DNA from: Rhodococcus sp. ABRD24
Lineage (GTDB): Bacteria > Actinomycetota > Actinomycetes > Mycobacteriales > Mycobacteriaceae
Assembly: GCF_004328705.1 (NCBI RefSeq)
Contig: NZ_CP035319.1
Span: forward strand, 1,674,001-1,738,000
Length of the DNA stretch: 64,000 nucleotides
Direction: 5' to 3'
The notes beneath the pieces are model-generated. The model ran no database searches. It was given only the letters and a program-made list of their open reading frames with translations, and was not told where the DNA came from. This document shows positions 1-64,000 of the stretch, piece after piece. The position numbers and the translations under genes are program-made. The first letter of the stretch is position 1. Each line of letters begins with the position of its first letter.

Positions 1-390
1 GGACGAACTGGTGCCGAGTGCGCCACCCGGGACACTGATCGACTTCGAGTACACACCGAACTTGCCATCGTTTGCGGCGGGAACGAAGACCTGATTAGTC
101 GGATTGGCCGGATCAGGCTGGCTGACACCACCGGCAATCATCAAGCTTCCATCCGCAATCTGAACGTCCAGGCCACCGATGCGCATCGTGCCGTCCCGAA
201 CCACGACGGTCATACAGGTGCCGAGATCGGTGACAGGGTCGTAGACCTTGTCGAGCTGGCAGGTGTCCCAATTCTTGAATTCGTACTTCGCCCCCGCTGC
301 GGGGGCGGCCGCGGTCGCCACACCACCACCGACCAGCGCCAGAGCTGTCACCGCACCCAGGATCGTGGAGCGGGCCATGAGTTTTTGCAC
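1..390 (-). CDS. Small secreted protein, C-terminus cut off by window edge
   Basis: No known function is recognised. The reading frame is open from a GTG at 390 to the left edge (130 codons). A run of G lies six bases before the GTG, in the same arrangement as in the intact paralogue that starts at 1727. Residues 1 to about 29 form a signal peptide (basic start, Ala/Leu/Gly core, Ala-rich end). The mature part shares long stretches with the paralogue, such as NWDTCQLD, DLGTCMTVV and SLMIAGGVSQ, including two cysteines. It lacks the Ser/Gly-rich segment that follows the signal peptide in the paralogue. ATG at 378 is an alternative start. Export is inferred from the signal peptide, and family membership from direct comparison inside this window. 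Confidence 0.8.
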   Translation of the reverse strand, partial: MQKLMARSTILGAVTALALVGGGVATAAAPAAGAKYEFKNWDTCQLDKVYDPVTDLGTCMTVVVRDGTMRIGGLDVQIADGSLMIAGGVSQPDPANPTNQVFVPAANDGKFGVYSKSISVPGGALGTSSS

Positions 391-1156
391 GTAGAACCCC
401 CAAACGGAATATTCACCCAGCCAGGCCTATTCGAGCGAGTTCGATGTTCCTGCCCGAGCGCACTTCTGACAGAAGAGCATCGCCTCGAAACACACTGAGA
501 CTCGGCGCGATGCATGGCGTTGGAGTGAGTCGGGCATGCGCTGGTGGCGTTAGTCCGAGATGAGCGGAGTTGTGCTCATCCCGGTCTCCCCCGAGATTCC
601 CCATCCTCAGCCAGGCCTGATGCCAGCCTGACCGTGAGCGTGTAACAGATCGTTACATGCACGACGCCGCTGCGTGACGGTTTTTGCCGATCCCATTTCC
701 GGGCGTGTCGAGACCCCCATTGACTTAGACAACCGTCCGACACATGTTGTGGCCCTTGGATAGTCGCGATCCTCTACCTCACAATGATCGCCGAACGTGA
801 GCCCGGGTTCCCCACGTCGCATTCCATACACATTGGTGCACAACATCTTCGGACACTCTTGTCGAAAACCGCGGACCTTCCTGACGCGCCGCCACAGGCT
901 TCCTATTCGAACTCCAGCCATCTCGACGCAAACACTTGGTTCCACCGTTCATCGCCTGGCACCTCGACTCAGACCTTCCGCCTCGATCGAATTGCTTCGA
1001 TCACCGCCGAGCCGATACACAGCCCTGCGGTACGCGAAACACGACATTTAGCTCAAAGATTTCACCGCAGTACATCTTCCGATTCCGATTTCGGATTCGT
1101 GAATCGCCTCGAAACCGCCACATAGCAGGGTCGCCGCCCTCGGAGCTACCAGACGT
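391..1156. other. Intergenic region with no convincing gene
   Basis: This stretch lies between the leftward secreted-protein gene and the decayed fragment at 1157. It is less GC-rich than its surroundings. The short open frames on both strands have no domain, no good ribosome binding site and no coding-like composition. The promoter of the leftward gene should lie near 400-480, but no clear -35/-10 pair was found. The similar stretch 1328-1726, upstream of the intact paralogue, also holds no gene that I can support. Confidence 0.5.
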
Positions 1157-1327
1157 GGGCTCTGCGGCTCGATGAACTGGGCCGTGCGCCTGCAGGCAGA
1201 CCCACCCTCTGCGGGCACCGGCAACTCCCCGTCCACCACCGCCCCGTCTGCAACCGTGGCAGGCTGGGAACTGATCGCGCCCCGATCCACCCCGCATGCC
1301 CTGATCCACCGCCGACGATTGAGTTGA
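1157..1327 (+). pseudogene. Decayed 3' end of the secreted-protein family
   Basis: In frame +, this stretch encodes NWAV, PSAGTGNS, STT and VAGWEL in the same order and spacing as the last about 40 residues of the intact gene at 1727-2596 (NWAV, PSAGTGNS, STTS, VAGWELLEP). Homology continues past the stop codon of the intact gene. There the intact copy reads CCC TGA TCC ACC and this copy reads CCC CGA TCC ACC, so the original stop has become an Arg codon and reading runs on to a TGA at 1325. No signal peptide or start is attached upstream. I read it as the remnant of a third tandem copy. Confidence 0.75.
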
Positions 1328-1726
1328 CGCATGCCGCTCCTGCACGCGGATCCATACGCAACCTGCGCGAACCGACCGAATTGCTGTACTGCAGTTCATT
1401 TTTCGAAATCCTGTAAAGCACGATCAATTCTCTTCAAAACCTTCACTCGGCCGCGTCGTATATGTAACGATCCGTACACGCTCGCGGTCAGATTCGCCTC
1501 TGACCCAGGACGGGGAACCCGGGGGGGAACTTACCGAGCTGCACCACCGCTCGGTAAGCCCCTTCGCCAACCGGCATCCGACTCACCCCGACGCCACGGC
1601 ATCGAGCCCGAGCCCGACTCGCCGCTCGTGACCGACACCTGCTCTGACAGTAAACATCTCGGGACCACCTATCAGGATTCGACCGAATCAGGATTGTGGA
1701 CACGAGTAAACGTATGGGGGTACTAC

Positions 1727-2596
1727 GTGCAGAACAAGACCACACGCTCCACCGTCCTGGCCGCCGTGGCTGCGCTGGCCCTGGCCGGTGGCGGCGTGGC
1801 GAACGCCGCCGAAGGCAGCTCCGGCAGCCTGTCCGGCTCTTCCGGCAGCAGCGGCTCCTCTACCGGCTCGTCGGCCACACCCGGCACGCCGTACGAGTTC
1901 GAGAACTGGGACACCTGCCAGCTCGATCTGGTCTACAACCCCGTCACCGACCTGGGCACCTGTATGACGGTGATCATCCGGGACGGCGACATGCGCATCG
2001 GCAACCTCGACGTCGCGGTCCCCGACGGCAGCCTGATGATCGCCGGCGGTGTCTCCCAGGACGCCGACGACCCCACAATCCAAACCTTCGTCCCGGCCGC
2101 CGACGACGGCAAGTTCGGCGTGTACGCCAACCCGATCACCGTCCCCGGCGGAGCATTCGGCGCCGCCTCAGCCGAGAACTTCGGCCCCACGGCCATCCAG
2201 GCAACGGTCGAAGCGGTCGCCCTGCCCGCCGTCGACCCTTACAACCTCGCGGTGCAGCTTCCTGTGCGGATGAAGCTGTCCAACCCGCTCCTCGGCGACA
2301 ACTGCTACATCGGCTCCGCCGCCAACCCGATCAACCTCTCCCTCGATCTCGTCGAGGCCGGGACGGCCGAGTGGATCTCTACCAACGGACCCGACGTACC
2401 CGGTGGCGTCTGGCCCCAGGCCACCCACGAGGCAGCGGACTTCGCCGTCCCCGGCGCCACCGGATGCGGCCCGCTCGGATCCCTGAACTGGGCTGTCAAC
2501 CTGAGGGCGGGCCTGCCCTCCGCGGGCACCGGCAACTCCCTGTCCACCACCAGCGCCGTCTACAACGTGGCGGGCTGGGAACTGCTCGAGCCCTGA
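1727..2596 (+). CDS. Secreted protein with Ser/Gly-rich linker, family of unknown function
   Basis: This protein of 289 residues has no recognised function. The GTG start is preceded by GGGGG at six bases. Residues 1-28 form a signal peptide (basic start, Ala/Leu/Gly core, Ala-Asn-Ala-Ala end). About residues 30-50 are almost pure Ser and Gly, followed by a compact domain with four cysteines (NWDTC, GTCM, GDNC, ATGC) that could make two disulfides. No transmembrane segment follows, so it is probably released or held by the cell envelope. The left-edge gene is a paralogue without the linker and 1157-1327 is a broken third copy, so the family has duplicated locally. A longer open frame reaching back to 1331 is not supported, because it would bury the signal peptide. 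Confidence 0.85.
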   Translation: MQNKTTRSTVLAAVAALALAGGGVANAAEGSSGSLSGSSGSSGSSTGSSATPGTPYEFENWDTCQLDLVYNPVTDLGTCMTVIIRDGDMRIGNLDVAVPDGSLMIAGGVSQDADDPTIQTFVPAADDGKFGVYANPITVPGGAFGAASAENFGPTAIQATVEAVALPAVDPYNLAVQLPVRMKLSNPLLGDNCYIGSAANPINLSLDLVEAGTAEWISTNGPDVPGGVWPQATHEAADFAVPGATGCGPLGSLNWAVNLRAGLPSAGTGNSLSTTSAVYNVAGWELLEP

Positions 2597-2630
2597 TCCA
2601 CCTTGCATGACCTGATCCACCGCTGACCTC

Positions 2631-2663
2631 GTCCCGGTGCCGGTATCCTTCCGGCGCCGGGAC
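2631..2663 (+). terminator. GC-rich hairpin after the secreted-protein gene
   Basis: Two 13-base arms (2631-2643 and 2651-2663) pair fully apart from one G-U, around a seven-base loop. It lies 35 bases after the stop of the secreted protein and before thiD. No T-run follows, as is common for actinobacterial terminators. Function is inferred from structure and position. Confidence 0.6.
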
Positions 2664-2754
2664 GACTCACGTCGCGGGTGCTCTCACCCAGCCTCGGAAT
2701 GAACGCCTCGCACCAGCGGTCGCCGCACCCGATCGCATGGGTAGGCTCGAGGCC

Positions 2755-3606
2755 GTGAACTACCTGCCCCTGACGCCGACCGGCCAGACCCCGATCCGCG
2801 CCCTCACCATCGCCGGCACCGACTCGGGCGGCGGCGCGGGCATCCAGGCCGATTCGCGCACCATGGCGCTGTGCGGGGTGCACGCGTGTGTCGCGGTCGC
2901 CGCGGTGACGGTGCAGAACTCGATGGGCGTCAGCGGATTCCACGAGATCCCGCCCGAAACAGTGGCCGCGCAGGTGCGCTGCGTGGTCGAGGACATCGGC
3001 GTCGCCGCCGCCAAGACCGGGATGCTCGCGTCCACCGCGATCATCGAGGCCGTCGCGCAGGTATGCACCGAGGTCGGCATCGGCCGCGATGGCTCGATCC
3101 CGCTGGTAGTGGACCCGGTGTGCGCGTCAATGCACGGCGATCCACTGCTCCACACGGAGGCGCTCGACGCCGTCCGGAACACTCTCATCCCCATCGCATC
3201 GCTGGTGACACCCAACCTCGACGAGGTGCGTCTGATCACCGGCATCGAGGTGGTCGACGACGCCACCGCGCGCCGCGCCGCCGAGGCTCTGCACGCACTC
3301 GGCGCGCAGTGGTCGATGGTCAAGGGCGGGCACCTGCGCTCGTCGACATCGAGCACCGACCTGCTGTTCGACGGTGACACCTTCCACGAGTTCACCAGCC
3401 CACGGATCGACACCGGCAACGATCACGGAGGCGGCGATACCCTTGCTGCGGCCGTCGCGTGTGCGCTCGCCAACGGCTACGGAATGCCCGACGCGGTGGC
3501 GTTCGGCAAAGAGTGGGTCACCAAGTGCCTCGAGGCGTCGTACGACCTGGGCGCCGGACACGGTCCAGTGTCGCCGCTGTGGCGACTGGACCCGAAAAAC
3601 GCCTGA
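2755..3606 (+). CDS. thiD: Hydroxymethylpyrimidine/phosphomethylpyrimidine kinase
   Basis: ThiD phosphorylates the pyrimidine precursor of thiamine twice, to HMP-PP, in the cytoplasm. The 283-residue protein belongs to the ribokinase fold. AGTDSGGGAGIQAD near residues 20-33 is the family substrate-binding loop, and PNLDE and VKGGH are present. The motif normally written HGTGCT reads HGGGDT here (residues 224-229), so Asp sits where E. coli ThiD has its catalytic Cys. As I remember it, M. tuberculosis ThiD has the same change, so this is a lineage feature and not damage. The start could also be ATG 2737; GTG 2755 was preferred because GTAGG lies nine bases before it. The other thiamine genes are 9 kb away. 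No TPP riboswitch precedes this copy. Confidence 0.9.
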   Translation: MNYLPLTPTGQTPIRALTIAGTDSGGGAGIQADSRTMALCGVHACVAVAAVTVQNSMGVSGFHEIPPETVAAQVRCVVEDIGVAAAKTGMLASTAIIEAVAQVCTEVGIGRDGSIPLVVDPVCASMHGDPLLHTEALDAVRNTLIPIASLVTPNLDEVRLITGIEVVDDATARRAAEALHALGAQWSMVKGGHLRSSTSSTDLLFDGDTFHEFTSPRIDTGNDHGGGDTLAAAVACALANGYGMPDAVAFGKEWVTKCLEASYDLGAGHGPVSPLWRLDPKNA

Positions 3607-3792
3607 TCAGCGTGAGTAGTCCCGCAAAGTCATGACGAAACCGACGGCCACCACCGGTACCGCGAGGATGTAGACGGCAATCCGGAGCCACGTGGGCCCG
3701 TAGTAGCTCACCACGATCGCTGCCGCCAGTGCCGCGATGATCATCAGCACCCCGTAAAAGGGTGTTCGCTGTGGATGCTCGGGCTCGGCCAC
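3607..3792 (-). CDS. Small two-helix membrane protein
   Basis: This 61-residue protein has a polar N-terminus (AEPEHPQRTPFYG), two closely spaced hydrophobic segments (about residues 15-28 and 33-52) and a charged tail ending RDYSR. It is therefore a predicted inner-membrane hairpin of unknown function. The GTG at 3792 is preceded by GGGGG and was chosen over a TTG 12 codons upstream. The stop codon abuts the thiD stop with no gap, so the two genes are tail to tail. Bases 3793-3965 upstream hold no further gene. Confidence 0.65.
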   Translation of the reverse strand: MAEPEHPQRTPFYGVLMIIAALAAAIVVSYYGPTWLRIAVYILAVPVVAVGFVMTLRDYSR

Positions 3793-3965
3793 GCCCCCAG
3801 TGTGCGCGCCGGGTACTGGGGGCGGCAACAGTTTCGCGAAGTCGTCCGAATGGTCCGCTAGGGCCTGCTACCGGATCAGAGTCATCGACGAGACCCGATG
3901 TGGCCCGTCCTCGGAACCCTCCGATGACGAGCACCTTCACCGAGATCAGGCGCCATCGGCACTGA

Positions 3966-5468
3966 TCATCCGGTCTCGGGAATCCAGTTTCCGTGGAATC
4001 CGTGTGGCACCTTCGCTGGAAGATGCACAGCCGCAACGGTCTCCAGTGTCTCAGCGTCGACGAAAGTCAGGTCGCTGCGATTGGCCGCTCTGTCGTATAC
4101 GAATCCGATGAGCACGCCGTCGTCCTCGGACGCATCCGGTGCAGCGGGCTCGAAAACGAACTCGCCGAGCTCCTTTCCAGGTCCGAAGTCCTTCGAGACT
4201 GCGGCGCCGGCAACAAGGTCGTGTTTGAGCAATGTGCCGGACGGATGTCCATCGACCCGGTCCATGATCGGTGCGTACGCGTAACGGTGCCGACGGCCGA
4301 TCAGCCGCTCATCGATGCGGGGGAACTCCTGCGTCCGACCATCAAGCAGTTGTTCGCGAACACGGCCGGAATTCAGGTCGAGGACCCACCGGTTCATCGT
4401 CGGTGCGCCTTCGGTCGGCCCGAGACGGTTGTTGTCGAAGACACGCTCATGACGGACAGCATCGAGGACGATGGTGTTTCCGTCGTCGTATGCGTTCGCC
4501 TGATGGAAGATGTAGCAGGGATCCACCTCGAACCAACGAACGTCGGATGCCACGCCGTCCCGGGGCAGGACACCGATCCGGGCTGAATAGGAATCGTCCC
4601 AGCAATACGGAAATCCGCTGTTCCCGGGCGCCCTCTCCGCCATAGCGAACCCGACGGGGTCCGGGATCCGGACGCGTCCGACCATTGCCGACAACACCAA
4701 TTGTGCAGTCCAGCGGAGGGGCCGGGGCACCGTTATCGCCGCCGCCTGACGTGGATCGAACGTGACAGGCAGATCGAAGATCAGCACGTGCTGTTCGGTA
4801 AGCGCGAAACCATGCATCATCGGGCTTCCACCCACTTCGATGTCCAGTCGACGTCGCGCGCGCCCATCCTTGCCGATGACCGAGTACTGCACGGTGTTTC
4901 CGCGGCCGAAGAAGTACGAGATCGCGTGCAGTTCACCGGAGAGCGGATCGCGTAATGGATGCGCGGTGTAGCCGCCGGGCAGCGTGCCGTCGAAATCGCA
5001 CGTCCCGATCGTCTCCAGCTCGTCCGTCAACTCGAAGTTCGCGACCCCGGCCTCAACCAGGGCAAGCGTGCGCCCAGCATGCCCGATCACGTTCGTGTTG
5101 GCGCCGACCGCACCGTAGCCCGCGCCGCGCGAGATCCTTCGTGGCCGCTCGCCGAGCCTGACCGACACCTCGGCGTTGCGGACAAAGCGATTGCGGTACC
5201 AATCCGCTTTCCCGTCCCGAATCCGCAGCCCGTGGACCATGCCATCACCGGCAAACCAGTTGTAGGTTTCGGGATCGACCTCGGCGCTGGGGTTCGGCCC
5301 GTTGCGCAGATAGCGGCCGTCGAGATAGTTCGGGATAGCACCCGTGACCGTCAGGTCCGTAAGAGTCAGCTCCTCCCTCACCGGTCCGAATCCACCTTCG
5401 AGATACATGTTCCCCACCGTGGTCCCACCCCTGATCGCATCTATAACAGCCGTGATATCAGATGACAT
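3966..5468 (-). CDS. Carotenoid cleavage oxygenase family protein
   Basis: Members of this family (RPE65 / carotenoid and lignostilbene dioxygenases) use Fe(II) held by four histidines to split a conjugated C=C bond with O2. The 500-residue protein has the usual family length. Candidate iron ligands sit in TAHP, MMHGFALT, IFHQANAYD and, at the C-terminus, PHGFHGNWIP. The N-terminal YLRNGPNP and FAGDGMVHG motifs are also typical. The start at ATG 5468 was chosen because upstream residues have no family likeness. A TetR gene starts 56 bases away in the opposite direction and probably controls it. No carotenoid synthesis gene is in view, so the substrate could be a carotenoid, an apocarotenal or a stilbene-type aromatic. 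Confidence 0.85.
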   Translation of the reverse strand: MSSDITAVIDAIRGGTTVGNMYLEGGFGPVREELTLTDLTVTGAIPNYLDGRYLRNGPNPSAEVDPETYNWFAGDGMVHGLRIRDGKADWYRNRFVRNAEVSVRLGERPRRISRGAGYGAVGANTNVIGHAGRTLALVEAGVANFELTDELETIGTCDFDGTLPGGYTAHPLRDPLSGELHAISYFFGRGNTVQYSVIGKDGRARRRLDIEVGGSPMMHGFALTEQHVLIFDLPVTFDPRQAAAITVPRPLRWTAQLVLSAMVGRVRIPDPVGFAMAERAPGNSGFPYCWDDSYSARIGVLPRDGVASDVRWFEVDPCYIFHQANAYDDGNTIVLDAVRHERVFDNNRLGPTEGAPTMNRWVLDLNSGRVREQLLDGRTQEFPRIDERLIGRRHRYAYAPIMDRVDGHPSGTLLKHDLVAGAAVSKDFGPGKELGEFVFEPAAPDASEDDGVLIGFVYDRAANRSDLTFVDAETLETVAAVHLPAKVPHGFHGNWIPETG

Positions 5469-5524
5469 AGCTGGCGTCACCCAAAGTAGTGGTTGACGAA
5501 CCGCCGCGTGGAATAATCCGAAAC

Positions 5525-6190
5525 ATGGCCAGACGCAGCGTGGATCCGTCGATGAGGATGGGGCTACTCGAGGCCGGTGCACGTCTACTGTCTTCTGAAG
5601 GTCCCGCAGCGCTCTCCACCCGTCGGGTCGCTGCCGAGGCCGGCACCTCCACCATGTCGGTCTACACCCACTTCGGTTCGATGCCCGATCTGGTTGCCGC
5701 GATCGTCGAGGAGGGCTTCACCCGTCTCGGAACAGCACTTGCGCTGGTCCCCCAGACCGACGACGCGATTCTGGACCTGGCCGAAGCCGCCCGTGCGTAT
5801 CGAACGAACGCGCTCGACAACCCGGAGCTGTACTCCGTCATGTTCGGCAGCGCTTCACTGGGCGGCTACCGTCCAGAATCAGCGGATATCGCCGCGGCTG
5901 GACTGCACACATTCGAAATGCTGGTGTCACTGGCGGATCGGGCGATCGAGGCAGGACGGTTGGACCCGGCCGACCCGCATCTTGTCGCCTCACAACTGTG
6001 GAGCGCACTACACGGGTTCCTACTCCTCGAAATCGCTGGTCATTTCGGCACCAACGGCAACGCCGAGGAGCTCATCCTCACTCCGCTGTTGCTCAATCTG
6101 ATCGTCGGACTCGGTGCAGACCGAGACGCCACAATTGCGTCTGCAATGGACAAGACCCCTACCGAGAGGGTCGAGTCCAACGGGGGTTGA
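5525..6190 (+). CDS. TetR-family transcriptional regulator
   Basis: Residues 10-60 form a TetR-type helix-turn-helix domain (LLEAGARLL ... STRRVAAEAGTSTMSVYTHFGS). The C-terminal 150 residues are the helical ligand and dimer domain, of the type with a WHG-like segment (LWSALHGFLLLE). The protein has 221 residues, normal for the family. ATG 5525 was chosen over a GTG 12 codons upstream, which would extend into the short divergent promoter. It most likely represses the carotenoid oxygenase gene and itself from the 56-base shared region. No clear palindrome was found there. Confidence 0.85.
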   Translation: MARRSVDPSMRMGLLEAGARLLSSEGPAALSTRRVAAEAGTSTMSVYTHFGSMPDLVAAIVEEGFTRLGTALALVPQTDDAILDLAEAARAYRTNALDNPELYSVMFGSASLGGYRPESADIAAAGLHTFEMLVSLADRAIEAGRLDPADPHLVASQLWSALHGFLLLEIAGHFGTNGNAEELILTPLLLNLIVGLGADRDATIASAMDKTPTERVESNGG

Positions 6191-6235
6191 GCGGCCGGCA
6201 CGTCGGAGAAGACCTCGTACCTCCGGCCAACAGGC

Positions 6236-7114
6236 TCACCGTGGTGTGGGTGCCGGCCGCAGCACGAACATCCGCAGATCCTCCGGCACTCCTCGCTGCG
6301 GCGCCGCCAGCAGCCCCCGCCGGTACCGCTTGGCCACCAGGCCCAACTCCGCGAGCCGCTCCGCGCCGATCGCGTCGTACGTGTTGCCGGACATCACGAC
6401 GTTGCCATTGCCGCCGAGCTCCATCATCCGGGCCGCGACGTTGACGTCCACGCCGAACCAGTCGGCCCCGATGGGCTGTGGCTTCCCGGTGTGCAGGCCT
6501 ACGCGCATGCGGGGACGGTAGCCGTCGTGTGTCACCGTCGCCAGCGCCGCACGGGCCGCGAACACCGCCTCCACCGCCTTGTCCGGGTGGTCGAACACCA
6601 CCATCAGTCCGTCGCCGAGCCGCTTGACGACCTGGCCGCCGTATTCACTCATCGCCGGCTCCACCGTCGTAGCGACCTCCCGCAGCAGCGAGAGGGTGGC
6701 GCCGTCACCAGCAGACAGCGACCAGCTGGAGAATCCCACCAGGTCGGTGAAGACGATCGTGACCTCACCGTCCGCAGGGCTGCCCCATGCCCTCTCGGCC
6801 TTCTCGAGGACCGCCTGCAGCACCTGGAGCGCCGCCATGCTCACCTCGCGGGAAGCGCCCGGACCTGCGTCGATCAGGCGGGCTGCCGCCCGGGCCCCAC
6901 CCGGACCGGCAGTCGACAGCGGGTCACCGAACGCGGGATCGCCGGGAAGCGCCCGCCGGATCCGCCGGACCGCGTCCACGAGCTGTGGCTGCCGGTCGGT
7001 GTCACGCACCCATTTCGCGACCGAACCCGTCACCGTTGCAGACCCACCCTCGGCACCGGCATCCACCTGCGGTGGGTCCGGGGTGGCGCCGTCGTCGAGC
7101 GAGTCGTCACTCAC
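6236..7114 (-). CDS. Class III adenylate/guanylate cyclase
   Basis: The C-terminal two thirds form a class III nucleotidyl cyclase domain, which makes cAMP or cGMP from the triphosphate. FTDLVGFSSWS carries the first metal Asp, KRLGDGLMVVFD the second, and GVDVNVAARM the Asn/Arg pair that holds the transition state. The N-terminal about 110 residues are helical and resemble the regulatory part of actinobacterial one-domain cyclases. No transmembrane segment is seen, so it is soluble. It lies upstream of nothing on its strand and 63 bases downstream of lpqL, so it may be co-transcribed with lpqL. GTG 7114 has only a weak ribosome binding site. Whether ATP or GTP is used cannot be settled by eye. 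Confidence 0.85.
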   Translation of the reverse strand: MSDDSLDDGATPDPPQVDAGAEGGSATVTGSVAKWVRDTDRQPQLVDAVRRIRRALPGDPAFGDPLSTAGPGGARAAARLIDAGPGASREVSMAALQVLQAVLEKAERAWGSPADGEVTIVFTDLVGFSSWSLSAGDGATLSLLREVATTVEPAMSEYGGQVVKRLGDGLMVVFDHPDKAVEAVFAARAALATVTHDGYRPRMRVGLHTGKPQPIGADWFGVDVNVAARMMELGGNGNVVMSGNTYDAIGAERLAELGLVAKRYRRGLLAAPQRGVPEDLRMFVLRPAPTPR

Positions 7115-7177
7115 CCCGGCAAGGATAATCGCGCCCGATGGATCCCGCAGAGGTCCAGCGTGCGGCCAATTCGGCGT

Positions 7178-8635
7178 CTATTTCCCCGCGTCGGCGCGCG
7201 CAGAGGTGCGCGCATCCCCTGCCGCTGGCACCCCGTTCGGCCCGCCGATGGACTGCGCATAATGTCCGATGCCGTATCCGATCGCCTCGGCACTGATGGC
7301 GAGCGCCTGCCGGTCCACGTTTGCGAGCGTGTCCCTGGTCTTGTGATAGTTCGGGTCGAACGCCGCATCCGCCTGCCCGCCCCATTTCGCTGCCTGATCT
7401 GCGGTCTTGTCCTCGTCGGCGCCGGTGAACAGCCCGCCAGCCGGGATTCCGACCGCAATGAACGGGCCGTAGTCGGAGCGGCCGTCGAAGGCGGTGCCGT
7501 CCGGCGAAATGCCCAACTGCAACAGGATCGCCTCGAAAGTGCGCTCTATTCCCGCCGATCCCTCCGGCCCCGGACCGTCGCCCGCCTTGCCGGAATTGTC
7601 GCCGTCGTAGGCGAGGAATCCGGCATTGGGCGAGCCGACCATGTCGAAGTTCAGGTACATCGCGATATCCGCGCGGGCCGCGTCGTCGAGACCGTTCACA
7701 TACGCCTCGGAGCCCTGCAGGCCGATCTCCTCGGCGCCCCAGAACGCGAACCGCACCGCGTTGTCGACGTTCGGCTTCGCACCGAGCCGGCGCGCTGTTT
7801 CGAGCAGCACCGCCACGCCGGACCCGTCGTCGTTGATGCCCGGGCCCTCCGGCACCGAGTCCAGGTGCGCTCCCACCATGACGACATTGCCGGAGGAGCC
7901 GGTCTTGGTCTGCGTAATCACATTGCGGGACTTGGTAATTTCGATCCTTGTGTCGAGTGTGAGCGTCACGTCGCCACCCTGCCGCAGCGCCGCGCCGTCG
8001 GCCTTACTGATACCAGCGGTGGGGATGCGCACCTCGTCCCTCTCGCCGAGCGTGCCAGCAGCCAGATCGGCATCCTCGTTGTTGGCTACGAGGACCGCGG
8101 CCGCACCCCGCTCCGCCGCCACCTGCTGTTTCTGCACGAAGGGACACGATCCGCGGTCCACCAGCACCACCGCGCCGGCCGCGTCCAGGCCGTCGTAGTC
8201 GGTGACCTCGCAGCCAGGGGTGTCGTCCGACGGCACCGGCACCAGCCGGGCTGCCAACCCACCGGCCGGGGTCGCCGGTGAGTACGTCAGCGCCTGCACC
8301 GGGATGTCACGACCGGCAACCTGCAGTGTCTGCGTGGTCGCCGAAAAGGCTTCCACATCGAATTCCGGTGTCTCCACATCGAATCCGGCATCTTCGAGCT
8401 GACCCACCACATAGTCGACGCTCGCGTCGTAGCCGGGTGTGCCGGCCGCGCGGTTGCCACCGTTCTCGGTCGCGATCCGCTCGAGCTGCTCGAGATCACC
8501 GACAACCGCGTCGGTGCTGATCGCCGCCGCGAGGCCCGGCCCGTCGATCGGCGGACCGGGGTCCTCCGAATCGCTACACCCCGAGACCACCAGCGCGCCG
8601 GCCAGTCCTATGACGAACGCCACCCTCTTTCGCAT
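7178..8635 (-). CDS. lpqL: Lipoprotein aminopeptidase, M28 family (LpqL-like)
   Basis: This secreted zinc aminopeptidase of 485 residues is anchored to the membrane by a lipid. Residues 1-20 are a lipoprotein signal ending VSGC, with Cys20 as lipidation site. A protease-associated domain spans about residues 115-235 (DRGSCPFVQKQ). The M28 domain follows, with metal and catalytic residues in GAHLDSV, GINDDGSG, FWGAEEIGL, NFDMVG and YHKTRDT. The complete ligand set implies activity. M. tuberculosis LpqL is the likely orthologue, and it too lies next to the thiamine genes. It would trim peptides outside the membrane. Confidence 0.9.
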   Translation of the reverse strand: MRKRVAFVIGLAGALVVSGCSDSEDPGPPIDGPGLAAAISTDAVVGDLEQLERIATENGGNRAAGTPGYDASVDYVVGQLEDAGFDVETPEFDVEAFSATTQTLQVAGRDIPVQALTYSPATPAGGLAARLVPVPSDDTPGCEVTDYDGLDAAGAVVLVDRGSCPFVQKQQVAAERGAAAVLVANNEDADLAAGTLGERDEVRIPTAGISKADGAALRQGGDVTLTLDTRIEITKSRNVITQTKTGSSGNVVMVGAHLDSVPEGPGINDDGSGVAVLLETARRLGAKPNVDNAVRFAFWGAEEIGLQGSEAYVNGLDDAARADIAMYLNFDMVGSPNAGFLAYDGDNSGKAGDGPGPEGSAGIERTFEAILLQLGISPDGTAFDGRSDYGPFIAVGIPAGGLFTGADEDKTADQAAKWGGQADAAFDPNYHKTRDTLANVDRQALAISAEAIGYGIGHYAQSIGGPNGVPAAGDARTSARADAGK

Positions 8636-8726
8636 GTCGCGAAGCGTAACCGATCACGGCACGCTCACCCCGCTCGCTCCGCGAGGCGTGCCCAAGAACG
8701 GCGAGCTCTCCGGGTTGGAAAGCCCG

Positions 8727-9698
8727 TCAGGCACGGAACTTTCGCCGGTAATCGGCGGGGCTGACACCCACCTGCGTGACGAAGAGACGGCGAAACGTTC
8801 CCGCGTCCTGATAACCGATGCGCTCGATGATCTCGCCCAGGGGCCGATCGGTGGTCTCGAGGAGTCGTTTGGCGGCGCGGACCCGCGCGCGCTGCAAGAA
8901 CGTGAGCGGCGACTCGTCTGCCTCCGCGCGGAAGCGGCGCAACAGCGTCCGGGTGCTCACGTGAAATGCGTCCGCCAGACGGTTCAGGTCGTAGGGATCG
9001 GCGAGATGCGCCACCAACCAGTCCGCGACCTCCTGTGCGAACGGTCCCCGCGCGGTTGGCAGCATCGACTCGACGACGTAGGGCGACTGGCTCGTGCGGT
9101 TCTCGGCAACGAGCGTGATTCTGGCTGTGGCGCGGGCAATATCGTCACCGAGGTGTTCGCGGATGATGTCCGTCGCGAGATCGAGTGCGGCACTGAACGC
9201 GGCGGTGGTGGTGACGCGGCCATCGCGCACCACCAGCGACTCCGATTGAACGATCGATTGCGGATACCGTCGGCCAAGCTCCGAGGCGAACAGCCAGGAC
9301 GTCGTGCATCGGCGCCCGTCGAGAAGTCCGGCCTCGCCCAACAGGAATGCGCCGACGCACACCGAAGCGACGTGGGTCCCCCGCGCCGCGGCCGCGCGGA
9401 GGAATGCGGACTCGCGGCGCCACAGCCCCAGCCGAGGATCGAGATCCTCGGCCGGAACCAGCTCGAACCCCGGCACGATCAGCCGATCGAACCGGTGACC
9501 CCACCGCTGGGCTCCGATCGGGAATCCACCGGCCGCTGCCACCGGCGCCGCCGACGCCGAGATCACCGACACCTGGAACGGATCCTCTGCCGGTCCACCT
9601 GCCTGGCGCACCACACGGTTGGCGATGAGGAGTAGATCGGAGAACACGAAGATCTCGGCCGCCAGGCAGCCCTCGTAGGCCAGGATCCCGATCCGCAT
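8727..9698 (-). CDS. GlxA-type AraC regulator with DJ-1/PfpI domain
   Basis: This 323-residue regulator has an N-terminal DJ-1/PfpI (class I amidotransferase-like) domain, residues 1-175, with ASVCVGAFLLGEAGLL around the nucleophile-elbow Cys. The C-terminal AraC DNA-binding domain, about residues 220-322, ends in the family signature IIERIGYQDAGTFRRLF and GVSPADYRRKF. The DJ-1 part of such regulators usually senses ligand and is not enzymatic. ATG 9698 is preceded by GGGGGA at five bases. It stands alone between lpqL and the terminator of the ABC exporter operon, so no target gene is suggested by position. Confidence 0.85.
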   Translation of the reverse strand: MRIGILAYEGCLAAEIFVFSDLLLIANRVVRQAGGPAEDPFQVSVISASAAPVAAAGGFPIGAQRWGHRFDRLIVPGFELVPAEDLDPRLGLWRRESAFLRAAAARGTHVASVCVGAFLLGEAGLLDGRRCTTSWLFASELGRRYPQSIVQSESLVVRDGRVTTTAAFSAALDLATDIIREHLGDDIARATARITLVAENRTSQSPYVVESMLPTARGPFAQEVADWLVAHLADPYDLNRLADAFHVSTRTLLRRFRAEADESPLTFLQRARVRAAKRLLETTDRPLGEIIERIGYQDAGTFRRLFVTQVGVSPADYRRKFRA

Positions 9699-9734
9699 CG
9701 CGTCCCCCTTCCGTCGTCAGGGCCGAAGATAGCC

Positions 9735-9769
9735 GAAGCGCCCGGCCGGGAAGTCCGGCCGGGCGCTTC
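9735..9769 (-). terminator. Perfect 15-bp hairpin closing the ABC exporter operon
   Basis: Arms 9735-9749 and 9755-9769 are perfectly complementary and very GC-rich, with a five-base loop. The hairpin starts 11 bases beyond the stop of the permease gene on the minus strand. It most likely ends the exporter operon before the GlxA-type gene. Confidence 0.75.
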
Positions 9770-9779
9770 GAGAGCGATA

Positions 9780-10532
9780 TCAGGCGTCGCGGTTGTTCAC
9801 CACGAACAGTGCGGCGCCGAACACGACCGCGACGAACGCTGCGAAGTACGCCAGCGCACCCCACGGGCCCCAATGGAAGTCATAGGCGCCACCGGATCCG
9901 AGGAAGTACGACACATTGTTGAACGGGCCGAACTCGCCGATGTACTTGCCCACCTTGGGAATCATCGTCGCGAGGCTCTCGATCACCAGCGGCCACAGCA
10001 GCAGCAGCGAGATCGCACCCGCCGACTGACGGATCAGCGTGCCCACACCGACCGCGAGCACGGCCAGGAGGGCGTAGTAGATCGGGATGCCGAACAGCTC
10101 ACGGGCGTTGCTTCCCGCCCCGATCGACAGCGACTCCCCCGAAATCGCCTGCGCTACGAAGAACGAGGCGAGCGCGATCACGAGACCGAGCACGGCGGCG
10201 ACGGCTGCCAGCAGCAGCGCCTTGCCCCCGATCACCTGGGTCCGGTTGGGGATCGCCTGGAAGGTCGTGCGGATGACGCCGAACCGGTACTCCGTGGTGA
10301 CGGCCAGCGCCGACATGATCATCACCAGCATGGCGCCGAACTGCGCCGCGCCGGCCTGGGTGTAGGCGACCGTGAACTCGCCCATCGAATTGTCGCCCGA
10401 CGACACCAGCGACTTGTACGCCGCACCCATGATGGCCGCGAATCCGATGCTGACGACGACCGCGATCAGCGAGCACCACATCGGCGACTTGGTGGACGTC
10501 AACTTGATACGTTCTGCATTCAACACGCTCAT
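9780..10532 (-). CDS. ABC-2 type exporter permease
   Basis: This integral membrane protein of 250 residues has six predicted helices (about 20-40, 60-82, 105-130, 148-168, 170-190, 222-243). It is the usual size for the permease partner of BcrA-type ATPases. The N-terminal NAERIKLTSTKSPMW and the TEYRFGVIRTTF segment are typical of this group, in which transport direction is outward. Its ATG overlaps the stop of the ATPase gene by four bases, so the two are translationally coupled. The substrate is unknown; related pairs export peptides, lantibiotics or lipids. Confidence 0.85.
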   Translation of the reverse strand: MSVLNAERIKLTSTKSPMWCSLIAVVVSIGFAAIMGAAYKSLVSSGDNSMGEFTVAYTQAGAAQFGAMLVMIMSALAVTTEYRFGVIRTTFQAIPNRTQVIGGKALLLAAVAAVLGLVIALASFFVAQAISGESLSIGAGSNARELFGIPIYYALLAVLAVGVGTLIRQSAGAISLLLLWPLVIESLATMIPKVGKYIGEFGPFNNVSYFLGSGGAYDFHWGPWGALAYFAAFVAVVFGAALFVVNNRDA

Positions 10533-11494
10533 CGGAGCGCACCTCCCATGTTCTGCGCACCGTCGACGGGCACTCCGGCGACCTGCGCGTGATACTGCAC
10601 ATCGTCACCGGTGAGCTTCATGAACGCTTCCTCGAGCGAACCACGCTGAGACGCCAACTCGTGCAGGACGATTCCGTTGGCACCGGCGAGCGCACCGATG
10701 TCGTCGGTCACCGCACCCGAGACCAGCAACGCCGGCTGATGATCGACACCCGCATCCTCGCGGACCGCGAAACCCTGCCCGGTCAGGACACTGCGCAACG
10801 CGTCGAGCTGGGGGCTACGCACCCGCACCGACGACTCCGACGAACGGTCGACGAAGTCCTTGACGCTCGTGTCCGCGATCAACCGACCACGCCCGATCAC
10901 GATCAGATGCTCTGCGGTGAGCGACATCTCCGACAACAGATGACTCGACACCAGCACGGTACGGCCCTCCGCCGCGAGGCTCTGCATGAACTTGCGGATC
11001 CACACGATGCCCTCGGGATCGAGACCGTTGACCGGCTCGTCGAACAGCAACACCTTCGGATCGCCCAGCAACGCACCGGCCAGACCCAGCCGCTGCGACA
11101 TACCCAGCGAGAACCCACCCGCCTTCTTACCCGCAACCTCGCTCAAACCCACCAACCGCAGCACCTCGTCCACACGTGATGCAGGCAGCGAGTTGGCCGC
11201 CGCCATCCACTGCAGATGCGCCTTCGCCGACCGGTTGGGGTGCACCCACTTCGCGTCCAACAGCGCACCGACCGTGCGAAGTGGCTGCTTGAGCTGCTGA
11301 TACGGCACCCCCTCGATCAGCGCGGTACCCGCCGTCGGCGTATCCAGTCCGAGAATCATCCGCATCGTCGTCGACTTACCGGCACCGTTCGGGCCGAGGA
11401 AGCCGGTGACGATGCCCGGCTTCACGGAGAACGTGAGATTGTCCACCGCTTTCGTCGACCCGTAGGCCTTCGTCAGTCCGCTCACTTCAATCAT
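10529..11494 (-). CDS. ABC exporter ATP-binding protein
   Basis: This cytoplasmic ATPase of a two-gene exporter has Walker A GPNGAGKST near residue 35, the signature FSLGMSQRLG, Walker B VLLFDEPVNGLDP and the switch His in VSSHLLSEM. The 321-residue length and C-terminal extension are typical of the DrrA/BcrA group. ATG 11494 was chosen; a GTG three codons earlier is possible. A perfect 8-2-8 palindrome 58 bases upstream may be its operator. Confidence 0.88.
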   Translation of the reverse strand: MIEVSGLTKAYGSTKAVDNLTFSVKPGIVTGFLGPNGAGKSTTMRMILGLDTPTAGTALIEGVPYQQLKQPLRTVGALLDAKWVHPNRSAKAHLQWMAAANSLPASRVDEVLRLVGLSEVAGKKAGGFSLGMSQRLGLAGALLGDPKVLLFDEPVNGLDPEGIVWIRKFMQSLAAEGRTVLVSSHLLSEMSLTAEHLIVIGRGRLIADTSVKDFVDRSSESSVRVRSPQLDALRSVLTGQGFAVREDAGVDHQPALLVSGAVTDDIGALAGANGIVLHELASQRGSLEEAFMKLTGDDVQYHAQVAGVPVDGAQNMGGALR

Positions 11495-11551
11495 GGGGAC
11501 CACTCTGCCCGATCAGGACCTTCTGCACATCGGCCGAGGGTCTATTCGCGC

Positions 11552-11569
11552 GTCATCCCCAGGGATGAC
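11552..11569. promoter_or_regulatory. Palindrome upstream of the ABC exporter, possible operator
   Basis: The arms GTCATCCC and GGGATGAC flank two bases and match perfectly. The two-base centre is too short for a stable hairpin, so a dimeric protein site fits better than a terminator. It lies 58 bases upstream of the ATPase start and 36 bases beyond the end of the pentapeptide gene. The binding protein is unknown. Confidence 0.4.
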
Positions 11570-11604
11570 ACAGACCCCGAGACGCTGTCAGGGATCACCC
11601 GGAC

Positions 11605-12147
11605 TCAGGCCCGGATGACGCCGTCCGGCATCGTCACATCGGTGAGATCCGCGCCGCTGACATCCGTTGTGGAAAGCACCGCGCCAGTGAGATCCGCGTG
11701 CGCCAGGTACGCACCCGCCAGCCGCGCCCCCGTCAGGTCCGCCTCCCCAAGGTACGCGCCGGTCATGTAGGCGCCGGAAAGATCGGCCCCCGCCAGGACG
11801 GCGTGCGCCAGATACGTCGAGGTCAGGAACGACAGCGTGAGCACCGCGCCCGACAGGTTCGCATTCGTCAGATGTGCGTTCGTGAAGTCGGCGTCCGCCG
11901 CCATCGCCCCGGCGAGATTGGCCCCGGTCAGATCAGCGCCCCCGAGTTCTGCCGCAGTGAGATCCGCTCCCGACAGATCTGTGCCCACGAGGTTGGCCCC
12001 CGTGAGATTGGCCCCGGCGAGATCGGCCCCGGAAAGGTCGATGCCGTGCAGATCGGGCGCGTCCGACAGCTCGTCACGTCTGGCGTTCCACGCCACGACG
12101 TCCGAGCGGAGCAGGTTCAAGAGTTCCGGGTTCAGCGTCGTCGACAT
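11605..12147 (-). CDS. Pentapeptide-repeat protein
   Basis: From about residue 36 to the end, this 180-residue protein is made of tandem five-residue repeats of the A(D/N)LxG type (LSGADLAGANLTGANLVG and so on, about 28 repeats). These fold as a right-handed square beta-helix. Some members, such as MfpA and Qnr, mimic DNA and protect gyrase from fluoroquinolones; most have no known role. The N-terminal 35 residues are helical. ATG 12147 has AGGA five bases upstream and was preferred to a GTG five codons earlier. No gyrase gene is nearby, so a link to quinolones is only a possibility. Confidence 0.88.
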   Translation of the reverse strand: MSTTLNPELLNLLRSDVVAWNARRDELSDAPDLHGIDLSGADLAGANLTGANLVGTDLSGADLTAAELGGADLTGANLAGAMAADADFTNAHLTNANLSGAVLTLSFLTSTYLAHAVLAGADLSGAYMTGAYLGEADLTGARLAGAYLAHADLTGAVLSTTDVSGADLTDVTMPDGVIRA

Positions 12148-12239
12148 GGCGGTCCTACTCACGGGGATTGGACGGACGGAACAGTCCCTCCGAGCCTAGG
12201 TGTCGCGGCGGCCGCCGGTCAGAGAATTCGATCAATCCG

Positions 12240-13200
<961 letters not shown>

Positions 13201-13214
13201 CCAAACCTCGCTTG

Positions 13215-14282
13215 TCATGCTCTTACAGGTGAAAATCGTTCGGCGGCGGCGCTTTCCGCCTCCGCCAGGGGTGTGCCATCGAGGATCGCGACCGTTGCGT
13301 CCGCGGTCACCGGGGTCATCAGGATGCCGTTGCGGCCGTGCCCGGTGGCGAGCACCATGCGGTCCGAGACCCGGCCGATGATCGGCAGGTTGTCCGGACT
13401 CATCGGTCGCAGACCAGCTTTCACCTCGTAGAGTTCGTACTCGCCGATCGCGGGCATCAGTGCCTCCGCGTCGGCAATGAGGTCTCGGACACCGGCGACG
13501 GTGACCTGTGTGTCGTGTCCCGACTCGTACTGCGTTGCGCCGACCACGATGCCATCGGCGCGCGGCACCAGGTACGACGGCCGTCCGTGCACGCTGCCGC
13601 GAATGGTGCGGCGCGGCGCGGGCGTCACTCCCGGGCGGGCCCGCAGGCGCAGGATCTCACCCTTGACCGGGCGCACCGGCAGGTTCGGCCACAGCTGCGC
13701 GGAGTTCGAGCCCGCCGACAGCACCACCTGATCGGTGGTGAGCTCGTCGAGATCCGTCACCGCACGTTCGACCAGTTCGACACCGGCGGCGATCGTCGCG
13801 GTCCGCAGCGCCTGTACCAGCAGTCGATTGTCGACGGCCAGTTCGGTGGGCGCCTGCAGCGCCAGCCGGATCCCGCGGCCCAGCGACGGTTCGAGCTCGC
13901 GGATCTGAGCGCGGTTCAGGATGCGCAGCTCGTGGCCCTGCGTCTCGACCCACTCCGCGATCGTGTGCAGGTCCGCAGCGTCGGCGGCGTCGAGAGCGAC
14001 GGTCAGCGAATCGTCGGACGTGACCAGACTCACGCCCGCGATACGTTCGAGTTCGGTGCCGAAGCCGGGCCACCGTTGCAGCGACGCCGCACCCAGTGCG
14101 AGCGCCTTCTCCTCGCCGGGCCAGCCTTCCGACAGCGGTGCCAGCATTCCGCCCGCCACCCACGAGGCGCCGCTACCGGGCGCCGGGTCGTACAGCGTCA
14201 CCGCCCAGCCGCGCTGTGCCGCGCGCCAGGCGATCGACAGGCCAATCACTCCGCCGCCGACGACGGATACCGATCGGGTCAT
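13215..14282 (-). CDS. thiO: Glycine oxidase
   Basis: ThiO is an FAD-dependent amine oxidase that oxidises glycine to the dehydroglycine used by ThiG. The 355-residue protein has the dinucleotide motif [15 protein letters not shown] at residues 6-20, [13 protein letters not shown] near residue 40, and the C-terminal [14 protein letters not shown] and [11 protein letters not shown] that complete the FAD site. It is the first gene of thiO-thiS-thiG and starts just behind the TPP riboswitch, with GAGGTGGAG before ATG 14282. Confidence 0.94.
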
Positions 14283-14288
14283 TCACTC

Positions 14289-14385
14289 CACCTCACTCCC
14301 TGCGCCGGCATGATCCGGGTCAGGTATGACGGTCGGGGCCGGCAGGCCCCCTCTCAGCCCCGTACCCCTCGGGACTCCCGTGTTG
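14289..14385 (-). promoter_or_regulatory. TPP riboswitch (THI element)
   Basis: On the minus strand this leader carries the conserved THI-box core: CTGAGAGG (complement of 14350-14357) followed by ACCTGACCCGGATCATGCCGGCG (complement of about 14303-14325, split by nothing else). The last part runs into the GA-rich ribosome binding site of thiO, so binding of thiamine pyrophosphate would most simply hide that site and block translation of thiO-thiS-thiG. The element points away from thiE. Identification is by sequence match to the consensus; the folded structure was not computed. Confidence 0.92.
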
Positions 14386-14417
14386 ATTCATCCACGCTAG
14401 AGACTACCGTTTCAGGT

Positions 14418-15110
14418 GTGCATGCCTCCCAGTCCGTCAAGCGCCTGACGCCCCGCGAGCGACTCGCGGACGCGCGTCTCTACCTCTGCACCGATGCCCG
14501 CCGCGACAAGGGCGATCTGGCTCACTTCGTCGAGGCGGCGCTCGCCGGTGGCGTCGACATCATCCAGCTGCGCGACAAGGGCTCGGCCGGCGAGCGCGAG
14601 CTGGGACCGCTGGAGGTCAAGGAGGAGTTGGCCGCGCTCGCGGTGATCGGTGCCGCGACCCGCCGGCACGGCGCGCTGCTCGCCGTCAACGACCGCGCCG
14701 ACCTCGCGCTCGCCGCGGGAGCCGACGTCCTGCACCTCGGCCAGAACGACCTGCCCGTGCACTATGCGCGCCGCATCGTCGGCCCGGACGTCGTGATCGG
14801 ACGCTCGACGAACAACCGCGCACAGGCCAGCCTCGCCGCGATCGAGGAGGACGTCGACTACTTCTGCACCGGACCGGTCTGGGCCACGCCTACCAAACCG
14901 GGGCGGACGGCGTCGGGGCTGGACCTGGTCCGCAGCACCGCCGAGGCGCAGCCGGTGCGGCCCTGGTTCGCGATCGGCGGCGTCGACCAGGAGCGCCTGC
15001 CGGAGATCCTCGACGCCGGCGCCACCCGCGTCGTCGTCGTGCGCGCCATCACCGCGGCCGAGGACCCGCAAGCCGCCGCGCAGGCGCTCTCCGACGCCCT
15101 GCGCAGCTAG
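14418..15110 (+). CDS. thiE: Thiamine-phosphate synthase
   Basis: ThiE couples HMP-PP to thiazole phosphate to give thiamine monophosphate. The 230-residue TIM-barrel protein has [42 protein letters not shown] and FAIGGV, all at the usual spacing. GTG 14418 was chosen because it follows AGG closely and gives the usual length plus a short N-terminal extension. The gene is divergent from thiO across a 135-base region that holds the riboswitch of the opposite operon. No separate THI element was seen in its own leader, so it may be controlled differently. Confidence 0.94.
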
Positions 15111-15119
15111 CTTCCCCGC

Positions 15120-15177
15120 GCTTTGCGCACTTGTCGCGAGATCTCGAGCGGCGAAACCGCGCTAAGTGCGCAAGGCG
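15120..15177. repeat. 58-bp palindromic repeat, copy A
   Basis: The arms (13 bases each) pair fully with one G-U around a central part of about 30 bases. Copy B at 17124-17181 has the same length and, when reverse-complemented, aligns without gaps: 18 of the first 20 and 16 of the last 18 positions match, while the middle 20 match at only about 7. The element lies just after thiE, and its right arm forms the last codons and stop of the leftward GT87 gene. It may act as a two-way terminator or be a miniature mobile element. Confidence 0.7.
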
Positions 15178-16454
15178 CTGTCGGGGATGGGGCGTCCAGC
15201 GCGGCGCGCGATGATTGTCGCGCCGATCATCACCGCGACGTACAGCAGGACGTAGATGTTCATCAGCACGTCAGCGATGGTCCACCATGGCGGAAACAAG
15301 AACAGCCCCACCACCACGTTGTCCTCTTCCCACCGGTACGGCCAGGCGCCGGCAGCGAGGTACACCACCAGCGCGGCCATCCACCACCAGCGATTCGTCA
15401 GCGTCCGGTGCACGATGTACACCAACAACGGCACGAACCACACCCAGTGGTGACTCCACGAGAACGGGGACACCACCGCGGCGGTCAGGCCGGTCACCGT
15501 CACCGCGAGCAGGCGCTCCCCGCCGTGATACAGCCGCCACACCACCCACATACTCCCGGCCACCACCACCATTGCAAGTGACAGCCACAGCCACAGCGGC
15601 GCCGACGCACCGGTCAGGTGCGCGATGACACCCCGCAGCGACTGGTTCGACGGGTGTGTGTCCGCCGCGATCCGGGTGGACTCGAAGAACGTCTTGGTCC
15701 AGTACTGCCGCGAATCATCGGGCAGCACAAGCCAGCTCAGCCCGATCGTTGCCGCGATGGTTCCGACCGCCACCGCCGCAGCCCGCCACTGGCGCAGTAC
15801 CAGGTAGTAGAGGACGAAGTACCCCGGCGTGAGCTTGATGCCCGCCGCGATGCCGACACCGATGCCCTCGAGCTTGCTGCGCTCGCCGCGTGAGGTATCC
15901 CACAGCACCAGCAGCATGAGTACGAGATTGATCTGGCCGTAGAACAGCGTCGTGCGGACCGGTTCGAGAAACGTACACGCGACCGCCAGCAACGCCGACA
16001 AGGTCACGACGTACGGGGTGATCCGGTAACCGAGCATCCGCCAGCACAGCGCAACGATCACCACCAGCAGAACCAGATTGATCCCCATCCACACGTGCCG
16101 ACCGGTACCGATGGGCAGCAGTCCGAGCGGGATGAAGGCAAGCGTCGAGAAGGGAGTGTAGGTGTAGAGCAGTCCGTGGATGACGGGCTGGGTGTAGAGC
16201 GGCAGGTGCTCCATCACGTGCCGGGCGCCGTCGCGGTACACGTCCAGATCGGCGCCACCGGAGAACAAGCCGATGTTCGGCATCCACAGGCGGACGGTGG
16301 TCGACACCAGCACCGCCGAGACCGCCGCCCACAACGCCAGGACCGCAAGATCCCACACCCGACGAGGCATTTCGGGCGCGGCAACCGAACCGCGCGACCT
16401 GTCGTGCACCAGCGATCGCCCCCTCGTGAATCCGATACCTCGATCGAACTTCAT
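15162..16454 (-). CDS. GT87-family membrane mannosyltransferase
   Basis: This polytopic enzyme of 430 residues has about ten predicted helices. The motif DLDVYRDGARHV in the first outer loop fits the catalytic Asp of GT-C glycosyltransferases in family GT87, which use polyprenyl-phosphate mannose on the outer face of the membrane. In mycolic-acid bacteria such enzymes add alpha-1,2-mannose to phosphatidylinositol mannosides or lipoarabinomannan (PimE type). LYTYTPFS and the WSHHWVWF loop support the family. ATG 16454 has AGG six bases upstream. The last codons lie inside the palindromic repeat. Which acceptor is used is not shown. Confidence 0.82.
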   Translation of the reverse strand: MKFDRGIGFTRGRSLVHDRSRGSVAAPEMPRRVWDLAVLALWAAVSAVLVSTTVRLWMPNIGLFSGGADLDVYRDGARHVMEHLPLYTQPVIHGLLYTYTPFSTLAFIPLGLLPIGTGRHVWMGINLVLLVVIVALCWRMLGYRITPYVVTLSALLAVACTFLEPVRTTLFYGQINLVLMLLVLWDTSRGERSKLEGIGVGIAAGIKLTPGYFVLYYLVLRQWRAAAVAVGTIAATIGLSWLVLPDDSRQYWTKTFFESTRIAADTHPSNQSLRGVIAHLTGASAPLWLWLSLAMVVVAGSMWVVWRLYHGGERLLAVTVTGLTAAVVSPFSWSHHWVWFVPLLVYIVHRTLTNRWWWMAALVVYLAAGAWPYRWEEDNVVVGLFLFPPWWTIADVLMNIYVLLYVAVMIGATIIARRAGRPIPDSALRT

Positions 16455-16715
16455 ACGGAGCCTAAGCAACTAAGCCGAGGCGGGCACAATCCACTCCCGG
16501 AGCGGGAACCCGCACCAGACGATACCGGCGATGACTGCCGTCAACGCCCACCTCCAGAGGCTGCACAGTCCGGGAGGCCGGCATTGCATGTCAACGCGCC
16601 CAACACGGCCGAGCGACCAACCTGCGACGCGCCCGATACGGAGCTGGATAGACTCCACCCCAGTCGACCACGCGATCCGTCGGAGATCTCCGGGTCGGGA
16701 CGAAAGGGCCGTAAC

Positions 16716-17108
16716 ATGATTCGCCTTCTGATACGGGCCGCGATCTTCCTGGGATCCGCCGCGATCGGGATCCTCGCCGCCGTGTGGCTTCTGCCAGAGG
16801 TGTCGGTGAGCGCATCCGGCTTTGCCACCGCAGTCGTCGTGTTCGCGATCGCGCAGAGCGTGCTGTCGCCGTTCATCATGAAGGTCGCCGCCAAGAACGC
16901 GTCGGCCTTCCTCGGCGGGATCGGCCTGGTGTCCACCTTCGTCGCCCTGATCATTGCATCGGCGTTCGGTGGCCTGTCCATCTCGGGCTGGCGGACGTGG
17001 ATCCTCGCGACCATCGTCGTGTGGCTGGCGACCGCCCTCGCGACCGTCCTCCTCCCGATCGTGCTGGTGAAGAACAAGGTGGAGAACGGACGCAACTCCG
17101 CCTCCTGA
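16716..17108 (+). CDS. Small four-helix membrane protein, Phage_holin_4_2 (YvlD-like) family
   Basis: This 130-residue protein has four predicted helices (about 4-24, 32-52, 63-86, 92-116) and a short basic tail. The MIRLLIR start and overall plan match the family first named after a mycobacteriophage holin. That family is widespread in bacterial chromosomes, where its role is unknown. ATG 16716 is preceded by AAAGGG at about eight bases. There are no phage genes near it, so I do not read it as a prophage piece. A 12-base perfect palindrome (16681-16692) precedes the start. A copy of the 58-bp repeat follows the stop. Confidence 0.75.
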   Translation: MIRLLIRAAIFLGSAAIGILAAVWLLPEVSVSASGFATAVVVFAIAQSVLSPFIMKVAAKNASAFLGGIGLVSTFVALIIASAFGGLSISGWRTWILATIVVWLATALATVLLPIVLVKNKVENGRNSAS

Positions 17109-17123
17109 CGCTCCCCGCCCGCG

Positions 17124-17181
17124 CGTCTTGCGCACTTCGCGCTGAATCCGTCGCCCTGAAGTCACGACAAGTGCGCAAAAC
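17124..17181. repeat. 58-bp palindromic repeat, copy B
   Basis: This is the second copy of the element at 15120-17177's left neighbour (copy A, 15120-15177), lying in opposite orientation 2 kb away. Its 14-base arms pair with a single mismatch. The outer arms are conserved with copy A and the centre is not. It sits 15 bases after the small membrane protein gene and about 45 bases before an MFS gene. The two copies bracket the GT87 gene and the small membrane protein gene. Confidence 0.7.
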
Positions 17182-17225
17182 GTTCTGACTTGTAAAAGTG
17201 ATAGCCAGGGTCCACACTCCTGACC

Positions 17226-18626
17226 ATGGCAAACAAAAGTCAGCGTTCAGGGGTGCTTCTTGCAGTCCTTTCCGGCGCCCCGTTCGTGGCCAGCCTGGAT
17301 CTCTTCATCGTCAACGTCGCCCTGGACGACATCGCCGCCAACTTTCCCGGCACCTCGCTCGCGCACCTGAGCTGGGTACTCAGCGGATACGCGATCGTCT
17401 ACGCCGCCCTGCTGATACCCGCCGGCCGCTGGGCCGACCGGATCGGACGCCGCCGCGCCTTCCTCGCCGGACTCGCGCTGTTCACCGTCGCCAGCGCGGC
17501 ATGCGCCTTTGCACCGTCGCTGTGGGCACTGGTCGCATTCCGGCTGCTCCAGGCCGCAGGAGCCGCCGCCCTCACCCCCGCTAGTCTCGGTCTGGTCATC
17601 GCCGCCATGCCCGACGCCAAACGTGCGTTCGGCGTGCGACTGTGGGCCGCGACGGGCGCAGCGGCGGCCGCCTTCGGACCTGTCGTCGGCGGGTTGCTCG
17701 TGGCCGCGTCGTGGCGCTGGATCTTCCTGATCAACGTGCCCATCGGACTGGTCCTACTGTGGGTGGCCGCGCGCACGGTGCCCGAATCCCGTGACCCGAA
17801 CCCGACCGCCGTCGACCTCACCGGCGCGGCCGTCCTCGCGTTCGGCGTCGGCGCAGTGTCCCTCGCCCTGGTGCAGGGCCCCGAATGGGGATGGACACAT
17901 TCCGGCACGCTCGCGGCCGCTGTCCTCGGAGTGCTCGCGCTCGCCTGGTTCGCCCGCCGCACTGTGCGGCACCGGAACCCCCTCCTCGACCCGGCGCTGC
18001 TGCGGGTGCGTCCCTTCGCATGGGCCAATGTCACCGCGATCGCGTTCAGTGCGTCGTTCGCGGCCGGACTTCTCGCGAACATACTGTGGATGCAGAACCA
18101 GTGGGACTACTCCGCGCTGCGCACCGGACTCGCAATCGCACCCGGACCGATGCTGGTGCCGGCGTTCGCGGTGGTCGGCCAGATCCTGAGCAGACGCCTG
18201 CCGACCGGTGTCGTCACCGCACTCGGCAGCACACTGTGCGGGGGCGGCACCGTACTGATCCTCCTCAGCGTCGGTGGGCAGGGCCAAGCCACCGCCAACT
18301 ACACGACCGGCCTGCTGCCCGGCTGGCTGATCGTCGGTGCGGGCGTCGGACTGGCCCTGCCCACGATCCTGTCCACCGCCGCCGCGACACTGCCCGCGGC
18401 GCAGGGTGCGACCGGTAGCGCCGTCGTCAATACCAGCCGCCAGATCGGCAGCGTCCTCGGCATCGCCGTCCTGGTCGCGGTGCTCGCCGCCTCCGGCTTC
18501 ACCGCCGCATGGTGGACGATCGCCGGACTCGCGGCGCTCGGCGCCGTTACTGCGCTCGCGATGTCGCCGCGCCCCGCCGCCCCACGTATCCAGCAAACCG
18601 TTACTGCACAGGAGTTCTCGGTATGA
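17226..18626 (+). CDS. MFS multidrug efflux transporter, 14-helix type
   Basis: This proton-driven exporter has 466 residues and about 14 helices, the DHA2 drug:H+ antiporter plan. The first helix carries FVASLDLFIVNVAL with the membrane Asp typical of this group. Motif A is GRWADRIGRRRAF in loop 2-3, and FGPVVGGLL in helix 5 fits motif C. The gene is coupled by a four-base overlap to a thioesterase-like gene. No regulator gene is adjacent. The substrate is unknown. Confidence 0.87.
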   Translation: MANKSQRSGVLLAVLSGAPFVASLDLFIVNVALDDIAANFPGTSLAHLSWVLSGYAIVYAALLIPAGRWADRIGRRRAFLAGLALFTVASAACAFAPSLWALVAFRLLQAAGAAALTPASLGLVIAAMPDAKRAFGVRLWAATGAAAAAFGPVVGGLLVAASWRWIFLINVPIGLVLLWVAARTVPESRDPNPTAVDLTGAAVLAFGVGAVSLALVQGPEWGWTHSGTLAAAVLGVLALAWFARRTVRHRNPLLDPALLRVRPFAWANVTAIAFSASFAAGLLANILWMQNQWDYSALRTGLAIAPGPMLVPAFAVVGQILSRRLPTGVVTALGSTLCGGGTVLILLSVGGQGQATANYTTGLLPGWLIVGAGVGLALPTILSTAAATLPAAQGATGSAVVNTSRQIGSVLGIAVLVAVLAASGFTAAWWTIAGLAALGAVTALAMSPRPAAPRIQQTVTAQEFSV

Positions 18627-19360
18627 CCACAACCCTCACCCCGTTCCCCGGACACTTCGACGACACGTGGCGCGCGTTCGACGGCATCCACGGCGGGCTC
18701 GTGCTCGCCGCCATGCTGCGCGCCGCGGCCGTCGAGACCGATGCGGTTCCCGTCGCCGCCACCGCGCACTTCTACGCCCCGGTGCGCCCCGGTCCGATTG
18801 CCGCCACGGTCCGCCCCGGGCACGGGGGCCGCTCGCCCGGCGTGCAGGTGGACCTCGACTCGGCCGCCACGGCACTTGTCCGGCTGTCGCGCAACATCGC
18901 CCCCGCCGTCCATGCGCCGATGTCCGATGCCGCGGACAATCCGGAGAAGCTTCCCGCCCTGGATATTCCGGTCGACTTCGTACCGTTCTCGCAGCACCTC
19001 GACATCCGGCCGATCAACTCGGCCCGGCCGTTCGCGGGTGGCGCCGAACCCGAATTCGACGTGTGGATCCGGCTCCTCCCGACACTAGAGTTCACCGGCG
19101 TCGAACGCGCGGCGATCCTGCTCGACGCCCTGCCCCCGGGGCTGTTCGCAACCCGAACCATGCCTGTGCCGATCCCGACGACGGAGATCACCGCTCACTT
19201 CGCGCCGGCCGTGCACACCTCGGCCGGACCATGGCACCGGCTGCGGCACCGAACGGTGTGGTGGACACCCGACCTGTGCGTGGACGAGACCGAACTGTTC
19301 ACCTCCAGCGGTGAACTCGCCGCGCAGGCTCGGCAACTCCGCCGGATCCTCGACCACTGA
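18623..19360 (+). CDS. Acyl-CoA thioesterase-like double-hotdog protein
   Basis: This 245-residue protein resembles the TesB / acyl-CoA thioesterase domain family, made of two hotdog folds. The N-terminal FDGIHGGLVLAAMLRAA is the hotdog helix with the His-Gly-Gly motif, followed by ATAHFYAPVRPG. The second half ends in DETELFTSSGELAAQARQ, which fits the second helix. Such proteins hydrolyse or bind acyl-CoA in the cytoplasm. ATG 18623 overlaps the MFS stop (ATGA) and AGGAG lies eight bases upstream, so the two are co-translated. A joint role in acyl-product metabolism is only suggested. Confidence 0.75.
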   Translation: MTTTLTPFPGHFDDTWRAFDGIHGGLVLAAMLRAAAVETDAVPVAATAHFYAPVRPGPIAATVRPGHGGRSPGVQVDLDSAATALVRLSRNIAPAVHAPMSDAADNPEKLPALDIPVDFVPFSQHLDIRPINSARPFAGGAEPEFDVWIRLLPTLEFTGVERAAILLDALPPGLFATRTMPVPIPTTEITAHFAPAVHTSAGPWHRLRHRTVWWTPDLCVDETELFTSSGELAAQARQLRRILDH

Positions 19361-19447
19361 TGCGCAGCTCACACTCCAACCTGCTGGCATGCGACCTCAC
19401 GAGGGGGCAGAGTCGACGGTAGAAGGTCATCGAGGATCGGAGCAGAC

Positions 19448-19867
19448 ATGCCGGACCAGCCCCGCACCACCGGACCCGTCACCGCGCTCACCGAGCAGGA
19501 GAGCTGGGAGCAACTGCGCACCGGCCGCCTCGGCCGGCTCGTCGTGGTGATAGACGGAACGCCGGAGATCTATCCGGTGAACTACGCGGTCCGCGAGGAC
19601 AAGGTGTACTTCCGCACCGCGGAGGGCGACAAGCTCGCCGAGATCACCGTGCACCCACAGGTCGCCTTCCAGGCGGACCACGCCGACGACACCGCGGGCT
19701 GGAGCGTCGTCGTGCACGGTGCGGCCCGCACGCTGGTGCGGTTCGACGAGATCAACGCCGCCGAAGCGCTGGACCTGCAGTCGTGGGTGCCCACCGACAA
19801 GTTCAACTTCGTGGAGATCCGGCCGACGTCGATCACCGGCCGACGGTTCGTCATCAACCGCGGCTGA
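19448..19867 (+). CDS. Pyridoxamine 5'-phosphate oxidase-like flavoprotein
   Basis: This single-domain split-barrel protein of 139 residues belongs to the PNPOx-like group. LGRLVVVIDGTPEIYPVNYAV matches the start of that family (shown here only in part as a motif), and FRTAEGDKLAE contains the Arg-Thr-x-x-Gly-x-Lys that usually contacts flavin phosphate. Such short members in actinobacteria bind FMN or F420, and their reactions are mostly unknown. It ends four bases before the convergent mutT3 stop. Cofactor choice cannot be decided by eye. Confidence 0.78.
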   Translation: MPDQPRTTGPVTALTEQESWEQLRTGRLGRLVVVIDGTPEIYPVNYAVREDKVYFRTAEGDKLAEITVHPQVAFQADHADDTAGWSVVVHGAARTLVRFDEINAAEALDLQSWVPTDKFNFVEIRPTSITGRRFVINRG

Positions 19868-19871
19868 CCGA

Positions 19872-20711
19872 TCAGTCCAGCCACGCCAGCACGGTGGACG
19901 GTGACAGCGCCAGCACCGAGGCCGGCAACCGTCCGCGTAGGCCGCGGTCGGCGGTGACGACTGCGGTCAGGGTCGCTGCCCCCGACGCGAGCGCGGCCAC
20001 TGCGTCGTCGCCGCTGCCCCCGGCCGCGTGCACCGGTACCCGGGCGTCGAGATACTCGGCGCCGCGGGCCTGACCCTCGAGCACAGCCTCGATCCGCGGC
20101 AGCCAGCCGAATCCGCCGTCGGGCAGTTCGATCGTGCGCGGCAGCACCTGTGCGATCCGATCCAGCAGGTCCGTCGTCGCGCCCGCGCGATCACGCCACC
20201 AACCGTTCGGTCGCGAACCGAGCACGTTCGCGGTATCCAACAGCACCCTCATCTCGGTGGTGCGCAATGTCGGCCAGGCCACCGCGAAGCCGGGGTGCAA
20301 CGGCATGCACTCCACCTCGTTCTCAGGCACCCAGCGCAGCTCGGTGCTCTCACCATTGGGGACAACCGGCAGTGGCGCCGACACGTCGGCGATCACCGTC
20401 GTGTACGTCCAGCCGCCGTCGACGCTCGCGGTCACCCGCTCGGTGCGCACCTGCACCGCGTCCACGTCGATGCCCGTCTCCTCCTGCGCCTCGCGGACTG
20501 CCGCGTGGACGGTGGTCTCGTGGCTGTCCCGCGCGCCGCCCGGCAGGGCCCACGTGCCGCCCTGGTGGCTCCACGCCGCTCGATGCTGGAGCAGGACCGA
20601 GGCCGATCCGCCCGGCAGCGGAGCGCGTAGCAACAGCCCCGCCGCGCCGTGCCGACCCCAATGTCGCACCCCGTCCGGGGTGGTTGCCCACCCGTCTCCG
20701 TCACCGCGCAT
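19872..20711 (-). CDS. mutT3: MutT3-like Nudix hydrolase fused to a PIN/NYN-like domain
   Basis: Residues 1-152 form a Nudix domain close to M. tuberculosis MutT3, starting RGDGDGW and with a full Nudix box at residues 59-81 (GGARDSHE ... REAQEETG). Such enzymes hydrolyse nucleoside triphosphate derivatives, including oxidised guanine nucleotides. Residues 153-279 are an extra domain that begins MRVLLDTANVLG and has Asp159, Asp235/236 (GSGDDAV) and Asp255 (VTADRGLRG) on successive strands, the layout of a PIN or NYN nuclease active site. As remembered, M. tuberculosis MutT3 (about 217 residues) lacks such a domain. The gene is divergent from glnX-pknG, as in mycobacteria. Confidence 0.85.
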   Translation of the reverse strand: MRGDGDGWATTPDGVRHWGRHGAAGLLLRAPLPGGSASVLLQHRAAWSHQGGTWALPGGARDSHETTVHAAVREAQEETGIDVDAVQVRTERVTASVDGGWTYTTVIADVSAPLPVVPNGESTELRWVPENEVECMPLHPGFAVAWPTLRTTEMRVLLDTANVLGSRPNGWWRDRAGATTDLLDRIAQVLPRTIELPDGGFGWLPRIEAVLEGQARGAEYLDARVPVHAAGGSGDDAVAALASGAATLTAVVTADRGLRGRLPASVLALSPSTVLAWLD

Positions 20712-20868
20712 GGAGTACCCCTCACCTGCCCTGTTCGCCGAGCCACTCGCCTGTCCCCACAGTATTCCCCGCGACAGGACCGCAATGGCGGATCAACCTG
20801 CCGGTCCTGCTTATATGCTCGGCATACGGACCCGAACCACATGACCTTCGGAAGCCGAGGCGACTGCC

Positions 20869-22218
20869 GTGACACGGCATCACTACGCGATACTGGGGAA
20901 CACGACGCAGCGGAAGCCGTCGGGGGATCCGACCCGGCGGGAAACCTCGACTGCCCTCTCACCCCAGATTCCCCTCAGCGAACTGCTGCGGTCCACCCCG
21001 GCGCGGCTGCTCGCGGTCGGCGTCGCACTGCTGCTCGGCACGCTCGCTGTGGGCCTGATCGCGTCGGCCACGGTCAACGAGCGCAAGCAGGAGATCGACA
21101 CGCTGCTCACCACCACCGAACCGCTCGCCCAATCGACGCAAAACCTGTACGCCTCGCTGTCGGTGGCCGATGCCGCCGCGGCAACTGCCTTCCTCTCGGG
21201 AGGGGTGGAGCCGCAGGCGGTGCGCGATACGTACACGCAGGCGGTCGGGACGGCGGCGGCCGAGCTGGTGTCCACATCGGACGGTCTGCCCGGCGACGAC
21301 ACCAGCCGACGGCTGCTCACTCAAATCTCCACCGACCTGCCGGTGTACACGGGCCTGGTGGAGACCGCGCGAACCAACAACCGCGCGGGCAATCCGATGG
21401 GTGGGGCGTATCTGGCAGAGGCATCGACCCTGATGCAGACCCGGTTGCTGCCGCTCGCGGAGGCCCTGCACAGTGAGCGGGCCGCCGCCGCCACGGCACC
21501 GCAGTCAGGATTCGGACGTCCCCTGTGGACGCCGATCGGGTTGCTGGTGGCGCTGCTGATCGCGTTCGTCGCGACGCAGATCGTGATGGCGCGGCGGACC
21601 CGGCGCACGCTCAACCCGGGCCTGGTGTTCACCACCGCAATGGTGGCTGTGCTGCTCGCATGGATGCTGATCGCCGGCCTCGTCTCGGCGACCAGTGCGC
21701 ACCGGGCGGTGACCGAGGGCTCGCGTCCGCTCACGACACTCGATGCCGCACGCATCCTCGCGCAGCAGGCACGGACCGAGGAGACCCTGCAGCTGGTCCG
21801 GCGAGACGAGTCCGAGAACCACGCCCGGGCGTTCAACGCCGCCACCACCGAGTTGCACAATCTGCTCGACACGTACACGGCCCGTATCGGCCGCGACGAT
21901 GTCGCCCGTGCCTCGGTGGAGCTGAGCCAGTGGGACGCGTCCCACCAGCGCATGCTGGACGCGCTGTCGAGCGGTGACTGGATGTCTGCCGCGGCGATGA
22001 CGGCGGGCGCCGATCCGGACAGCTCGGCCGCACAATTCTCGGCGGTGGACGGCGCGCTCACCAACGCCGCCGACAGCGCGCGGGCGGAGCTCCGACGGGA
22101 CATCTCTCGCTCATCGACAGTGCTGTCCGCGCTGGGGCCGGGCGCGGTGGTATTGACCGTTGTCGCCGCGATCGGCATCCCGGTGGGGCTGTGGCCCCGG
22201 TTGAGGGAGTACCAGTGA
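20869..22218 (+). CDS. glnX: GlnX-like membrane protein of the PknG signalling unit
   Basis: This 449-residue protein has four predicted helices (about 46-66, 221-240, 250-273, 420-442) and two extracytoplasmic loops of about 150 residues each, mainly helical. In mycobacteria and corynebacteria GlnX passes the state of the periplasmic amino-acid-binding lipoprotein GlnH to the kinase PknG. The position directly before pknG and divergent from mutT3 supports the name. There is no glnH between glnX and pknG here; the gap is only 74 bases. GTG 20869 has GAGG about nine bases upstream. Confidence 0.82.
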   Translation: MTRHHYAILGNTTQRKPSGDPTRRETSTALSPQIPLSELLRSTPARLLAVGVALLLGTLAVGLIASATVNERKQEIDTLLTTTEPLAQSTQNLYASLSVADAAAATAFLSGGVEPQAVRDTYTQAVGTAAAELVSTSDGLPGDDTSRRLLTQISTDLPVYTGLVETARTNNRAGNPMGGAYLAEASTLMQTRLLPLAEALHSERAAAATAPQSGFGRPLWTPIGLLVALLIAFVATQIVMARRTRRTLNPGLVFTTAMVAVLLAWMLIAGLVSATSAHRAVTEGSRPLTTLDAARILAQQARTEETLQLVRRDESENHARAFNAATTELHNLLDTYTARIGRDDVARASVELSQWDASHQRMLDALSSGDWMSAAAMTAGADPDSSAAQFSAVDGALTNAADSARAELRRDISRSSTVLSALGPGAVVLTVVAAIGIPVGLWPRLREYQ

Positions 22219-22268
22219 CCGCCCATCGGGCCCGCGCCCCGACGACCGCCGACGCTGCATCGAACTGA

Positions 22269-24768
<2,500 letters not shown>

Positions 24769-24770
24769 CG

Positions 24771-26540
24771 TCAGACCCTCGATTCGTGCCGCAACTCGGT
24801 TTCCCTGCCGGCGCCCTTACCCTTGTCGTGGCCGATTCCGACGTGTGCCTCCTCGCGCATGCGCTCGACCATGTGCGGGTAGTGCAGCTCGAAGGCCGGA
24901 CGCTCGCTGCGGATCCGGGGCAGCTCGGTGAAGTTGTGCCGCGGCGGCGGGCAACTGGTGGCCCATTCGAGCGAGTTGCCGTAGCCCCACGGGTCGTCGA
25001 CCGTGACGACCTCGCCGTAGCGGTAGCTCTTGAAGACGTTCCACAGGAACGGCAGCGTCGAAGCGCCCAGGATGAACGAGCCGACCGTCGAGATCGAGTT
25101 CAGCATGGTGAAGCCGTCGGACGGCAGGTAGTCCGCGTAACGACGCGGCATGCCCTCGGCGCCCAGCCAGTGCTGCACCAGGAAGGTCGCATGGAAACCG
25201 ACCAGGGTGAGCCAGAAGTGAACCTTCGCCAGCCGCTCGTCCATCATCCGGCCGGTCATCTTCGGGAACCAGAAGTAGATGCCCGCGTAGGTGGCGAACA
25301 CGATGGTGCCGAACAGCACGTAGTGGAAGTGCGCGACAACGAAGTACGAGTCGGTGACGTGGAAGTCGATCGGCGGGCTGGCCAGCAGCACGCCCGACAA
25401 CCCACCGAAGAGGAAGGTCACCAGGAAGCCGACCGCGAAGAGCATCGGCGATTCGAACGTCAGCTGACCGCGCCACATCGTGCCGATCCAGTTGAAGAAC
25501 TTCACCCCGGTCGGAACCGCGATGAGGAACGTCATGAACGAGAAGAACGGCAGCAGAACGGCTCCCGTCGCATACATGTGGTGCGCCCACACCGCGATCG
25601 AGAGTGCCGCAATACCCATGGTCGCGTACACCAGGCCGCTGTAGCCGAAGATCGGCTTACGGGAGAACACCGGGAAGATCTCCGAGACGATGCCGAAGAA
25701 CGGCAGCGCGATGACGTACACCTCGGGATGACCGAAGAACCAGAACAGGTGCTGCCACAACATGACTCCACCCGTCGCCGGGTCGAACAGATGCGCACCG
25801 AGGTGACGGTCCACCCACAGACCGATGAGCGCGGCCGCGAGCAGCGGAAACACCAGCAGAATCAGCAGCGACGTGATGAGGATGTTCCACGTGAAGATCG
25901 GCATCCGGAACATGGTCATGCCGGGGGCACGCAGGCACACGATGGTGGTGATGAAGTTGACGCCACCGAGGATGGTGCCGACACCACCGAGAGTCAATCC
26001 GATGATCCACAGGTCGGCGCCCAGACCCGGCGAGTGCACCGCATTCGACAGCGGCACGTAGGCGGTCCACCCGAAGTCGGCGGCGCCACCCGGGGTGATG
26101 AAGCCGGCCGTCGCGATGAGACCACCGAACAAATACATCCAGTAGCTCAGCGCGTTGAGGCGTGGGAAGCTCACGTCCGGCGCGCCGATCTGCAGAGGGA
26201 CCAGAAAGTTGGCGAAGCCGAACACGACCGGAGTCGCGTACAGCAGCAGCATGATCGTGCCGTGCATCGTGAACAGCTGGTTGAACTGCTCGTTCGACAG
26301 AAACTGCAAGCCCGGGATCGCCAACTCGGTCCGCATCAGCAGCGCCATGAGGCCACCGATGAGGAAGAACGCGAACGCGGTGACCAGGTACATGACACCG
26401 AGCACCTTGGGATCGGTGGTCGTGATCATCTTGTAGATGAACGAGCCCTTGGGTCCCACTGTCGCGCGGCGGGCCGGCGCCGGTCGTGATGGCGTCGGCG
26501 TTCGCGTTGGAGCAAGGTCGATCTCGGGGTTGGCAACCAT
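24771..26540 (-). CDS. ctaD: Cytochrome c oxidase subunit I
   Basis: Subunit I of the aa3-type terminal oxidase reduces O2 to water and pumps protons. The 589-residue protein has twelve helices. FTMHGTIML carries a haem a His; [11 protein letters not shown] holds the CuB His and the cross-linked Tyr; AHHMYATG gives two more CuB His; and HFHYVLFG carries haem ligands. The N-terminal 30 residues are Pro/Thr/Ala-rich and cytoplasmic. ATG 26540 was chosen over a GTG 19 codons upstream. No other oxidase subunit is nearby, which is normal in actinobacteria, where ctaD stands apart from ctaC and ctaE. Confidence 0.95.
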
Positions 26541-26625
26541 ATCCGAAATAGTCGGACTTCCGATGGTTCCGCCACGAGGGTCGAAGGTCCCGATCACACC
26601 GGCCTAGTGGCACCACTTTTCCGAG

Positions 26626-27816
26626 TCAGGAGAGCGCGATCGCCTTCCGTGCGATGGCGAGCTCCTCGTTGGTGGGCACCACCAACACCTCGACCGCCGA
26701 GGTGTCGGAACTGATCCGGCGCGCCACCCGTTCCGGCGACTCGTTGCGGGTCTCGTCGATCACGATACCGAGACCCTCGAGTCCGGCAAGGGAGTCGCGG
26801 CGGACGTCGACATTGTTTTCCCCCACCCCTCCGGTGAAGGTGACGGCATCGACGCCGCCGAGCTCTACGAGATACGCGCCGATGTAGCGGCGCAGCCGGT
26901 GCACGTACACGTCGTACGCCAGCTTCGCGTCGGGATTGCCGTCGGCCACGAGTTCGAGCACCGACCGGAAGTCGTTCTCCCCGCACAGGCCCTTGAGCCC
27001 TGAGTGCCGGTTGAGCAGGTCGTCGATCTCATCCACCTTCATACCGGCATTCCGGTGCAGATACAGGATGACACCCGGGTCGATGTCGCCGCTGCGGGTG
27101 CCCATCACGAGGCCCTCGAGCGGGGTCATGCCCATCGACGTGTCGATCGCCCGCCCGCCCCGGATCGCGGACGCCGATGCGCCGTTCCCGAGGTGCAGGA
27201 CGATCTGGCGAAGGTCCGCGCCGTCGCGACCCAGGAAGTCCGCCGCTCTGCCGCTCACGTACTCGTGCGAGGTTCCATGAAAACCGTAGCGGCGGATCCG
27301 GTTCGTGCGGGCCACCTCCGCATCGATTGCATACGTCGCAGCGGCATCGGGCAGCGTATGGAAGAACGCGGTGTCGAACACCGCGACATGCGGGACGTCC
27401 GGCAGCAGCCGGCGCGCCACCTCGATGCCGATCACGTTGGGCAGGTTGTGCAGCGGCGCGAGGGTGGACAGCCGGCGCAGTTCCTTCAGCACGGCGTCGT
27501 CGACAATGGTCGGCTCGTGAAACACCGCGCCGCCGTGGACCACCCGGTGCCCTACGGCCACGATGCCACGCTCGCGTAGCGGCGGGCCGGTCTCGGCGAT
27601 CACAGCCTCCGCGGCTCGCAGGCCGGCAATGTGATCGGGAAGGTGCAGTTCACGCTCCATCACCCCGCCCGCATACCGGTAGACGATGCGGCCCACCGGC
27701 TCCCCGATCCGCTCCACCAGACCGGACCCGATCGCGTCCCCCGTCACCGGATGCACCAGCTGGAACTTGATCGAGGAAGACCCCGAATTGATTACCAGCA
27801 CAATAGATTCGGTCAC
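26626..27816 (-). CDS. ackA: Acetate kinase
   Basis: AckA interconverts acetyl phosphate plus ADP with acetate plus ATP. The 396-residue protein has the sugar-kinase-like signatures [11 protein letters not shown] (residues 8-18), GHRVVHGG, the catalytic region [11 protein letters not shown] and FTGGVGENN near the C-terminus. Its GTG overlaps the pta stop by four bases, so pta and ackA are translated together. The pair makes acetate from acetyl-CoA in overflow conditions, or activates acetate. Confidence 0.96.
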
Positions 27817-29909
27817 GATGTCATATCCTTCTCGGGACCGTCCTGTGCCTGGACAGCGGTGATCGCGACGGTATTGACGATGTCCTGCACCAGCGCGCCC
27901 CGGGACAGGTCGTTCACTGGTTTGTTCAGGCCCTGCAGCACCGGCCCCACCGCGACGGCACCGGCACTACGCTGCACCGCCTTGTACGTATTGTTGCCGG
28001 TGTTGAGGTCCGGGAACACGAAAACCGTAGCGCGGCCGGCGACCTCCGATCCGGGCAGCTTCGCATTCGCAACCGTCGGCTCGACGGCGGCGTCGTACTG
28101 GATTGGGCCCTCCACCAACAGGTCCGGACGCCGCTGGCGGACCAGAGCCGTCGCGGTGCGCACCTTGTCGACGTCCACCCCGGACCCCGAATCACCCGTC
28201 GAGTACGACAGCATCGCGACCCGCGGGTCGATTCCGAACCGAGCCGCGGTCCCGGCCGACGAGATCGCAATGTCGGCGAGCTGCTCGGCCGTGGGATCCG
28301 GAACGACGGCGCAGTCCCCATACGCGAGCACCCGGTCCGACAGACACATCAGGAACACGCTCGACACCGTCGACACTCCGGGCTGTGTCTTGATGATCTC
28401 GAGCGACGGCCGGATCGTATGGGCCGTGGTGTGCGAGGCACCGGACACCATGCCGTCGGCAAGCCCCCTGTGAACCATCATTGTTCCGAAATAGGAGATG
28501 TCCGCCATGACCTCGCGGGCGCGCTCCACCGTCATACCGCGGTGGGCGCGCAATCGGGCGTACTCGATCGCAAACTCGGTGATGTAGTCCGACTGCGTGG
28601 GATCGAGCACCAGCGCCGACGAGAGGTCCACCCCCAGTTCGGCAGCGCGGGCCCGAACCTTCGCCTCTTCACCGAGGATCGTCAGGTCCACCACCTGCCT
28701 GCGGAGCAGGCGTCCAGCGGCCCGCAGGATTCGATCGTCCTCGCCCTCGGGGAGGACGATGTGCTTGCGGTCCGAGCGAGCCCGGTCGATCAGCTGGTAC
28801 TCGAACATCTGTGGAGTCATCACCGACGGGATTCGCAGACGCAACCGCTCGATCAGGGTCGGAGCGTCCACCCGGCGCTCCATCAGACTCAGCGCGGTAT
28901 CGACCTTGCGCAGCGAGCCGACCGCCACCCGGCCACGGGTCTGAGCCGCAGTATGGGCGGTGTCGAACGTGCCCATCTCGGTGGCCAGGATCGGCAGCCG
29001 CGGATTGAGTCCCGCCATCAGCTTCGCAATCGCTGGGTGCGGCGCGATTCCGCCGTTCATGATAATGCCGGAAAGTGACGGAAATCCCTGCGCCTCATGC
29101 GCGTTCATCATCGCCAGGAGAACGTCGGAACGGTCACCGGGCACGATCACCACCGTGCCCTCGCCGAGGCGTTCGAGGATGTGTTCCGCCGTCATCCCAC
29201 CCACCATCACCTTCAGCGCCTCGCGCTGCATCAGCGCGGTGTCGCCACTGTACAAGCGGCCCTCGACAGCATCGAGCAGCTCGGCCATCGTGGGCGCGAC
29301 CAGCAGTGGGATCTCCGGCAGGCTCCACGCCGGCACCCCCAATGATTCGAGGGCCGAGGCATACTCGTCGAGCATCTCCGGCGCGCAACGGTTCGCCACG
29401 ATCGCGACCAGGTGCGCGTGCTGCGCGCCCAGCTCCACCGCGCACAGCTGCGCCAGCTGACGTACTTCCACCGGGCTGCGATGTACCCCGCGCAGTGTCA
29501 GCAGTACCGGCGCCTCGAGGTTGGCCGCGATCCGGGCGTTGTAACCGAGCTCACTGGGACTGGCGATATCGGTGTAGTCGGAACCGACGATCACCACCGC
29601 GTCGCAGTGCTCGGCCACCTGGTGGTAGCGCGAGACTATCTCGCTGAGGGCGCCGTCGGGATCCTCATGCACCTGCTCGTAAGTCACACCGAGGCACTGC
29701 TCGTAGTTCAGGTCGGCGGTGGTGTGGTCGATGAGCAGCTCGAGAATGTGGTCCGTCTCGTCGGTGCCGCGCGCAATGGGGCGGAACACCCCCACCCGTG
29801 CCGTCGACGCGCACAGCATCTGCAGCACGCCCAGTGCGACGGTCGATTTTCCGGTATCCCCCTCCGGCGAAGCGATGTAAACGCTCGATACATTGCCCGA
29901 ATCAGCCAT
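27813..29909 (-). CDS. pta: Phosphate acetyltransferase, long form
   Basis: Pta interconverts acetyl-CoA and acetyl phosphate. The 698-residue long form has an N-terminal BioD-like P-loop part ([17 protein letters not shown], residues 13-29), a DRTGG-type regulatory middle, and the catalytic domain from about residue 370 ([43 protein letters not shown]). The long form is usual in mycobacteria and enterics, where the N-terminal part responds to metabolites. It is first in pta-ackA and divergent, by 39 bases, from the reductase gene at 29949. Confidence 0.95.
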
Positions 29910-29948
29910 GAGCGACAGCCTAGTGACGATCGCGCATAATCGGCGTCC

Positions 29949-30458
29949 ATGAGCGAATCGTCATTCCCGGACGTGCGATGGGGTTCGGAGAACAGCATCC
30001 TGCGTCGCCCGGGCACCGCGTTTGCGTCCACCCGACTGGGGTCGTGGACCATCCGCCGGCTCGCCGGAGTCGACCGCAGACTGCTCGAACGCAGCAAGGG
30101 CCGGTACACCGTCCTGGGCCCCATCGGCGCACCGACAGTGCTGCTCAACACCGTCGGCCGCAAGTCCGGGCAGCGGCGAACCACCCCGCTGCTCTACATC
30201 CGCGACGGCGACCGCCTCGTGGTCGTGGGCAGCAACTTCGGGCAGCAGCACCACCCGGCGTGGACGTCGAACCTGCTGGCGCACCCCGCAGTGAGTGTCA
30301 CGATGGCCGGGCGCGACATCCCCGTCCTCGCCACTGAAGTCACCGGCGAGGACAAGGACCGGCTCTACCAGCAGTTCATCGAACTGGCCGGTGCCTACGC
30401 GGTGTATCAGGGCCGCACCGACCGGAACCTGCGGATGTTCGCGCTCACCCGCCGCTGA
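29949..30458 (+). CDS. Deazaflavin (F420)-dependent nitroreductase family protein
   Basis: This 169-residue split-barrel protein belongs to the family of M. tuberculosis Ddn. Typical features are LLNTVGRKSGQRRTTPLLYI (part of the F420 phosphate-binding region), VVGSNFGQQHHPAWTSNLLAHP and the ending RNLRMFALTRR. Family members use reduced F420 to reduce quinones, and some activate nitroimidazole drugs. The gene faces fgd1 tail to tail with 27 bases between; fgd1 is the main source of reduced F420, so the pairing makes sense. Its natural substrate is not shown by sequence. Confidence 0.88.
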   Translation: MSESSFPDVRWGSENSILRRPGTAFASTRLGSWTIRRLAGVDRRLLERSKGRYTVLGPIGAPTVLLNTVGRKSGQRRTTPLLYIRDGDRLVVVGSNFGQQHHPAWTSNLLAHPAVSVTMAGRDIPVLATEVTGEDKDRLYQQFIELAGAYAVYQGRTDRNLRMFALTRR

Positions 30459-30485
30459 GAAGTTGGACCCGCTTCACGGCAACTG

Positions 30486-31499
30486 TCAGGCCAGGGCACG
30501 CAGGCGCGGCGCGAGGTCGCGTTCGAAGAGGTCGAGGAACCGCTTCTGGTCGTGGCCGGGCGCGTGGAACACCAAGTGGTTGAGACCCGCGTCGAGGTAC
30601 GGCTTGACGAGCGCGACCGCCTCGTCCGGATCCGACGCCACGATCCAGCGCTTGGCAACCTGCTCGATCGGCAGCGCGTCGGCAGCGGCCTCCATCTCGA
30701 TCGGGTCCTCGATGCTGTGCTTCTGCTCCGGCGTCAACGACAGCGGTGCCCAGAAGCGGGTGTTCTCCAGCGCGGCCGCAGGATCGGTGTCGTACGAGAT
30801 CTTGATCTCGATCATCCGGTCGATGTCGGCGACGTTGCGCCCCACTTTTTCGGCGCCCTCCGTTACCGCGGGCATCAGCTTCTCGGTGTACAGGTCCATG
30901 CCCTTACCGGACGTGCAGATGAAGCCATCGCCGGCGCGACCCGCGTAGCGCGCCACGACGGGACCGCCCGCGGCGATGTACACGGGGATGCCGCCCTCGG
31001 GAACGTCGTAGATCGATGCGCCCTTGGTGCGGTAGTACTCGCCCTCGAAGTCGACGCGGTTGCCGGTCCACAGCTCACGCATCAGCTGCACCGACTCGCG
31101 CAGGCGCGCGAAACGCTCCTTGAACTCGGGCCATTCGCCCTTGAATCCGGTCGCGATCTCATTGAGCGCCTCCCCGGTGCCGACACCGAGCATGACGCGT
31201 CCTGGGTACAGGCAGCCCATTGTCGCAAACGCCTGCGCTACGACGGCCGGGTTGTAGCGGAACGTCGGAGTCATCACCGAGGTGCCGAGCTGCAGACGCT
31301 GAGTGCGCTCCCCCACGGCGGTCATCCATGCGATCGAGAACGGCGCATGGCCGCCGTTGTGCCGCCAGGGCTGGAAGTGGTCGCTGACGGTGACGCTGTC
31401 GAGGCCGTGTTCCTCGGCCATCACGCCCAGTTCCACCAGGTCGCGCGGACCGAACTGCTCCGCGGACGCCTTCAAGCCCAACTTCAATCCCTGTACCAC
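30486..31499 (-). CDS. fgd1: F420-dependent glucose-6-phosphate dehydrogenase
   Basis: Fgd oxidises glucose 6-phosphate to 6-phosphogluconolactone and reduces F420. The 337-residue TIM-barrel, luciferase-like protein is closely similar to M. tuberculosis FGD1 throughout: [25 protein letters not shown] with the active-site His and Trp, [13 protein letters not shown] with the catalytic Glu, and [11 protein letters not shown] 31499 has GGAG five bases upstream. It is separate from pta-ackA here by one gene, whereas in M. tuberculosis the three are adjacent. Confidence 0.96.
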
Positions 31500-31576
31500 C
31501 GGTTCTCCGATCGTCTACCCGATTCGATGTGGGTTCGAGTATGCCCCGCAGCGGTCTCCGGGGGCAGAGTCCGGTC

Positions 31577-32050
31577 TCAACGATGCTCGACCAGGCCGGG
31601 ATCCGCCCGCCAGTCGTAAACCACCGACGTGCGCAACAGAATGTCCTGCAGGGAGCGCCGCCGCGGGTCGACGGCCGCCCAGAACAGCCCGAAACCGAAC
31701 AGCACACACAGCACCGCACGGGCCGCGCACCGCGGCCACCGCACCAGGCGGCCGTTGCGGCTGACCATCCGCAGCCCCATCGCCACGGCACCGACGGTCC
31801 GCCCGCTGGTCCCCCAGCACACCGTCAGATACAGCACCGACAACGCGACGAACGTCGTGGCGGACAGCAGAAACTGCGCCTGCGGGAAGCGAAAGTCCTG
31901 CGGCGAGAAGAGCAACCGGATGAACATCAGTCCCACGTAGATTCCACCCATCAGGAACAGCACCACCCCGATGTCGATCAACGCGCCGAGGCCGCGAGTG
32001 ACGATGCCGGCGGGCCGGTGCGGCGGGTCATCCTGCCGGGCGCCCGTCAC
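31577..32050 (-). CDS. RDD-family membrane protein
   Basis: This 157-residue protein has an RDD domain: [17 protein letters not shown] starts the first helix with its conserved Arg and Asp, a second helix follows at about 55-80, and [15 protein letters not shown] plus [14 protein letters not shown] form the cytoplasmic third part. Members occur in bacterial membranes, and some affect ion or proton exchange; most are uncharacterised. GTG 32050 overlaps the stop of the repeat protein upstream (GTGA), so the two are co-translated and probably act together. Confidence 0.82.
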
Positions 32051-32760
32051 CGAGCACCGCCGTCGGCGTCCCGCTCGCCCTCGGTCTTCACGTCCGGCTC
32101 GCCCCTGCCGAACAATCGGCCGACGAACCCGGCGACGGCGTCGTCGGCCTGCATGCCCTGGCTGCGGGCCCCCCGCACGGCCTCGGTGGAAATCGACCCC
32201 GTCGATTCGCGGATGATCCGCGGCAGGTCGACGCCCTCGATGACGCTGTTCGACAGATCGACCAGATCGACCCGTTCGATCACCGCGTCCACATCCACCT
32301 TCGCCGCAATGGCGTCCACGTCCACCCTGTCGATGATTTGTTCGATATCGACCCGTGCGGCGATGTCGTTGACGTCCACCCGGTCCAGAATGGGCGCGAT
32401 GTCCACCCGGGCCGCGATCGCGTCGACGTCCACTCGGTCGACGATCCGCTCGATGTCGATCCCCTCGGCGATCGTGTCCAGGTCGACGTGGTCCCGGACC
32501 ACCGCGGTGATGTCCACCTCCGTCAAGGCGGCCGCCACCACCCGGCGCAGCACCGCATGCAGCAAGCGATCGGTCAACGCGTCCGCCGCGCGCAAGGTCT
32601 CGGCGCCACGCGACTCGAGCGCCGCCAGCCCCGCATCCACCCCGGGCACGCGGCGCGCAAGGTCCAGTGTCGTACCCGCCGCGAATCGCAGCGCGTCGCC
32701 GACGAATGCGACGGACCCGGCCGCGAGGCGGACCGGGTCGGGAGTTCGGTTGCCGTCCAT
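32047..32760 (-). CDS. Protein with tandem nine-residue VD repeats, partner of RDD protein
   Basis: No known function is recognised. This 237-residue protein has about nine tandem nonapeptides of the form VD(I/V)xxIxxR between about residues 90 and 185: for example [27 protein letters not shown] and VDIEQIIDR, with two alternating types. The N-terminal part is amphipathic and helical, and the C-terminus is polar. There is no signal peptide or clear transmembrane helix. ATG 32760 was picked because upstream codons look non-coding, but its ribosome site is weak. The gene overlaps the RDD gene by four bases. The repeats suggest a solenoid or long amphipathic surface that could lie on the membrane. 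Confidence 0.7.
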
Positions 32761-33035
32761 ACCGACATCCAAGACCGAACCGGCGGGAAATGCACGTTCG
32801 GTTGCTCGCTGGAACTCGAAGGCGCTCGGGCGCCCACCCCGGAGAGAGCTTCCGCCCCCGAGGCTCGGCCATGTGCGGCCAACCGTCGTCCACGAATCCG
32901 CACACACCGCGACATCCGCTCCCGAATCGGACGCGCGCTCTCGATCCCGCCTCCACTCCATCTCGGTGCGGATATGCTGGCGTGAGCTTCACTCAGCCGG
33001 ACAGCAATTCAGGTCGATCCGACCGGAGGTGCGCG

Positions 33036-34037
33036 ATGAGAAGCCCTGGGACGACGGCCCGTGTCAGACGCCGGATCCTCCACTCGATCTCACTCACGGG
33101 GTTGCTGGTAGGGACGCTGCTCGGTGGGACGTTCTCCGCCCACGCGGCCCCGGCGGGCGCATACGTCGAGGGCGTCGTCCAGGTGAGCAACACGATCACC
33201 CGCATCTTCGTGTACTCGCCGTCGATGAACCGGGTGATCCCCAACGACGTGATCCACCCGGCCACCGGCGGTCCGGCACCCACGTTCTACCTGCTCACCG
33301 GCATCGGCGGCGGCGAGGACGGGATCTCGTGGTTCAACAACACCAAGGTCGCGCAGTTCTTCGCCGACAAGAATGTCAACGTGGTGCTTCCGGTGGGTGG
33401 CAAATACTCGATGTACACCGACTGGGTCGCCGACGATCCGGTGCTGGGCCGCAACAAGTGGCAGACATACCTCACCCGCGAGCTGCCCGCGGTGGTGGAC
33501 CGCCAGTTCGGCACCACCGGCGTCAACGCGATCGGAGGGGTGTCGATGGGTGCCGGCCCGGTCCTGGACCTCGCGATCCAGGCGCCCGACGTCTACCGCG
33601 GCGTCGGCTCGTACAGCGGCTGCGCGCAGACCAGCGATCCCAACGGTCAGGCGATGGTGCGATCGATGGTGGAGCTGCGCGGCGGCGGCAACGCGGCCAA
33701 CATGTGGGGGCCGATCGGTGGCCCGCTGTGGATCCAGCACGATCCGGTAGTGCAGGCAGAACGGTTGCGCGGCAAGGCATTGTTCCTGTCCGCAGCGTCC
33801 GGATTACCCGGCCCCATCGACGATCACAACCCGCTGCTGACCATCCCGCAAGCGATCGGCGGCGGCACCGTGGAGGCGATCACGAAGGGGTGCACGGCGG
33901 TGATGGATGCGCGCCTGCGCTCGCTCGGCATTCCCGCCACCGTCGTCTACCGCAGCGAGGGCAGTCACTCGTGGGGACTGTTCGAGGCCGAGATGCAGGA
34001 TTCGTGGGCGGTACTCGGACCCGCGATCGGGGCATGA
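33036..34037 (+). CDS. Secreted antigen-85-type mycolyltransferase/esterase
   Basis: This exported alpha/beta-hydrolase of 333 residues has a signal peptide, residues 1-38, ending [17 protein letters not shown] (about 118-130) matches the antigen 85 oxyanion and substrate region. The nucleophile Ser170 lies in GGVSMGAGP, and the catalytic His311 in GSHSWGLF. Related enzymes move mycolic acids between trehalose mycolates and arabinogalactan outside the membrane. ATG 33036 has GGAGGT seven bases upstream. The 275 bases before it, up to the divergent repeat-protein gene, hold no other gene. It overlaps the HAD gene by four bases. Enzyme activity on mycolates is inferred, since rhodococci carry several such paralogues. 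Confidence 0.87.
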
Positions 34038-34849
34038 CGGATACTGGAGACGTGAGTACTGACGAGCAGAACCCCGGCTGGACATACCTGATGGACATGG
34101 ACGGGGTACTGGTCCACGAGGAACACATCATTCCCGGCGCGGACGCCTTTCTGACCGAACTGCAGGAGGCCGAAACCCCGTTCATCGTCCTCACCAACAA
34201 CTCGATCCGCACCCCACGGGATCTGCGGGCGCGACTGCTGCGCAGTGGACTCGACATCCCCGAGAAGTCCATCTGGACTTCGGCGCTGGCCACCGCGACG
34301 TTCCTGAAGAACCAGCGCCCCGGCGGAAGTGCCTATGTGGTAGGCGAATCCGGCCTCACTACCGCGTTGCACGAGATCGGCTACGTCCTCACCGACAATG
34401 ATCCCGACTACGTGGTACTCGGCGAAACCCGCACGTACTCGTTCGAGGCGATCACCACCGCGATCCGACTGGTCGAACGCGGCGCTCGGTTCATCGCCAC
34501 CAACCCCGACGCCACCGGTCCGTCCCGAGACGGCTCGCTGCCGGCCACCGGTTCGGTCGCAGCCCTGATCACCCGCGCGACCGGGCGCGAGCCGTACTAC
34601 GTCGGCAAGCCGAACCCGCTGATGATGCGGTCGGCGCTGCGCGCCATCGGAGCGCATTCGGAGAACACTCTGATGATCGGCGATCGGATGGACACCGATG
34701 TCGTCTCCGGGCTCGAAGCCGGGCTGCAAACCATCCTGGTGCTCACCGGCATCTCCACCCGTGAGTCGATGGAGACGTTCCCGTACCGCCCGACACTCGT
34801 ACTCGAGTCGGTGGCCGATTTGGTCGGACGCACCTCGAATCCGTTCTGA
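34034..34849 (+). CDS. HAD-superfamily phosphatase, NagD-like
   Basis: This 271-residue protein is a type IIA HAD phosphatase. The nucleophile motif is [12 protein letters not shown] near residue 20, motif II is [10 protein letters not shown], the cap domain fills about 90-190, and motifs III/IV are KPNPLMM and IGDRMDTDV. It would hydrolyse small phosphate esters such as nucleotides or sugar phosphates in the cytoplasm. ATG 34034 overlaps the mycolyltransferase stop; GTG 34052 is a possible later start with GGAG close upstream. Why it is coupled to an exported esterase is unclear. Confidence 0.85.
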
Positions 34850-34861
34850 GACGCGATTGTT

Positions 34862-36004
34862 TCACGTGATCGACGCGTACGCCGCCTCGATCAGCCGGTA
34901 GGCCCGGCGGTCACCTGCAAAGTAGTCGCGCTTGAGGTTCGGTACGAACGCAAGCGCCAGGCGGTGTTCCGGGTCTCCGAGGCCGACGACGCCACCAGCG
35001 CCGGGATGCCCGAACGCAGCGGCACGAGCCGCCTCGGGAAGCTCGAAACTCTGTGCCGGACGCATGAACCCGAGCCCGTACGCGCTGTCGGTGAGCAGCA
35101 CTCGGTCCGGTCCACGGACCCGCTCCCGGATCGCCTCACGCAATGTATCGGGGCGCAGGCTCACGCCGAACATCAGGTCGCGATAGAAGCGCGCGAGCGC
35201 CCGGGCCGTCGTCACCATGCCCGCAGCCGGCCAGCCCCCGCGGAGCAGTACCGGATCGTTGTACGACGCAGCAGGATTCGAGGTGGCACGGAAGATCAAC
35301 GACCCAGGCTCGGCGTAGGCTGCGTCAACCCGCGTCTGGGTCGCCACATCCGTGAGCGGCGACTTCGGCTCGCCCCGGCGCGGCACGCTGATGCGCGCGG
35401 CCCGGGCGATGACGCCCGGCGGCGCGCCGATCCACAGGTCGGAGCCGAACTCCTTTCGCACGAAGTCGCCGACCGTGAGTCCGGTGTGCCGTCGCACCAG
35501 TTCTGCAATCAACCATCCGAAGGTGAGCGCGTGGTACCCGTGGTCGGTGCCCGGCTCCCACTCCGGGGTCTGCGCCGCGAGTCGGTCCGCCATCGCGACC
35601 GGATCGGCGGCCTGCGCGACCGATACCGGTGTGGCGAACGCCGGCAGCCCGGCCTGGTGGCTGAGAAGGTGTTCGACCGTGACGTCACCCTTGCCGTTGT
35701 CCGCGAATTCCGGCCACCACTGGGCGACGGGCGCATCGAGGGTGACGTAGCCGCGTTCGGCGAGCAACAGTGCCGACGCCGCCGTCACCGCCTTGGTACA
35801 CGAGAACACCACGCAAGAGGTGTCCCAGGCCCATGGCCGTCCCGAGCTCCGATCGGCAACACCACCCCACAGGTCCACCACCGGCAGTCCGTCGGCGAAT
35901 ATCGCCACCGCTGCGCCCAGATTCTGCCCGTCGGCGAAGCTCTCCTCGAACACCTCGCGAACACCTTCGAACGACGAATCACATTGACCCTGTACAGATG
36001 TCAT
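34862..36004 (-). CDS. Beta-lactamase-family serine hydrolase (esterase type)
   Basis: This 380-residue protein has the class C beta-lactamase / family VIII esterase fold. The catalytic Ser68-x-x-Lys71 lies in VVFSCTKAV, a Tyr follows in DHGYHALTFGW, and HPGAGG near the C-terminus stands in for the third motif. There is no signal peptide, so it is cytoplasmic, as are the mycobacterial Lip proteins of this group that cleave short-chain esters. It is thus more likely an esterase than an antibiotic-resistance enzyme. It is transcribed toward the HAD gene and ends 12 bases from it. Confidence 0.85.
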   Translation of the reverse strand: MTSVQGQCDSSFEGVREVFEESFADGQNLGAAVAIFADGLPVVDLWGGVADRSSGRPWAWDTSCVVFSCTKAVTAASALLLAERGYVTLDAPVAQWWPEFADNGKGDVTVEHLLSHQAGLPAFATPVSVAQAADPVAMADRLAAQTPEWEPGTDHGYHALTFGWLIAELVRRHTGLTVGDFVRKEFGSDLWIGAPPGVIARAARISVPRRGEPKSPLTDVATQTRVDAAYAEPGSLIFRATSNPAASYNDPVLLRGGWPAAGMVTTARALARFYRDLMFGVSLRPDTLREAIRERVRGPDRVLLTDSAYGLGFMRPAQSFELPEAARAAAFGHPGAGGVVGLGDPEHRLALAFVPNLKRDYFAGDRRAYRLIEAAYASIT

Positions 36005-36098
36005 GAAAACCCCGAATCGGGCTTGCCCCCGCAACGGCCCCGCACTCAGGCTAGAACGAACGCCCGCAGGTGGAGCCGTGATCGGCGGAAACTCCGGT

Positions 36099-37454
36099 TC
36101 AGCGCATCTGCAGCAGCGTCGGCACACCCGCCACGACCAGGACCACCGACTCGGACTCGGCTGCAACGGCGGAGTTGACCCGGCCCAGCAGGTCCCGGAA
36201 TCGGCGACCCGCCGGAGTGGGCGGCACCACGCCACTGCCCACCTCGTTACTGACGGCAACGACCGGCACCGACACCGCACGGACCGCGCCGAGGAGGTCT
36301 GCGATATCGGCGCCGACGGCGCTCCAGTCCCCGCCGTTCCACACGCCGTGGTGGTCGAGTCGCCCGGTGAGCCAGGTGCCGAGACAGTCCAGCAACACCG
36401 GTTCCTGGGCGCCGCGGAGCACCGCAGCAGCATCGGTGGTCTCGACGGTGGTCCAGCCGTCCGGGCGTCGGGCCCGGTGAAGCGCGATCCGCTCGGCCCA
36501 CTCGCGGTCGCCTTCGCGCACCCCGCCCGTCGCCAGGTAGGTCACCCGCGGGTGCGCCGCCAGCAGCGCCTCCGCGTACGTGGACTTGCCGGCCCGGGCG
36601 CCGCCCAGGACGAGGGTGCGACGAATGCCCGGCGACGCGGTCGTCGTGCGCGCGCCCACTGTCACCGTCGCGCCGTCCGCCACCACCCGAGCACCCCACG
36701 GTGCAAGCCGCGCCGCCAGTTCCGTTGTCGGCGGATTGTAGTGACTCAGGTGCACGGCGACCACATCGGTGGCGGCGGTGATTGCGCCGGACTCGCGCAA
36801 CGCGGCGAGGGTGCGAGGGAAGGTGGTCAGGTCATGGTGTCCGGCACCGAGGTCTGTGCGGGTGCCGAACGTCTCCTCGAGGAACAGCGCGCCGTATGCC
36901 GCGTTCCGGACAGCGTCGAGCGTCGACGCCGGCAGCGGACCGGTGTCGGTGGCCCACAGCATCCGGTCGCCACCGGGTGAGGTGATGTCGTAGAGCACGC
37001 TGTCACCGTCTCGAACCGCGGTATGCGCCGCTTCGAGTACCCGAATCGTGTAGCCGCCCAGTGCAATCCGATCGCCAGCGCCAACCGGGACGAAGTTCAC
37101 CGGATCGTCGGGACCCACCCAGTCCCGGCACAGGTCCAGGGCCTCGGCGGGACCGATCACGTCGAGGGGTTCGTCGCGGCGGACCCACGCGCGGAACAGC
37201 AGCGCTGCCGGCCCCACGTGGTCGGGGTGTGCATGCGTGAACAGGATGTGGCGGACGCGGGCCAGCGAGCGTCCGGCATGGACGGCAGCACGCGGGACCT
37301 CGGGTCCGCAGTCGAGCAGAATCGTGTCGTCGACGAGTGCCGCCGTCTGGCCTCGGATCTCGCCTCGAACCGCAGCCGTGCGGCACGATGCGCAGGTGCA
37401 GAAGGGGTTGGGCCACCCGTCGGCGCTGCCGGTGCCCAGCAGTACGACCTCGAT
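36099..37454 (-). CDS. Fusion of metallo-beta-lactamase-fold hydrolase and CobU (adenosylcobinamide kinase/guanylyltransferase)
   Basis: Residues 1 to about 260 form a PhnP-like metallo-hydrolase: LLGTGSADGWPNPFCTCASC at the start, HAHPDH at 74-79 as metal site, WATDTG, and HLSHYN. Residues 275-451 are CobU, which phosphorylates adenosylcobinamide and adds GMP during B12 assembly: P-loop GGARAGKS at 284-291, ATGGVREGDREWAERIA, and VSNEVGSGVVP. The metal motif lies before the first ATG, GTG or TTG in frame (GTG 37217), and a stop lies just upstream. The only fitting start is an ATC at 37454 with GGGAGGG seven bases before it. The fusion joins a possible phosphodiesterase to cobalamin synthesis. 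The start codon claim is an inference. Confidence 0.85.
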   Translation of the reverse strand: MEVVLLGTGSADGWPNPFCTCASCRTAAVRGEIRGQTAALVDDTILLDCGPEVPRAAVHAGRSLARVRHILFTHAHPDHVGPAALLFRAWVRRDEPLDVIGPAEALDLCRDWVGPDDPVNFVPVGAGDRIALGGYTIRVLEAAHTAVRDGDSVLYDITSPGGDRMLWATDTGPLPASTLDAVRNAAYGALFLEETFGTRTDLGAGHHDLTTFPRTLAALRESGAITAATDVVAVHLSHYNPPTTELAARLAPWGARVVADGATVTVGARTTTASPGIRRTLVLGGARAGKSTYAEALLAAHPRVTYLATGGVREGDREWAERIALHRARRPDGWTTVETTDAAAVLRGAQEPVLLDCLGTWLTGRLDHHGVWNGGDWSAVGADIADLLGAVRAVSVPVVAVSNEVGSGVVPPTPAGRRFRDLLGRVNSAVAAESESVVLVVAGVPTLLQMR

Positions 37455-37461
37455 GGCTCAA

Positions 37462-37468
37462 CCCTCCC
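37462..37468 (-). promoter_or_regulatory. Strong ribosome binding site before a non-standard ATC start
   Basis: On the minus strand GGGAGGG lies exactly seven bases before the ATC at 37454-37452. An in-frame TGA lies one codon before that ATC. The site is as good as any in the window and fixes the start of the metallo-hydrolase/CobU fusion upstream of its metal motif. Confidence 0.6.
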
Positions 37469-37523
37469 GTTCGCGCTCTGGACACACGCTCTGGACACTA
37501 AGGACTCCGGACACAAGGAAGTG

Positions 37524-38747
37524 TCAGCGCAGCGCCTGCGTCAAGTCCTCCAGCAGGTCCTCGGGATCCTCGAGGCCCACCGACAGGCGCACGACGCCGT
37601 CGGACAGGCCGATCGCGGCGCGTCCCTCCGGACCCATGGCGCGATGCGTGGTGGTGGCCGGGTGGGTGATGAGCGACTTCGAATCGCCGAGATTGTTGGA
37701 GATGTCGACGATCTGCAACTTGTTCAGCAACTCGAAGGCGCGCTTCTTGCCTTCACCTTCCGCCGAATCGAGCTCGAACGTGATGACGGTGCCGCCGCCG
37801 CTCATCTGCGATGTCGCCAGCTCGTGCTGCGGATGCGAGTCGAGGAACGGGTACTTGACCCAACGGGTCGCCGCCTCGGCCTCGAGGAACTTCGCGATCC
37901 GCAGTGCGCTGTCGACCGAATGGCGCACGCGCAGCGGCATCGTCTCGAGCCCCTTGAGCAGGGTGTGCGCGTTGAATGGGCTCAGGGCCGGTCCGGTGTG
38001 CCTAATCAACTGCTGCACCGGGCCGTCGATGTAGTCCTTCGGGCCCAGGATCGCGCCACCGAGGACGCGACCCTGACCATCGATGTGCTTGGTTCCCGAA
38101 TACACGATCACATCGGCGCCCAGATCCAGGCTGCGTTGCAGCAGAGGGGTGGCAAAGACGTTGTCGAGCACTACCTTCGCGCCCGCGGCGTGCGCCATCT
38201 CCGACACCTTGCGGACATCGACGAGGGTCTGCATCGGGTTCGACGGTGTCTCGAAGAACACGGCCGCGGTCGGCACCGACAGCGCCTGCTCCCACTGATC
38301 CAAGTCCTCGCCGTCGACGAACACGGTCTCCACGCCCCAGCGGGGCAGGATCTCGTTGCACACCACGAAGCACGATCCGAACAGGCTGCGCGCGGCAACC
38401 AGGCGATCACCCTTGGCGAGCAGCGCGGCGAGCGCCGTGAACACCGCGGACATGCCGGATGCCGTGGCGTAACAGCCCTCGGCACCGTCGAGCAGCCGCA
38501 GCCGTTCCTCGAACATCTTCACGGTCGGGTTGCCGTAGCGGGAGTAGACGAAGTGATCGACCTCGCCGGTGAACGCCTGCTCGGCAGCCTCGGCAGACTC
38601 GTAGACGAACCCGGAGTTGAGGTAGATCGCCTCGGACGTCTCCTCGAAGCCCGACCGCATCGTGCCGCCGCGTACGCCGAGCGTTGCCGGGCGCACCCAG
38701 TCGGGCAGTGTCTTGCGGAAGGAGCCACCCTGCGGGATTGCGCTCAC
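37524..38747 (-). CDS. metZ: O-succinylhomoserine sulfhydrylase
   Basis: MetZ uses PLP to join sulfide to O-succinyl- or O-acetylhomoserine, giving homocysteine for methionine. The 407-residue protein matches M. tuberculosis MetZ along its whole length. The PLP Lys lies in VYSGTKHIDGQGRVLGG, with YSRYGNPT, ASGMSAVF and SLITHPATTTHR also conserved. GTG 38747 overlaps the rhodanese stop (GTGA); a GTG four codons earlier is possible. The rhodanese-metZ pair is conserved with mycobacteria and suggests that the rhodanese helps supply reduced sulfur. Confidence 0.94.
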   Translation of the reverse strand: MSAIPQGGSFRKTLPDWVRPATLGVRGGTMRSGFEETSEAIYLNSGFVYESAEAAEQAFTGEVDHFVYSRYGNPTVKMFEERLRLLDGAEGCYATASGMSAVFTALAALLAKGDRLVAARSLFGSCFVVCNEILPRWGVETVFVDGEDLDQWEQALSVPTAAVFFETPSNPMQTLVDVRKVSEMAHAAGAKVVLDNVFATPLLQRSLDLGADVIVYSGTKHIDGQGRVLGGAILGPKDYIDGPVQQLIRHTGPALSPFNAHTLLKGLETMPLRVRHSVDSALRIAKFLEAEAATRWVKYPFLDSHPQHELATSQMSGGGTVITFELDSAEGEGKKRAFELLNKLQIVDISNNLGDSKSLITHPATTTHRAMGPEGRAAIGLSDGVVRLSVGLEDPEDLLEDLTQALR

Positions 38748-39166
38748 GACTGCCGCCACGGCAGGCCCACTGCACGCCAGCCGCTGGTTCCGCGATGGTT
38801 GTCAGCCCCCAGCCCGCCCTCGAACCCGTCGAGCACGTTGTAGGCGGGTCCGATGCCGGCAGCTGTCGCAGCCTCGGCCGCACCGATCGAGCGCTGACCG
38901 GAGCGACACAGGAAAATCACCGGACGCTCCGCGCCTTCGTCGATGCCCGCCGCGAACAGCTGGTCGACGAAGGACTCGTTGCGCGCACCCGTGGGATAGC
39001 TCACCCATTCGATGAGCACGGTCCGGCGGCCGATCGACGACGTGTCGGGAACTCCGACATACCGCCATTCCGCGTCGGTCCGCACATCCACGAGCACGGC
39101 TTCCGGATGCTCGCGCAGCAGCTCCCAGGCTTGCTGCGGCGTTATGTCACCTGCGTAGCTCACCAT
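38744..39166 (-). CDS. Rhodanese-like sulfurtransferase
   Basis: This single rhodanese domain of 140 residues has VLVDVRTDAEW in the N-terminal half and the active-site loop CRSGQRS with the catalytic Cys near residue 86. Such proteins carry sulfane sulfur as a persulfide. The four-base overlap with metZ and the same order in mycobacteria tie it to methionine or homocysteine synthesis. It is the first gene of the pair; the 65 bases upstream hold nothing notable. Confidence 0.9.
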   Translation of the reverse strand: MVSYAGDITPQQAWELLREHPEAVLVDVRTDAEWRYVGVPDTSSIGRRTVLIEWVSYPTGARNESFVDQLFAAGIDEGAERPVIFLCRSGQRSIGAAEAATAAGIGPAYNVLDGFEGGLGADNHRGTSGWRAVGLPWRQS

Positions 39167-39231
39167 TGCAGCTTTTCACAGTGTCATGCCCGCCGCTTCC
39201 GTGGATGGTCGAAAATCGGGAGAAGTTGGCG

Positions 39232-39654
39232 TCAGTTGCAGACGAGCCAACGGTCGTCGCCGCGGGTGAAGTTCCAAGTGGAGGTGACGTCTCCCTTACC
39301 GTCCTTCGCACCGACCTTCACGACGGCCGTGGCGCGATCGCCCGTGACCTGGGCCGACTCGACCGCGGAGACGGTGATCTCGCCGTCACGGCCGGCGAAC
39401 GGCGAGCGGTCCTCGGCGAACTCCTGGCACACCATCCGGTCCATCGCGATCGCGTCACCATTGTTGTGCGCACGGGCGAAGTCGCCGACTGTGGCGTTGA
39501 GCCGGTCGGACTCGGTGAGGTTCTCCTCGGCCGGCGACAGGAACGCTGCGAGCACGATGGCGATCATCACCAGCGCGACGATCGAAACCGCCAAGATGAA
39601 GGGCTTTGCGGTCGTACGGCGGGGGTCTTCGACTGGCTCCTGCGTGTCGGTCAT
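39232..39654 (-). CDS. Membrane-anchored protein with small extracytoplasmic domain
   Basis: This 140-residue protein has a short acidic cytoplasmic start, one transmembrane helix (about residues 17-40, FILAVSIVALVMIAIVLAAF) and an outer domain of about 95 residues. The outer part (LNATVGDFARAHNNGD ... VKVGAKDGKGDVTSTWNF ... DDRWLVC) resembles the NTF2/DUF4878-like domains common in actinobacterial lipoproteins and Mce-associated proteins. Two cysteines could pair. ATG 39654 was chosen over a start 20 codons earlier, which would add a non-coding-like stretch. Function is unknown. Confidence 0.75.
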   Translation of the reverse strand: MTDTQEPVEDPRRTTAKPFILAVSIVALVMIAIVLAAFLSPAEENLTESDRLNATVGDFARAHNNGDAIAMDRMVCQEFAEDRSPFAGRDGEITVSAVESAQVTGDRATAVVKVGAKDGKGDVTSTWNFTRGDDRWLVCN

Positions 39655-39968
39655 GCGTGGATCCTCGCTTCCGACGTCCGGCAATTCAACCTGGCCGCAG
39701 AGGGCACAAACCAAACTTGTGGCCCCTCAACTGTGAACTGCCTACCGGCAGACGGTTCGACCCGGGAAAATCAGGAGCCGTTGTCCTCCGCTCGGCGCCG
39801 CCCATTCGGAGGGTTCTAGCATGAAATCGAGGGGACGGCATACAACGTCCCCACGGCAGCCAGGCAGCACCGAGTGTTAGGCAGGACTTAGCTCTAAGCT
39901 GAGAACTCACGCACACCTGGCGTACAGCACAAGCACGTCCGTCCAATCGAAAAGGTAGTTCGCCTCAG
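39655..39968. other. Divergent intergenic region before fprA
   Basis: These 314 bases separate the membrane-anchored protein gene from fprA. They are AT-richer than average around 39700-39910 and should hold both promoters. A short inverted match around TTAGCTCTAAGCTGAG (39888-39903) is visible but too weak to name. No open frame with coding features was seen. Confidence 0.5.
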
Positions 39969-41348
39969 ATGACTGACCAGACTCGTCCACTGCGCGTGGC
40001 CATCGTCGGTGCCGGCCCGGCCGGAATCTATGCCGCCGATGCGCTCATGAAGTCCGACACCGAGGTGAGCATCGATCTGTTCGAGCGGATGCCGGCCCCG
40101 TTCGGACTCATCCGCTACGGCGTGGCACCGGACCACCCGCGCATCAAGGGCATCATCACTGCCCTGCACAAGGTGCTCGACAAGGACGCGGTCCGCCTCC
40201 TCGGCAACATCGACTACGGCACCGACATCACGCTCGACGACCTCCGCCGGTTCTACGACGCGGTGATCTTCTCGACCGGCGCCAACGCCGACCGCGCGCT
40301 GAACATCCCGGGCATCGACCTGGACGGCAGTTACGGCGCCGCCGACTTCGTCTCCTGGTACGACGGCCACCCGGACGTCCCGCGTACGTGGCCGCTCGAG
40401 GCCGAGAAGGTCGCGGTGCTCGGCGTCGGAAACGTCGCACTCGACATCGCCCGCGTCCTGGCGAAGACCGGCGACGAGTTGCTGCCCACGGAGATCCCGG
40501 CGAACGTGTACGAGGGCCTCAAGAACAACAAGGCCGTCGAGGTCCACGTGTTCGGCCGTCGTGGCCCGGCGCAGGCCAAGTTCACTCCGCTCGAGCTGCG
40601 CGAGCTCGACCACTCGCCCAACATCGAGGTGATCGTCGACCCCGAGGACATCGACTACGACGAGGGCTCCGAGGCTGCGCGCCGTGGCTCCAAGCAGGTC
40701 GACATGGTTGCGAACACGCTGCAGGACTGGGCCATCCGCGACCAGGGCAACCGCCCGCACAAGCTGTACCTGCACTTCTTCGAGTCCCCGCACGAGGTTC
40801 TCGGGGAGAACGGCAAGGTCGTGGGGTTGCGGACCGAACGAACCGAGCTCGACGGCACCGGCAACGTCCGAGGCACCGGCAAGTTCAACGATTGGGACGT
40901 CCAGGCCGTGTACCGCGCCGTCGGCTACCTGTCACAGAACATTGCGCAGCTGCCGTTCGACGAGCAGGCCGGGACCGTCCCCAACGAGGCCGGACGCGTC
41001 CTCTCCGAGGACACTGCGAGCGGCACATCGCGCTTCATCCCGGCCACCTACGTCACGGGCTGGATCAAGCGTGGCCCCGTCGGTCTCATCGGCCACACCA
41101 AGGGCGACGCCAACGAGACCATTGCGTGCCTGCTCGAGGACGCCCCGGGATTCGCCGATCCGGCGGAGCCCGCCCTGGATGCGATCATCGAGTTCCTCGA
41201 GAACAAGGGCGTCCCGTTCACCACATGGCAGGGCTGGTACCGCCTCGACGCCCACGAGCGTTCCCTCGGTGAGCCCGAGGGCCGCGAGCGAATCAAGGTC
41301 GTCGAGCGTGAGGACATGTTGCGCGCCAGCGAGCCGCACCGGGCCTGA
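39969..41348 (+). CDS. fprA: NADPH-ferredoxin reductase, adrenodoxin reductase type
   Basis: FprA passes electrons from NADPH through FAD to ferredoxins, for cytochromes P450 and other iron-sulfur partners. The 459-residue protein is the mycobacterial FprA type. The FAD motif is VAIVGAGPAGIYAADAL (residues 10-26), followed by FGLIRYGVAPDHPRIK; the NADPH site is VLGVGNVALDIARVL with FGRRGPAQAKFT; and the C-terminal TYVTGWIKRGPVGLIGHTK closes the FAD pocket. No ferredoxin or P450 gene adjoins it. A strong hairpin follows the stop. Confidence 0.95.
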   Translation: MTDQTRPLRVAIVGAGPAGIYAADALMKSDTEVSIDLFERMPAPFGLIRYGVAPDHPRIKGIITALHKVLDKDAVRLLGNIDYGTDITLDDLRRFYDAVIFSTGANADRALNIPGIDLDGSYGAADFVSWYDGHPDVPRTWPLEAEKVAVLGVGNVALDIARVLAKTGDELLPTEIPANVYEGLKNNKAVEVHVFGRRGPAQAKFTPLELRELDHSPNIEVIVDPEDIDYDEGSEAARRGSKQVDMVANTLQDWAIRDQGNRPHKLYLHFFESPHEVLGENGKVVGLRTERTELDGTGNVRGTGKFNDWDVQAVYRAVGYLSQNIAQLPFDEQAGTVPNEAGRVLSEDTASGTSRFIPATYVTGWIKRGPVGLIGHTKGDANETIACLLEDAPGFADPAEPALDAIIEFLENKGVPFTTWQGWYRLDAHERSLGEPEGRERIKVVEREDMLRASEPHRA

Positions 41349-41375
41349 CCCGGCCCACGAGCTGCGGGCCCACGA

Positions 41376-41424
41376 GCTGAGAGGTCCTTTCATGCGCTCA
41401 CCGCGCGTGAAGGGACCTCTCAGC
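41376..41424. terminator. 22-bp hairpin between fprA and the amidohydrolase gene
   Basis: Arms 41376-41397 and 41403-41424 pair over all 22 positions if G-U pairs are allowed, with a five-base loop. It begins 28 bases after the fprA stop and ends 14 bases before the next gene. It is longer and stronger than needed for a terminator and may belong to a dispersed palindromic repeat family, although no second copy was seen in this window. Confidence 0.65.
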
Positions 41425-41437
41425 CGTTCTACGGGGC

Positions 41438-42190
41438 ATGATGAACAACGTGTTTGACGCACACGTACACATCATCGACCCGCGGTTCCCGCTGGTGGAG
41501 AACAACGGGTACCTGCCCGAGCCGTTCACCATCGACGATTACCGCGCCCGGATGGCCGGGTTCGGTGTCGACGGCGGCGCCGTGGTGACCGCGTCGTACC
41601 AGGGCACCGGGCAGCCCGGGCTGCTCGCTGCGCTGGAGGAACTCGGCGACGGCTGGGTGGGCGTAACCCATCTGGCGGCCGACGCCACCGACGACGACAT
41701 CCTCGCACTGGACCGTGCCGGTGTGCGCGCGGTCCGATTCAACCTGCGGCGCAGCGCCACCGATGTCCGACTGCTCGCAACGCAGGCGCAGCGCGCGTAC
41801 GAACTCGTCGGCTGGCACGCCGAGTTCTATGTGGACGCGACGCTGCTGCTGTCCCTCGAGCCGGTGTTTGCGAAGCTCCCTGCGGTCAGCATCGACCACC
41901 TGGGCATGTCGACGCGGGGCCTGCGCTATCTGCTCGATCTCGTCGACCGTGGCGCCAAGGTGAAGGCCACCGGCTTCGGCCGCACCTCCATCGACGACGT
42001 CGGCGACGCGATCCGCCGGATCCACGCCGTCAATCCCAAGGCGCTCATGTTCGGAACCGACCTGCCCGGCACCCGTGCCCGACGCGCGTTCGAGGCCGCC
42101 GACATCGACATCATCGCCGACGCGGTGGGCGACGACCTCGAGGCCGTACTCGGCGGCAACGCGCGTGAGTGGTATCGCTGCGGATCCTGA
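41438..42190 (+). CDS. Amidohydrolase-family metal-dependent hydrolase
   Basis: This 250-residue TIM-barrel protein belongs to the amidohydrolase-2 group (related to pyrone-dicarboxylate lactonase and to decarboxylases). The N-terminal FDAHVHIIDPRFP gives the first two metal His; SIDHLGM gives a later His; MFGTDLPGTRA carries the conserved Asp near the end. It probably hydrolyses a lactone or amide, but the substrate is not indicated by its neighbours. Start ATG 41438 or the next ATG at 41441, which has better spacing from GGGG. Confidence 0.8.
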   Translation: MMNNVFDAHVHIIDPRFPLVENNGYLPEPFTIDDYRARMAGFGVDGGAVVTASYQGTGQPGLLAALEELGDGWVGVTHLAADATDDDILALDRAGVRAVRFNLRRSATDVRLLATQAQRAYELVGWHAEFYVDATLLLSLEPVFAKLPAVSIDHLGMSTRGLRYLLDLVDRGAKVKATGFGRTSIDDVGDAIRRIHAVNPKALMFGTDLPGTRARRAFEAADIDIIADAVGDDLEAVLGGNAREWYRCGS

Positions 42191-42201
42191 GACCCGCCCG
42201 G

Positions 42202-44616
<2,415 letters not shown>

Positions 44617-44737
44617 ACTCAGTTCTCTCCATCCGTCGAGTGGAACCGCCCCAGCGGCCTGCGGTCTCTGTGTCTCACTTCGTGTGCGCCTACCCGAACC
44701 TTTATACGGGCCCTATACGGACATGGCGTCCCACCTG

Positions 44738-45148
44738 TCAGCGCACCTCGTTGATGCGCAGCAGGTTGCCTGCGGGATCACGGACGGCGCAGTCGCGGAT
44801 GCCGTACGGCTGGTCGATCGGTTCCTGGACGATGTCCGCGCCGCCGGCCTCGAGCTTCGCGAAGGTCTCGTCGAGGTCGGGGGTCGCGAGCGTGAGGATG
44901 GCGTACGTGCCCTTGGCCATCATCTCGGTGATCGTGCGGCGTTCGTCGTCGGTGATGCCGGGGTCGGCGGCTGGGGGATGCAGTACCAGGGAGGTGCCGG
45001 GCTGGTCCGGGTGGCCGACCGTGATCCAGTACATCCCGTTGTAGCCGACCTCCTTGCGGACCTCGAAGCCGAGAAGGTCGCGATAGAAGGCCAGGGAGGC
45101 CTCGTGGTCGGTGTGCGGAAGGAAGGCGGAGTGAATGGTGATGTCCAT
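44738..45148 (-). CDS. VOC-superfamily (glyoxalase-like) protein
   Basis: This 136-residue protein has the paired beta-alpha-beta-beta-beta units of the vicinal oxygen chelate fold. HSAFLPHTDHEASLAFYRDLLGFEV starts unit one (motif given in part), ILTLATPDLDETFAKLEAGG unit two, and it ends DCAVRDPAGNLLRINE with the usual metal Glu. Such proteins range from glyoxalases to antibiotic-binding proteins. ATG 45148 is preferred to a GTG three codons earlier. It lies ten bases after the AraC gene and is co-transcribed with it. Confidence 0.82.
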   Translation of the reverse strand: MDITIHSAFLPHTDHEASLAFYRDLLGFEVRKEVGYNGMYWITVGHPDQPGTSLVLHPPAADPGITDDERRTITEMMAKGTYAILTLATPDLDETFAKLEAGGADIVQEPIDQPYGIRDCAVRDPAGNLLRINEVR

Positions 45149-45158
45149 GGCAGTCACG

Positions 45159-45626
45159 CTAAGTGCAGTGCGCCGGTCGCGCTTCTCGATTCCTGATCGG
45201 TCTGGTCACCTGTTTCGAGACACACGACGGCATCTCCTCCGTTGCCCGCTCCGCCTGGCGCCGATACGTGCTGGGTGACACACCGACCAGCTCGGTGAAC
45301 CGCGTGCTGAAGGTTCCCAGTGACGAGCAGCCGACCTCGAAACAGATCTCGGTGACGCTGAGGTCGCCGCGGCGCAGCAGCGCCATCGCCCGTTCGATGC
45401 GCCGCGTCATCAGATAGCTGTACGGAGACTCGCCGTACGCGAGTCGGAACTGGCGGCTCAGGTGCCCGGCGGACATGTGCACGCCACGGGCGAGTGCCTC
45501 GACGTCCAGCGGCCGCGCATAGTCCCGGTCCATCCGGTCGCGCACGCGGCGCAGCAGTGTGAGATCGCGCAGGCGCTGCGCCTCGGTTGGTGTCCTACTC
45601 ACCTGCGCGATCGTGCCACGTTGCAC
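45159..45626 (-). CDS. AraC-family regulator, DNA-binding domain only
   Basis: This 155-residue protein consists of an AraC helix-turn-helix pair (residues 25-130: VEALARGVHMSAGHLSRQF and VTEICFEVGCSSLGTFSTRF ... VGVSPSTYRR) with short tails and no ligand domain. The two-gene unit AraC then VOC is widespread in actinobacteria, and the VOC protein may bind the inducer. GTG 45626 is the only start that keeps the first helix; its ribosome site is very close. Confidence 0.82.
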   Translation of the reverse strand: MQRGTIAQVSRTPTEAQRLRDLTLLRRVRDRMDRDYARPLDVEALARGVHMSAGHLSRQFRLAYGESPYSYLMTRRIERAMALLRRGDLSVTEICFEVGCSSLGTFSTRFTELVGVSPSTYRRQAERATEEMPSCVSKQVTRPIRNREARPAHCT

Positions 45627-45682
45627 CCTCGTTGCCCAGGGCCTCGGCTAAGAACCATCAGCCCAGGACCATCAGCCCAGAA

Positions 45683-46165
45683 TCAGAGGAGGAGCACCGC
45701 GGCGAGCCACAGCCCGACCGCGAGAAGCGCACCGAACAGTTCGACGAGAATCGACAACCCGACGGCCTTGGTGGCGTGCACGGTCGAGGTCCACGCGTCG
45801 CGGTGAGTTCGGTGCCGGGCGGCCTCGGCGACATACGTGCCCAGCAGGAAGCCGAGGAAGAGTCCGATGACGGGGACGACGAAGAAGCCGACGATCCCCA
45901 CCAGTCCACCGAACATCACCGACCGGTTGGGGACGCCGGCGTCGCGTATCCGTCTGCCCGGCCACGTGTACTTGACGACCCCCGAAGCCACGAGCAGCAG
46001 CGTGGCCACCGCGAACACGATCCATCCGGTGGAGGTGGCGTCGAGGATCGCCCACACCAGCAGCGCGGCGGCAATCAGCAGCGTGCCGGGCAGGATCGGC
46101 ACGACAATGCCGACCAGCCCGACGAGCATCACCAGGCCGAGCAGAACCTCGACGCCGGCGCTCAC
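45683..46165 (-). CDS. DUF456 membrane protein
   Basis: This 160-residue protein has four to five helices and the DUF456 pattern: [14 protein letters not shown] in the first pair, [18 protein letters not shown] in the cytoplasmic loop, and [24 protein letters not shown] in the glycine-rich middle. Its role is unknown. GTG 46165 overlaps the purT stop by four bases, so it is co-translated with purT. Confidence 0.83.
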
Positions 46166-47364
46166 TCCGGCACGACGACGCGCACCCGCGACGCGGCCTC
46201 GCGGGCCCGCTCACGTGCGGTCTCGACATCGGGTCCCGTGGACACCGCGACGCCCATGCGCCGGCGGGTGAACGCCTCGGGCTTGCCGAACAGGCGCAGA
46301 TCGGTCTCGGGGACAGCCAGCGCGTCGGCGACGCCCTCGAATCCGACACCCACGGCGTCGACGCCGCCGTAGATGACGGCGGACGCGCCGGGCGCCGCGA
46401 GCGTCGTGTCCACGGGCAGACCGAGGATCGCGCGGGCGTGCAGTTCGAACTCCGAGAACCGCTGCGAGCGCAACGTCACCAGGCCGGTGTCGTGCGGGCG
46501 CGGGCTCACCTCGGAGAAGTAGACGTCGTCACCCTTGACGAACAGTTCGACGCCGAAGATGCCGCGGCCACCGAGCGCGGCGGTGACCTTCTCGGCGACC
46601 TCACGGGCGGCCGCGAGGGCGGTCGGGGTCATCGCCTGCGGCTGCCACGACTCGACGTAGTCGCCCGAGTCCTGCAGGTGCCCGATCGGTGCGCAGAAGT
46701 GGGTGCCGTCTACAGCACGGACGGTAAGAAGGGTGATCTCGTAATCGAAGTCGACGAAGCCCTCGACGATCACCCGCCCCTTGTTCACGCGGCCACCGGA
46801 AAGCGCGTAATCCCAGGACTTTTCGAGGTCCTCGGCGCTGCGGGCCACGGACTGCCCCTTGCCCGACGACGACATCACCGGCTTGATGACGCACGGGAAC
46901 CCGATCCGCTCCGCGGCAGCGCGAACCTCATCGAGTGAGTCCGCGAACGCATACGGAGACGTCGGCAGGCCCAGTTCCTCGGCGGCGAGGCGGCGGATGC
47001 CCTCGCGGTTCATGGTCAGCTGCGTCGCGCGGGCGGTGGGGATGACGACGGCGAGGCCGCGCTCCTCCACCTCGGCGAGCGTCTCGGTAGCGATGGCCTC
47101 GATTTCCGGCACCACGAAATGCGGGGACTCGTCCTCGATCAGGCGCAGCAACTGCTCCCGATCACCCATGTCGATGGTGTGGGCGCGGTGCGCCACCTGA
47201 TGCCCGGGGGCGTCTGCGTAGCGGTCGACAGCGATCACCTCGACGCCGAGGCGTTGCAGCGCAATGATCACCTCCTTGCCGAGCTCGCCGGAGCCCAGCA
47301 GCATCACGCGGGTGGCGCTCGGGCTCAGGGGGGTGCCGATCCGGGACGGTATGTCATCACGCAT
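46162..47364 (-). CDS. purT: Formate-dependent phosphoribosylglycinamide formyltransferase
   Basis: PurT makes formyl-GAR from GAR, formate and ATP, step three of purine synthesis without folate. The 400-residue ATP-grasp protein has [21 protein letters not shown] at the N-terminus (motif in part), [13 protein letters not shown] as ATP loop, and [16 protein letters not shown] near the C-terminal active site. ATG 47364 was chosen because it gives the usual length. The 216 bases between it and the GntR gene hold no further gene. Confidence 0.94.
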
Positions 47365-47580
47365 GGTCGGACTATATGCGGTTGGTCCGGTCATTCTGCC
47401 GCGATGGGAGTCGGCCTCCACGCCCGTCCGACGCTGCCAGGGGAAGGACGGGCCCTCCTGCCGATACAGCTTTTCGTGGTGTGGAAGTACTTCGCGCCCG
47501 ACGAACGGGCCCACAGCGCCTCGAGCAGATCGAGGAACGATCGGCACCGACTACCGGACCTGATGCGGTATTCCCGAATG

Positions 47581-48279
47581 TCACCAAGTGGAGTCGACTT
47601 CGGTCGGCGAGTCGATGCGGTCCCACACGGTCGCCGCATGGGTCTCGAACAGGTCCGCGGCAACCTCGGCATCACCGATTCGCAGTGCCTCGACCAACGG
47701 TGCGTGAGTCTCGCTGATCTCAGTGAGATCCGCGTAGAAGAGGCGATTGCTGACCAGCGTGAAGCCGCGCACGCAGCCTTCGACCATCGCCCAGATTTCG
47801 GACATCAACGGATTGCCACCGACTTGCCAGACTCGGCGGTGGAAGGACGTGTCCGCCTCGATCATCGCCCGCAGGTCGTCCGCGGCCGCGGCCTCGCGCA
47901 TGCGGTCAAGGTCCATTTCGAGCGCGCTGATGAACTCGGGGCTGGTCTGCGCGCAGGCAAGCTTGGCTGCCAGGCGCTCGAGCGGTATCCGAACCTGGTA
48001 CGCATCACGCGCTTCCTGCTCGCTGATCTCCGCTACGAAGCTGCCCTTTCGGGGTATCTGAAGTACCAGCCGTTCACGGGTCAACCGCAGCAAAGCCTCT
48101 CGTACCGGTGCCTGGCTGATCGACATTCGTCGTGCGATGTCTTGCTCGCCAAGGCGCTCGCCCGGCTGAAGCTCGCCACAGGCGATGGCGTTCTTGAGCC
48201 GCTCGTAGACCTGGTCGGACAGTTTGAACCGGCCGACGGGGGCATACAGGTCGCCGGACGGATGGGGAGAAGCTGCCAC
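47581..48279 (-). CDS. GntR-family regulator, FadR (FCD) subgroup
   Basis: This 232-residue protein has an N-terminal winged helix (LSDQVYERLKNAIACGELQPGERL ... SQAPVREALLRLTRERLV, given in part) and a C-terminal FCD helical domain with metal-type His/Asp residues (DTSFHRRVW, THAPLVEAL, FETHA). FCD regulators usually sense organic or sugar acids. It is divergent from the RraA-led catabolic operon, so it should repress that operon; four CGAT repeats in the shared region are candidate sites. GTG 48279 has GAGGA six bases upstream. Confidence 0.9.
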   Translation of the reverse strand: MAASPHPSGDLYAPVGRFKLSDQVYERLKNAIACGELQPGERLGEQDIARRMSISQAPVREALLRLTRERLVLQIPRKGSFVAEISEQEARDAYQVRIPLERLAAKLACAQTSPEFISALEMDLDRMREAAAADDLRAMIEADTSFHRRVWQVGGNPLMSEIWAMVEGCVRGFTLVSNRLFYADLTEISETHAPLVEALRIGDAEVAADLFETHAATVWDRIDSPTEVDSTW

Positions 48280-48315
48280 GCGTAGTCCTCGTTTCGTTCA
48301 CAAGCCCGCCAGGGG

Positions 48316-48387
48316 TTGACAGAAGTGATGCAGGTCACCACTATAGCAAAAACGCCAATCGATTGACGATTAGCGATGAAACGATTG
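48316..48387 (+). promoter_or_regulatory. Promoter and repeat cluster before the catabolic operon
   Basis: A TTGACA at 48316-48321 is followed 17 bases later by CACTAT (48339-48344). Next comes the perfect palindrome CAATCGATTG (48356-48365) and four CGAT steps at 48360, 48367, 48374 and 48382, that is at 7, 7 and 8 base spacing. The cluster lies between promoter and ribosome binding site (GAGG at 48387-48390), a good place for a repressor such as the adjacent GntR protein. Confidence 0.5.
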
Positions 48388-48396
48388 AGGTATGCG

Positions 48397-49065
48397 ATGA
48401 CCGACCATCCCTGCGAGTCCATCGATCTGGAACGCGTGCGATCAGAACTGACGGCGTCTGTGATCTGCGACGCACTCGACGGTCTCGGCTTGCGGAGACA
48501 AGCGCTCGGTACCGGGATCGCGCCGCTGGAGAATCATCACGTCATGGCGGGTTTTGCCTTCCCCGTCGCCATTCAGCGTGTCTACGACGTTCCGGCCGCA
48601 CCGTTTCGCGGGCTTGTATCCGCATTGGACGCAATAGGTCACGATGAGATCTTCGTGACCCCCACTGCCCGGGCGACGGACCTGGCGGTGTGGGGCGAAT
48701 TGCTCTCCAATGTGAGCCGCACCCGCGGCGCAGTAGGCGCGCTGACGGACGGCCTGGTGCGCGACACCCGACAGACCAGGGAGGTCGGCTTTCCGGTCTT
48801 CTCCGCGGGCACGATTCCGTACGACAGCATGGGCCGGCACGAAATCGTGTCGCACCGGACACCCTGCTTGATCGATGGCGTGCGTATCGAGCCGGGGGAC
48901 TTGATATTCGGCGATTCCGATGGCGTCGTCGTCGTTCCGTCCGCGCGAGCAGCAGAAGTGGTTGCGAGTGCCTTTACGAAGCGCGCCAGCGAGCGCCAGT
49001 TCATCGATGCGGTGCTGGGAGGGTCCACCGCGACCGCGGCCTACGCCAAGTACGGAGTCCTGTGA
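48397..49065 (+). CDS. RraA-like / HMG-aldolase family protein
   Basis: This 222-residue protein belongs to the RraA family, which includes class II 4-hydroxy-4-methyl-2-oxoglutarate aldolases, oxaloacetate decarboxylases and the RNase E inhibitor RraA. GALTDGLVRDTRQTREVGFPVF holds the metal Asp and substrate Arg (motif in part), and GDLIFGDSDGVVVVP is the second signature. Its place at the head of a sugar-acid-type operon argues for an enzyme acting on a 2-oxo acid. ATG 48397 with GAGG six bases upstream was preferred to ATG 48376. It overlaps the next gene by one base (TGATG). Confidence 0.82.
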   Translation: MTDHPCESIDLERVRSELTASVICDALDGLGLRRQALGTGIAPLENHHVMAGFAFPVAIQRVYDVPAAPFRGLVSALDAIGHDEIFVTPTARATDLAVWGELLSNVSRTRGAVGALTDGLVRDTRQTREVGFPVFSAGTIPYDSMGRHEIVSHRTPCLIDGVRIEPGDLIFGDSDGVVVVPSARAAEVVASAFTKRASERQFIDAVLGGSTATAAYAKYGVL

Positions 49066-50369
49066 TGAACCGAGAACGCCTGGCCGCCCTGGACGCCTAC
49101 GTAATCGACAGCACCGTGAAGGGGTTTCCCGTTCTCCCCGGCGGTACGACCGTGCAGGATTTCTCGGCAGGCGGCCCCTCCCTGTTCGATGCAGGGTTCC
49201 TTCCTCCGATCATGGTGCTGAGGGACAGTGCCCTACGCACGAACATCTCGACGATGGCCGACTTCTGCCGTCGGCACGGTGTCCTGTTCGCGCCGCACGG
49301 AAAGACCATGATGGCTCCGCAGCTCGTGCAGCGACAGCTCGATGCCGGCGCCTGGGCCGTCACAGTTGCGACCCCGTCGCAGGCACGAATGTATCGGTCG
49401 TTCGGTGCCAGCCGCATCCTGCTCGCGAACGAACTCGTCGACCCTGCAGCGGTCGCCTGGCTGATGACCGAAATGGACGCCGACCCAGGGTTCGAGTTTC
49501 TCTGCTATGTCGACTCCGTAGCGGGGGTCGAGCTGTTGGCGGGTGCCTTGGACACCATCCCAGGATCGAATCAGTTACAGGTACTGATCGAGGTGGGCGC
49601 CCCGGGGGGCAGGACCGGAAACCGGACTTCGACCGGTGTGATGGCAGTTGCGAACCGCGCCGCCGAGATCCCGCGGCTGAAGGTGCGTGGCGTCTCCGGC
49701 TTCGAAGGCGTGCTTGCTCACCACGCTGATGAGGCTTCGTTGGAGGTCATCCGCGGATACCTGCGCGAGTTGCGTTCAGTTGCGGAAGCAGTCCGGCAGG
49801 TACTGGGTCCAGTCGACGACCCGAATCCTGTCGAGCCCTTCCTCGTCTCGGCCGGTGGGAGCGCGTACTTCGACCTTGTCGCCGACGAGTTGACGCGTGG
49901 CTGGGATTCGGACCAGGTCCAGGTCGTAGTTCGTAGTGGCGCCTACCTCACCCACGACTCGGAGTACTTCGCCGAGCTCTCCCCTTTCAGCCGATCCCCA
50001 CTGAACGAGCCGGAACAACCCGGCCTGACCGCAGCGATCGAGATCTGGGGGTCCGTGCTGTCCATACCGGAACCCGGATTGGCCCTGGTCGGAGCCGGTA
50101 AACGTGACGTTCCGTACGACATTCATCTGCCGCTCGCCGAGGCGGTCCGGCGCCGGGACGGCAGCACTGTCGACCTACGCGGCATTGTCGTCGAGGAGGT
50201 CAACGACCAGCACGCGTATCTGCGCGGCGACGTCCGGGGGCAGCTGGAGGTCGGGGACTGGGTGCGATTCGGAATCTCGCATCCCTGCACCGCTTTCGAC
50301 AAATGGAAGCTCATCCCGGTGGTAGACGACGACCACCGCGTCATCGACTGTGTTCAGACCTTCTTCTGA
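49065..50369 (+). CDS. Fold-type III PLP enzyme (D-threonine aldolase / D-serine dehydratase-like)
   Basis: This 434-residue enzyme has an alanine-racemase-like barrel, residues 50-290, with the PLP Lys in FAPHGKTMMAP, and a C-terminal beta domain with the metal-binding His and Cys in GISHPCTAFDKW. Family members need a divalent metal and cleave or dehydrate beta-hydroxy-D-amino acids. D-glucosaminate dehydratase, as I remember it a Mn-dependent PLP enzyme, could belong here, which would fit the kinase and KDPG aldolase in this cluster. D-serine, D-threonine or D-hydroxyaspartate are the alternative substrates. It overlaps the RraA-like gene and is followed by ridA after 99 bases. Confidence 0.83.
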   Translation: MNRERLAALDAYVIDSTVKGFPVLPGGTTVQDFSAGGPSLFDAGFLPPIMVLRDSALRTNISTMADFCRRHGVLFAPHGKTMMAPQLVQRQLDAGAWAVTVATPSQARMYRSFGASRILLANELVDPAAVAWLMTEMDADPGFEFLCYVDSVAGVELLAGALDTIPGSNQLQVLIEVGAPGGRTGNRTSTGVMAVANRAAEIPRLKVRGVSGFEGVLAHHADEASLEVIRGYLRELRSVAEAVRQVLGPVDDPNPVEPFLVSAGGSAYFDLVADELTRGWDSDQVQVVVRSGAYLTHDSEYFAELSPFSRSPLNEPEQPGLTAAIEIWGSVLSIPEPGLALVGAGKRDVPYDIHLPLAEAVRRRDGSTVDLRGIVVEEVNDQHAYLRGDVRGQLEVGDWVRFGISHPCTAFDKWKLIPVVDDDHRVIDCVQTFF

Positions 50370-50468
50370 ATCGATTCTCCTGACCTGCACCGATTCAAGG
50401 GTGCAGTTGTACGCACTTGCGCCGCAATGCATGCGGCGATCACTACATCCTGAATGCGAGGGATCAAA

Positions 50469-50891
50469 ATGAGTAAACGTCAAGTATCGACCACCAAGGC
50501 TGCCGCCCCCGGAGCCTTCTACTCGCAGGCCATTGTGGCCAACGGGTTTCTCTATACCGCGGGCTTGGGTCCGCAGCATCCGGAGACCGGTGAGATCGTC
50601 GGCACCACCGTTGCCGACCAAACCGAACAAACGATCAAGAACCTAGAGGCGGTCCTGGCTGTGGAGGGTCTCGACCTGTCCGATGTGGTGAAGGCAACCG
50701 TGCATCTGGCCGATCTCGCGCAGGACTTCCGTGCGTTCGACAAGGTCTATCGTCATCATTTCCCTGCGCCGCTTCCCGCTCGAACGACTGTGGGATCCGA
50801 ATTGTGGGGGATTCGCGTCGAGATCGACGTCGTCGCAGCTCTGCGTCCTGAGCTGGACTCGCCACCGCAACCGCGCCAGGAGTCTCGATGA
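50469..50891 (+). CDS. RidA-family enamine/imine deaminase
   Basis: RidA proteins hydrolyse reactive enamines and imines that PLP dehydratases release, giving 2-oxo acids and ammonia. The 140-residue protein has the YSQAIVANGFLYTAG start and the catalytic Arg in LPARTTVG, and ends VEIDVVAAL. This fits well directly downstream of a PLP dehydratase. ATG 50469 has GAGGGA six bases upstream, and the stop overlaps the permease start by four bases. Bases 50370-50468 before it contain no gene. Confidence 0.88.
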   Translation: MSKRQVSTTKAAAPGAFYSQAIVANGFLYTAGLGPQHPETGEIVGTTVADQTEQTIKNLEAVLAVEGLDLSDVVKATVHLADLAQDFRAFDKVYRHHFPAPLPARTTVGSELWGIRVEIDVVAALRPELDSPPQPRQESR

Positions 50892-52279
50892 CGGAAACCC
50901 TCGCCGGGGTGCTCGCCGCGCCCGGCAATACGTGGACCACCCAGGACACCACGCTGATCCTCTGGGCGATGTTCTCCATCGCAGTGGCGGTCGTGCTGAT
51001 CCTTCGTTTCAAAGTTCATGCGTTCGTCGCTCTGACCATTGCAACACTGCTTCTGGGCTTCACCGCCGGCCTCAGTACCAGCAAGATCGTCGGGACATTC
51101 GAAGCCGGAATGGGGGCGACGCTCGGGGCGATCGCCGGGCTCGTGGTCCTCGGCTCCATTCTCGGAAAGCTCATGGCCGATTCCGGCGGGACCGATGTCA
51201 TCGTCGAACGGCTGCTCCACCGCGCTCGACCTCGGGCTGTTCCCTGGTTGATGGCTCTGATCGCGATCATCATCGGTATCCCGCTGTTCTTCGAGGTTGG
51301 GTTCGTACTGATGATCCCGATCATCTTTGCGGTAAGCCATCGGATCGGTGGATCACCGATGAAGGTGGCAATTCCTGCCTTTGCGGCACTATCGGTTCTC
51401 CACGGCTTGGTTCCACCACATCCGGGCCCACTGATCGCAATCAAGGCGCTGGAAGCAGACCTCGGTAAGACGTTGGTCTACGGACTCATCGTCGCAATTC
51501 CTGTAGCGATCATCGCCGGGCCGATCTTCGGTAACTTCATCTCCAAGACGGTCAATCCGACTCTCCCGAAGGCGATGGTCGAGGAGTTTCTGAGCCGAGA
51601 GAAGGCCCAGAACCCGCCATCATTCGGGATTGCTCTCGGCACATTGCTCCTGCCCGTGCTGCTGATGCTCTTCAAGACAGTCGTGGATTTCAGCACCGAG
51701 GAGGGCACCGGTGGAATTCGGGCGTTTGCCGAGTTCATAGGCGATCCCCTCATCGCGATGCTCATCGCGGTCATCGTCGCGATGTTCACCTTCGGAATCC
51801 TCCGGGGCACCGGTGCTACCCGTCTCACCGAACTCGTCGGCAGTGCCTTCCCGCCGATTGCGGCGGTAACGCTCATCGTCGGCGCGGGCGGCGCCTTCAA
51901 ACAGATGCTGCTCGATACCGGAGTCGGTGACGCCATCGGAAAGGCCGCCGAATCCTCGCAGATGTCACCCCTACTCCTTGCGTGGCTCACCGCTGTAGCG
52001 ATTCGCTTCGCGACCGGCTCGGCCACGGTCGCCACCGTGACTGCTGCCGGAATCATGGTTCCCGTGATGGCTCAGGTTCAAGGGACCGAGCCCGCCCTGG
52101 TCGTTCTGGCAATCGGTGCCGGGTCGCTCTTCTTCTCCTTCAACGACGCAGGTATCTGGCTCGTGAAGGAGTACATGGGTACCAGCCTCATCGACACATT
52201 CAAGACGTGGTCCGTCATGGAAACACTCATCTCCGTTTCGGGACTGGCGGGCGTGATGGTGCTCGGTTTGATCGTCTGA
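50888..52279 (+). CDS. GntP-family permease (gluconate/sugar-acid type)
   Basis: This 463-residue membrane protein has about 12-14 helices and GntP-family motifs: GAIAGLVVLGSILGKLMADSGGT, IPLFFEVGFVLMIPI, HGLVPPHPGP, and ATGSATVATVTAAGI (long ones in part). Members carry gluconate, 2-keto-3-deoxygluconate-type acids or D-serine (DsdX) with protons. It is the last gene of the RraA-led operon and would bring in the substrate of the pathway. A strong terminator hairpin follows. Confidence 0.9.
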   Translation: MTETLAGVLAAPGNTWTTQDTTLILWAMFSIAVAVVLILRFKVHAFVALTIATLLLGFTAGLSTSKIVGTFEAGMGATLGAIAGLVVLGSILGKLMADSGGTDVIVERLLHRARPRAVPWLMALIAIIIGIPLFFEVGFVLMIPIIFAVSHRIGGSPMKVAIPAFAALSVLHGLVPPHPGPLIAIKALEADLGKTLVYGLIVAIPVAIIAGPIFGNFISKTVNPTLPKAMVEEFLSREKAQNPPSFGIALGTLLLPVLLMLFKTVVDFSTEEGTGGIRAFAEFIGDPLIAMLIAVIVAMFTFGILRGTGATRLTELVGSAFPPIAAVTLIVGAGGAFKQMLLDTGVGDAIGKAAESSQMSPLLLAWLTAVAIRFATGSATVATVTAAGIMVPVMAQVQGTEPALVVLAIGAGSLFFSFNDAGIWLVKEYMGTSLIDTFKTWSVMETLISVSGLAGVMVLGLIV

Positions 52280-52287
52280 CCATCCCC

Positions 52288-52322
52288 GGTCACCCGCACA
52301 GTGCAGACATGTGCGGGTGACC
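52288..52322. terminator. 13-bp hairpin between convergent operons
   Basis: Arms 52288-52300 and 52310-52322 are perfectly complementary around a nine-base loop. It starts nine bases after the permease stop. Because the IclR gene converges on it from the right, it may serve both directions. The rest of 52280-52482 holds no gene. Confidence 0.7.
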
Positions 52323-52482
52323 GATGGTCCATGACGCAAGTCGAACGAGAGTGACTGCACACGAACAGCTCTCACCGCTCACGGTCCTCCAGAAGGGAGG
52401 GCGACGAGCACGCAGATGGTGCGAATTGCAGGTTCCGACGAGCGCCGACGGCATCGGCTGCAAAACAGTTCTGAAATCTACT

Positions 52483-53235
52483 TCAGGAGCTGTGCGAGCG
52501 GTAGCCGCAGTCGGCCGAGATTGCCGCGGCCACGGCGTGCAGTGGTTCCAACAATTCGAGGAGTTGTTCGTAGCCGAGTACCACGTTCGGGACCGACACC
52601 GACACAGCGGCGAGCACTCGCCCCGTGGCGCCGCGGACGGGCACGGCGATGCAGTTTATCGACGGCTCGTTCTCTTCCTTGTCGTGCGCCCACCCCTGCC
52701 GTCGAACGAGTTCGATCTCCGCAAGAAAGCCCTCCGGGGTTGTGATCGTATTCGCAGTCCTGCGGGTAAAGTCCATGGACGCCACGGTGCTTCGTAGTAC
52801 GGCATCAGGAAGGTCGGCCAGGATCACTTTGGCGACGGCCGTCGAATTGAGATTGGCCAGTAGGCCGATACGCGAGTACATCCGAATCTGGTCGTGAGAT
52901 TCGAACTTGTCGATGTACACCACGTTCCCGGATTCAGCAGCTGCCAAATGAGTTGTTCTACCGTACTTTTCATTGAACCCGGCGAGGTGCGGCGACGCTA
53001 TCTGGCGGATCTCTCGCTGATCGATCGCCTGTTCGGACAATTCGAAAATTCGAGAACCGAGGTGGTATCGGTTGTTGTTGTCCCGGAATGTGAACCGCGC
53101 TTCGGTCAATGTTCGAAGCAGTCGGAGCACCGTCGTCTTGTGGACCCCGGTCGCCTCAGCGAGTGTGTCGAGATTGGCCGGGCCTTGACCCAGCTGAACC
53201 AGTAGGTGCAGTGCACGAGCAACACTTTGACTCAT
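52483..53235 (-). CDS. IclR-family regulator
   Basis: This 250-residue protein has an N-terminal winged helix (residues 1-65: LDTLAEATGVHKTTVLRLLRTL, in part) and a C-terminal GAF-like effector domain (RTTHLAAAESGNVVYIDKFES ... SINCIAVPV). The KdgR proteins that control 2-keto-3-deoxygluconate use belong to the same family. ATG 53235 has GGGGGATTAG upstream; a longer open frame upstream is antisense-like. It lies four bases after the kinase stop and is co-transcribed with the kinase. Confidence 0.9.
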   Translation of the reverse strand: MSQSVARALHLLVQLGQGPANLDTLAEATGVHKTTVLRLLRTLTEARFTFRDNNNRYHLGSRIFELSEQAIDQREIRQIASPHLAGFNEKYGRTTHLAAAESGNVVYIDKFESHDQIRMYSRIGLLANLNSTAVAKVILADLPDAVLRSTVASMDFTRRTANTITTPEGFLAEIELVRRQGWAHDKEENEPSINCIAVPVRGATGRVLAAVSVSVPNVVLGYEQLLELLEPLHAVAAAISADCGYRSHSS

Positions 53236-53239
53236 CGAA

Positions 53240-54274
53240 CTAATCCCCCGAGGTTTCGGTCGCGACGAATCCACTGGAATCGACTCGCGTTGTGGCCCAG
53301 ACCGATTCTGGGCAGGACAGAAGTTCGGCGACAACCTCGGCTGGCGGCTGCGGCGCGGAGTCGAACTCGACCGTGAGGGTAGCGGCAGCGCCGATATGGC
53401 CTCGGCGCAAGCACTGTCCGACCTCTTCGCCCAGTGCCATCCCGGCGAGAAACCCGGCGGCGAAAGCATCTCCGGCGCCAATGGGTTCGACAACGTCCAC
53501 CGTCAGCGCCGGAACGAAGTCGATGCGGCCTGCGATGTCGACCGCGAGTGCACCCCGCGCTCCGTCCTTGATCACCAGCATCCGGGGACCGGGCAGAATC
53601 CGTCGCAGCGCAGCAGGATCCTCCGATCCGAATACCCGGACAGCTTCGTCGGCGCCGACGAAGACGATGTCGGCGAGCCTCGCCAACTCGACGACCATCC
53701 CGGGATCGCCGTGCGGCCATAGCTGTTCGCGCCAGTTCACGTCGAAGCTGATCAGTGCCCCTGAGCTCTCCCTCTCGCCGACCAGGCGCTGCATCAACGC
53801 GGCACAGGATTCCGAGAGAGCGGCCGTGATACCACTGCAATGGATCACGGTAGCCCGATGGAGGACGCGCCGCACCGGGCCTTGATCGAGGAACTGCGGG
53901 CCCATGGCGGAGGCGGCAGAGCCAGCGCGGTGGTACTCGCTTTCCGTGCAGTGCTCGCCTTCGGGGTCAACTGACTTCCGTTTGCGGTAATAGCCCGTCG
54001 GGCGGTCCGGGTCGGATTCAACCGCCGACACATCAACACCGCGCCGACCGAGCTCGGACCGAATGAGATCGCCATACGCGTCCTTACCGACCCTCCCAAC
54101 CCACGAGGTAGGGATGCCTCGCGCTGCTAGACCGGCCGCGACGTTGGCCTCCGCTCCCCCAAGATGAGCGGTGGCCGGATTTGCATCTGCAGCTTCATCA
54201 CAGACCAGTACCAGTGCCTCTCCGAGGCAGACGACCCGATGGGTGTCGACGGGAGTGAAGGTCGAAAGTTGCAC
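53240..54274 (-). CDS. PfkB-family sugar kinase, probably 2-keto-3-deoxygluconate kinase
   Basis: This ribokinase-fold kinase of 344 residues has VVCLGEALVLVCDE near the start, LGGAEANVAAGLAARG for sugar binding, and the anion hole and catalytic Asp in PIGAGDAFAAGFLAG. PTGYYRKR fits KDG kinases, in which a Tyr-Arg segment binds the keto acid. KDG kinase makes KDPG, the substrate of the aldolase encoded 2 kb away in the same island. GTG 54274 with AGAGGA upstream was preferred to ATG 54292, which lacks a ribosome site. Confidence 0.83.
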   Translation of the reverse strand: MQLSTFTPVDTHRVVCLGEALVLVCDEAADANPATAHLGGAEANVAAGLAARGIPTSWVGRVGKDAYGDLIRSELGRRGVDVSAVESDPDRPTGYYRKRKSVDPEGEHCTESEYHRAGSAASAMGPQFLDQGPVRRVLHRATVIHCSGITAALSESCAALMQRLVGERESSGALISFDVNWREQLWPHGDPGMVVELARLADIVFVGADEAVRVFGSEDPAALRRILPGPRMLVIKDGARGALAVDIAGRIDFVPALTVDVVEPIGAGDAFAAGFLAGMALGEEVGQCLRRGHIGAAATLTVEFDSAPQPPAEVVAELLSCPESVWATTRVDSSGFVATETSGD

Positions 54275-54384
54275 GCGTCGTTCCTCTGCCATCGGATGAT
54301 TCGACAAAGCGCCCGGCGCGCAGTGGGATTCGCGGAGGGCCATTGACGATGGTTCGACTCAATGCTAAACATGGCGTAGACAAA

Positions 54385-54411
54385 ATGCAATGTAGATTGC
54401 GCATAATGCAA
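54385..54411. promoter_or_regulatory. AT-rich repeats in divergent promoter, likely operator
   Basis: Between the kinase-iclR unit and the deacylase gene lies an AT-rich stretch with three related steps: ATGCAAT, ATTGCGCAT and AATGCAA, in alternating orientation (54385-54411). The arrangement is typical of sites for dimeric regulators such as the IclR or GntR protein of this island. The 285-base region (54275-54559) holds no other gene; promoter boxes were not placed with confidence. Confidence 0.45.
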
Positions 54412-54559
54412 CGATGCAGTTCCAGGCGGTTTTCCGTTTTCAAAATCGCCCTGTACTGATTCGACCAACCAAGTCGGCGGATGTCGATGCGTGTCGGCAC
54501 CAACGCAGCCGATCCGTTCCTGATCAATCTGTAACCGACCTTCATTCCGAGGATTCGAG

Positions 54560-56182
54560 ATGACGACCACACTCATCCGCTCCGCCACAGTTGTCGACGG
54601 CACCGAGACCCCTCGCTACCGTGCCGATGTACTCGTGGCCGGTGACAAAATCGCCGAGATCTTTCCGCGGGCAGCCGACCAGTCCGCCGTGAGCCCGGCC
54701 GCTGATCGGGTCATCGATGCCGAGGGGCAGGTACTGGCACCCGGATTCATCGACATGCACGCTCACTCCGATCTTCAGATTCTCCTCAACCCACTGCACC
54801 CGGCACGGATCACCCAGGGAGTGACAACAGAGGTGCTCGGGCAGGACGGGCTGTCCTACGCTCCTGTCACCGACGATGTCCTTGCCGTGGTGCGCCGGAA
54901 GATCGCGGGCTGGAACACCGACCCGGAGGATTTCGACTTCTGCTGGCGGTCGGTCGGCGAGTACCTCGACCGGCTCGATCTGGGCGTTGCCACCAATGTT
55001 GCCTACCTGGTGCCACACGGAGTCGTACGGGCGCTCGTAGTGGGATGGGACGACCGGCCGGCATCCGCAAACGAGATCGTTGCAATGAAAGAGATTGTCG
55101 CCCAGGCAATGCGGGAAGGAGCGGTGGGGTTGTCCGCGGGACTCACCTACACGCCCGGCATGTACGCCGACAACGACGAGTTGCTGGCATTGTGTGAGAC
55201 CGTCGCCGACTACGGCGGCTATTTCTCTCCGCATCATCGTTCGTACGGAGCGGGCGCGATCGAGGCATACGCAGAAATGGTCGAGCTCGCCACCAGGTCA
55301 GGCTGTGCCCTCCACCTGGCCCATGCCACCCTGAACTTCGGCCCGAACAAGAATCGAGCACCAGAACTACTGGCGCTGCTCGACAGAGCGACAGCTGATG
55401 GTACAGACATAAGCCTTGACACCTACCCGTATCTTCCGGGCGCCACCACGCTCTCTGCGATCTTACCGAGTTGGGCTTCGTCCGGTGGGCCCGAGGAGAC
55501 TCTGTCCAGGTTGTCGGACCCCCTCTCGCTGAGGAGAATCCGTGAAGATCTCGAAGTCAACGGTTCGGACGGCTGCCACGGTGTGACAGCAGAGTGGGAC
55601 ACGATCGAGATCAGCGGAGTCGAGGATGCCCGGCTCGGGGATTATGTAGGCCACACAATCGCGCAGATCGCGGAACACGAAGGCCGGCCTCCCTTTGATG
55701 TCTGTGTCGAGATCCTCATCCGCGATCAGCTGGGCACGGGGATTCTGCAGCATGTGGGTCACGAAGAGAACGTCCGGGCGATCATGCACCATCCGAGACA
55801 TACCGGCGGCAGCGACGGACTGTTGATCGGCGCGAAACCCCACCCGCGAGCATGGGGTACCTTCGCGCGGTATCTGGGCCATTACAGCCGCGACCTCGGA
55901 TTGATGTCACTCGAGGAGTGCGTTGGCCATCTGACCGGCCGCGCCGCGTCCCGGTTGCGCCTGACAGACCGCGGTCTCGTCCGTAGCGGTTTCGCGGCGG
56001 ACCTGGTGATCTTCGACCCGGAAGCGATTTCCGACACCGCAACCTATGCGGAGCCACGGCAAGCGGCGGTGGGTATCTCGCATGTGTTCGTCCGCGGCCA
56101 GCTCGCGCTCGACAACGGAGTTCTGACCGGCGCTCTGGCCGGGAGATCTCTGCGGCGCCACGAGGGAGGATTCGTCAAGTGA
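54560..56182 (+). CDS. N-acyl-D-amino-acid deacylase family amidohydrolase
   Basis: This 540-residue metallo-hydrolase removes an acyl group from the nitrogen of a D-configured amino acid or related acid. PGFIDMHAHSDL gives the N-terminal metal His pair, GLSAGLTYTPGMYA and SPHHRSYG follow, the catalytic Asp region is GGSDGLLIGAKPHPRAWGTF (in part), and the C-terminal beta part ends in DLVIFDP. In this island the natural substrate may be N-acetyl-D-glucosaminate, whose C2 has D-amino-acid geometry. ATG 54560 has GAGGA six bases upstream. The stop overlaps the aldolase GTG. Confidence 0.88.
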   Translation: MTTTLIRSATVVDGTETPRYRADVLVAGDKIAEIFPRAADQSAVSPAADRVIDAEGQVLAPGFIDMHAHSDLQILLNPLHPARITQGVTTEVLGQDGLSYAPVTDDVLAVVRRKIAGWNTDPEDFDFCWRSVGEYLDRLDLGVATNVAYLVPHGVVRALVVGWDDRPASANEIVAMKEIVAQAMREGAVGLSAGLTYTPGMYADNDELLALCETVADYGGYFSPHHRSYGAGAIEAYAEMVELATRSGCALHLAHATLNFGPNKNRAPELLALLDRATADGTDISLDTYPYLPGATTLSAILPSWASSGGPEETLSRLSDPLSLRRIREDLEVNGSDGCHGVTAEWDTIEISGVEDARLGDYVGHTIAQIAEHEGRPPFDVCVEILIRDQLGTGILQHVGHEENVRAIMHHPRHTGGSDGLLIGAKPHPRAWGTFARYLGHYSRDLGLMSLEECVGHLTGRAASRLRLTDRGLVRSGFAADLVIFDPEAISDTATYAEPRQAAVGISHVFVRGQLALDNGVLTGALAGRSLRRHEGGFVK

Positions 56183-56820
56183 CGGAGATCGACATTCTGC
56201 GACACGACCAGGTCTTGGCAGTGGTACGCGCCAACCGCATTCCCGATACATCCGAACTGTGCCGGGCCCTTGTAGCAGGGGGAATCAGAACGGTGGAACT
56301 CACCTTCACCACTCCCGATGTCGTGCAGCACATCAGCGGTGCCGTAGCTGCCGCAACGCAGGTCGGTGCGATTCTCGGTGTCGGCACTGTGATGACCGAC
56401 GATCAGGCACGCGCCGCTATCGATGCGGGAGCGCGATTCCTGGTCACTCCGGGAATCCGCCCCGGTGTTGCGAAGGTCGCCACCGACCGAGCAGTCCCCG
56501 TGTTCCTCGGCGCCTTCACACCAACCGAGGTTGCGATGGCGGTGGATCTCGGGGCGACCGCTGTCAAGATCTTTCCTGCTCGCACGTTGGGTCCCGGCCA
56601 CTTGTCAGATCTGCACGGGCCTTACCCCGATGTCGAACTGGTCCCGTCCGGCGGAATCAACGAGCACAATGCCCATGCCTACCTGGAAGCGGGCGCACTA
56701 GCGGTCTGCGCGGGGACCAGCGTCGTCCCTCCCGCCAGTGTCGAGGCGGGGGCCTGGAGCGACATCACCGATCGGGCAAAGGCATTCGTAGCAGAGCTGC
56801 GATCCCGGCAGAGTAGCTGA
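56179..56820 (+). CDS. KDPG aldolase (2-keto-3-deoxy-6-phosphogluconate aldolase)
   Basis: This 213-residue class I aldolase cleaves KDPG to pyruvate and glyceraldehyde 3-phosphate. The catalytic Glu lies in VELTFTTP, the Schiff-base Lys in ATAVKIFPA, and the phosphate loop in VPSGGINEHNA; GVGTVMT and LVTPGI are also typical. A KHG or KDPGal activity is possible in this family. It is coupled by GTGA overlap to the deacylase gene. It faces the sdaA operon tail to tail across 58 bases. Confidence 0.9.
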   Translation: MTEIDILRHDQVLAVVRANRIPDTSELCRALVAGGIRTVELTFTTPDVVQHISGAVAAATQVGAILGVGTVMTDDQARAAIDAGARFLVTPGIRPGVAKVATDRAVPVFLGAFTPTEVAMAVDLGATAVKIFPARTLGPGHLSDLHGPYPDVELVPSGGINEHNAHAYLEAGALAVCAGTSVVPPASVEAGAWSDITDRAKAFVAELRSRQSS

Positions 56821-56878
56821 GTCATTCGGCCCACACTCGTGATCGAAGTGCGGGTACATCCGACCGTGGCCAGACGGG

Positions 56879-58261
56879 TCAACACTCGACGAGGTTCACC
56901 GAGACGTTGACGGCAAGGCCACCCATTGACGTCTCCTTGTACTTCGAGCTCATGTCGGCTCCGGTGGACCGCATCGTTTCGATCACCTGGTCCAGGCTGA
57001 CACGGTGGGTTCCGTCTCCACGCAATGCCATTCGGGCCGCGTTTATAGCCTTGCCGGCAGAGATGGCGTTACGCTCGATGCAAGGGATCTGGACGAGCCC
57101 GCCGATCGGATCGCAGGTGAGCCCGAGACTGTGCTCCATGGCGATCTCGGCAGCATTCTCGACTTGCTCTGGTGTGCCGCCTAGTATCTCGGCGAGTCCT
57201 GCGGCTGCCATGGATGCAGCCGATCCGACTTCGCCCTGGCACCCGACCTCTGCTCCGGAGATCGATGCTCGCTCCTTGTAGAGCGATCCGATCGCCCCAG
57301 CGGCCAGGAGAAATCGGATCGCGGTCTCGTCCGGGTCGCTTCGGCCTGCCGAAGTGTAGTGAGCCGCATAGTGGAGGACGGCGGGGATGATCCCGGCCGC
57401 GCCGTTGGTCGGAGCGGTGACAACGCGACCGCCAGAAGCGTTCTCCTCGTTGACAGCCAGCGCAACAAGGTTCACCCAGTCCTCGGCGTACGCCGGGCTC
57501 CGGTCCGGGTCCTCGGCGGCGAGTCGCTCATACCAGTCCTTCGCCCGGCGACGCACCTGAAGATTCCCAGGCAAGTAGCCACCGCGAGAAATTCCTCGTC
57601 TCTCACACGCGACCATCACGTCGCGAATGTGCAGGAGGCGAGCCCTGACCTGATGTTCGCTCCAGCGCACACACTCGTACGCAAGCATCACATCGCTGAT
57701 GGTGACACCGAAGTGGTCTGTGAGGCCGAGCAATTCACGCCCCGATTCAAAGGAGAACTCAGTAGCGGGCGGAGCCAATCGGGTGTCGGACTCATCGGCA
57801 GTGACGACGAACCCGCCGCCGACCGAGTAGTAGGTCTGCGTGTACACATCGCGATCGTCGCGGCCTGTCGCGGTCAGCGTCATCGCATTGGGGTGGAAGT
57901 CGAGGAAAGTGAGCGGGTGCAGGACGATCTCGGACTCGGTGAGCAGGACGTCCACAACTCCCCCGAGCCGAATCCCGCGCGCGGCCCTCACCTCGGCGAG
58001 CCGTCGCTCCATGACGTCGGGTTCGATCGTTGCTGGTTGGTTGCCCTCGAGTCCGAGGAGGATGGCGGACATGGTTCCGTGCCCCGCGCCGGTGGCAGCG
58101 AGGGATCCGTACAGGTCCACCCGGACACCCGCGACATCGGCGAACAGTCCGTGCTCGTCGAGATGGGCGACAAACCGGACAGCCGCCCGCATGGGACCGA
58201 CCGTGTGTGAACTCGACGGTCCGATACCGACTGAAAACAATTCGAACACACTAATTGTCAT
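56879..58261 (-). CDS. sdaA: L-serine dehydratase, iron-sulfur type
   Basis: SdaA converts L-serine to pyruvate and ammonia with a [4Fe-4S] cluster. The 460-residue single-chain form has the N-terminal regulatory part ([21 protein letters not shown], in part) and cluster Cys residues in VGCQGEVGS and [18 protein letters not shown]. The C-terminal tail ends in a Cys that can cap the cluster, as known for this type. It is the last gene of the gcvP-gcvT-gcvH-glyA-sdaA run and starts four bases after the glyA stop. Confidence 0.95.
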
Positions 58262-58264
58262 CGG

Positions 58265-59536
58265 TTACAGCTCCGGGTAGAGAGGGTACTTGTCGGCGAG
58301 CACGCGCACCTTCTGCGCCAGTTCGGAGGTCTCAGTCCCCTTGTCCGAGTTGATGAGTGCGCGGGCAATGAGATCAGCGACAACCCCGAAGTCCGCACGG
58401 TCGAATCCGCGCGCCGCCAACGCGGGGGTCCCGATCCGCAGGCCAGAGGTCACCATCGGCGGTCGCGGGTCGAAGGGGACCGCATTGCGGTTGACGGTGA
58501 TTCCGATCGCTTCGAGACAGTCCTCGGCCTGTCGGCCGTTGATGGCGGCATTGCGCAGGTCGACGAGCACCAGATGGACATCAGTGCCGCCGGTCAGGAC
58601 GCTGATACCAGCTCCCGTCACGTCGGGTCGGCTGAGGCGCTCGGCAAGCACTTTCGCGCCGTCGAGGACGCGCTGCTGACGCTCGGCGAACGCGGGCTCC
58701 GATGCCATCTTGAATGCCGTTGCCTTGCCAGCGATTACGTGTTCGAGCGGGCCACCTTGCTGGCCCGGGAACACGGCCGAGTCGATCTTCTTGGCGATAT
58801 CGGCGTCGTTGGTGAGGATGATGCCGCCGCGCGGTCCGCCGAGGGTCTTGTGCGTCGTCGACGTCACTACGTGCGCATGCGGCACCGGCGACGGATGCAA
58901 CCCCGTGGCGACCAGGCCGGCAAAATGCGCCATGTCGACCATCAGATACGCACCGACCTCGTCCGTGATCTCGCGGAACCGGGCGAAGTCGAGGTGACGC
59001 GGGTAGGCGGACCATCCCGCAATGATCAGCTGCGGACGGTGCTCGCGCGCCGCCGCGGCGACGGCATCCATGTCGATCAGGTGATCGTGCTCCGACACGC
59101 CATAGGCTGCGACGTTGTACAGCTTGCCGGAGAAGTTCAGCCGCATACCGTGCGTAAGGTGCCCACCATCGGCGAGGGACAGCCCCAGGATGGTGTCGCC
59201 CGGTTTGATCAGGGCATGCATCACCGACGCGTTCGCAGTGGCACCCGAATGCGGTTGCACGTTGGCGAATTCGGCGCCGAACAGCGCCTTGGTGCGATCT
59301 ATCGCGATCTGCTCGATCGCGTCGACGTGCTCGCAGCCGCCGTAGTAGCGGCGACCGGGGTAGCCTTCGGCATACTTGTTGGTGAGGACCGAGCCCTGTG
59401 CCTCCATAACCGCGAGCGGGGCATGGTTCTCCGAGGCGATCATCTCGAGTCCGGTGCGTTGGCGTTCGAGCTCCTTGCCGATCAGCGCGGCGATCTCCGG
59501 GTCGAAGTCCGCCAGATGGTGGTCAAGGACGCTCAT
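58265..59536 (-). CDS. glyA: Serine hydroxymethyltransferase
   Basis: GlyA interconverts glycine plus methylene-tetrahydrofolate with serine, using PLP. The 423-residue protein has the PLP Lys in [16 protein letters not shown], with [15 protein letters not shown] and [13 protein letters not shown] also conserved. Its ATG overlaps the gcvH stop by four bases. In this operon it uses methylene-THF from the glycine cleavage system to make serine for SdaA. Another glyA for housekeeping may exist elsewhere in the genome. Confidence 0.96.
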
Positions 59537-59937
59537 GCGTCGACTCCATTCTTCTCGGCATACTCGGCGGCGGTGAGCAGCTCACCGGCGTCGGTCGGCT
59601 GAACCGCGAACAGCCAGCCCTCCCCGTATGGGTCGGCGGAGACGAGCTCGGGGCTGTCAACGGCGGCGGTGTTGACGAGCGTTACCCGGCCGCTGACCGG
59701 TGGGTACAGATCGGAAACAGTCTTGGTCGACTCGACCTCGCCGCACGCTTCGCCGACGACGACGGTCGACCCCACTTCTGGAAGCTCGACGAAAACGAGC
59801 TCGCCGAGTGAGTCGACGGCAATCGAGGTGACGCCGACGCGGACCGGGTTGTCGGGCAGCGGATGACCCGGGTGGATAGCGACCCATTCGTGGTCAGCGG
59901 TGTAGCTGCGGTCATTGGGAAAAGCGTTGGAAGACAT
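59533..59937 (-). CDS. gcvH: Glycine cleavage system H protein
   Basis: GcvH carries the aminomethyl group on a lipoyl Lys between the P, T and L proteins. The 134-residue protein has the lipoylation site [12 protein letters not shown] and the hybrid beta-barrel pattern, including [18 protein letters not shown] near its start. ATG 59937 has AGGTG upstream. It lies 84 bases after gcvT; no terminator was seen in that gap. Confidence 0.95.
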
Positions 59938-60021
59938 GAGAACACCTAACGGTTGTGGGCTTCGGTCACGAATCAGTGACAGCGGGCGAGGCGATCCGAG
60001 CGGAGCGCGGGGCGAACCGGA

Positions 60022-61137
60022 TCAGGAGCGGCGATAGAACGGCGCCGGTGTGACGGTGAATCGCTCGAGCTTGCCGCGGATGTCGACGGTGACGGCGGTG
60101 CCAGGTTCACTGTGCACGACGTCGACGAAAGCGAGTGCGATCGGGTGCCCCAGCGTCGGAGACAACGCACCCGAGGTGACAGTGCCTATGTGCAGGTCAC
60201 CGGCCGCGTCGTGCACGGTGTAGTCGGCGCGGGCCGCGCGGCGTCCGGTCCCGGCGAGCCCCACGAGGCGGCGCTGCGGTGCCGTTTCCGACAACGCCTG
60301 TAGGGCGTCGCGGCCGACGAAGTCCTTGTTCAGGCGGACGACCTTGGCGAGCCCGGCCTCATACGGGTTGGTATCGAGGGTGAGCTCATGGCCGTAGAGC
60401 GCCATCCCGGCCTCGAGTCGCAGCGTATCGCGGCACGCGAGTCCGGCTGCTGCGCCGCCCCGTTCGATCGTCGCAGCCAATAGCGCCCGCCATAGCCGCA
60501 CGGCGCCGGCATTCGGCACGTACAGCTCGAAGCCATCTTCACCGGTGTAGCCGGTCCGGGCGAGCAGTACCTGCAGGCCCGCTACCTCCGCGGAGGCAAC
60601 CGTGTAGTACCTCAGGTCGTCGACGAGCTGAGCCTGCTCGTCCTGGACTAGGGCGGTGACGATGTCCTGGGACGCCGGCCCCTGGACCGCAATCAACGCT
60701 GTCTCGATCGAAAGGTCGGTGACAGCAACCGCGAATCCCTGAGCCCGCGCGGACAGTTCACCGTAAACCGCCGGCGAGTTGGCGGCGTTGGCGACGACGA
60801 GGAAGTGATCATCGGCAAGCCGGTAAACGATGAGATCATCTATCACCCCACCGTCGACGTTGCACAGCAACGAGTACTTGGCACGACCGACCCCGATCTT
60901 CGACAGTTCACCGACCAGCGCGTAGTCCAGCAGAACTCCGGCATCGGCCCCCCGGATGCCGATCTCCCCCATGTGGGAGAGGTCGAACAGGCCCGCGGTA
61001 GTACGGACCGCTCGGTGTTCTGCCAGTTCACTGTCGTACTTGAGCGGCATCTGCCAGCCGGCGAAATCTGTGAAACTCGCACCAAGGGTGGTGTGCTCGG
61101 CGAGAAGCGGTGACACTGGGGGCACTCCAATGGTCAT
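60022..61137 (-). CDS. gcvT: Glycine cleavage system T protein (aminomethyltransferase)
   Basis: GcvT moves the methylene group from GcvH to tetrahydrofolate and frees ammonia. The 371-residue protein has [15 protein letters not shown] with the catalytic Asp nearby, [32 protein letters not shown], and [20 protein letters not shown] 61137 overlaps the gcvP stop by four bases. A longer open frame upstream on the same strand is an antisense-free shadow of gcvP and was rejected. Confidence 0.95.
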
Positions 61138-64000
61138 GCGAATGCCTCCTGCTTCGGTGCGGTATCGGCGACGGTCTCGAAGGCCTCGGGCGTCGGGCAC
61201 GAGCAGACGAGATTGCGGTCGCCGTGGACGCCGTCGATACGGCGGACCGGTGACCAGTACTTGCCGGCATGCAGGGAAGCGATCGGGTAGGCCGCCGTGC
61301 GCCGCGGGTAGGGCAGGTCCCAGGTATCGGCGGTCACCTGCTCCGCGGTGTGCGGCGCCTGACGCAGCGGACTGCGCTCGAGCGGCCACACGCCTTCGTC
61401 GACGAGGTCGATCTCGCGGCGGATGGCAATCATCGCCTCGATGAAACGGTCCAGTTCGGCGAGGTTCTCGGATTCCGTGGGTTCCAGCATCAAGGTTCCA
61501 TTGACTGGGAAGGACAACGTTGGGGCATGGAATCCGTAGTCGATCAACCGCTTGGCTACGTCTTCGGCGGTCACGCCTGTGGCCCTGGTAAGTGGGCGCA
61601 GATCGAGGATGCACTCGTGCGCGACCAGTCCGGACGGGCCTGTGTAGAGCACAGGAAAGTGCGCATCGAGTGACTTCGCGAGATAGTTGGCCGCGAGGAC
61701 CGCCTTCTTGGTTGCCTCGGTCAGCCCGTCGGGACCCATCAAGGCGATGTACGCCCAGGTGATCGGGAGGATTCCGGCTGATCCATAGTTGGCAGCCGAG
61801 ACGGGAGCACCGAGTTGATCGGCGCGAACGGGGTTGCCCGGCAAGAAGGGGGCCAAGTGCTTGCGCACTGCGACTGGGCCGACGCCAGGTCCGCCGCCGC
61901 CGTGCGGGATGCAGAACGTCTTGTGCAGGTTCAGGTGCGATACGTCACCGCCGAACTGGCCCGGCCGGGCCAGACCGACGAGGGCGTTCAGATTGGCGCC
62001 GTCGACGTAGACTTGCCCGCCGGCGACATGCACGAGGTCGCACACCGTCTGTACGTCCGTCTCGTACACGCCGTGGGTAGACGGGTAGGTGAGCATGATC
62101 GCCGCGACCCTACCTTCATGTGCGGCGATCTTGGTTCGGAGGTCGTCGAGATCGATGTTCCCATTGTCCGCAGTCGCGACCACCACGACCCGCATGCCCG
62201 CCAACACAGCAGACGCGGCGTTGGTGCCGTGCGCGGACTGCGGGATCAAACAGACGTCCCGGTCGGTCTCACCGAGGCTCTCGTGGTAACTGCTGATCGC
62301 GAGCAAACCGGCGAGTTCGCCCTGGGATCCAGCGTTGGGCTGCAACGAGACTCGGTCGTAGCCGGTGATCTCGCTCAGCCAACGCTCCAGGCCGCGGATC
62401 AGCTGCAGGTAGCCACTGGCCTGATCCACCGGTGCGTACGGATGGATGGAGGCGAACCCGGGCCAGCTGATCGGTTCCATCTCCACCGCGGAATTCAGCT
62501 TCATCGTGCACGAGCCGAGCGGGATCATCGTCCGATCGAGCGCGAGGTCCTTGTCGGAGAGTGCGCGCAGGTACCGGAGCATCGAGGTCTCGGATCGATG
62601 CGCGTGGAAGACATCGTGCCGCAGGTAGGCCGTCGTCCGCAGCAACGAGGCGTCGAGCGCGAACGCCGACGAGATCTGCACCTCGGCGCCGAACACGGTA
62701 AGAACCCGGGCCACGATGTCGTCGGTGGTGCACTCGTCGCACGCGATCGCGACATGATCAGCGTCGACCATTCGGAGGTTGATGCCGCCCCGATCGGCAC
62801 GGTCGACTATCTGACGAGCGGAGTCGGGGACGCGTACGAGGACAGTATCGAAGAAGCTGTCGTGCACGATGTCGTGGCCTGCAGCGCGAATACCGGCCGC
62901 TAGTGCCCTCGCGTGCTTGTGGACGCGTTCGGCGATGGCGCGTAACCCTTCCGGGCCGTGGTAAACGGCGTACATGGCGGCGAGGTTCGCCAGCAGGGCC
63001 TGGGCTGTGCAGATGTTGCTGGTTGCCTTGTCTCGGCGGATGTGCTGCTCACGGGTTTGCAGCGCGAGTCGGTAAGCGGGATTTCCGTCGACGTCTACCG
63101 AGACGCCGACCAGGCGCCCGGGCAGCATCCGTTCCAGCCCATCACGCACGGCCATGAAGCCGGCGTGGGGGCCGCCGAAGAACAATGGGACACCGAAACG
63201 CTGGGCAGAACCAACCGCGATGTCCGCACCCTGCTCCCCCGGGGGCGTGAGGAGGGTCAGCGACAGCAGGTCGGCAGCAACGGTGGTCAGCACTCCGCGC
63301 TCCTTCGCCTCCGCGATCACGGGTGCGAGATCTCGGACCACGCCGGTGGATCCCGGCGCCTGCAGCACCAAGCCGAAGAAGTCACCTTCGGGAATTCCAT
63401 CGGTCAGGTCGGCCACCTCGACAGCGATACCGACGGCCTTGGCGCGACCGCGAACTACCGCCAGGGTCTGCGGTAGCGTATCGGCGTCGATGACCACCCG
63501 CGGCGTTGACGACTTGGCTTTGTTCGCCCTACGCATCAGCAGCACTGCTTCCATCACTGCGGTCGCTTCGTCGAGCAGCGAGGCACCCGCCAGCGGCAAC
63601 GCGGTGAGCTCCTCGATCACTGTCTGGAACGTCAGCAACGCCTCCAGCCGGCCCTGGGAGATCTCCGGCTGGTACGGCGTGTAGGCCGTGTACCAGGCTG
63701 GGGACTCGAGGAGGTTTCGGCGCAGCACCGCGGGAGTGACGGTGTCGTGGTACCCGAGCCCGATCATCTGCACACGGGTCTCGTTGCGATCGGCTAGTGC
63801 GCGCAGGTCGGCGAGAACCTGCTGTTCACTCCGAGCTTCCGGTAAGTCGAGAGCCCGATTGCTGCGGATCTGTTCGGGTACAGCGGAATCGATGAGTGCG
63901 TCGAGACTGTCATATCCGAGGGTGGCGAGCATGTGCCGAGTCGCCGGCACGTTCGGGCCGATGTGGCGGGCGGGAAACTCTCCGATGAGTTGGGCGCCAT
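61134..64000 (-). CDS. gcvP: Glycine dehydrogenase (P protein), N-terminus beyond window
   Basis: GcvP decarboxylates glycine with PLP and loads the aminomethyl group on GcvH. About 955 residues are visible, and the frame is open to the right edge. The last visible residues before the first internal GTG ([16 protein letters not shown]) match the usual P protein start, so only a few residues are missing. The PLP Lys is in [19 protein letters not shown], and [31 protein letters not shown] and [14 protein letters not shown] motifs are present. It heads the gcvP-gcvT-gcvH-glyA-sdaA operon; any glycine riboswitch would lie outside the window. Confidence 0.95.

Follow-up and report, generated by a model that had tools for sequence, protein, structure and literature searches.

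A Rhodococcus gene cluster predicted to degrade N-acetyl-D-glucosaminate, a probable actinobacterial counterpart of the marine ong pathway

A cluster of nine genes in Rhodococcus sp. ABRD24 probably encodes a catabolic pathway for N-acetyl-D-glucosaminate (GlcNAc1A), a reading to which we assign a probability of roughly 65% and in which all substrates are predicted from gene families and gene neighborhoods. The GntP permease would import GlcNAc1A, which chitin LPMOs leave behind as a C1-oxidised terminal sugar, and a long amidohydrolase would remove acetate from it to give D-glucosaminate. The PLP/metal enzyme, together with RidA, would then eliminate ammonia from D-glucosaminate to yield 2-keto-3-deoxygluconate (KDG), which the PfkB kinase would convert to KDPG for cleavage by the aldolase to pyruvate and glyceraldehyde 3-phosphate. 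Control would be exerted by a KdgR-like IclR protein and a GntR regulator, and an RraA-like protein might act as a second aldolase, with KDG or a similar 4-hydroxy-2-oxo acid as its substrate.

The cluster occupies positions 47581..56820 of the window, which is the whole 64,000-nucleotide stretch of DNA analysed (contig NZ_CP035319.1 of assembly GCF_004328705.1, positions 1,674,001 to 1,738,000, forward strand); coordinates are counted from its first letter. Matches to Pfam, NCBIfam and PDB entries back the following family calls.

47581..48279, minus strand: GntR-family (FCD) regulator (PF07729, 3.6e-22; PF00392, 2.8e-17), divergent from the RraA-PLP-RidA-GntP genes
48376..49065, plus strand: RraA-like aldolase (PF03737, 1.3e-28); its end overlaps the chosen start of the PLP gene
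49062..50369, plus strand: fold-III PLP/metal deaminase, D-serine dehydratase-like, proposed glucosaminate deaminase (PF14031, D-ser_dehydrat, 6e-17; PF01168, Ala_racemase_N, 3e-6); the start is our choice, the mechanical ORF being longer
50454..50891, plus strand: RidA-family protein (PF01042, 1.2e-27); alternative start at 50469
50888..52279, plus strand: GntP-family permease of the gluconate:H+ symporter type (PF02447, 3.9e-142); its 5' end overlaps the end of the RidA gene
52287..52323, no strand: perfect 14-nt inverted repeat with a 9-nt loop, 3' of the GntP gene, which could be a terminator
52483..53235, minus strand: IclR-family regulator (PF01614, 1.6e-45); start placed from the Tsukamurella homologue
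53240..54343, minus strand: PfkB sugar kinase, proposed KDG kinase (PF00294, 8.3e-43)
54560..56182, plus strand: long D-aminoacylase-family amidohydrolase, proposed N-acetylglucosaminate deacetylase (PF07969, 6.1e-39)
56179..56820, plus strand: KDPG aldolase (TIGR01182); its start overlaps the end of the deacylase gene

The original prediction had named eight linked genes, all of which were found in place and in the families given, and had missed the RraA-like gene. The permease scored 474 bits, and 454.7 bits against TIGR00791 (cut-off 292.75), and the aldolase scored 187.5 bits against TIGR01182 (cut-off 156.05). The nearest named model for the IclR regulator was KdgR (NF011671), at 159.5 bits and below the cut-off of 275. 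For the kinase, the best NCBIfam model was NF040938 (KDG/KDGal kinase), at 131.6 bits and below the cut-off of 400, and the best PDB match was 1v19, a 2-keto-3-deoxygluconate kinase. Families for deacetylation, PLP-dependent deamination, RidA and KDG phosphorylation are all present in this one locus, and such a full chain of chemistry, matching that of the experimentally tested ong pathway, argues for the GlcNAc1A reading. Neither a lactonase nor a GH20 hexosaminidase was found among the ten window genes scanned, which we count against it. An L-serine dehydratase gene lies at 56879, 3' of the cluster, with glyA/gcv genes, as read by eye, beyond it.

A marine chitin-oxidation pathway of the same chemistry, to which the original prediction had pointed, does exist. 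In Pseudoalteromonas prydzensis ACAM 620, the ong pathway includes the deacetylase OngB, the fold-III PLP deaminase OngC, KdgK and RidA, and has been tested both genetically and biochemically (PMC9537276). Similar to ong, the window cluster encodes a deacetylase of the D-aminoacylase superfamily, a fold-III PLP deaminase, RidA and a sugar kinase, with KDG and KDPG as the predicted intermediates. In contrast to ong, it belongs to an actinobacterial host, contains RraA and a KDPG aldolase, and carries GntP in place of a sodium symporter and IclR/GntR in place of RpiR. A GH20 gene is part of the ong cluster and also lies beside some actinobacterial clusters, although not in that of the window; lactonase and sugar ABC genes, unlike in ong, adjoin the clusters of some window relatives. 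In the survey that accompanied the ong work, a KDPG aldolase gene lay inside the cluster only in Vibrio, Klebsiella and Serratia, and the complete pathway was confined to Gammaproteobacteria with one betaproteobacterial exception (PMC9537276).

That survey defined an ong cluster by at least four co-occurring genes more than 30% identical to the ACAM 620 ong genes (PMC9537276). With the matching cluster of P. shioyasakiensis (L141) as a proxy for ACAM 620, identities were 34.9% for the PLP enzyme, 30.2% for the deacylase, 29.7% for RidA and 24.8% for the kinase, so that two exceeded 30%; such proxy values would explain why the survey missed the window cluster. On identities, trees and residues, we judge that the window does not hold the same cluster as ong. 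With the same predicted steps but with a deacylase and a PLP enzyme that are distant from OngB and OngC, the window cluster is probably an actinobacterial functional counterpart of the ong pathway. In the literature searched, part of which was available in excerpt, no actinobacterial GlcNAc1A catabolic pathway was found; the available part of a Streptomyces coelicolor LPMO paper contains nothing on GlcNAc1A catabolism (PMC10067821), and that of an Aeromonas paper does not confirm the route (PMC11653859). A Rouxiella locus (L035) considered as an ong anchor was dropped because its ABC genes, judged by eye, are of the amino-acid type and it lacks a deacylase.

By its sequence, the window deacylase is not OngB. 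Its closest solved deacylases are D-aminoacylases (AfDam, 258 bits, versus 212 bits for PpOngB), and it is 71% identical to a Tsukamurella D-aminoacylase. In a tree whose AfDam, BbDam and 9g5m rows were partial and whose OngB rows were flagged for unusual composition, it fell outside the OngB/D-aminoacylase branch and was separated from OngB by a branch with 100/100 support. Compared with PpOngB (PMC12017989; PDB 9kb1), it retains His68, His70, His222, His252, Tyr194, Tyr285, Asp368 and Arg379, but the metal-binding Cys97 is replaced by Asp, Lys254 by Thr, Glu226 by Tyr and Ser290-Ser291-Ser292 by Gly-Ala-Thr, and the insertion is longer. With Asp at Cys97 and both His kept, the subtype V Cys/His/His metal site is not matched, and the Lys254-equivalent carboxylate anchor and the Cys metal ligand of the AfDam/BbDam type are both absent. 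The OngB specificity residues Ser290, Ser292 and Gln298 are missing, which counts against the GlcNAc1A reading, as do the loss of Lys254 and the Asp in place of Cys97: position 292 is Thr, as in D-aminoacylases, and position 298, where the alignment is uncertain, has no Gln and mostly Arg, the letter given for N-acyl-D-glutamate deacylases (PMC12017989). These differences suggest that the deacetylase was probably recruited independently of the ong pathway. A PDB match search gave no solved structure from the window deacylase subfamily and no published assay of a member was found, a further point against the reading.

The closeness to solved D-aminoacylases, the Thr at position 292 and the mostly Arg at the uncertainly aligned position 298 would also suit salvage of N-acyl D-amino acids, in which deacylation is followed by dehydration of D-serine or D-threonine and the kinase and aldolase serve something else. 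Sco4986 of Streptomyces coelicolor, possibly of the same subfamily as the window deacylase, presumably hydrolyses N-acetyl-D-Phe/Trp. The best PDB match of the PLP enzyme is likewise a D-serine deaminase (3gwq, 271 bits). However, kinase, KdgR-like regulator, GntP, GH20 and lactonase genes are over-represented beside the deacylase and D-amino acids need none of them, so we regard such salvage as very unlikely.

The linkage itself exceeds chance: other genomes of the order (Mycobacteriales), and Tsukamurella as well, carry the PLP, deacylase, PfkB, IclR, GntP, RidA and KDPG genes side by side, and Streptomyces has most of this set together; RraA, found in 0/64 deacylase loci, lies outside the recurring set. 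For these counts, genes in high-GC loci were called with a codon-position GC filter, and 22 marine alphaproteobacterial loci were excluded. The latter were judged to be a different system; in the sole annotated one (L053), the PLP and RidA genes lie near RraA, Gfo/Idh, HpcH/HpaI, amidohydrolase, BNR and PhyH genes. Beside the deacylase, IclR was present in 41 of 64 loci, PfkB in 33 and KDPG aldolase in just 13, the last being counted against the GlcNAc1A reading. The recurrence of KDG-level genes with the deacylase, where plain D-amino acids offer no obvious use for them, argues in its favor. In Tsukamurella tyrosinosolvens NCTC13231 (L139), RidA, IclR, kinase, PLP, deacylase, KDPG aldolase and gluconate symporter genes share one locus, as in the window; its PLP, GntP and RidA proteins are distant from those of the window, it has no RraA, and its sole annotated GntR gene lies about 5.6 kb past the last cluster gene.

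GH20 and lactonase genes were linked to the deacylase as well. GH20 occurred in 23/64 deacylase loci versus 4/38 PLP-only loci (p = 0.0037) and lactonase in 20/64 versus 3/38 (p = 0.0048), counts for which one representative each was identified by Pfam and the others by similarity to it. In Microbacterium, GH20 was directly downstream of the deacylase in 6/7 loci. The 41/64 loci that lack GH20 count against the reading. Sugar ABC genes adjoin the cluster in some relatives; for the sugar-binding protein, linkage was 19/64 versus 6/38 (p = 0.088). A search at E 1e-12 with the window genome's own LPMO found a relative in 0/64 loci, which also weighs against the reading.

The ABRD24 genome encodes an LPMO with FN3 domains and a CBM5/12, whose nearest solved structures are chitin-binding AA10 proteins including CBP21; by similarity and by its CBM5/12, it resembles the chitin type. 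The genome also encodes a GH3 protein with a beta-N-acetylhexosaminidase match below cut-off, and both genes favor the GlcNAc1A reading. A short GH19 match was found, and the lack of any GH18 or GH20 (PF00728) match in this genome counts against the reading. Within the order, LPMO_10, a family whose members are not confined to chitin, was present in 51/59 deacylase carriers versus 54/239 non-carriers, and inside one family (f14) in 35/36 carriers versus 6/17 others (genus-level p = 0.03). Among discordant genomes, the deacylase was present in 8/10 with LPMO and no GH18 versus 1/13 with GH18 and no LPMO. Thus, inside the order, the deacylase tracks AA10 LPMO genes and not GH18 chitinases, an association confounded by phylogeny. 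This confounding and the 8/59 carriers without LPMO were counted against the reading, as was the lack of association among named genomes outside the order (LPMO in 7/11 carriers versus 6/12 others), so that the proposed co-occurrence with LPMO-carrying genomes held only within the order. That co-occurrence, together with GH20, lactonase and sugar ABC genes in relatives, supports GlcNAc1A as the predicted substrate, as originally proposed, even though the deacylase differs from OngB at its specificity residues.

Alternatively, a different N-acetylated 2-amino-2-deoxy-aldonate may pass through the same steps, for example N-acetylgalactosaminate or a glycan or peptidoglycan sugar in oxidised form. 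Neither GH20 enzymes nor lactonases are restricted to chitin, the deacylase active site is unlike that of OngB, the best model of the kinase is bifunctional for KDG and KDGal, and a comparable cluster of Klebsiella is annotated with a KDGal kinase and a KDPGal aldolase. In contrast, the window aldolase is far nearer to the KDPG aldolases 1wa3/1vlw (135 bits) than to the KDPGal aldolase 2v81 (64 bits), the IclR regulator is nearest KdgR, and deacylase carriers in the order follow AA10 LPMOs. We consider another aldonate unlikely.

Actinobacteria are prominent degraders of chitin in soil, and to our knowledge little is known of the fate of C1-oxidised LPMO ends outside the sea. At slightly less than even odds, Actinobacteria may own an oxidative chitin sugar pathway that was assembled separately from the marine one and has at its core a second GlcNAc1A deacetylase family, which evolved independently and has an Asp-type metal site. 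For some carriers, the oxidised end sugar may then be a more important source of growth than classical hydrolysis of chitin, as suggested by genomes such as that of ABRD24, which combines a chitin-type LPMO and the predicted pathway with no GH18 or GH20 match and only the short GH19 match. If so, Actinobacteria would hold a parallel route for C1-oxidised chitin ends, the deacetylase step would have arisen at least twice, a subfamily now annotated 'D-aminoacylase' (for example, in the Tsukamurella locus) would gain a function, and the named carriers would become directly testable.

The window PLP enzyme shares the PHGKT lysine and the H-x-C site with OngC and 3gwq, all of the fold-III PLP family. 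OngC falls with its relatives from Vibrio and Klebsiella into a separate clade (100/100), apart from that of the window enzyme; the latter is distinct from OngC and looks like a replacement. Identities to the Tsukamurella cluster fall into two groups (deacylase 71%, IclR 65%, aldolase 61% and kinase 54% versus PLP 41%, GntP 37% and RidA 37%), and in the tree the window PLP enzyme groups with that of locus L079, away from Tsukamurella. These observations, and the RraA gene with no counterpart in the 64 deacylase loci, are consistent with two separate units that touch by chance, one (GntR-RraA-PLP-RidA-GntP) acting on a hydroxylated D-amino acid and the other (IclR-PfkB/deacylase-aldolase) serving something else. 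However, the PLP slot between PfkB and the deacylase, filled in many other loci, is empty in the window, and no second such PLP gene was found in the genome at E <= 1e-40, so the new block would need to supply the deamination step. We therefore regard two chance neighbors as unlikely and favor a single unit acting on GlcNAc1A. Other loci point the same way: in L079, the same PLP type and RidA adjoin the deacylase, and three further loci that group with the window PLP type (L115, L127 and L134; 90/90) have genes for a KDPG aldolase and a kinase no more than about 4 kb away.

The stretch 47581-56820 holds nine genes, three on the minus strand and six on the plus strand. All family calls of the original prediction were strongly matched, but its set of eight genes had overlooked the RraA gene at 48376-49065.

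Genes of the cluster, each with a strong match to the family named, and a repeat among them
47581-48279, minus strand, GntR-FCD regulator
48376-49065, plus strand, RraA-like aldolase
49062-50369, plus strand, fold-III PLP enzyme
50454-50891, plus strand, RidA
50888-52279, plus strand, GntP
52287-52323, perfect 14-nt inverted repeat, 3' of GntP
52483 to about 53235, minus strand, IclR regulator
53240-54343, minus strand, PfkB kinase
54560-56182, plus strand, long D-aminoacylase-family amidohydrolase (deacylase)
56179-56820, plus strand, KDPG aldolase

Three neighbouring pairs, RraA-PLP, RidA-GntP and deacylase-aldolase, share a few bases with the gene starts chosen in this analysis, suggesting co-translation of each pair. 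A near-palindrome around AATCGATT (window 48350-48371), in the divergent gap between GntR and RraA, is a candidate operator.

By analogy with known chemistry, the deacylase would convert N-acetyl-D-glucosaminate (GlcNAc1A) to glucosaminate, which the PLP enzyme would convert to 2-keto-3-deoxygluconate (KDG); the kinase would then form KDPG, and the aldolase would cleave KDPG to pyruvate and glyceraldehyde 3-phosphate. The marine pathway with this chemistry mentioned in the original prediction is real: it is the ong pathway, described in PMC9537276, and the chemistry has been known since 2022. According to that paper, growth of Pseudoalteromonas prydzensis on GlcNAc1A uses the deacetylase OngB, the fold-III PLP deaminase OngC, which yields KDG, KdgK and a RidA protein, and the gene set also includes a GH20 enzyme, a sodium symporter and an RpiR regulator. 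In its survey, which required at least four co-occurring genes, each >30% identical to the ACAM 620 counterparts, genomes with the complete pathway belonged to Gammaproteobacteria, apart from one betaproteobacterium; the word 'Actinobacteria' is absent from the paper's main text. In the open-licence literature searched, we found no report of the actinobacterial cluster or of its separate deacylase subfamily, lactonase partner, regulators or transporter.

The cluster is probably a GlcNAc1A uptake and catabolic route, a reading to which we assign a probability of about 0.65. The gene families, gene order, conservation, linkage and co-occurrence are directly established. The gluco form is favored because the aldolase is closer to KDPG than to KDPGal aldolases and the nearest solved structure to the PfkB kinase is a KDG kinase; no named KDG kinase model was reached at cut-off for this kinase.

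Identity to the ong proteins of P. shioyasakiensis was 30% for the deacylase, 35% for the PLP enzyme, 25% for the kinase and 30% for RidA. The alignment of the P. shioyasakiensis deacetylase to PpOngB (9kb1) spans both proteins in full (823 bits), so the published PpOngB numbering is usable. The window deacylase and 43 cluster relatives (one, L123, partial) keep the two zinc histidines, Asp368, Tyr285, Tyr194 and Arg379 of OngB, whereas Lys254 is replaced by Thr, Glu226 by Tyr and, in all rows covering the position (L123 does not), Cys97 by Asp. Positions 290-292 are Gly/Ala, Ala/Ser/Cys/Met and Thr, and at position 298, in a loop where the alignment is unreliable, most window-type rows have Arg and none has Gln. 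According to PMC12017989, Lys254 is conserved across OngB and the two D-aminoacylase types, Ser292/Gln298 are OngB specificity residues, and the N-acyl-D-glutamate type has Arg at 298. In a tree with AfDam, BbDam and 9g5m as partial sequences and OngB rows flagged for composition, the long deacylases stand on one side of a 100/100 branch and OngB, AfDam and BbDam on the other. Equating the deacylase with OngB and the PLP enzyme with OngC was rejected on these identities, the active-site residues and the trees. If the proposed function is right, GlcNAc1A deacetylation would have evolved twice in this superfamily.

Among 298 sampled genomes of the order, PLP enzyme homologues occur in 93 (E <= 1e-40) and deacylase homologues in 63 (E <= 1e-90); carriers are the 59 at E <= 1e-140, four at 38-39% identity being left out. 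Loci of at most about 21 kb were read from 52 of the 58 non-window carriers, from 11 named genomes and from one Tsukamurella record. The 106 loci counted, from which 22 marine alphaproteobacterial loci of one set of 47 were excluded, comprise 64 with a deacylase at >=50% identity, 38 PLP-only and 4 with a more distant deacylase. By tblastn (E <= 1e-12; some stretches stop near the cluster), the 64 deacylase loci contain PLP in 58, IclR in 41, PfkB in 33, GntP in 33, RidA in 32 and KDPG aldolase in 13; the PLP-only loci contain IclR in 9, PfkB in 5, GntP in 1, RidA in 10 and KDPG aldolase in 5. This recurrence indicates a conserved module, whose named anchor, Tsukamurella tyrosinosolvens NCTC13231, has seven core genes in a row. 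RraA was matched in 0/64 and 0/38 of these loci, and is thus a local addition in the window. Two loci (L118, L122) carry a second long-deacylase subfamily, 36-37% identical to the window's, again with a PLP gene close by, and with a lactonase-like match.

Identity between window and Tsukamurella proteins is high for the deacylase (71%), IclR (65%), aldolase (61%) and kinase (54%), but low for PLP (41%), GntP (37%) and RidA (37%). In the PLP tree, the window enzyme groups with that of locus L079 (100/97), apart from the Tsukamurella type, and OngC and its relatives form a third clade. The kinase-deacylase slot, home of the PLP gene in many other loci, is empty in the window, and no second PLP gene of this type was found in its genome (E <= 1e-40). 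Most simply read, the older PLP and GntP genes gave way to a GntR-RraA-PLP-RidA-GntP block; such a replacement would argue for one shared job of both deaminases. Three loci (L115, L127, L134) have window-type PLP relatives near KDPG aldolase and PfkB genes with no adjacent deacylase, possibly a route for free glucosaminate.

Besides ABC permeases and a sugar-type binding protein, a 30-locus comparison revealed a GH20 hexosaminidase (PF00728, 5e-109) and a 7-bladed lactonase (PF10282, 1e-85); each of these was identified by Pfam on one representative and otherwise by similarity to it. GH20 occurs in 23/64 deacylase versus 4/38 PLP-only loci (p 0.0037), two of these four (L083, L138) having a deacylase elsewhere in the genome, and the lactonase in 20/64 versus 3/38 (p 0.0048); the binding protein showed no clear difference (19/64 versus 6/38, p 0.088). 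In Microbacterium, GH20 follows the deacylase in 6/7 loci, the seventh stretch stopping short of that point; L153 has the deacylase with lactonase, ABC genes and GH20, and its stretch lacks a PLP gene. Three genomes of one genus (g22) have a GH18 match about 10 kb from the cluster. An N-acetylhexosaminate fits hexosaminidase, lactonase and N-deacetylase together better than a D-amino acid does, although GH20 was not seen in 41/64 deacylase loci. We infer the substrate, the specificity of each enzyme and the ligands of transporter and regulators.

The LPMO_10 family, which is not specific to chitin, occurs in 105/298 genomes of the order, and GH18 in 108/298 (E <= 1e-15). LPMO_10 was present in 51/59 deacylase carriers versus 54/239 other genomes; in 35/36 versus 6/17 within family f14 (p 0.03 when tested by genus); and in 2/6 versus 0/49 within the window's family, f1. 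The deacylase occurs in 43/95 genomes with both families, 7/180 with neither, and 8/10 LPMO-only versus 1/13 GH18-only genomes (p 0.0007); four of these eight carriers belong to one genus (g20), and the GH18-only matches are mostly weak (E 1e-20 to 1e-29). Where LPMO_10 and GH18 disagree, the deacylase tracks LPMO_10, with phylogeny still mixed into these tests. The association is seen inside the order; named genomes outside it showed none (LPMO in 7/11 carriers versus 6/12 others).

The window's genome has one LPMO_10 match, a chitin-type enzyme by similarity (L144 727-2106, C1 near 2093886). By eye, its signal peptide stops before His-Gly-Tyr; it carries FN3 domains and a CBM5/12. Among solved structures, it comes closest to 5lw4, a putative chitin-binding protein, and to further AA10 proteins, CBP21 among them. 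The same genome gave no match to GH18 or GH20. A GH19 match, above the Pfam cut-off but short (59/232 positions, 37.6 bits), may be a chitinase, and a GH3 lipoprotein-like protein matches beta-N-acetylhexosaminidase below cut-off (141 bits versus 207), with a KHFPGHG...DSH motif that we take to be NagZ-like. The organism may thus be able to produce C1-oxidised chitin ends, and monomer release might rely on neighbours or on the GH19/GH3 candidates.

With odds close to even, Actinobacteria would have their own, separately assembled oxidative chitin sugar pathway, with a second, independently evolved GlcNAc1A deacetylase family bearing an Asp-type metal site, and some carriers, this genome among them, may rely on the oxidised end sugar over classical hydrolysis. 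Both this pathway and the GlcNAc1A reading are made slightly less likely by the GH19 match and by the predominance of Arg at position 298.

An ong-like cluster in Klebsiella pneumoniae (CP125156.1; L143 7565-13966) is annotated with 2-dehydro-3-deoxygalactonokinase and KDPGal aldolase, and its substrate may be a galacto-configured sugar acid; the deacylase match there is split into two pieces, with no single-gene annotation. In L053 (4861-19878), the PLP enzyme adjoins RidA, and an RraA gene lies 5 kb off, in a catabolic island of Gfo/Idh, SDR, HpcH/HpaI aldolase, amidohydrolase, BNR-repeat and PhyH genes. By tblastn, other marine alphaproteobacterial loci have a gene order like that of L053.
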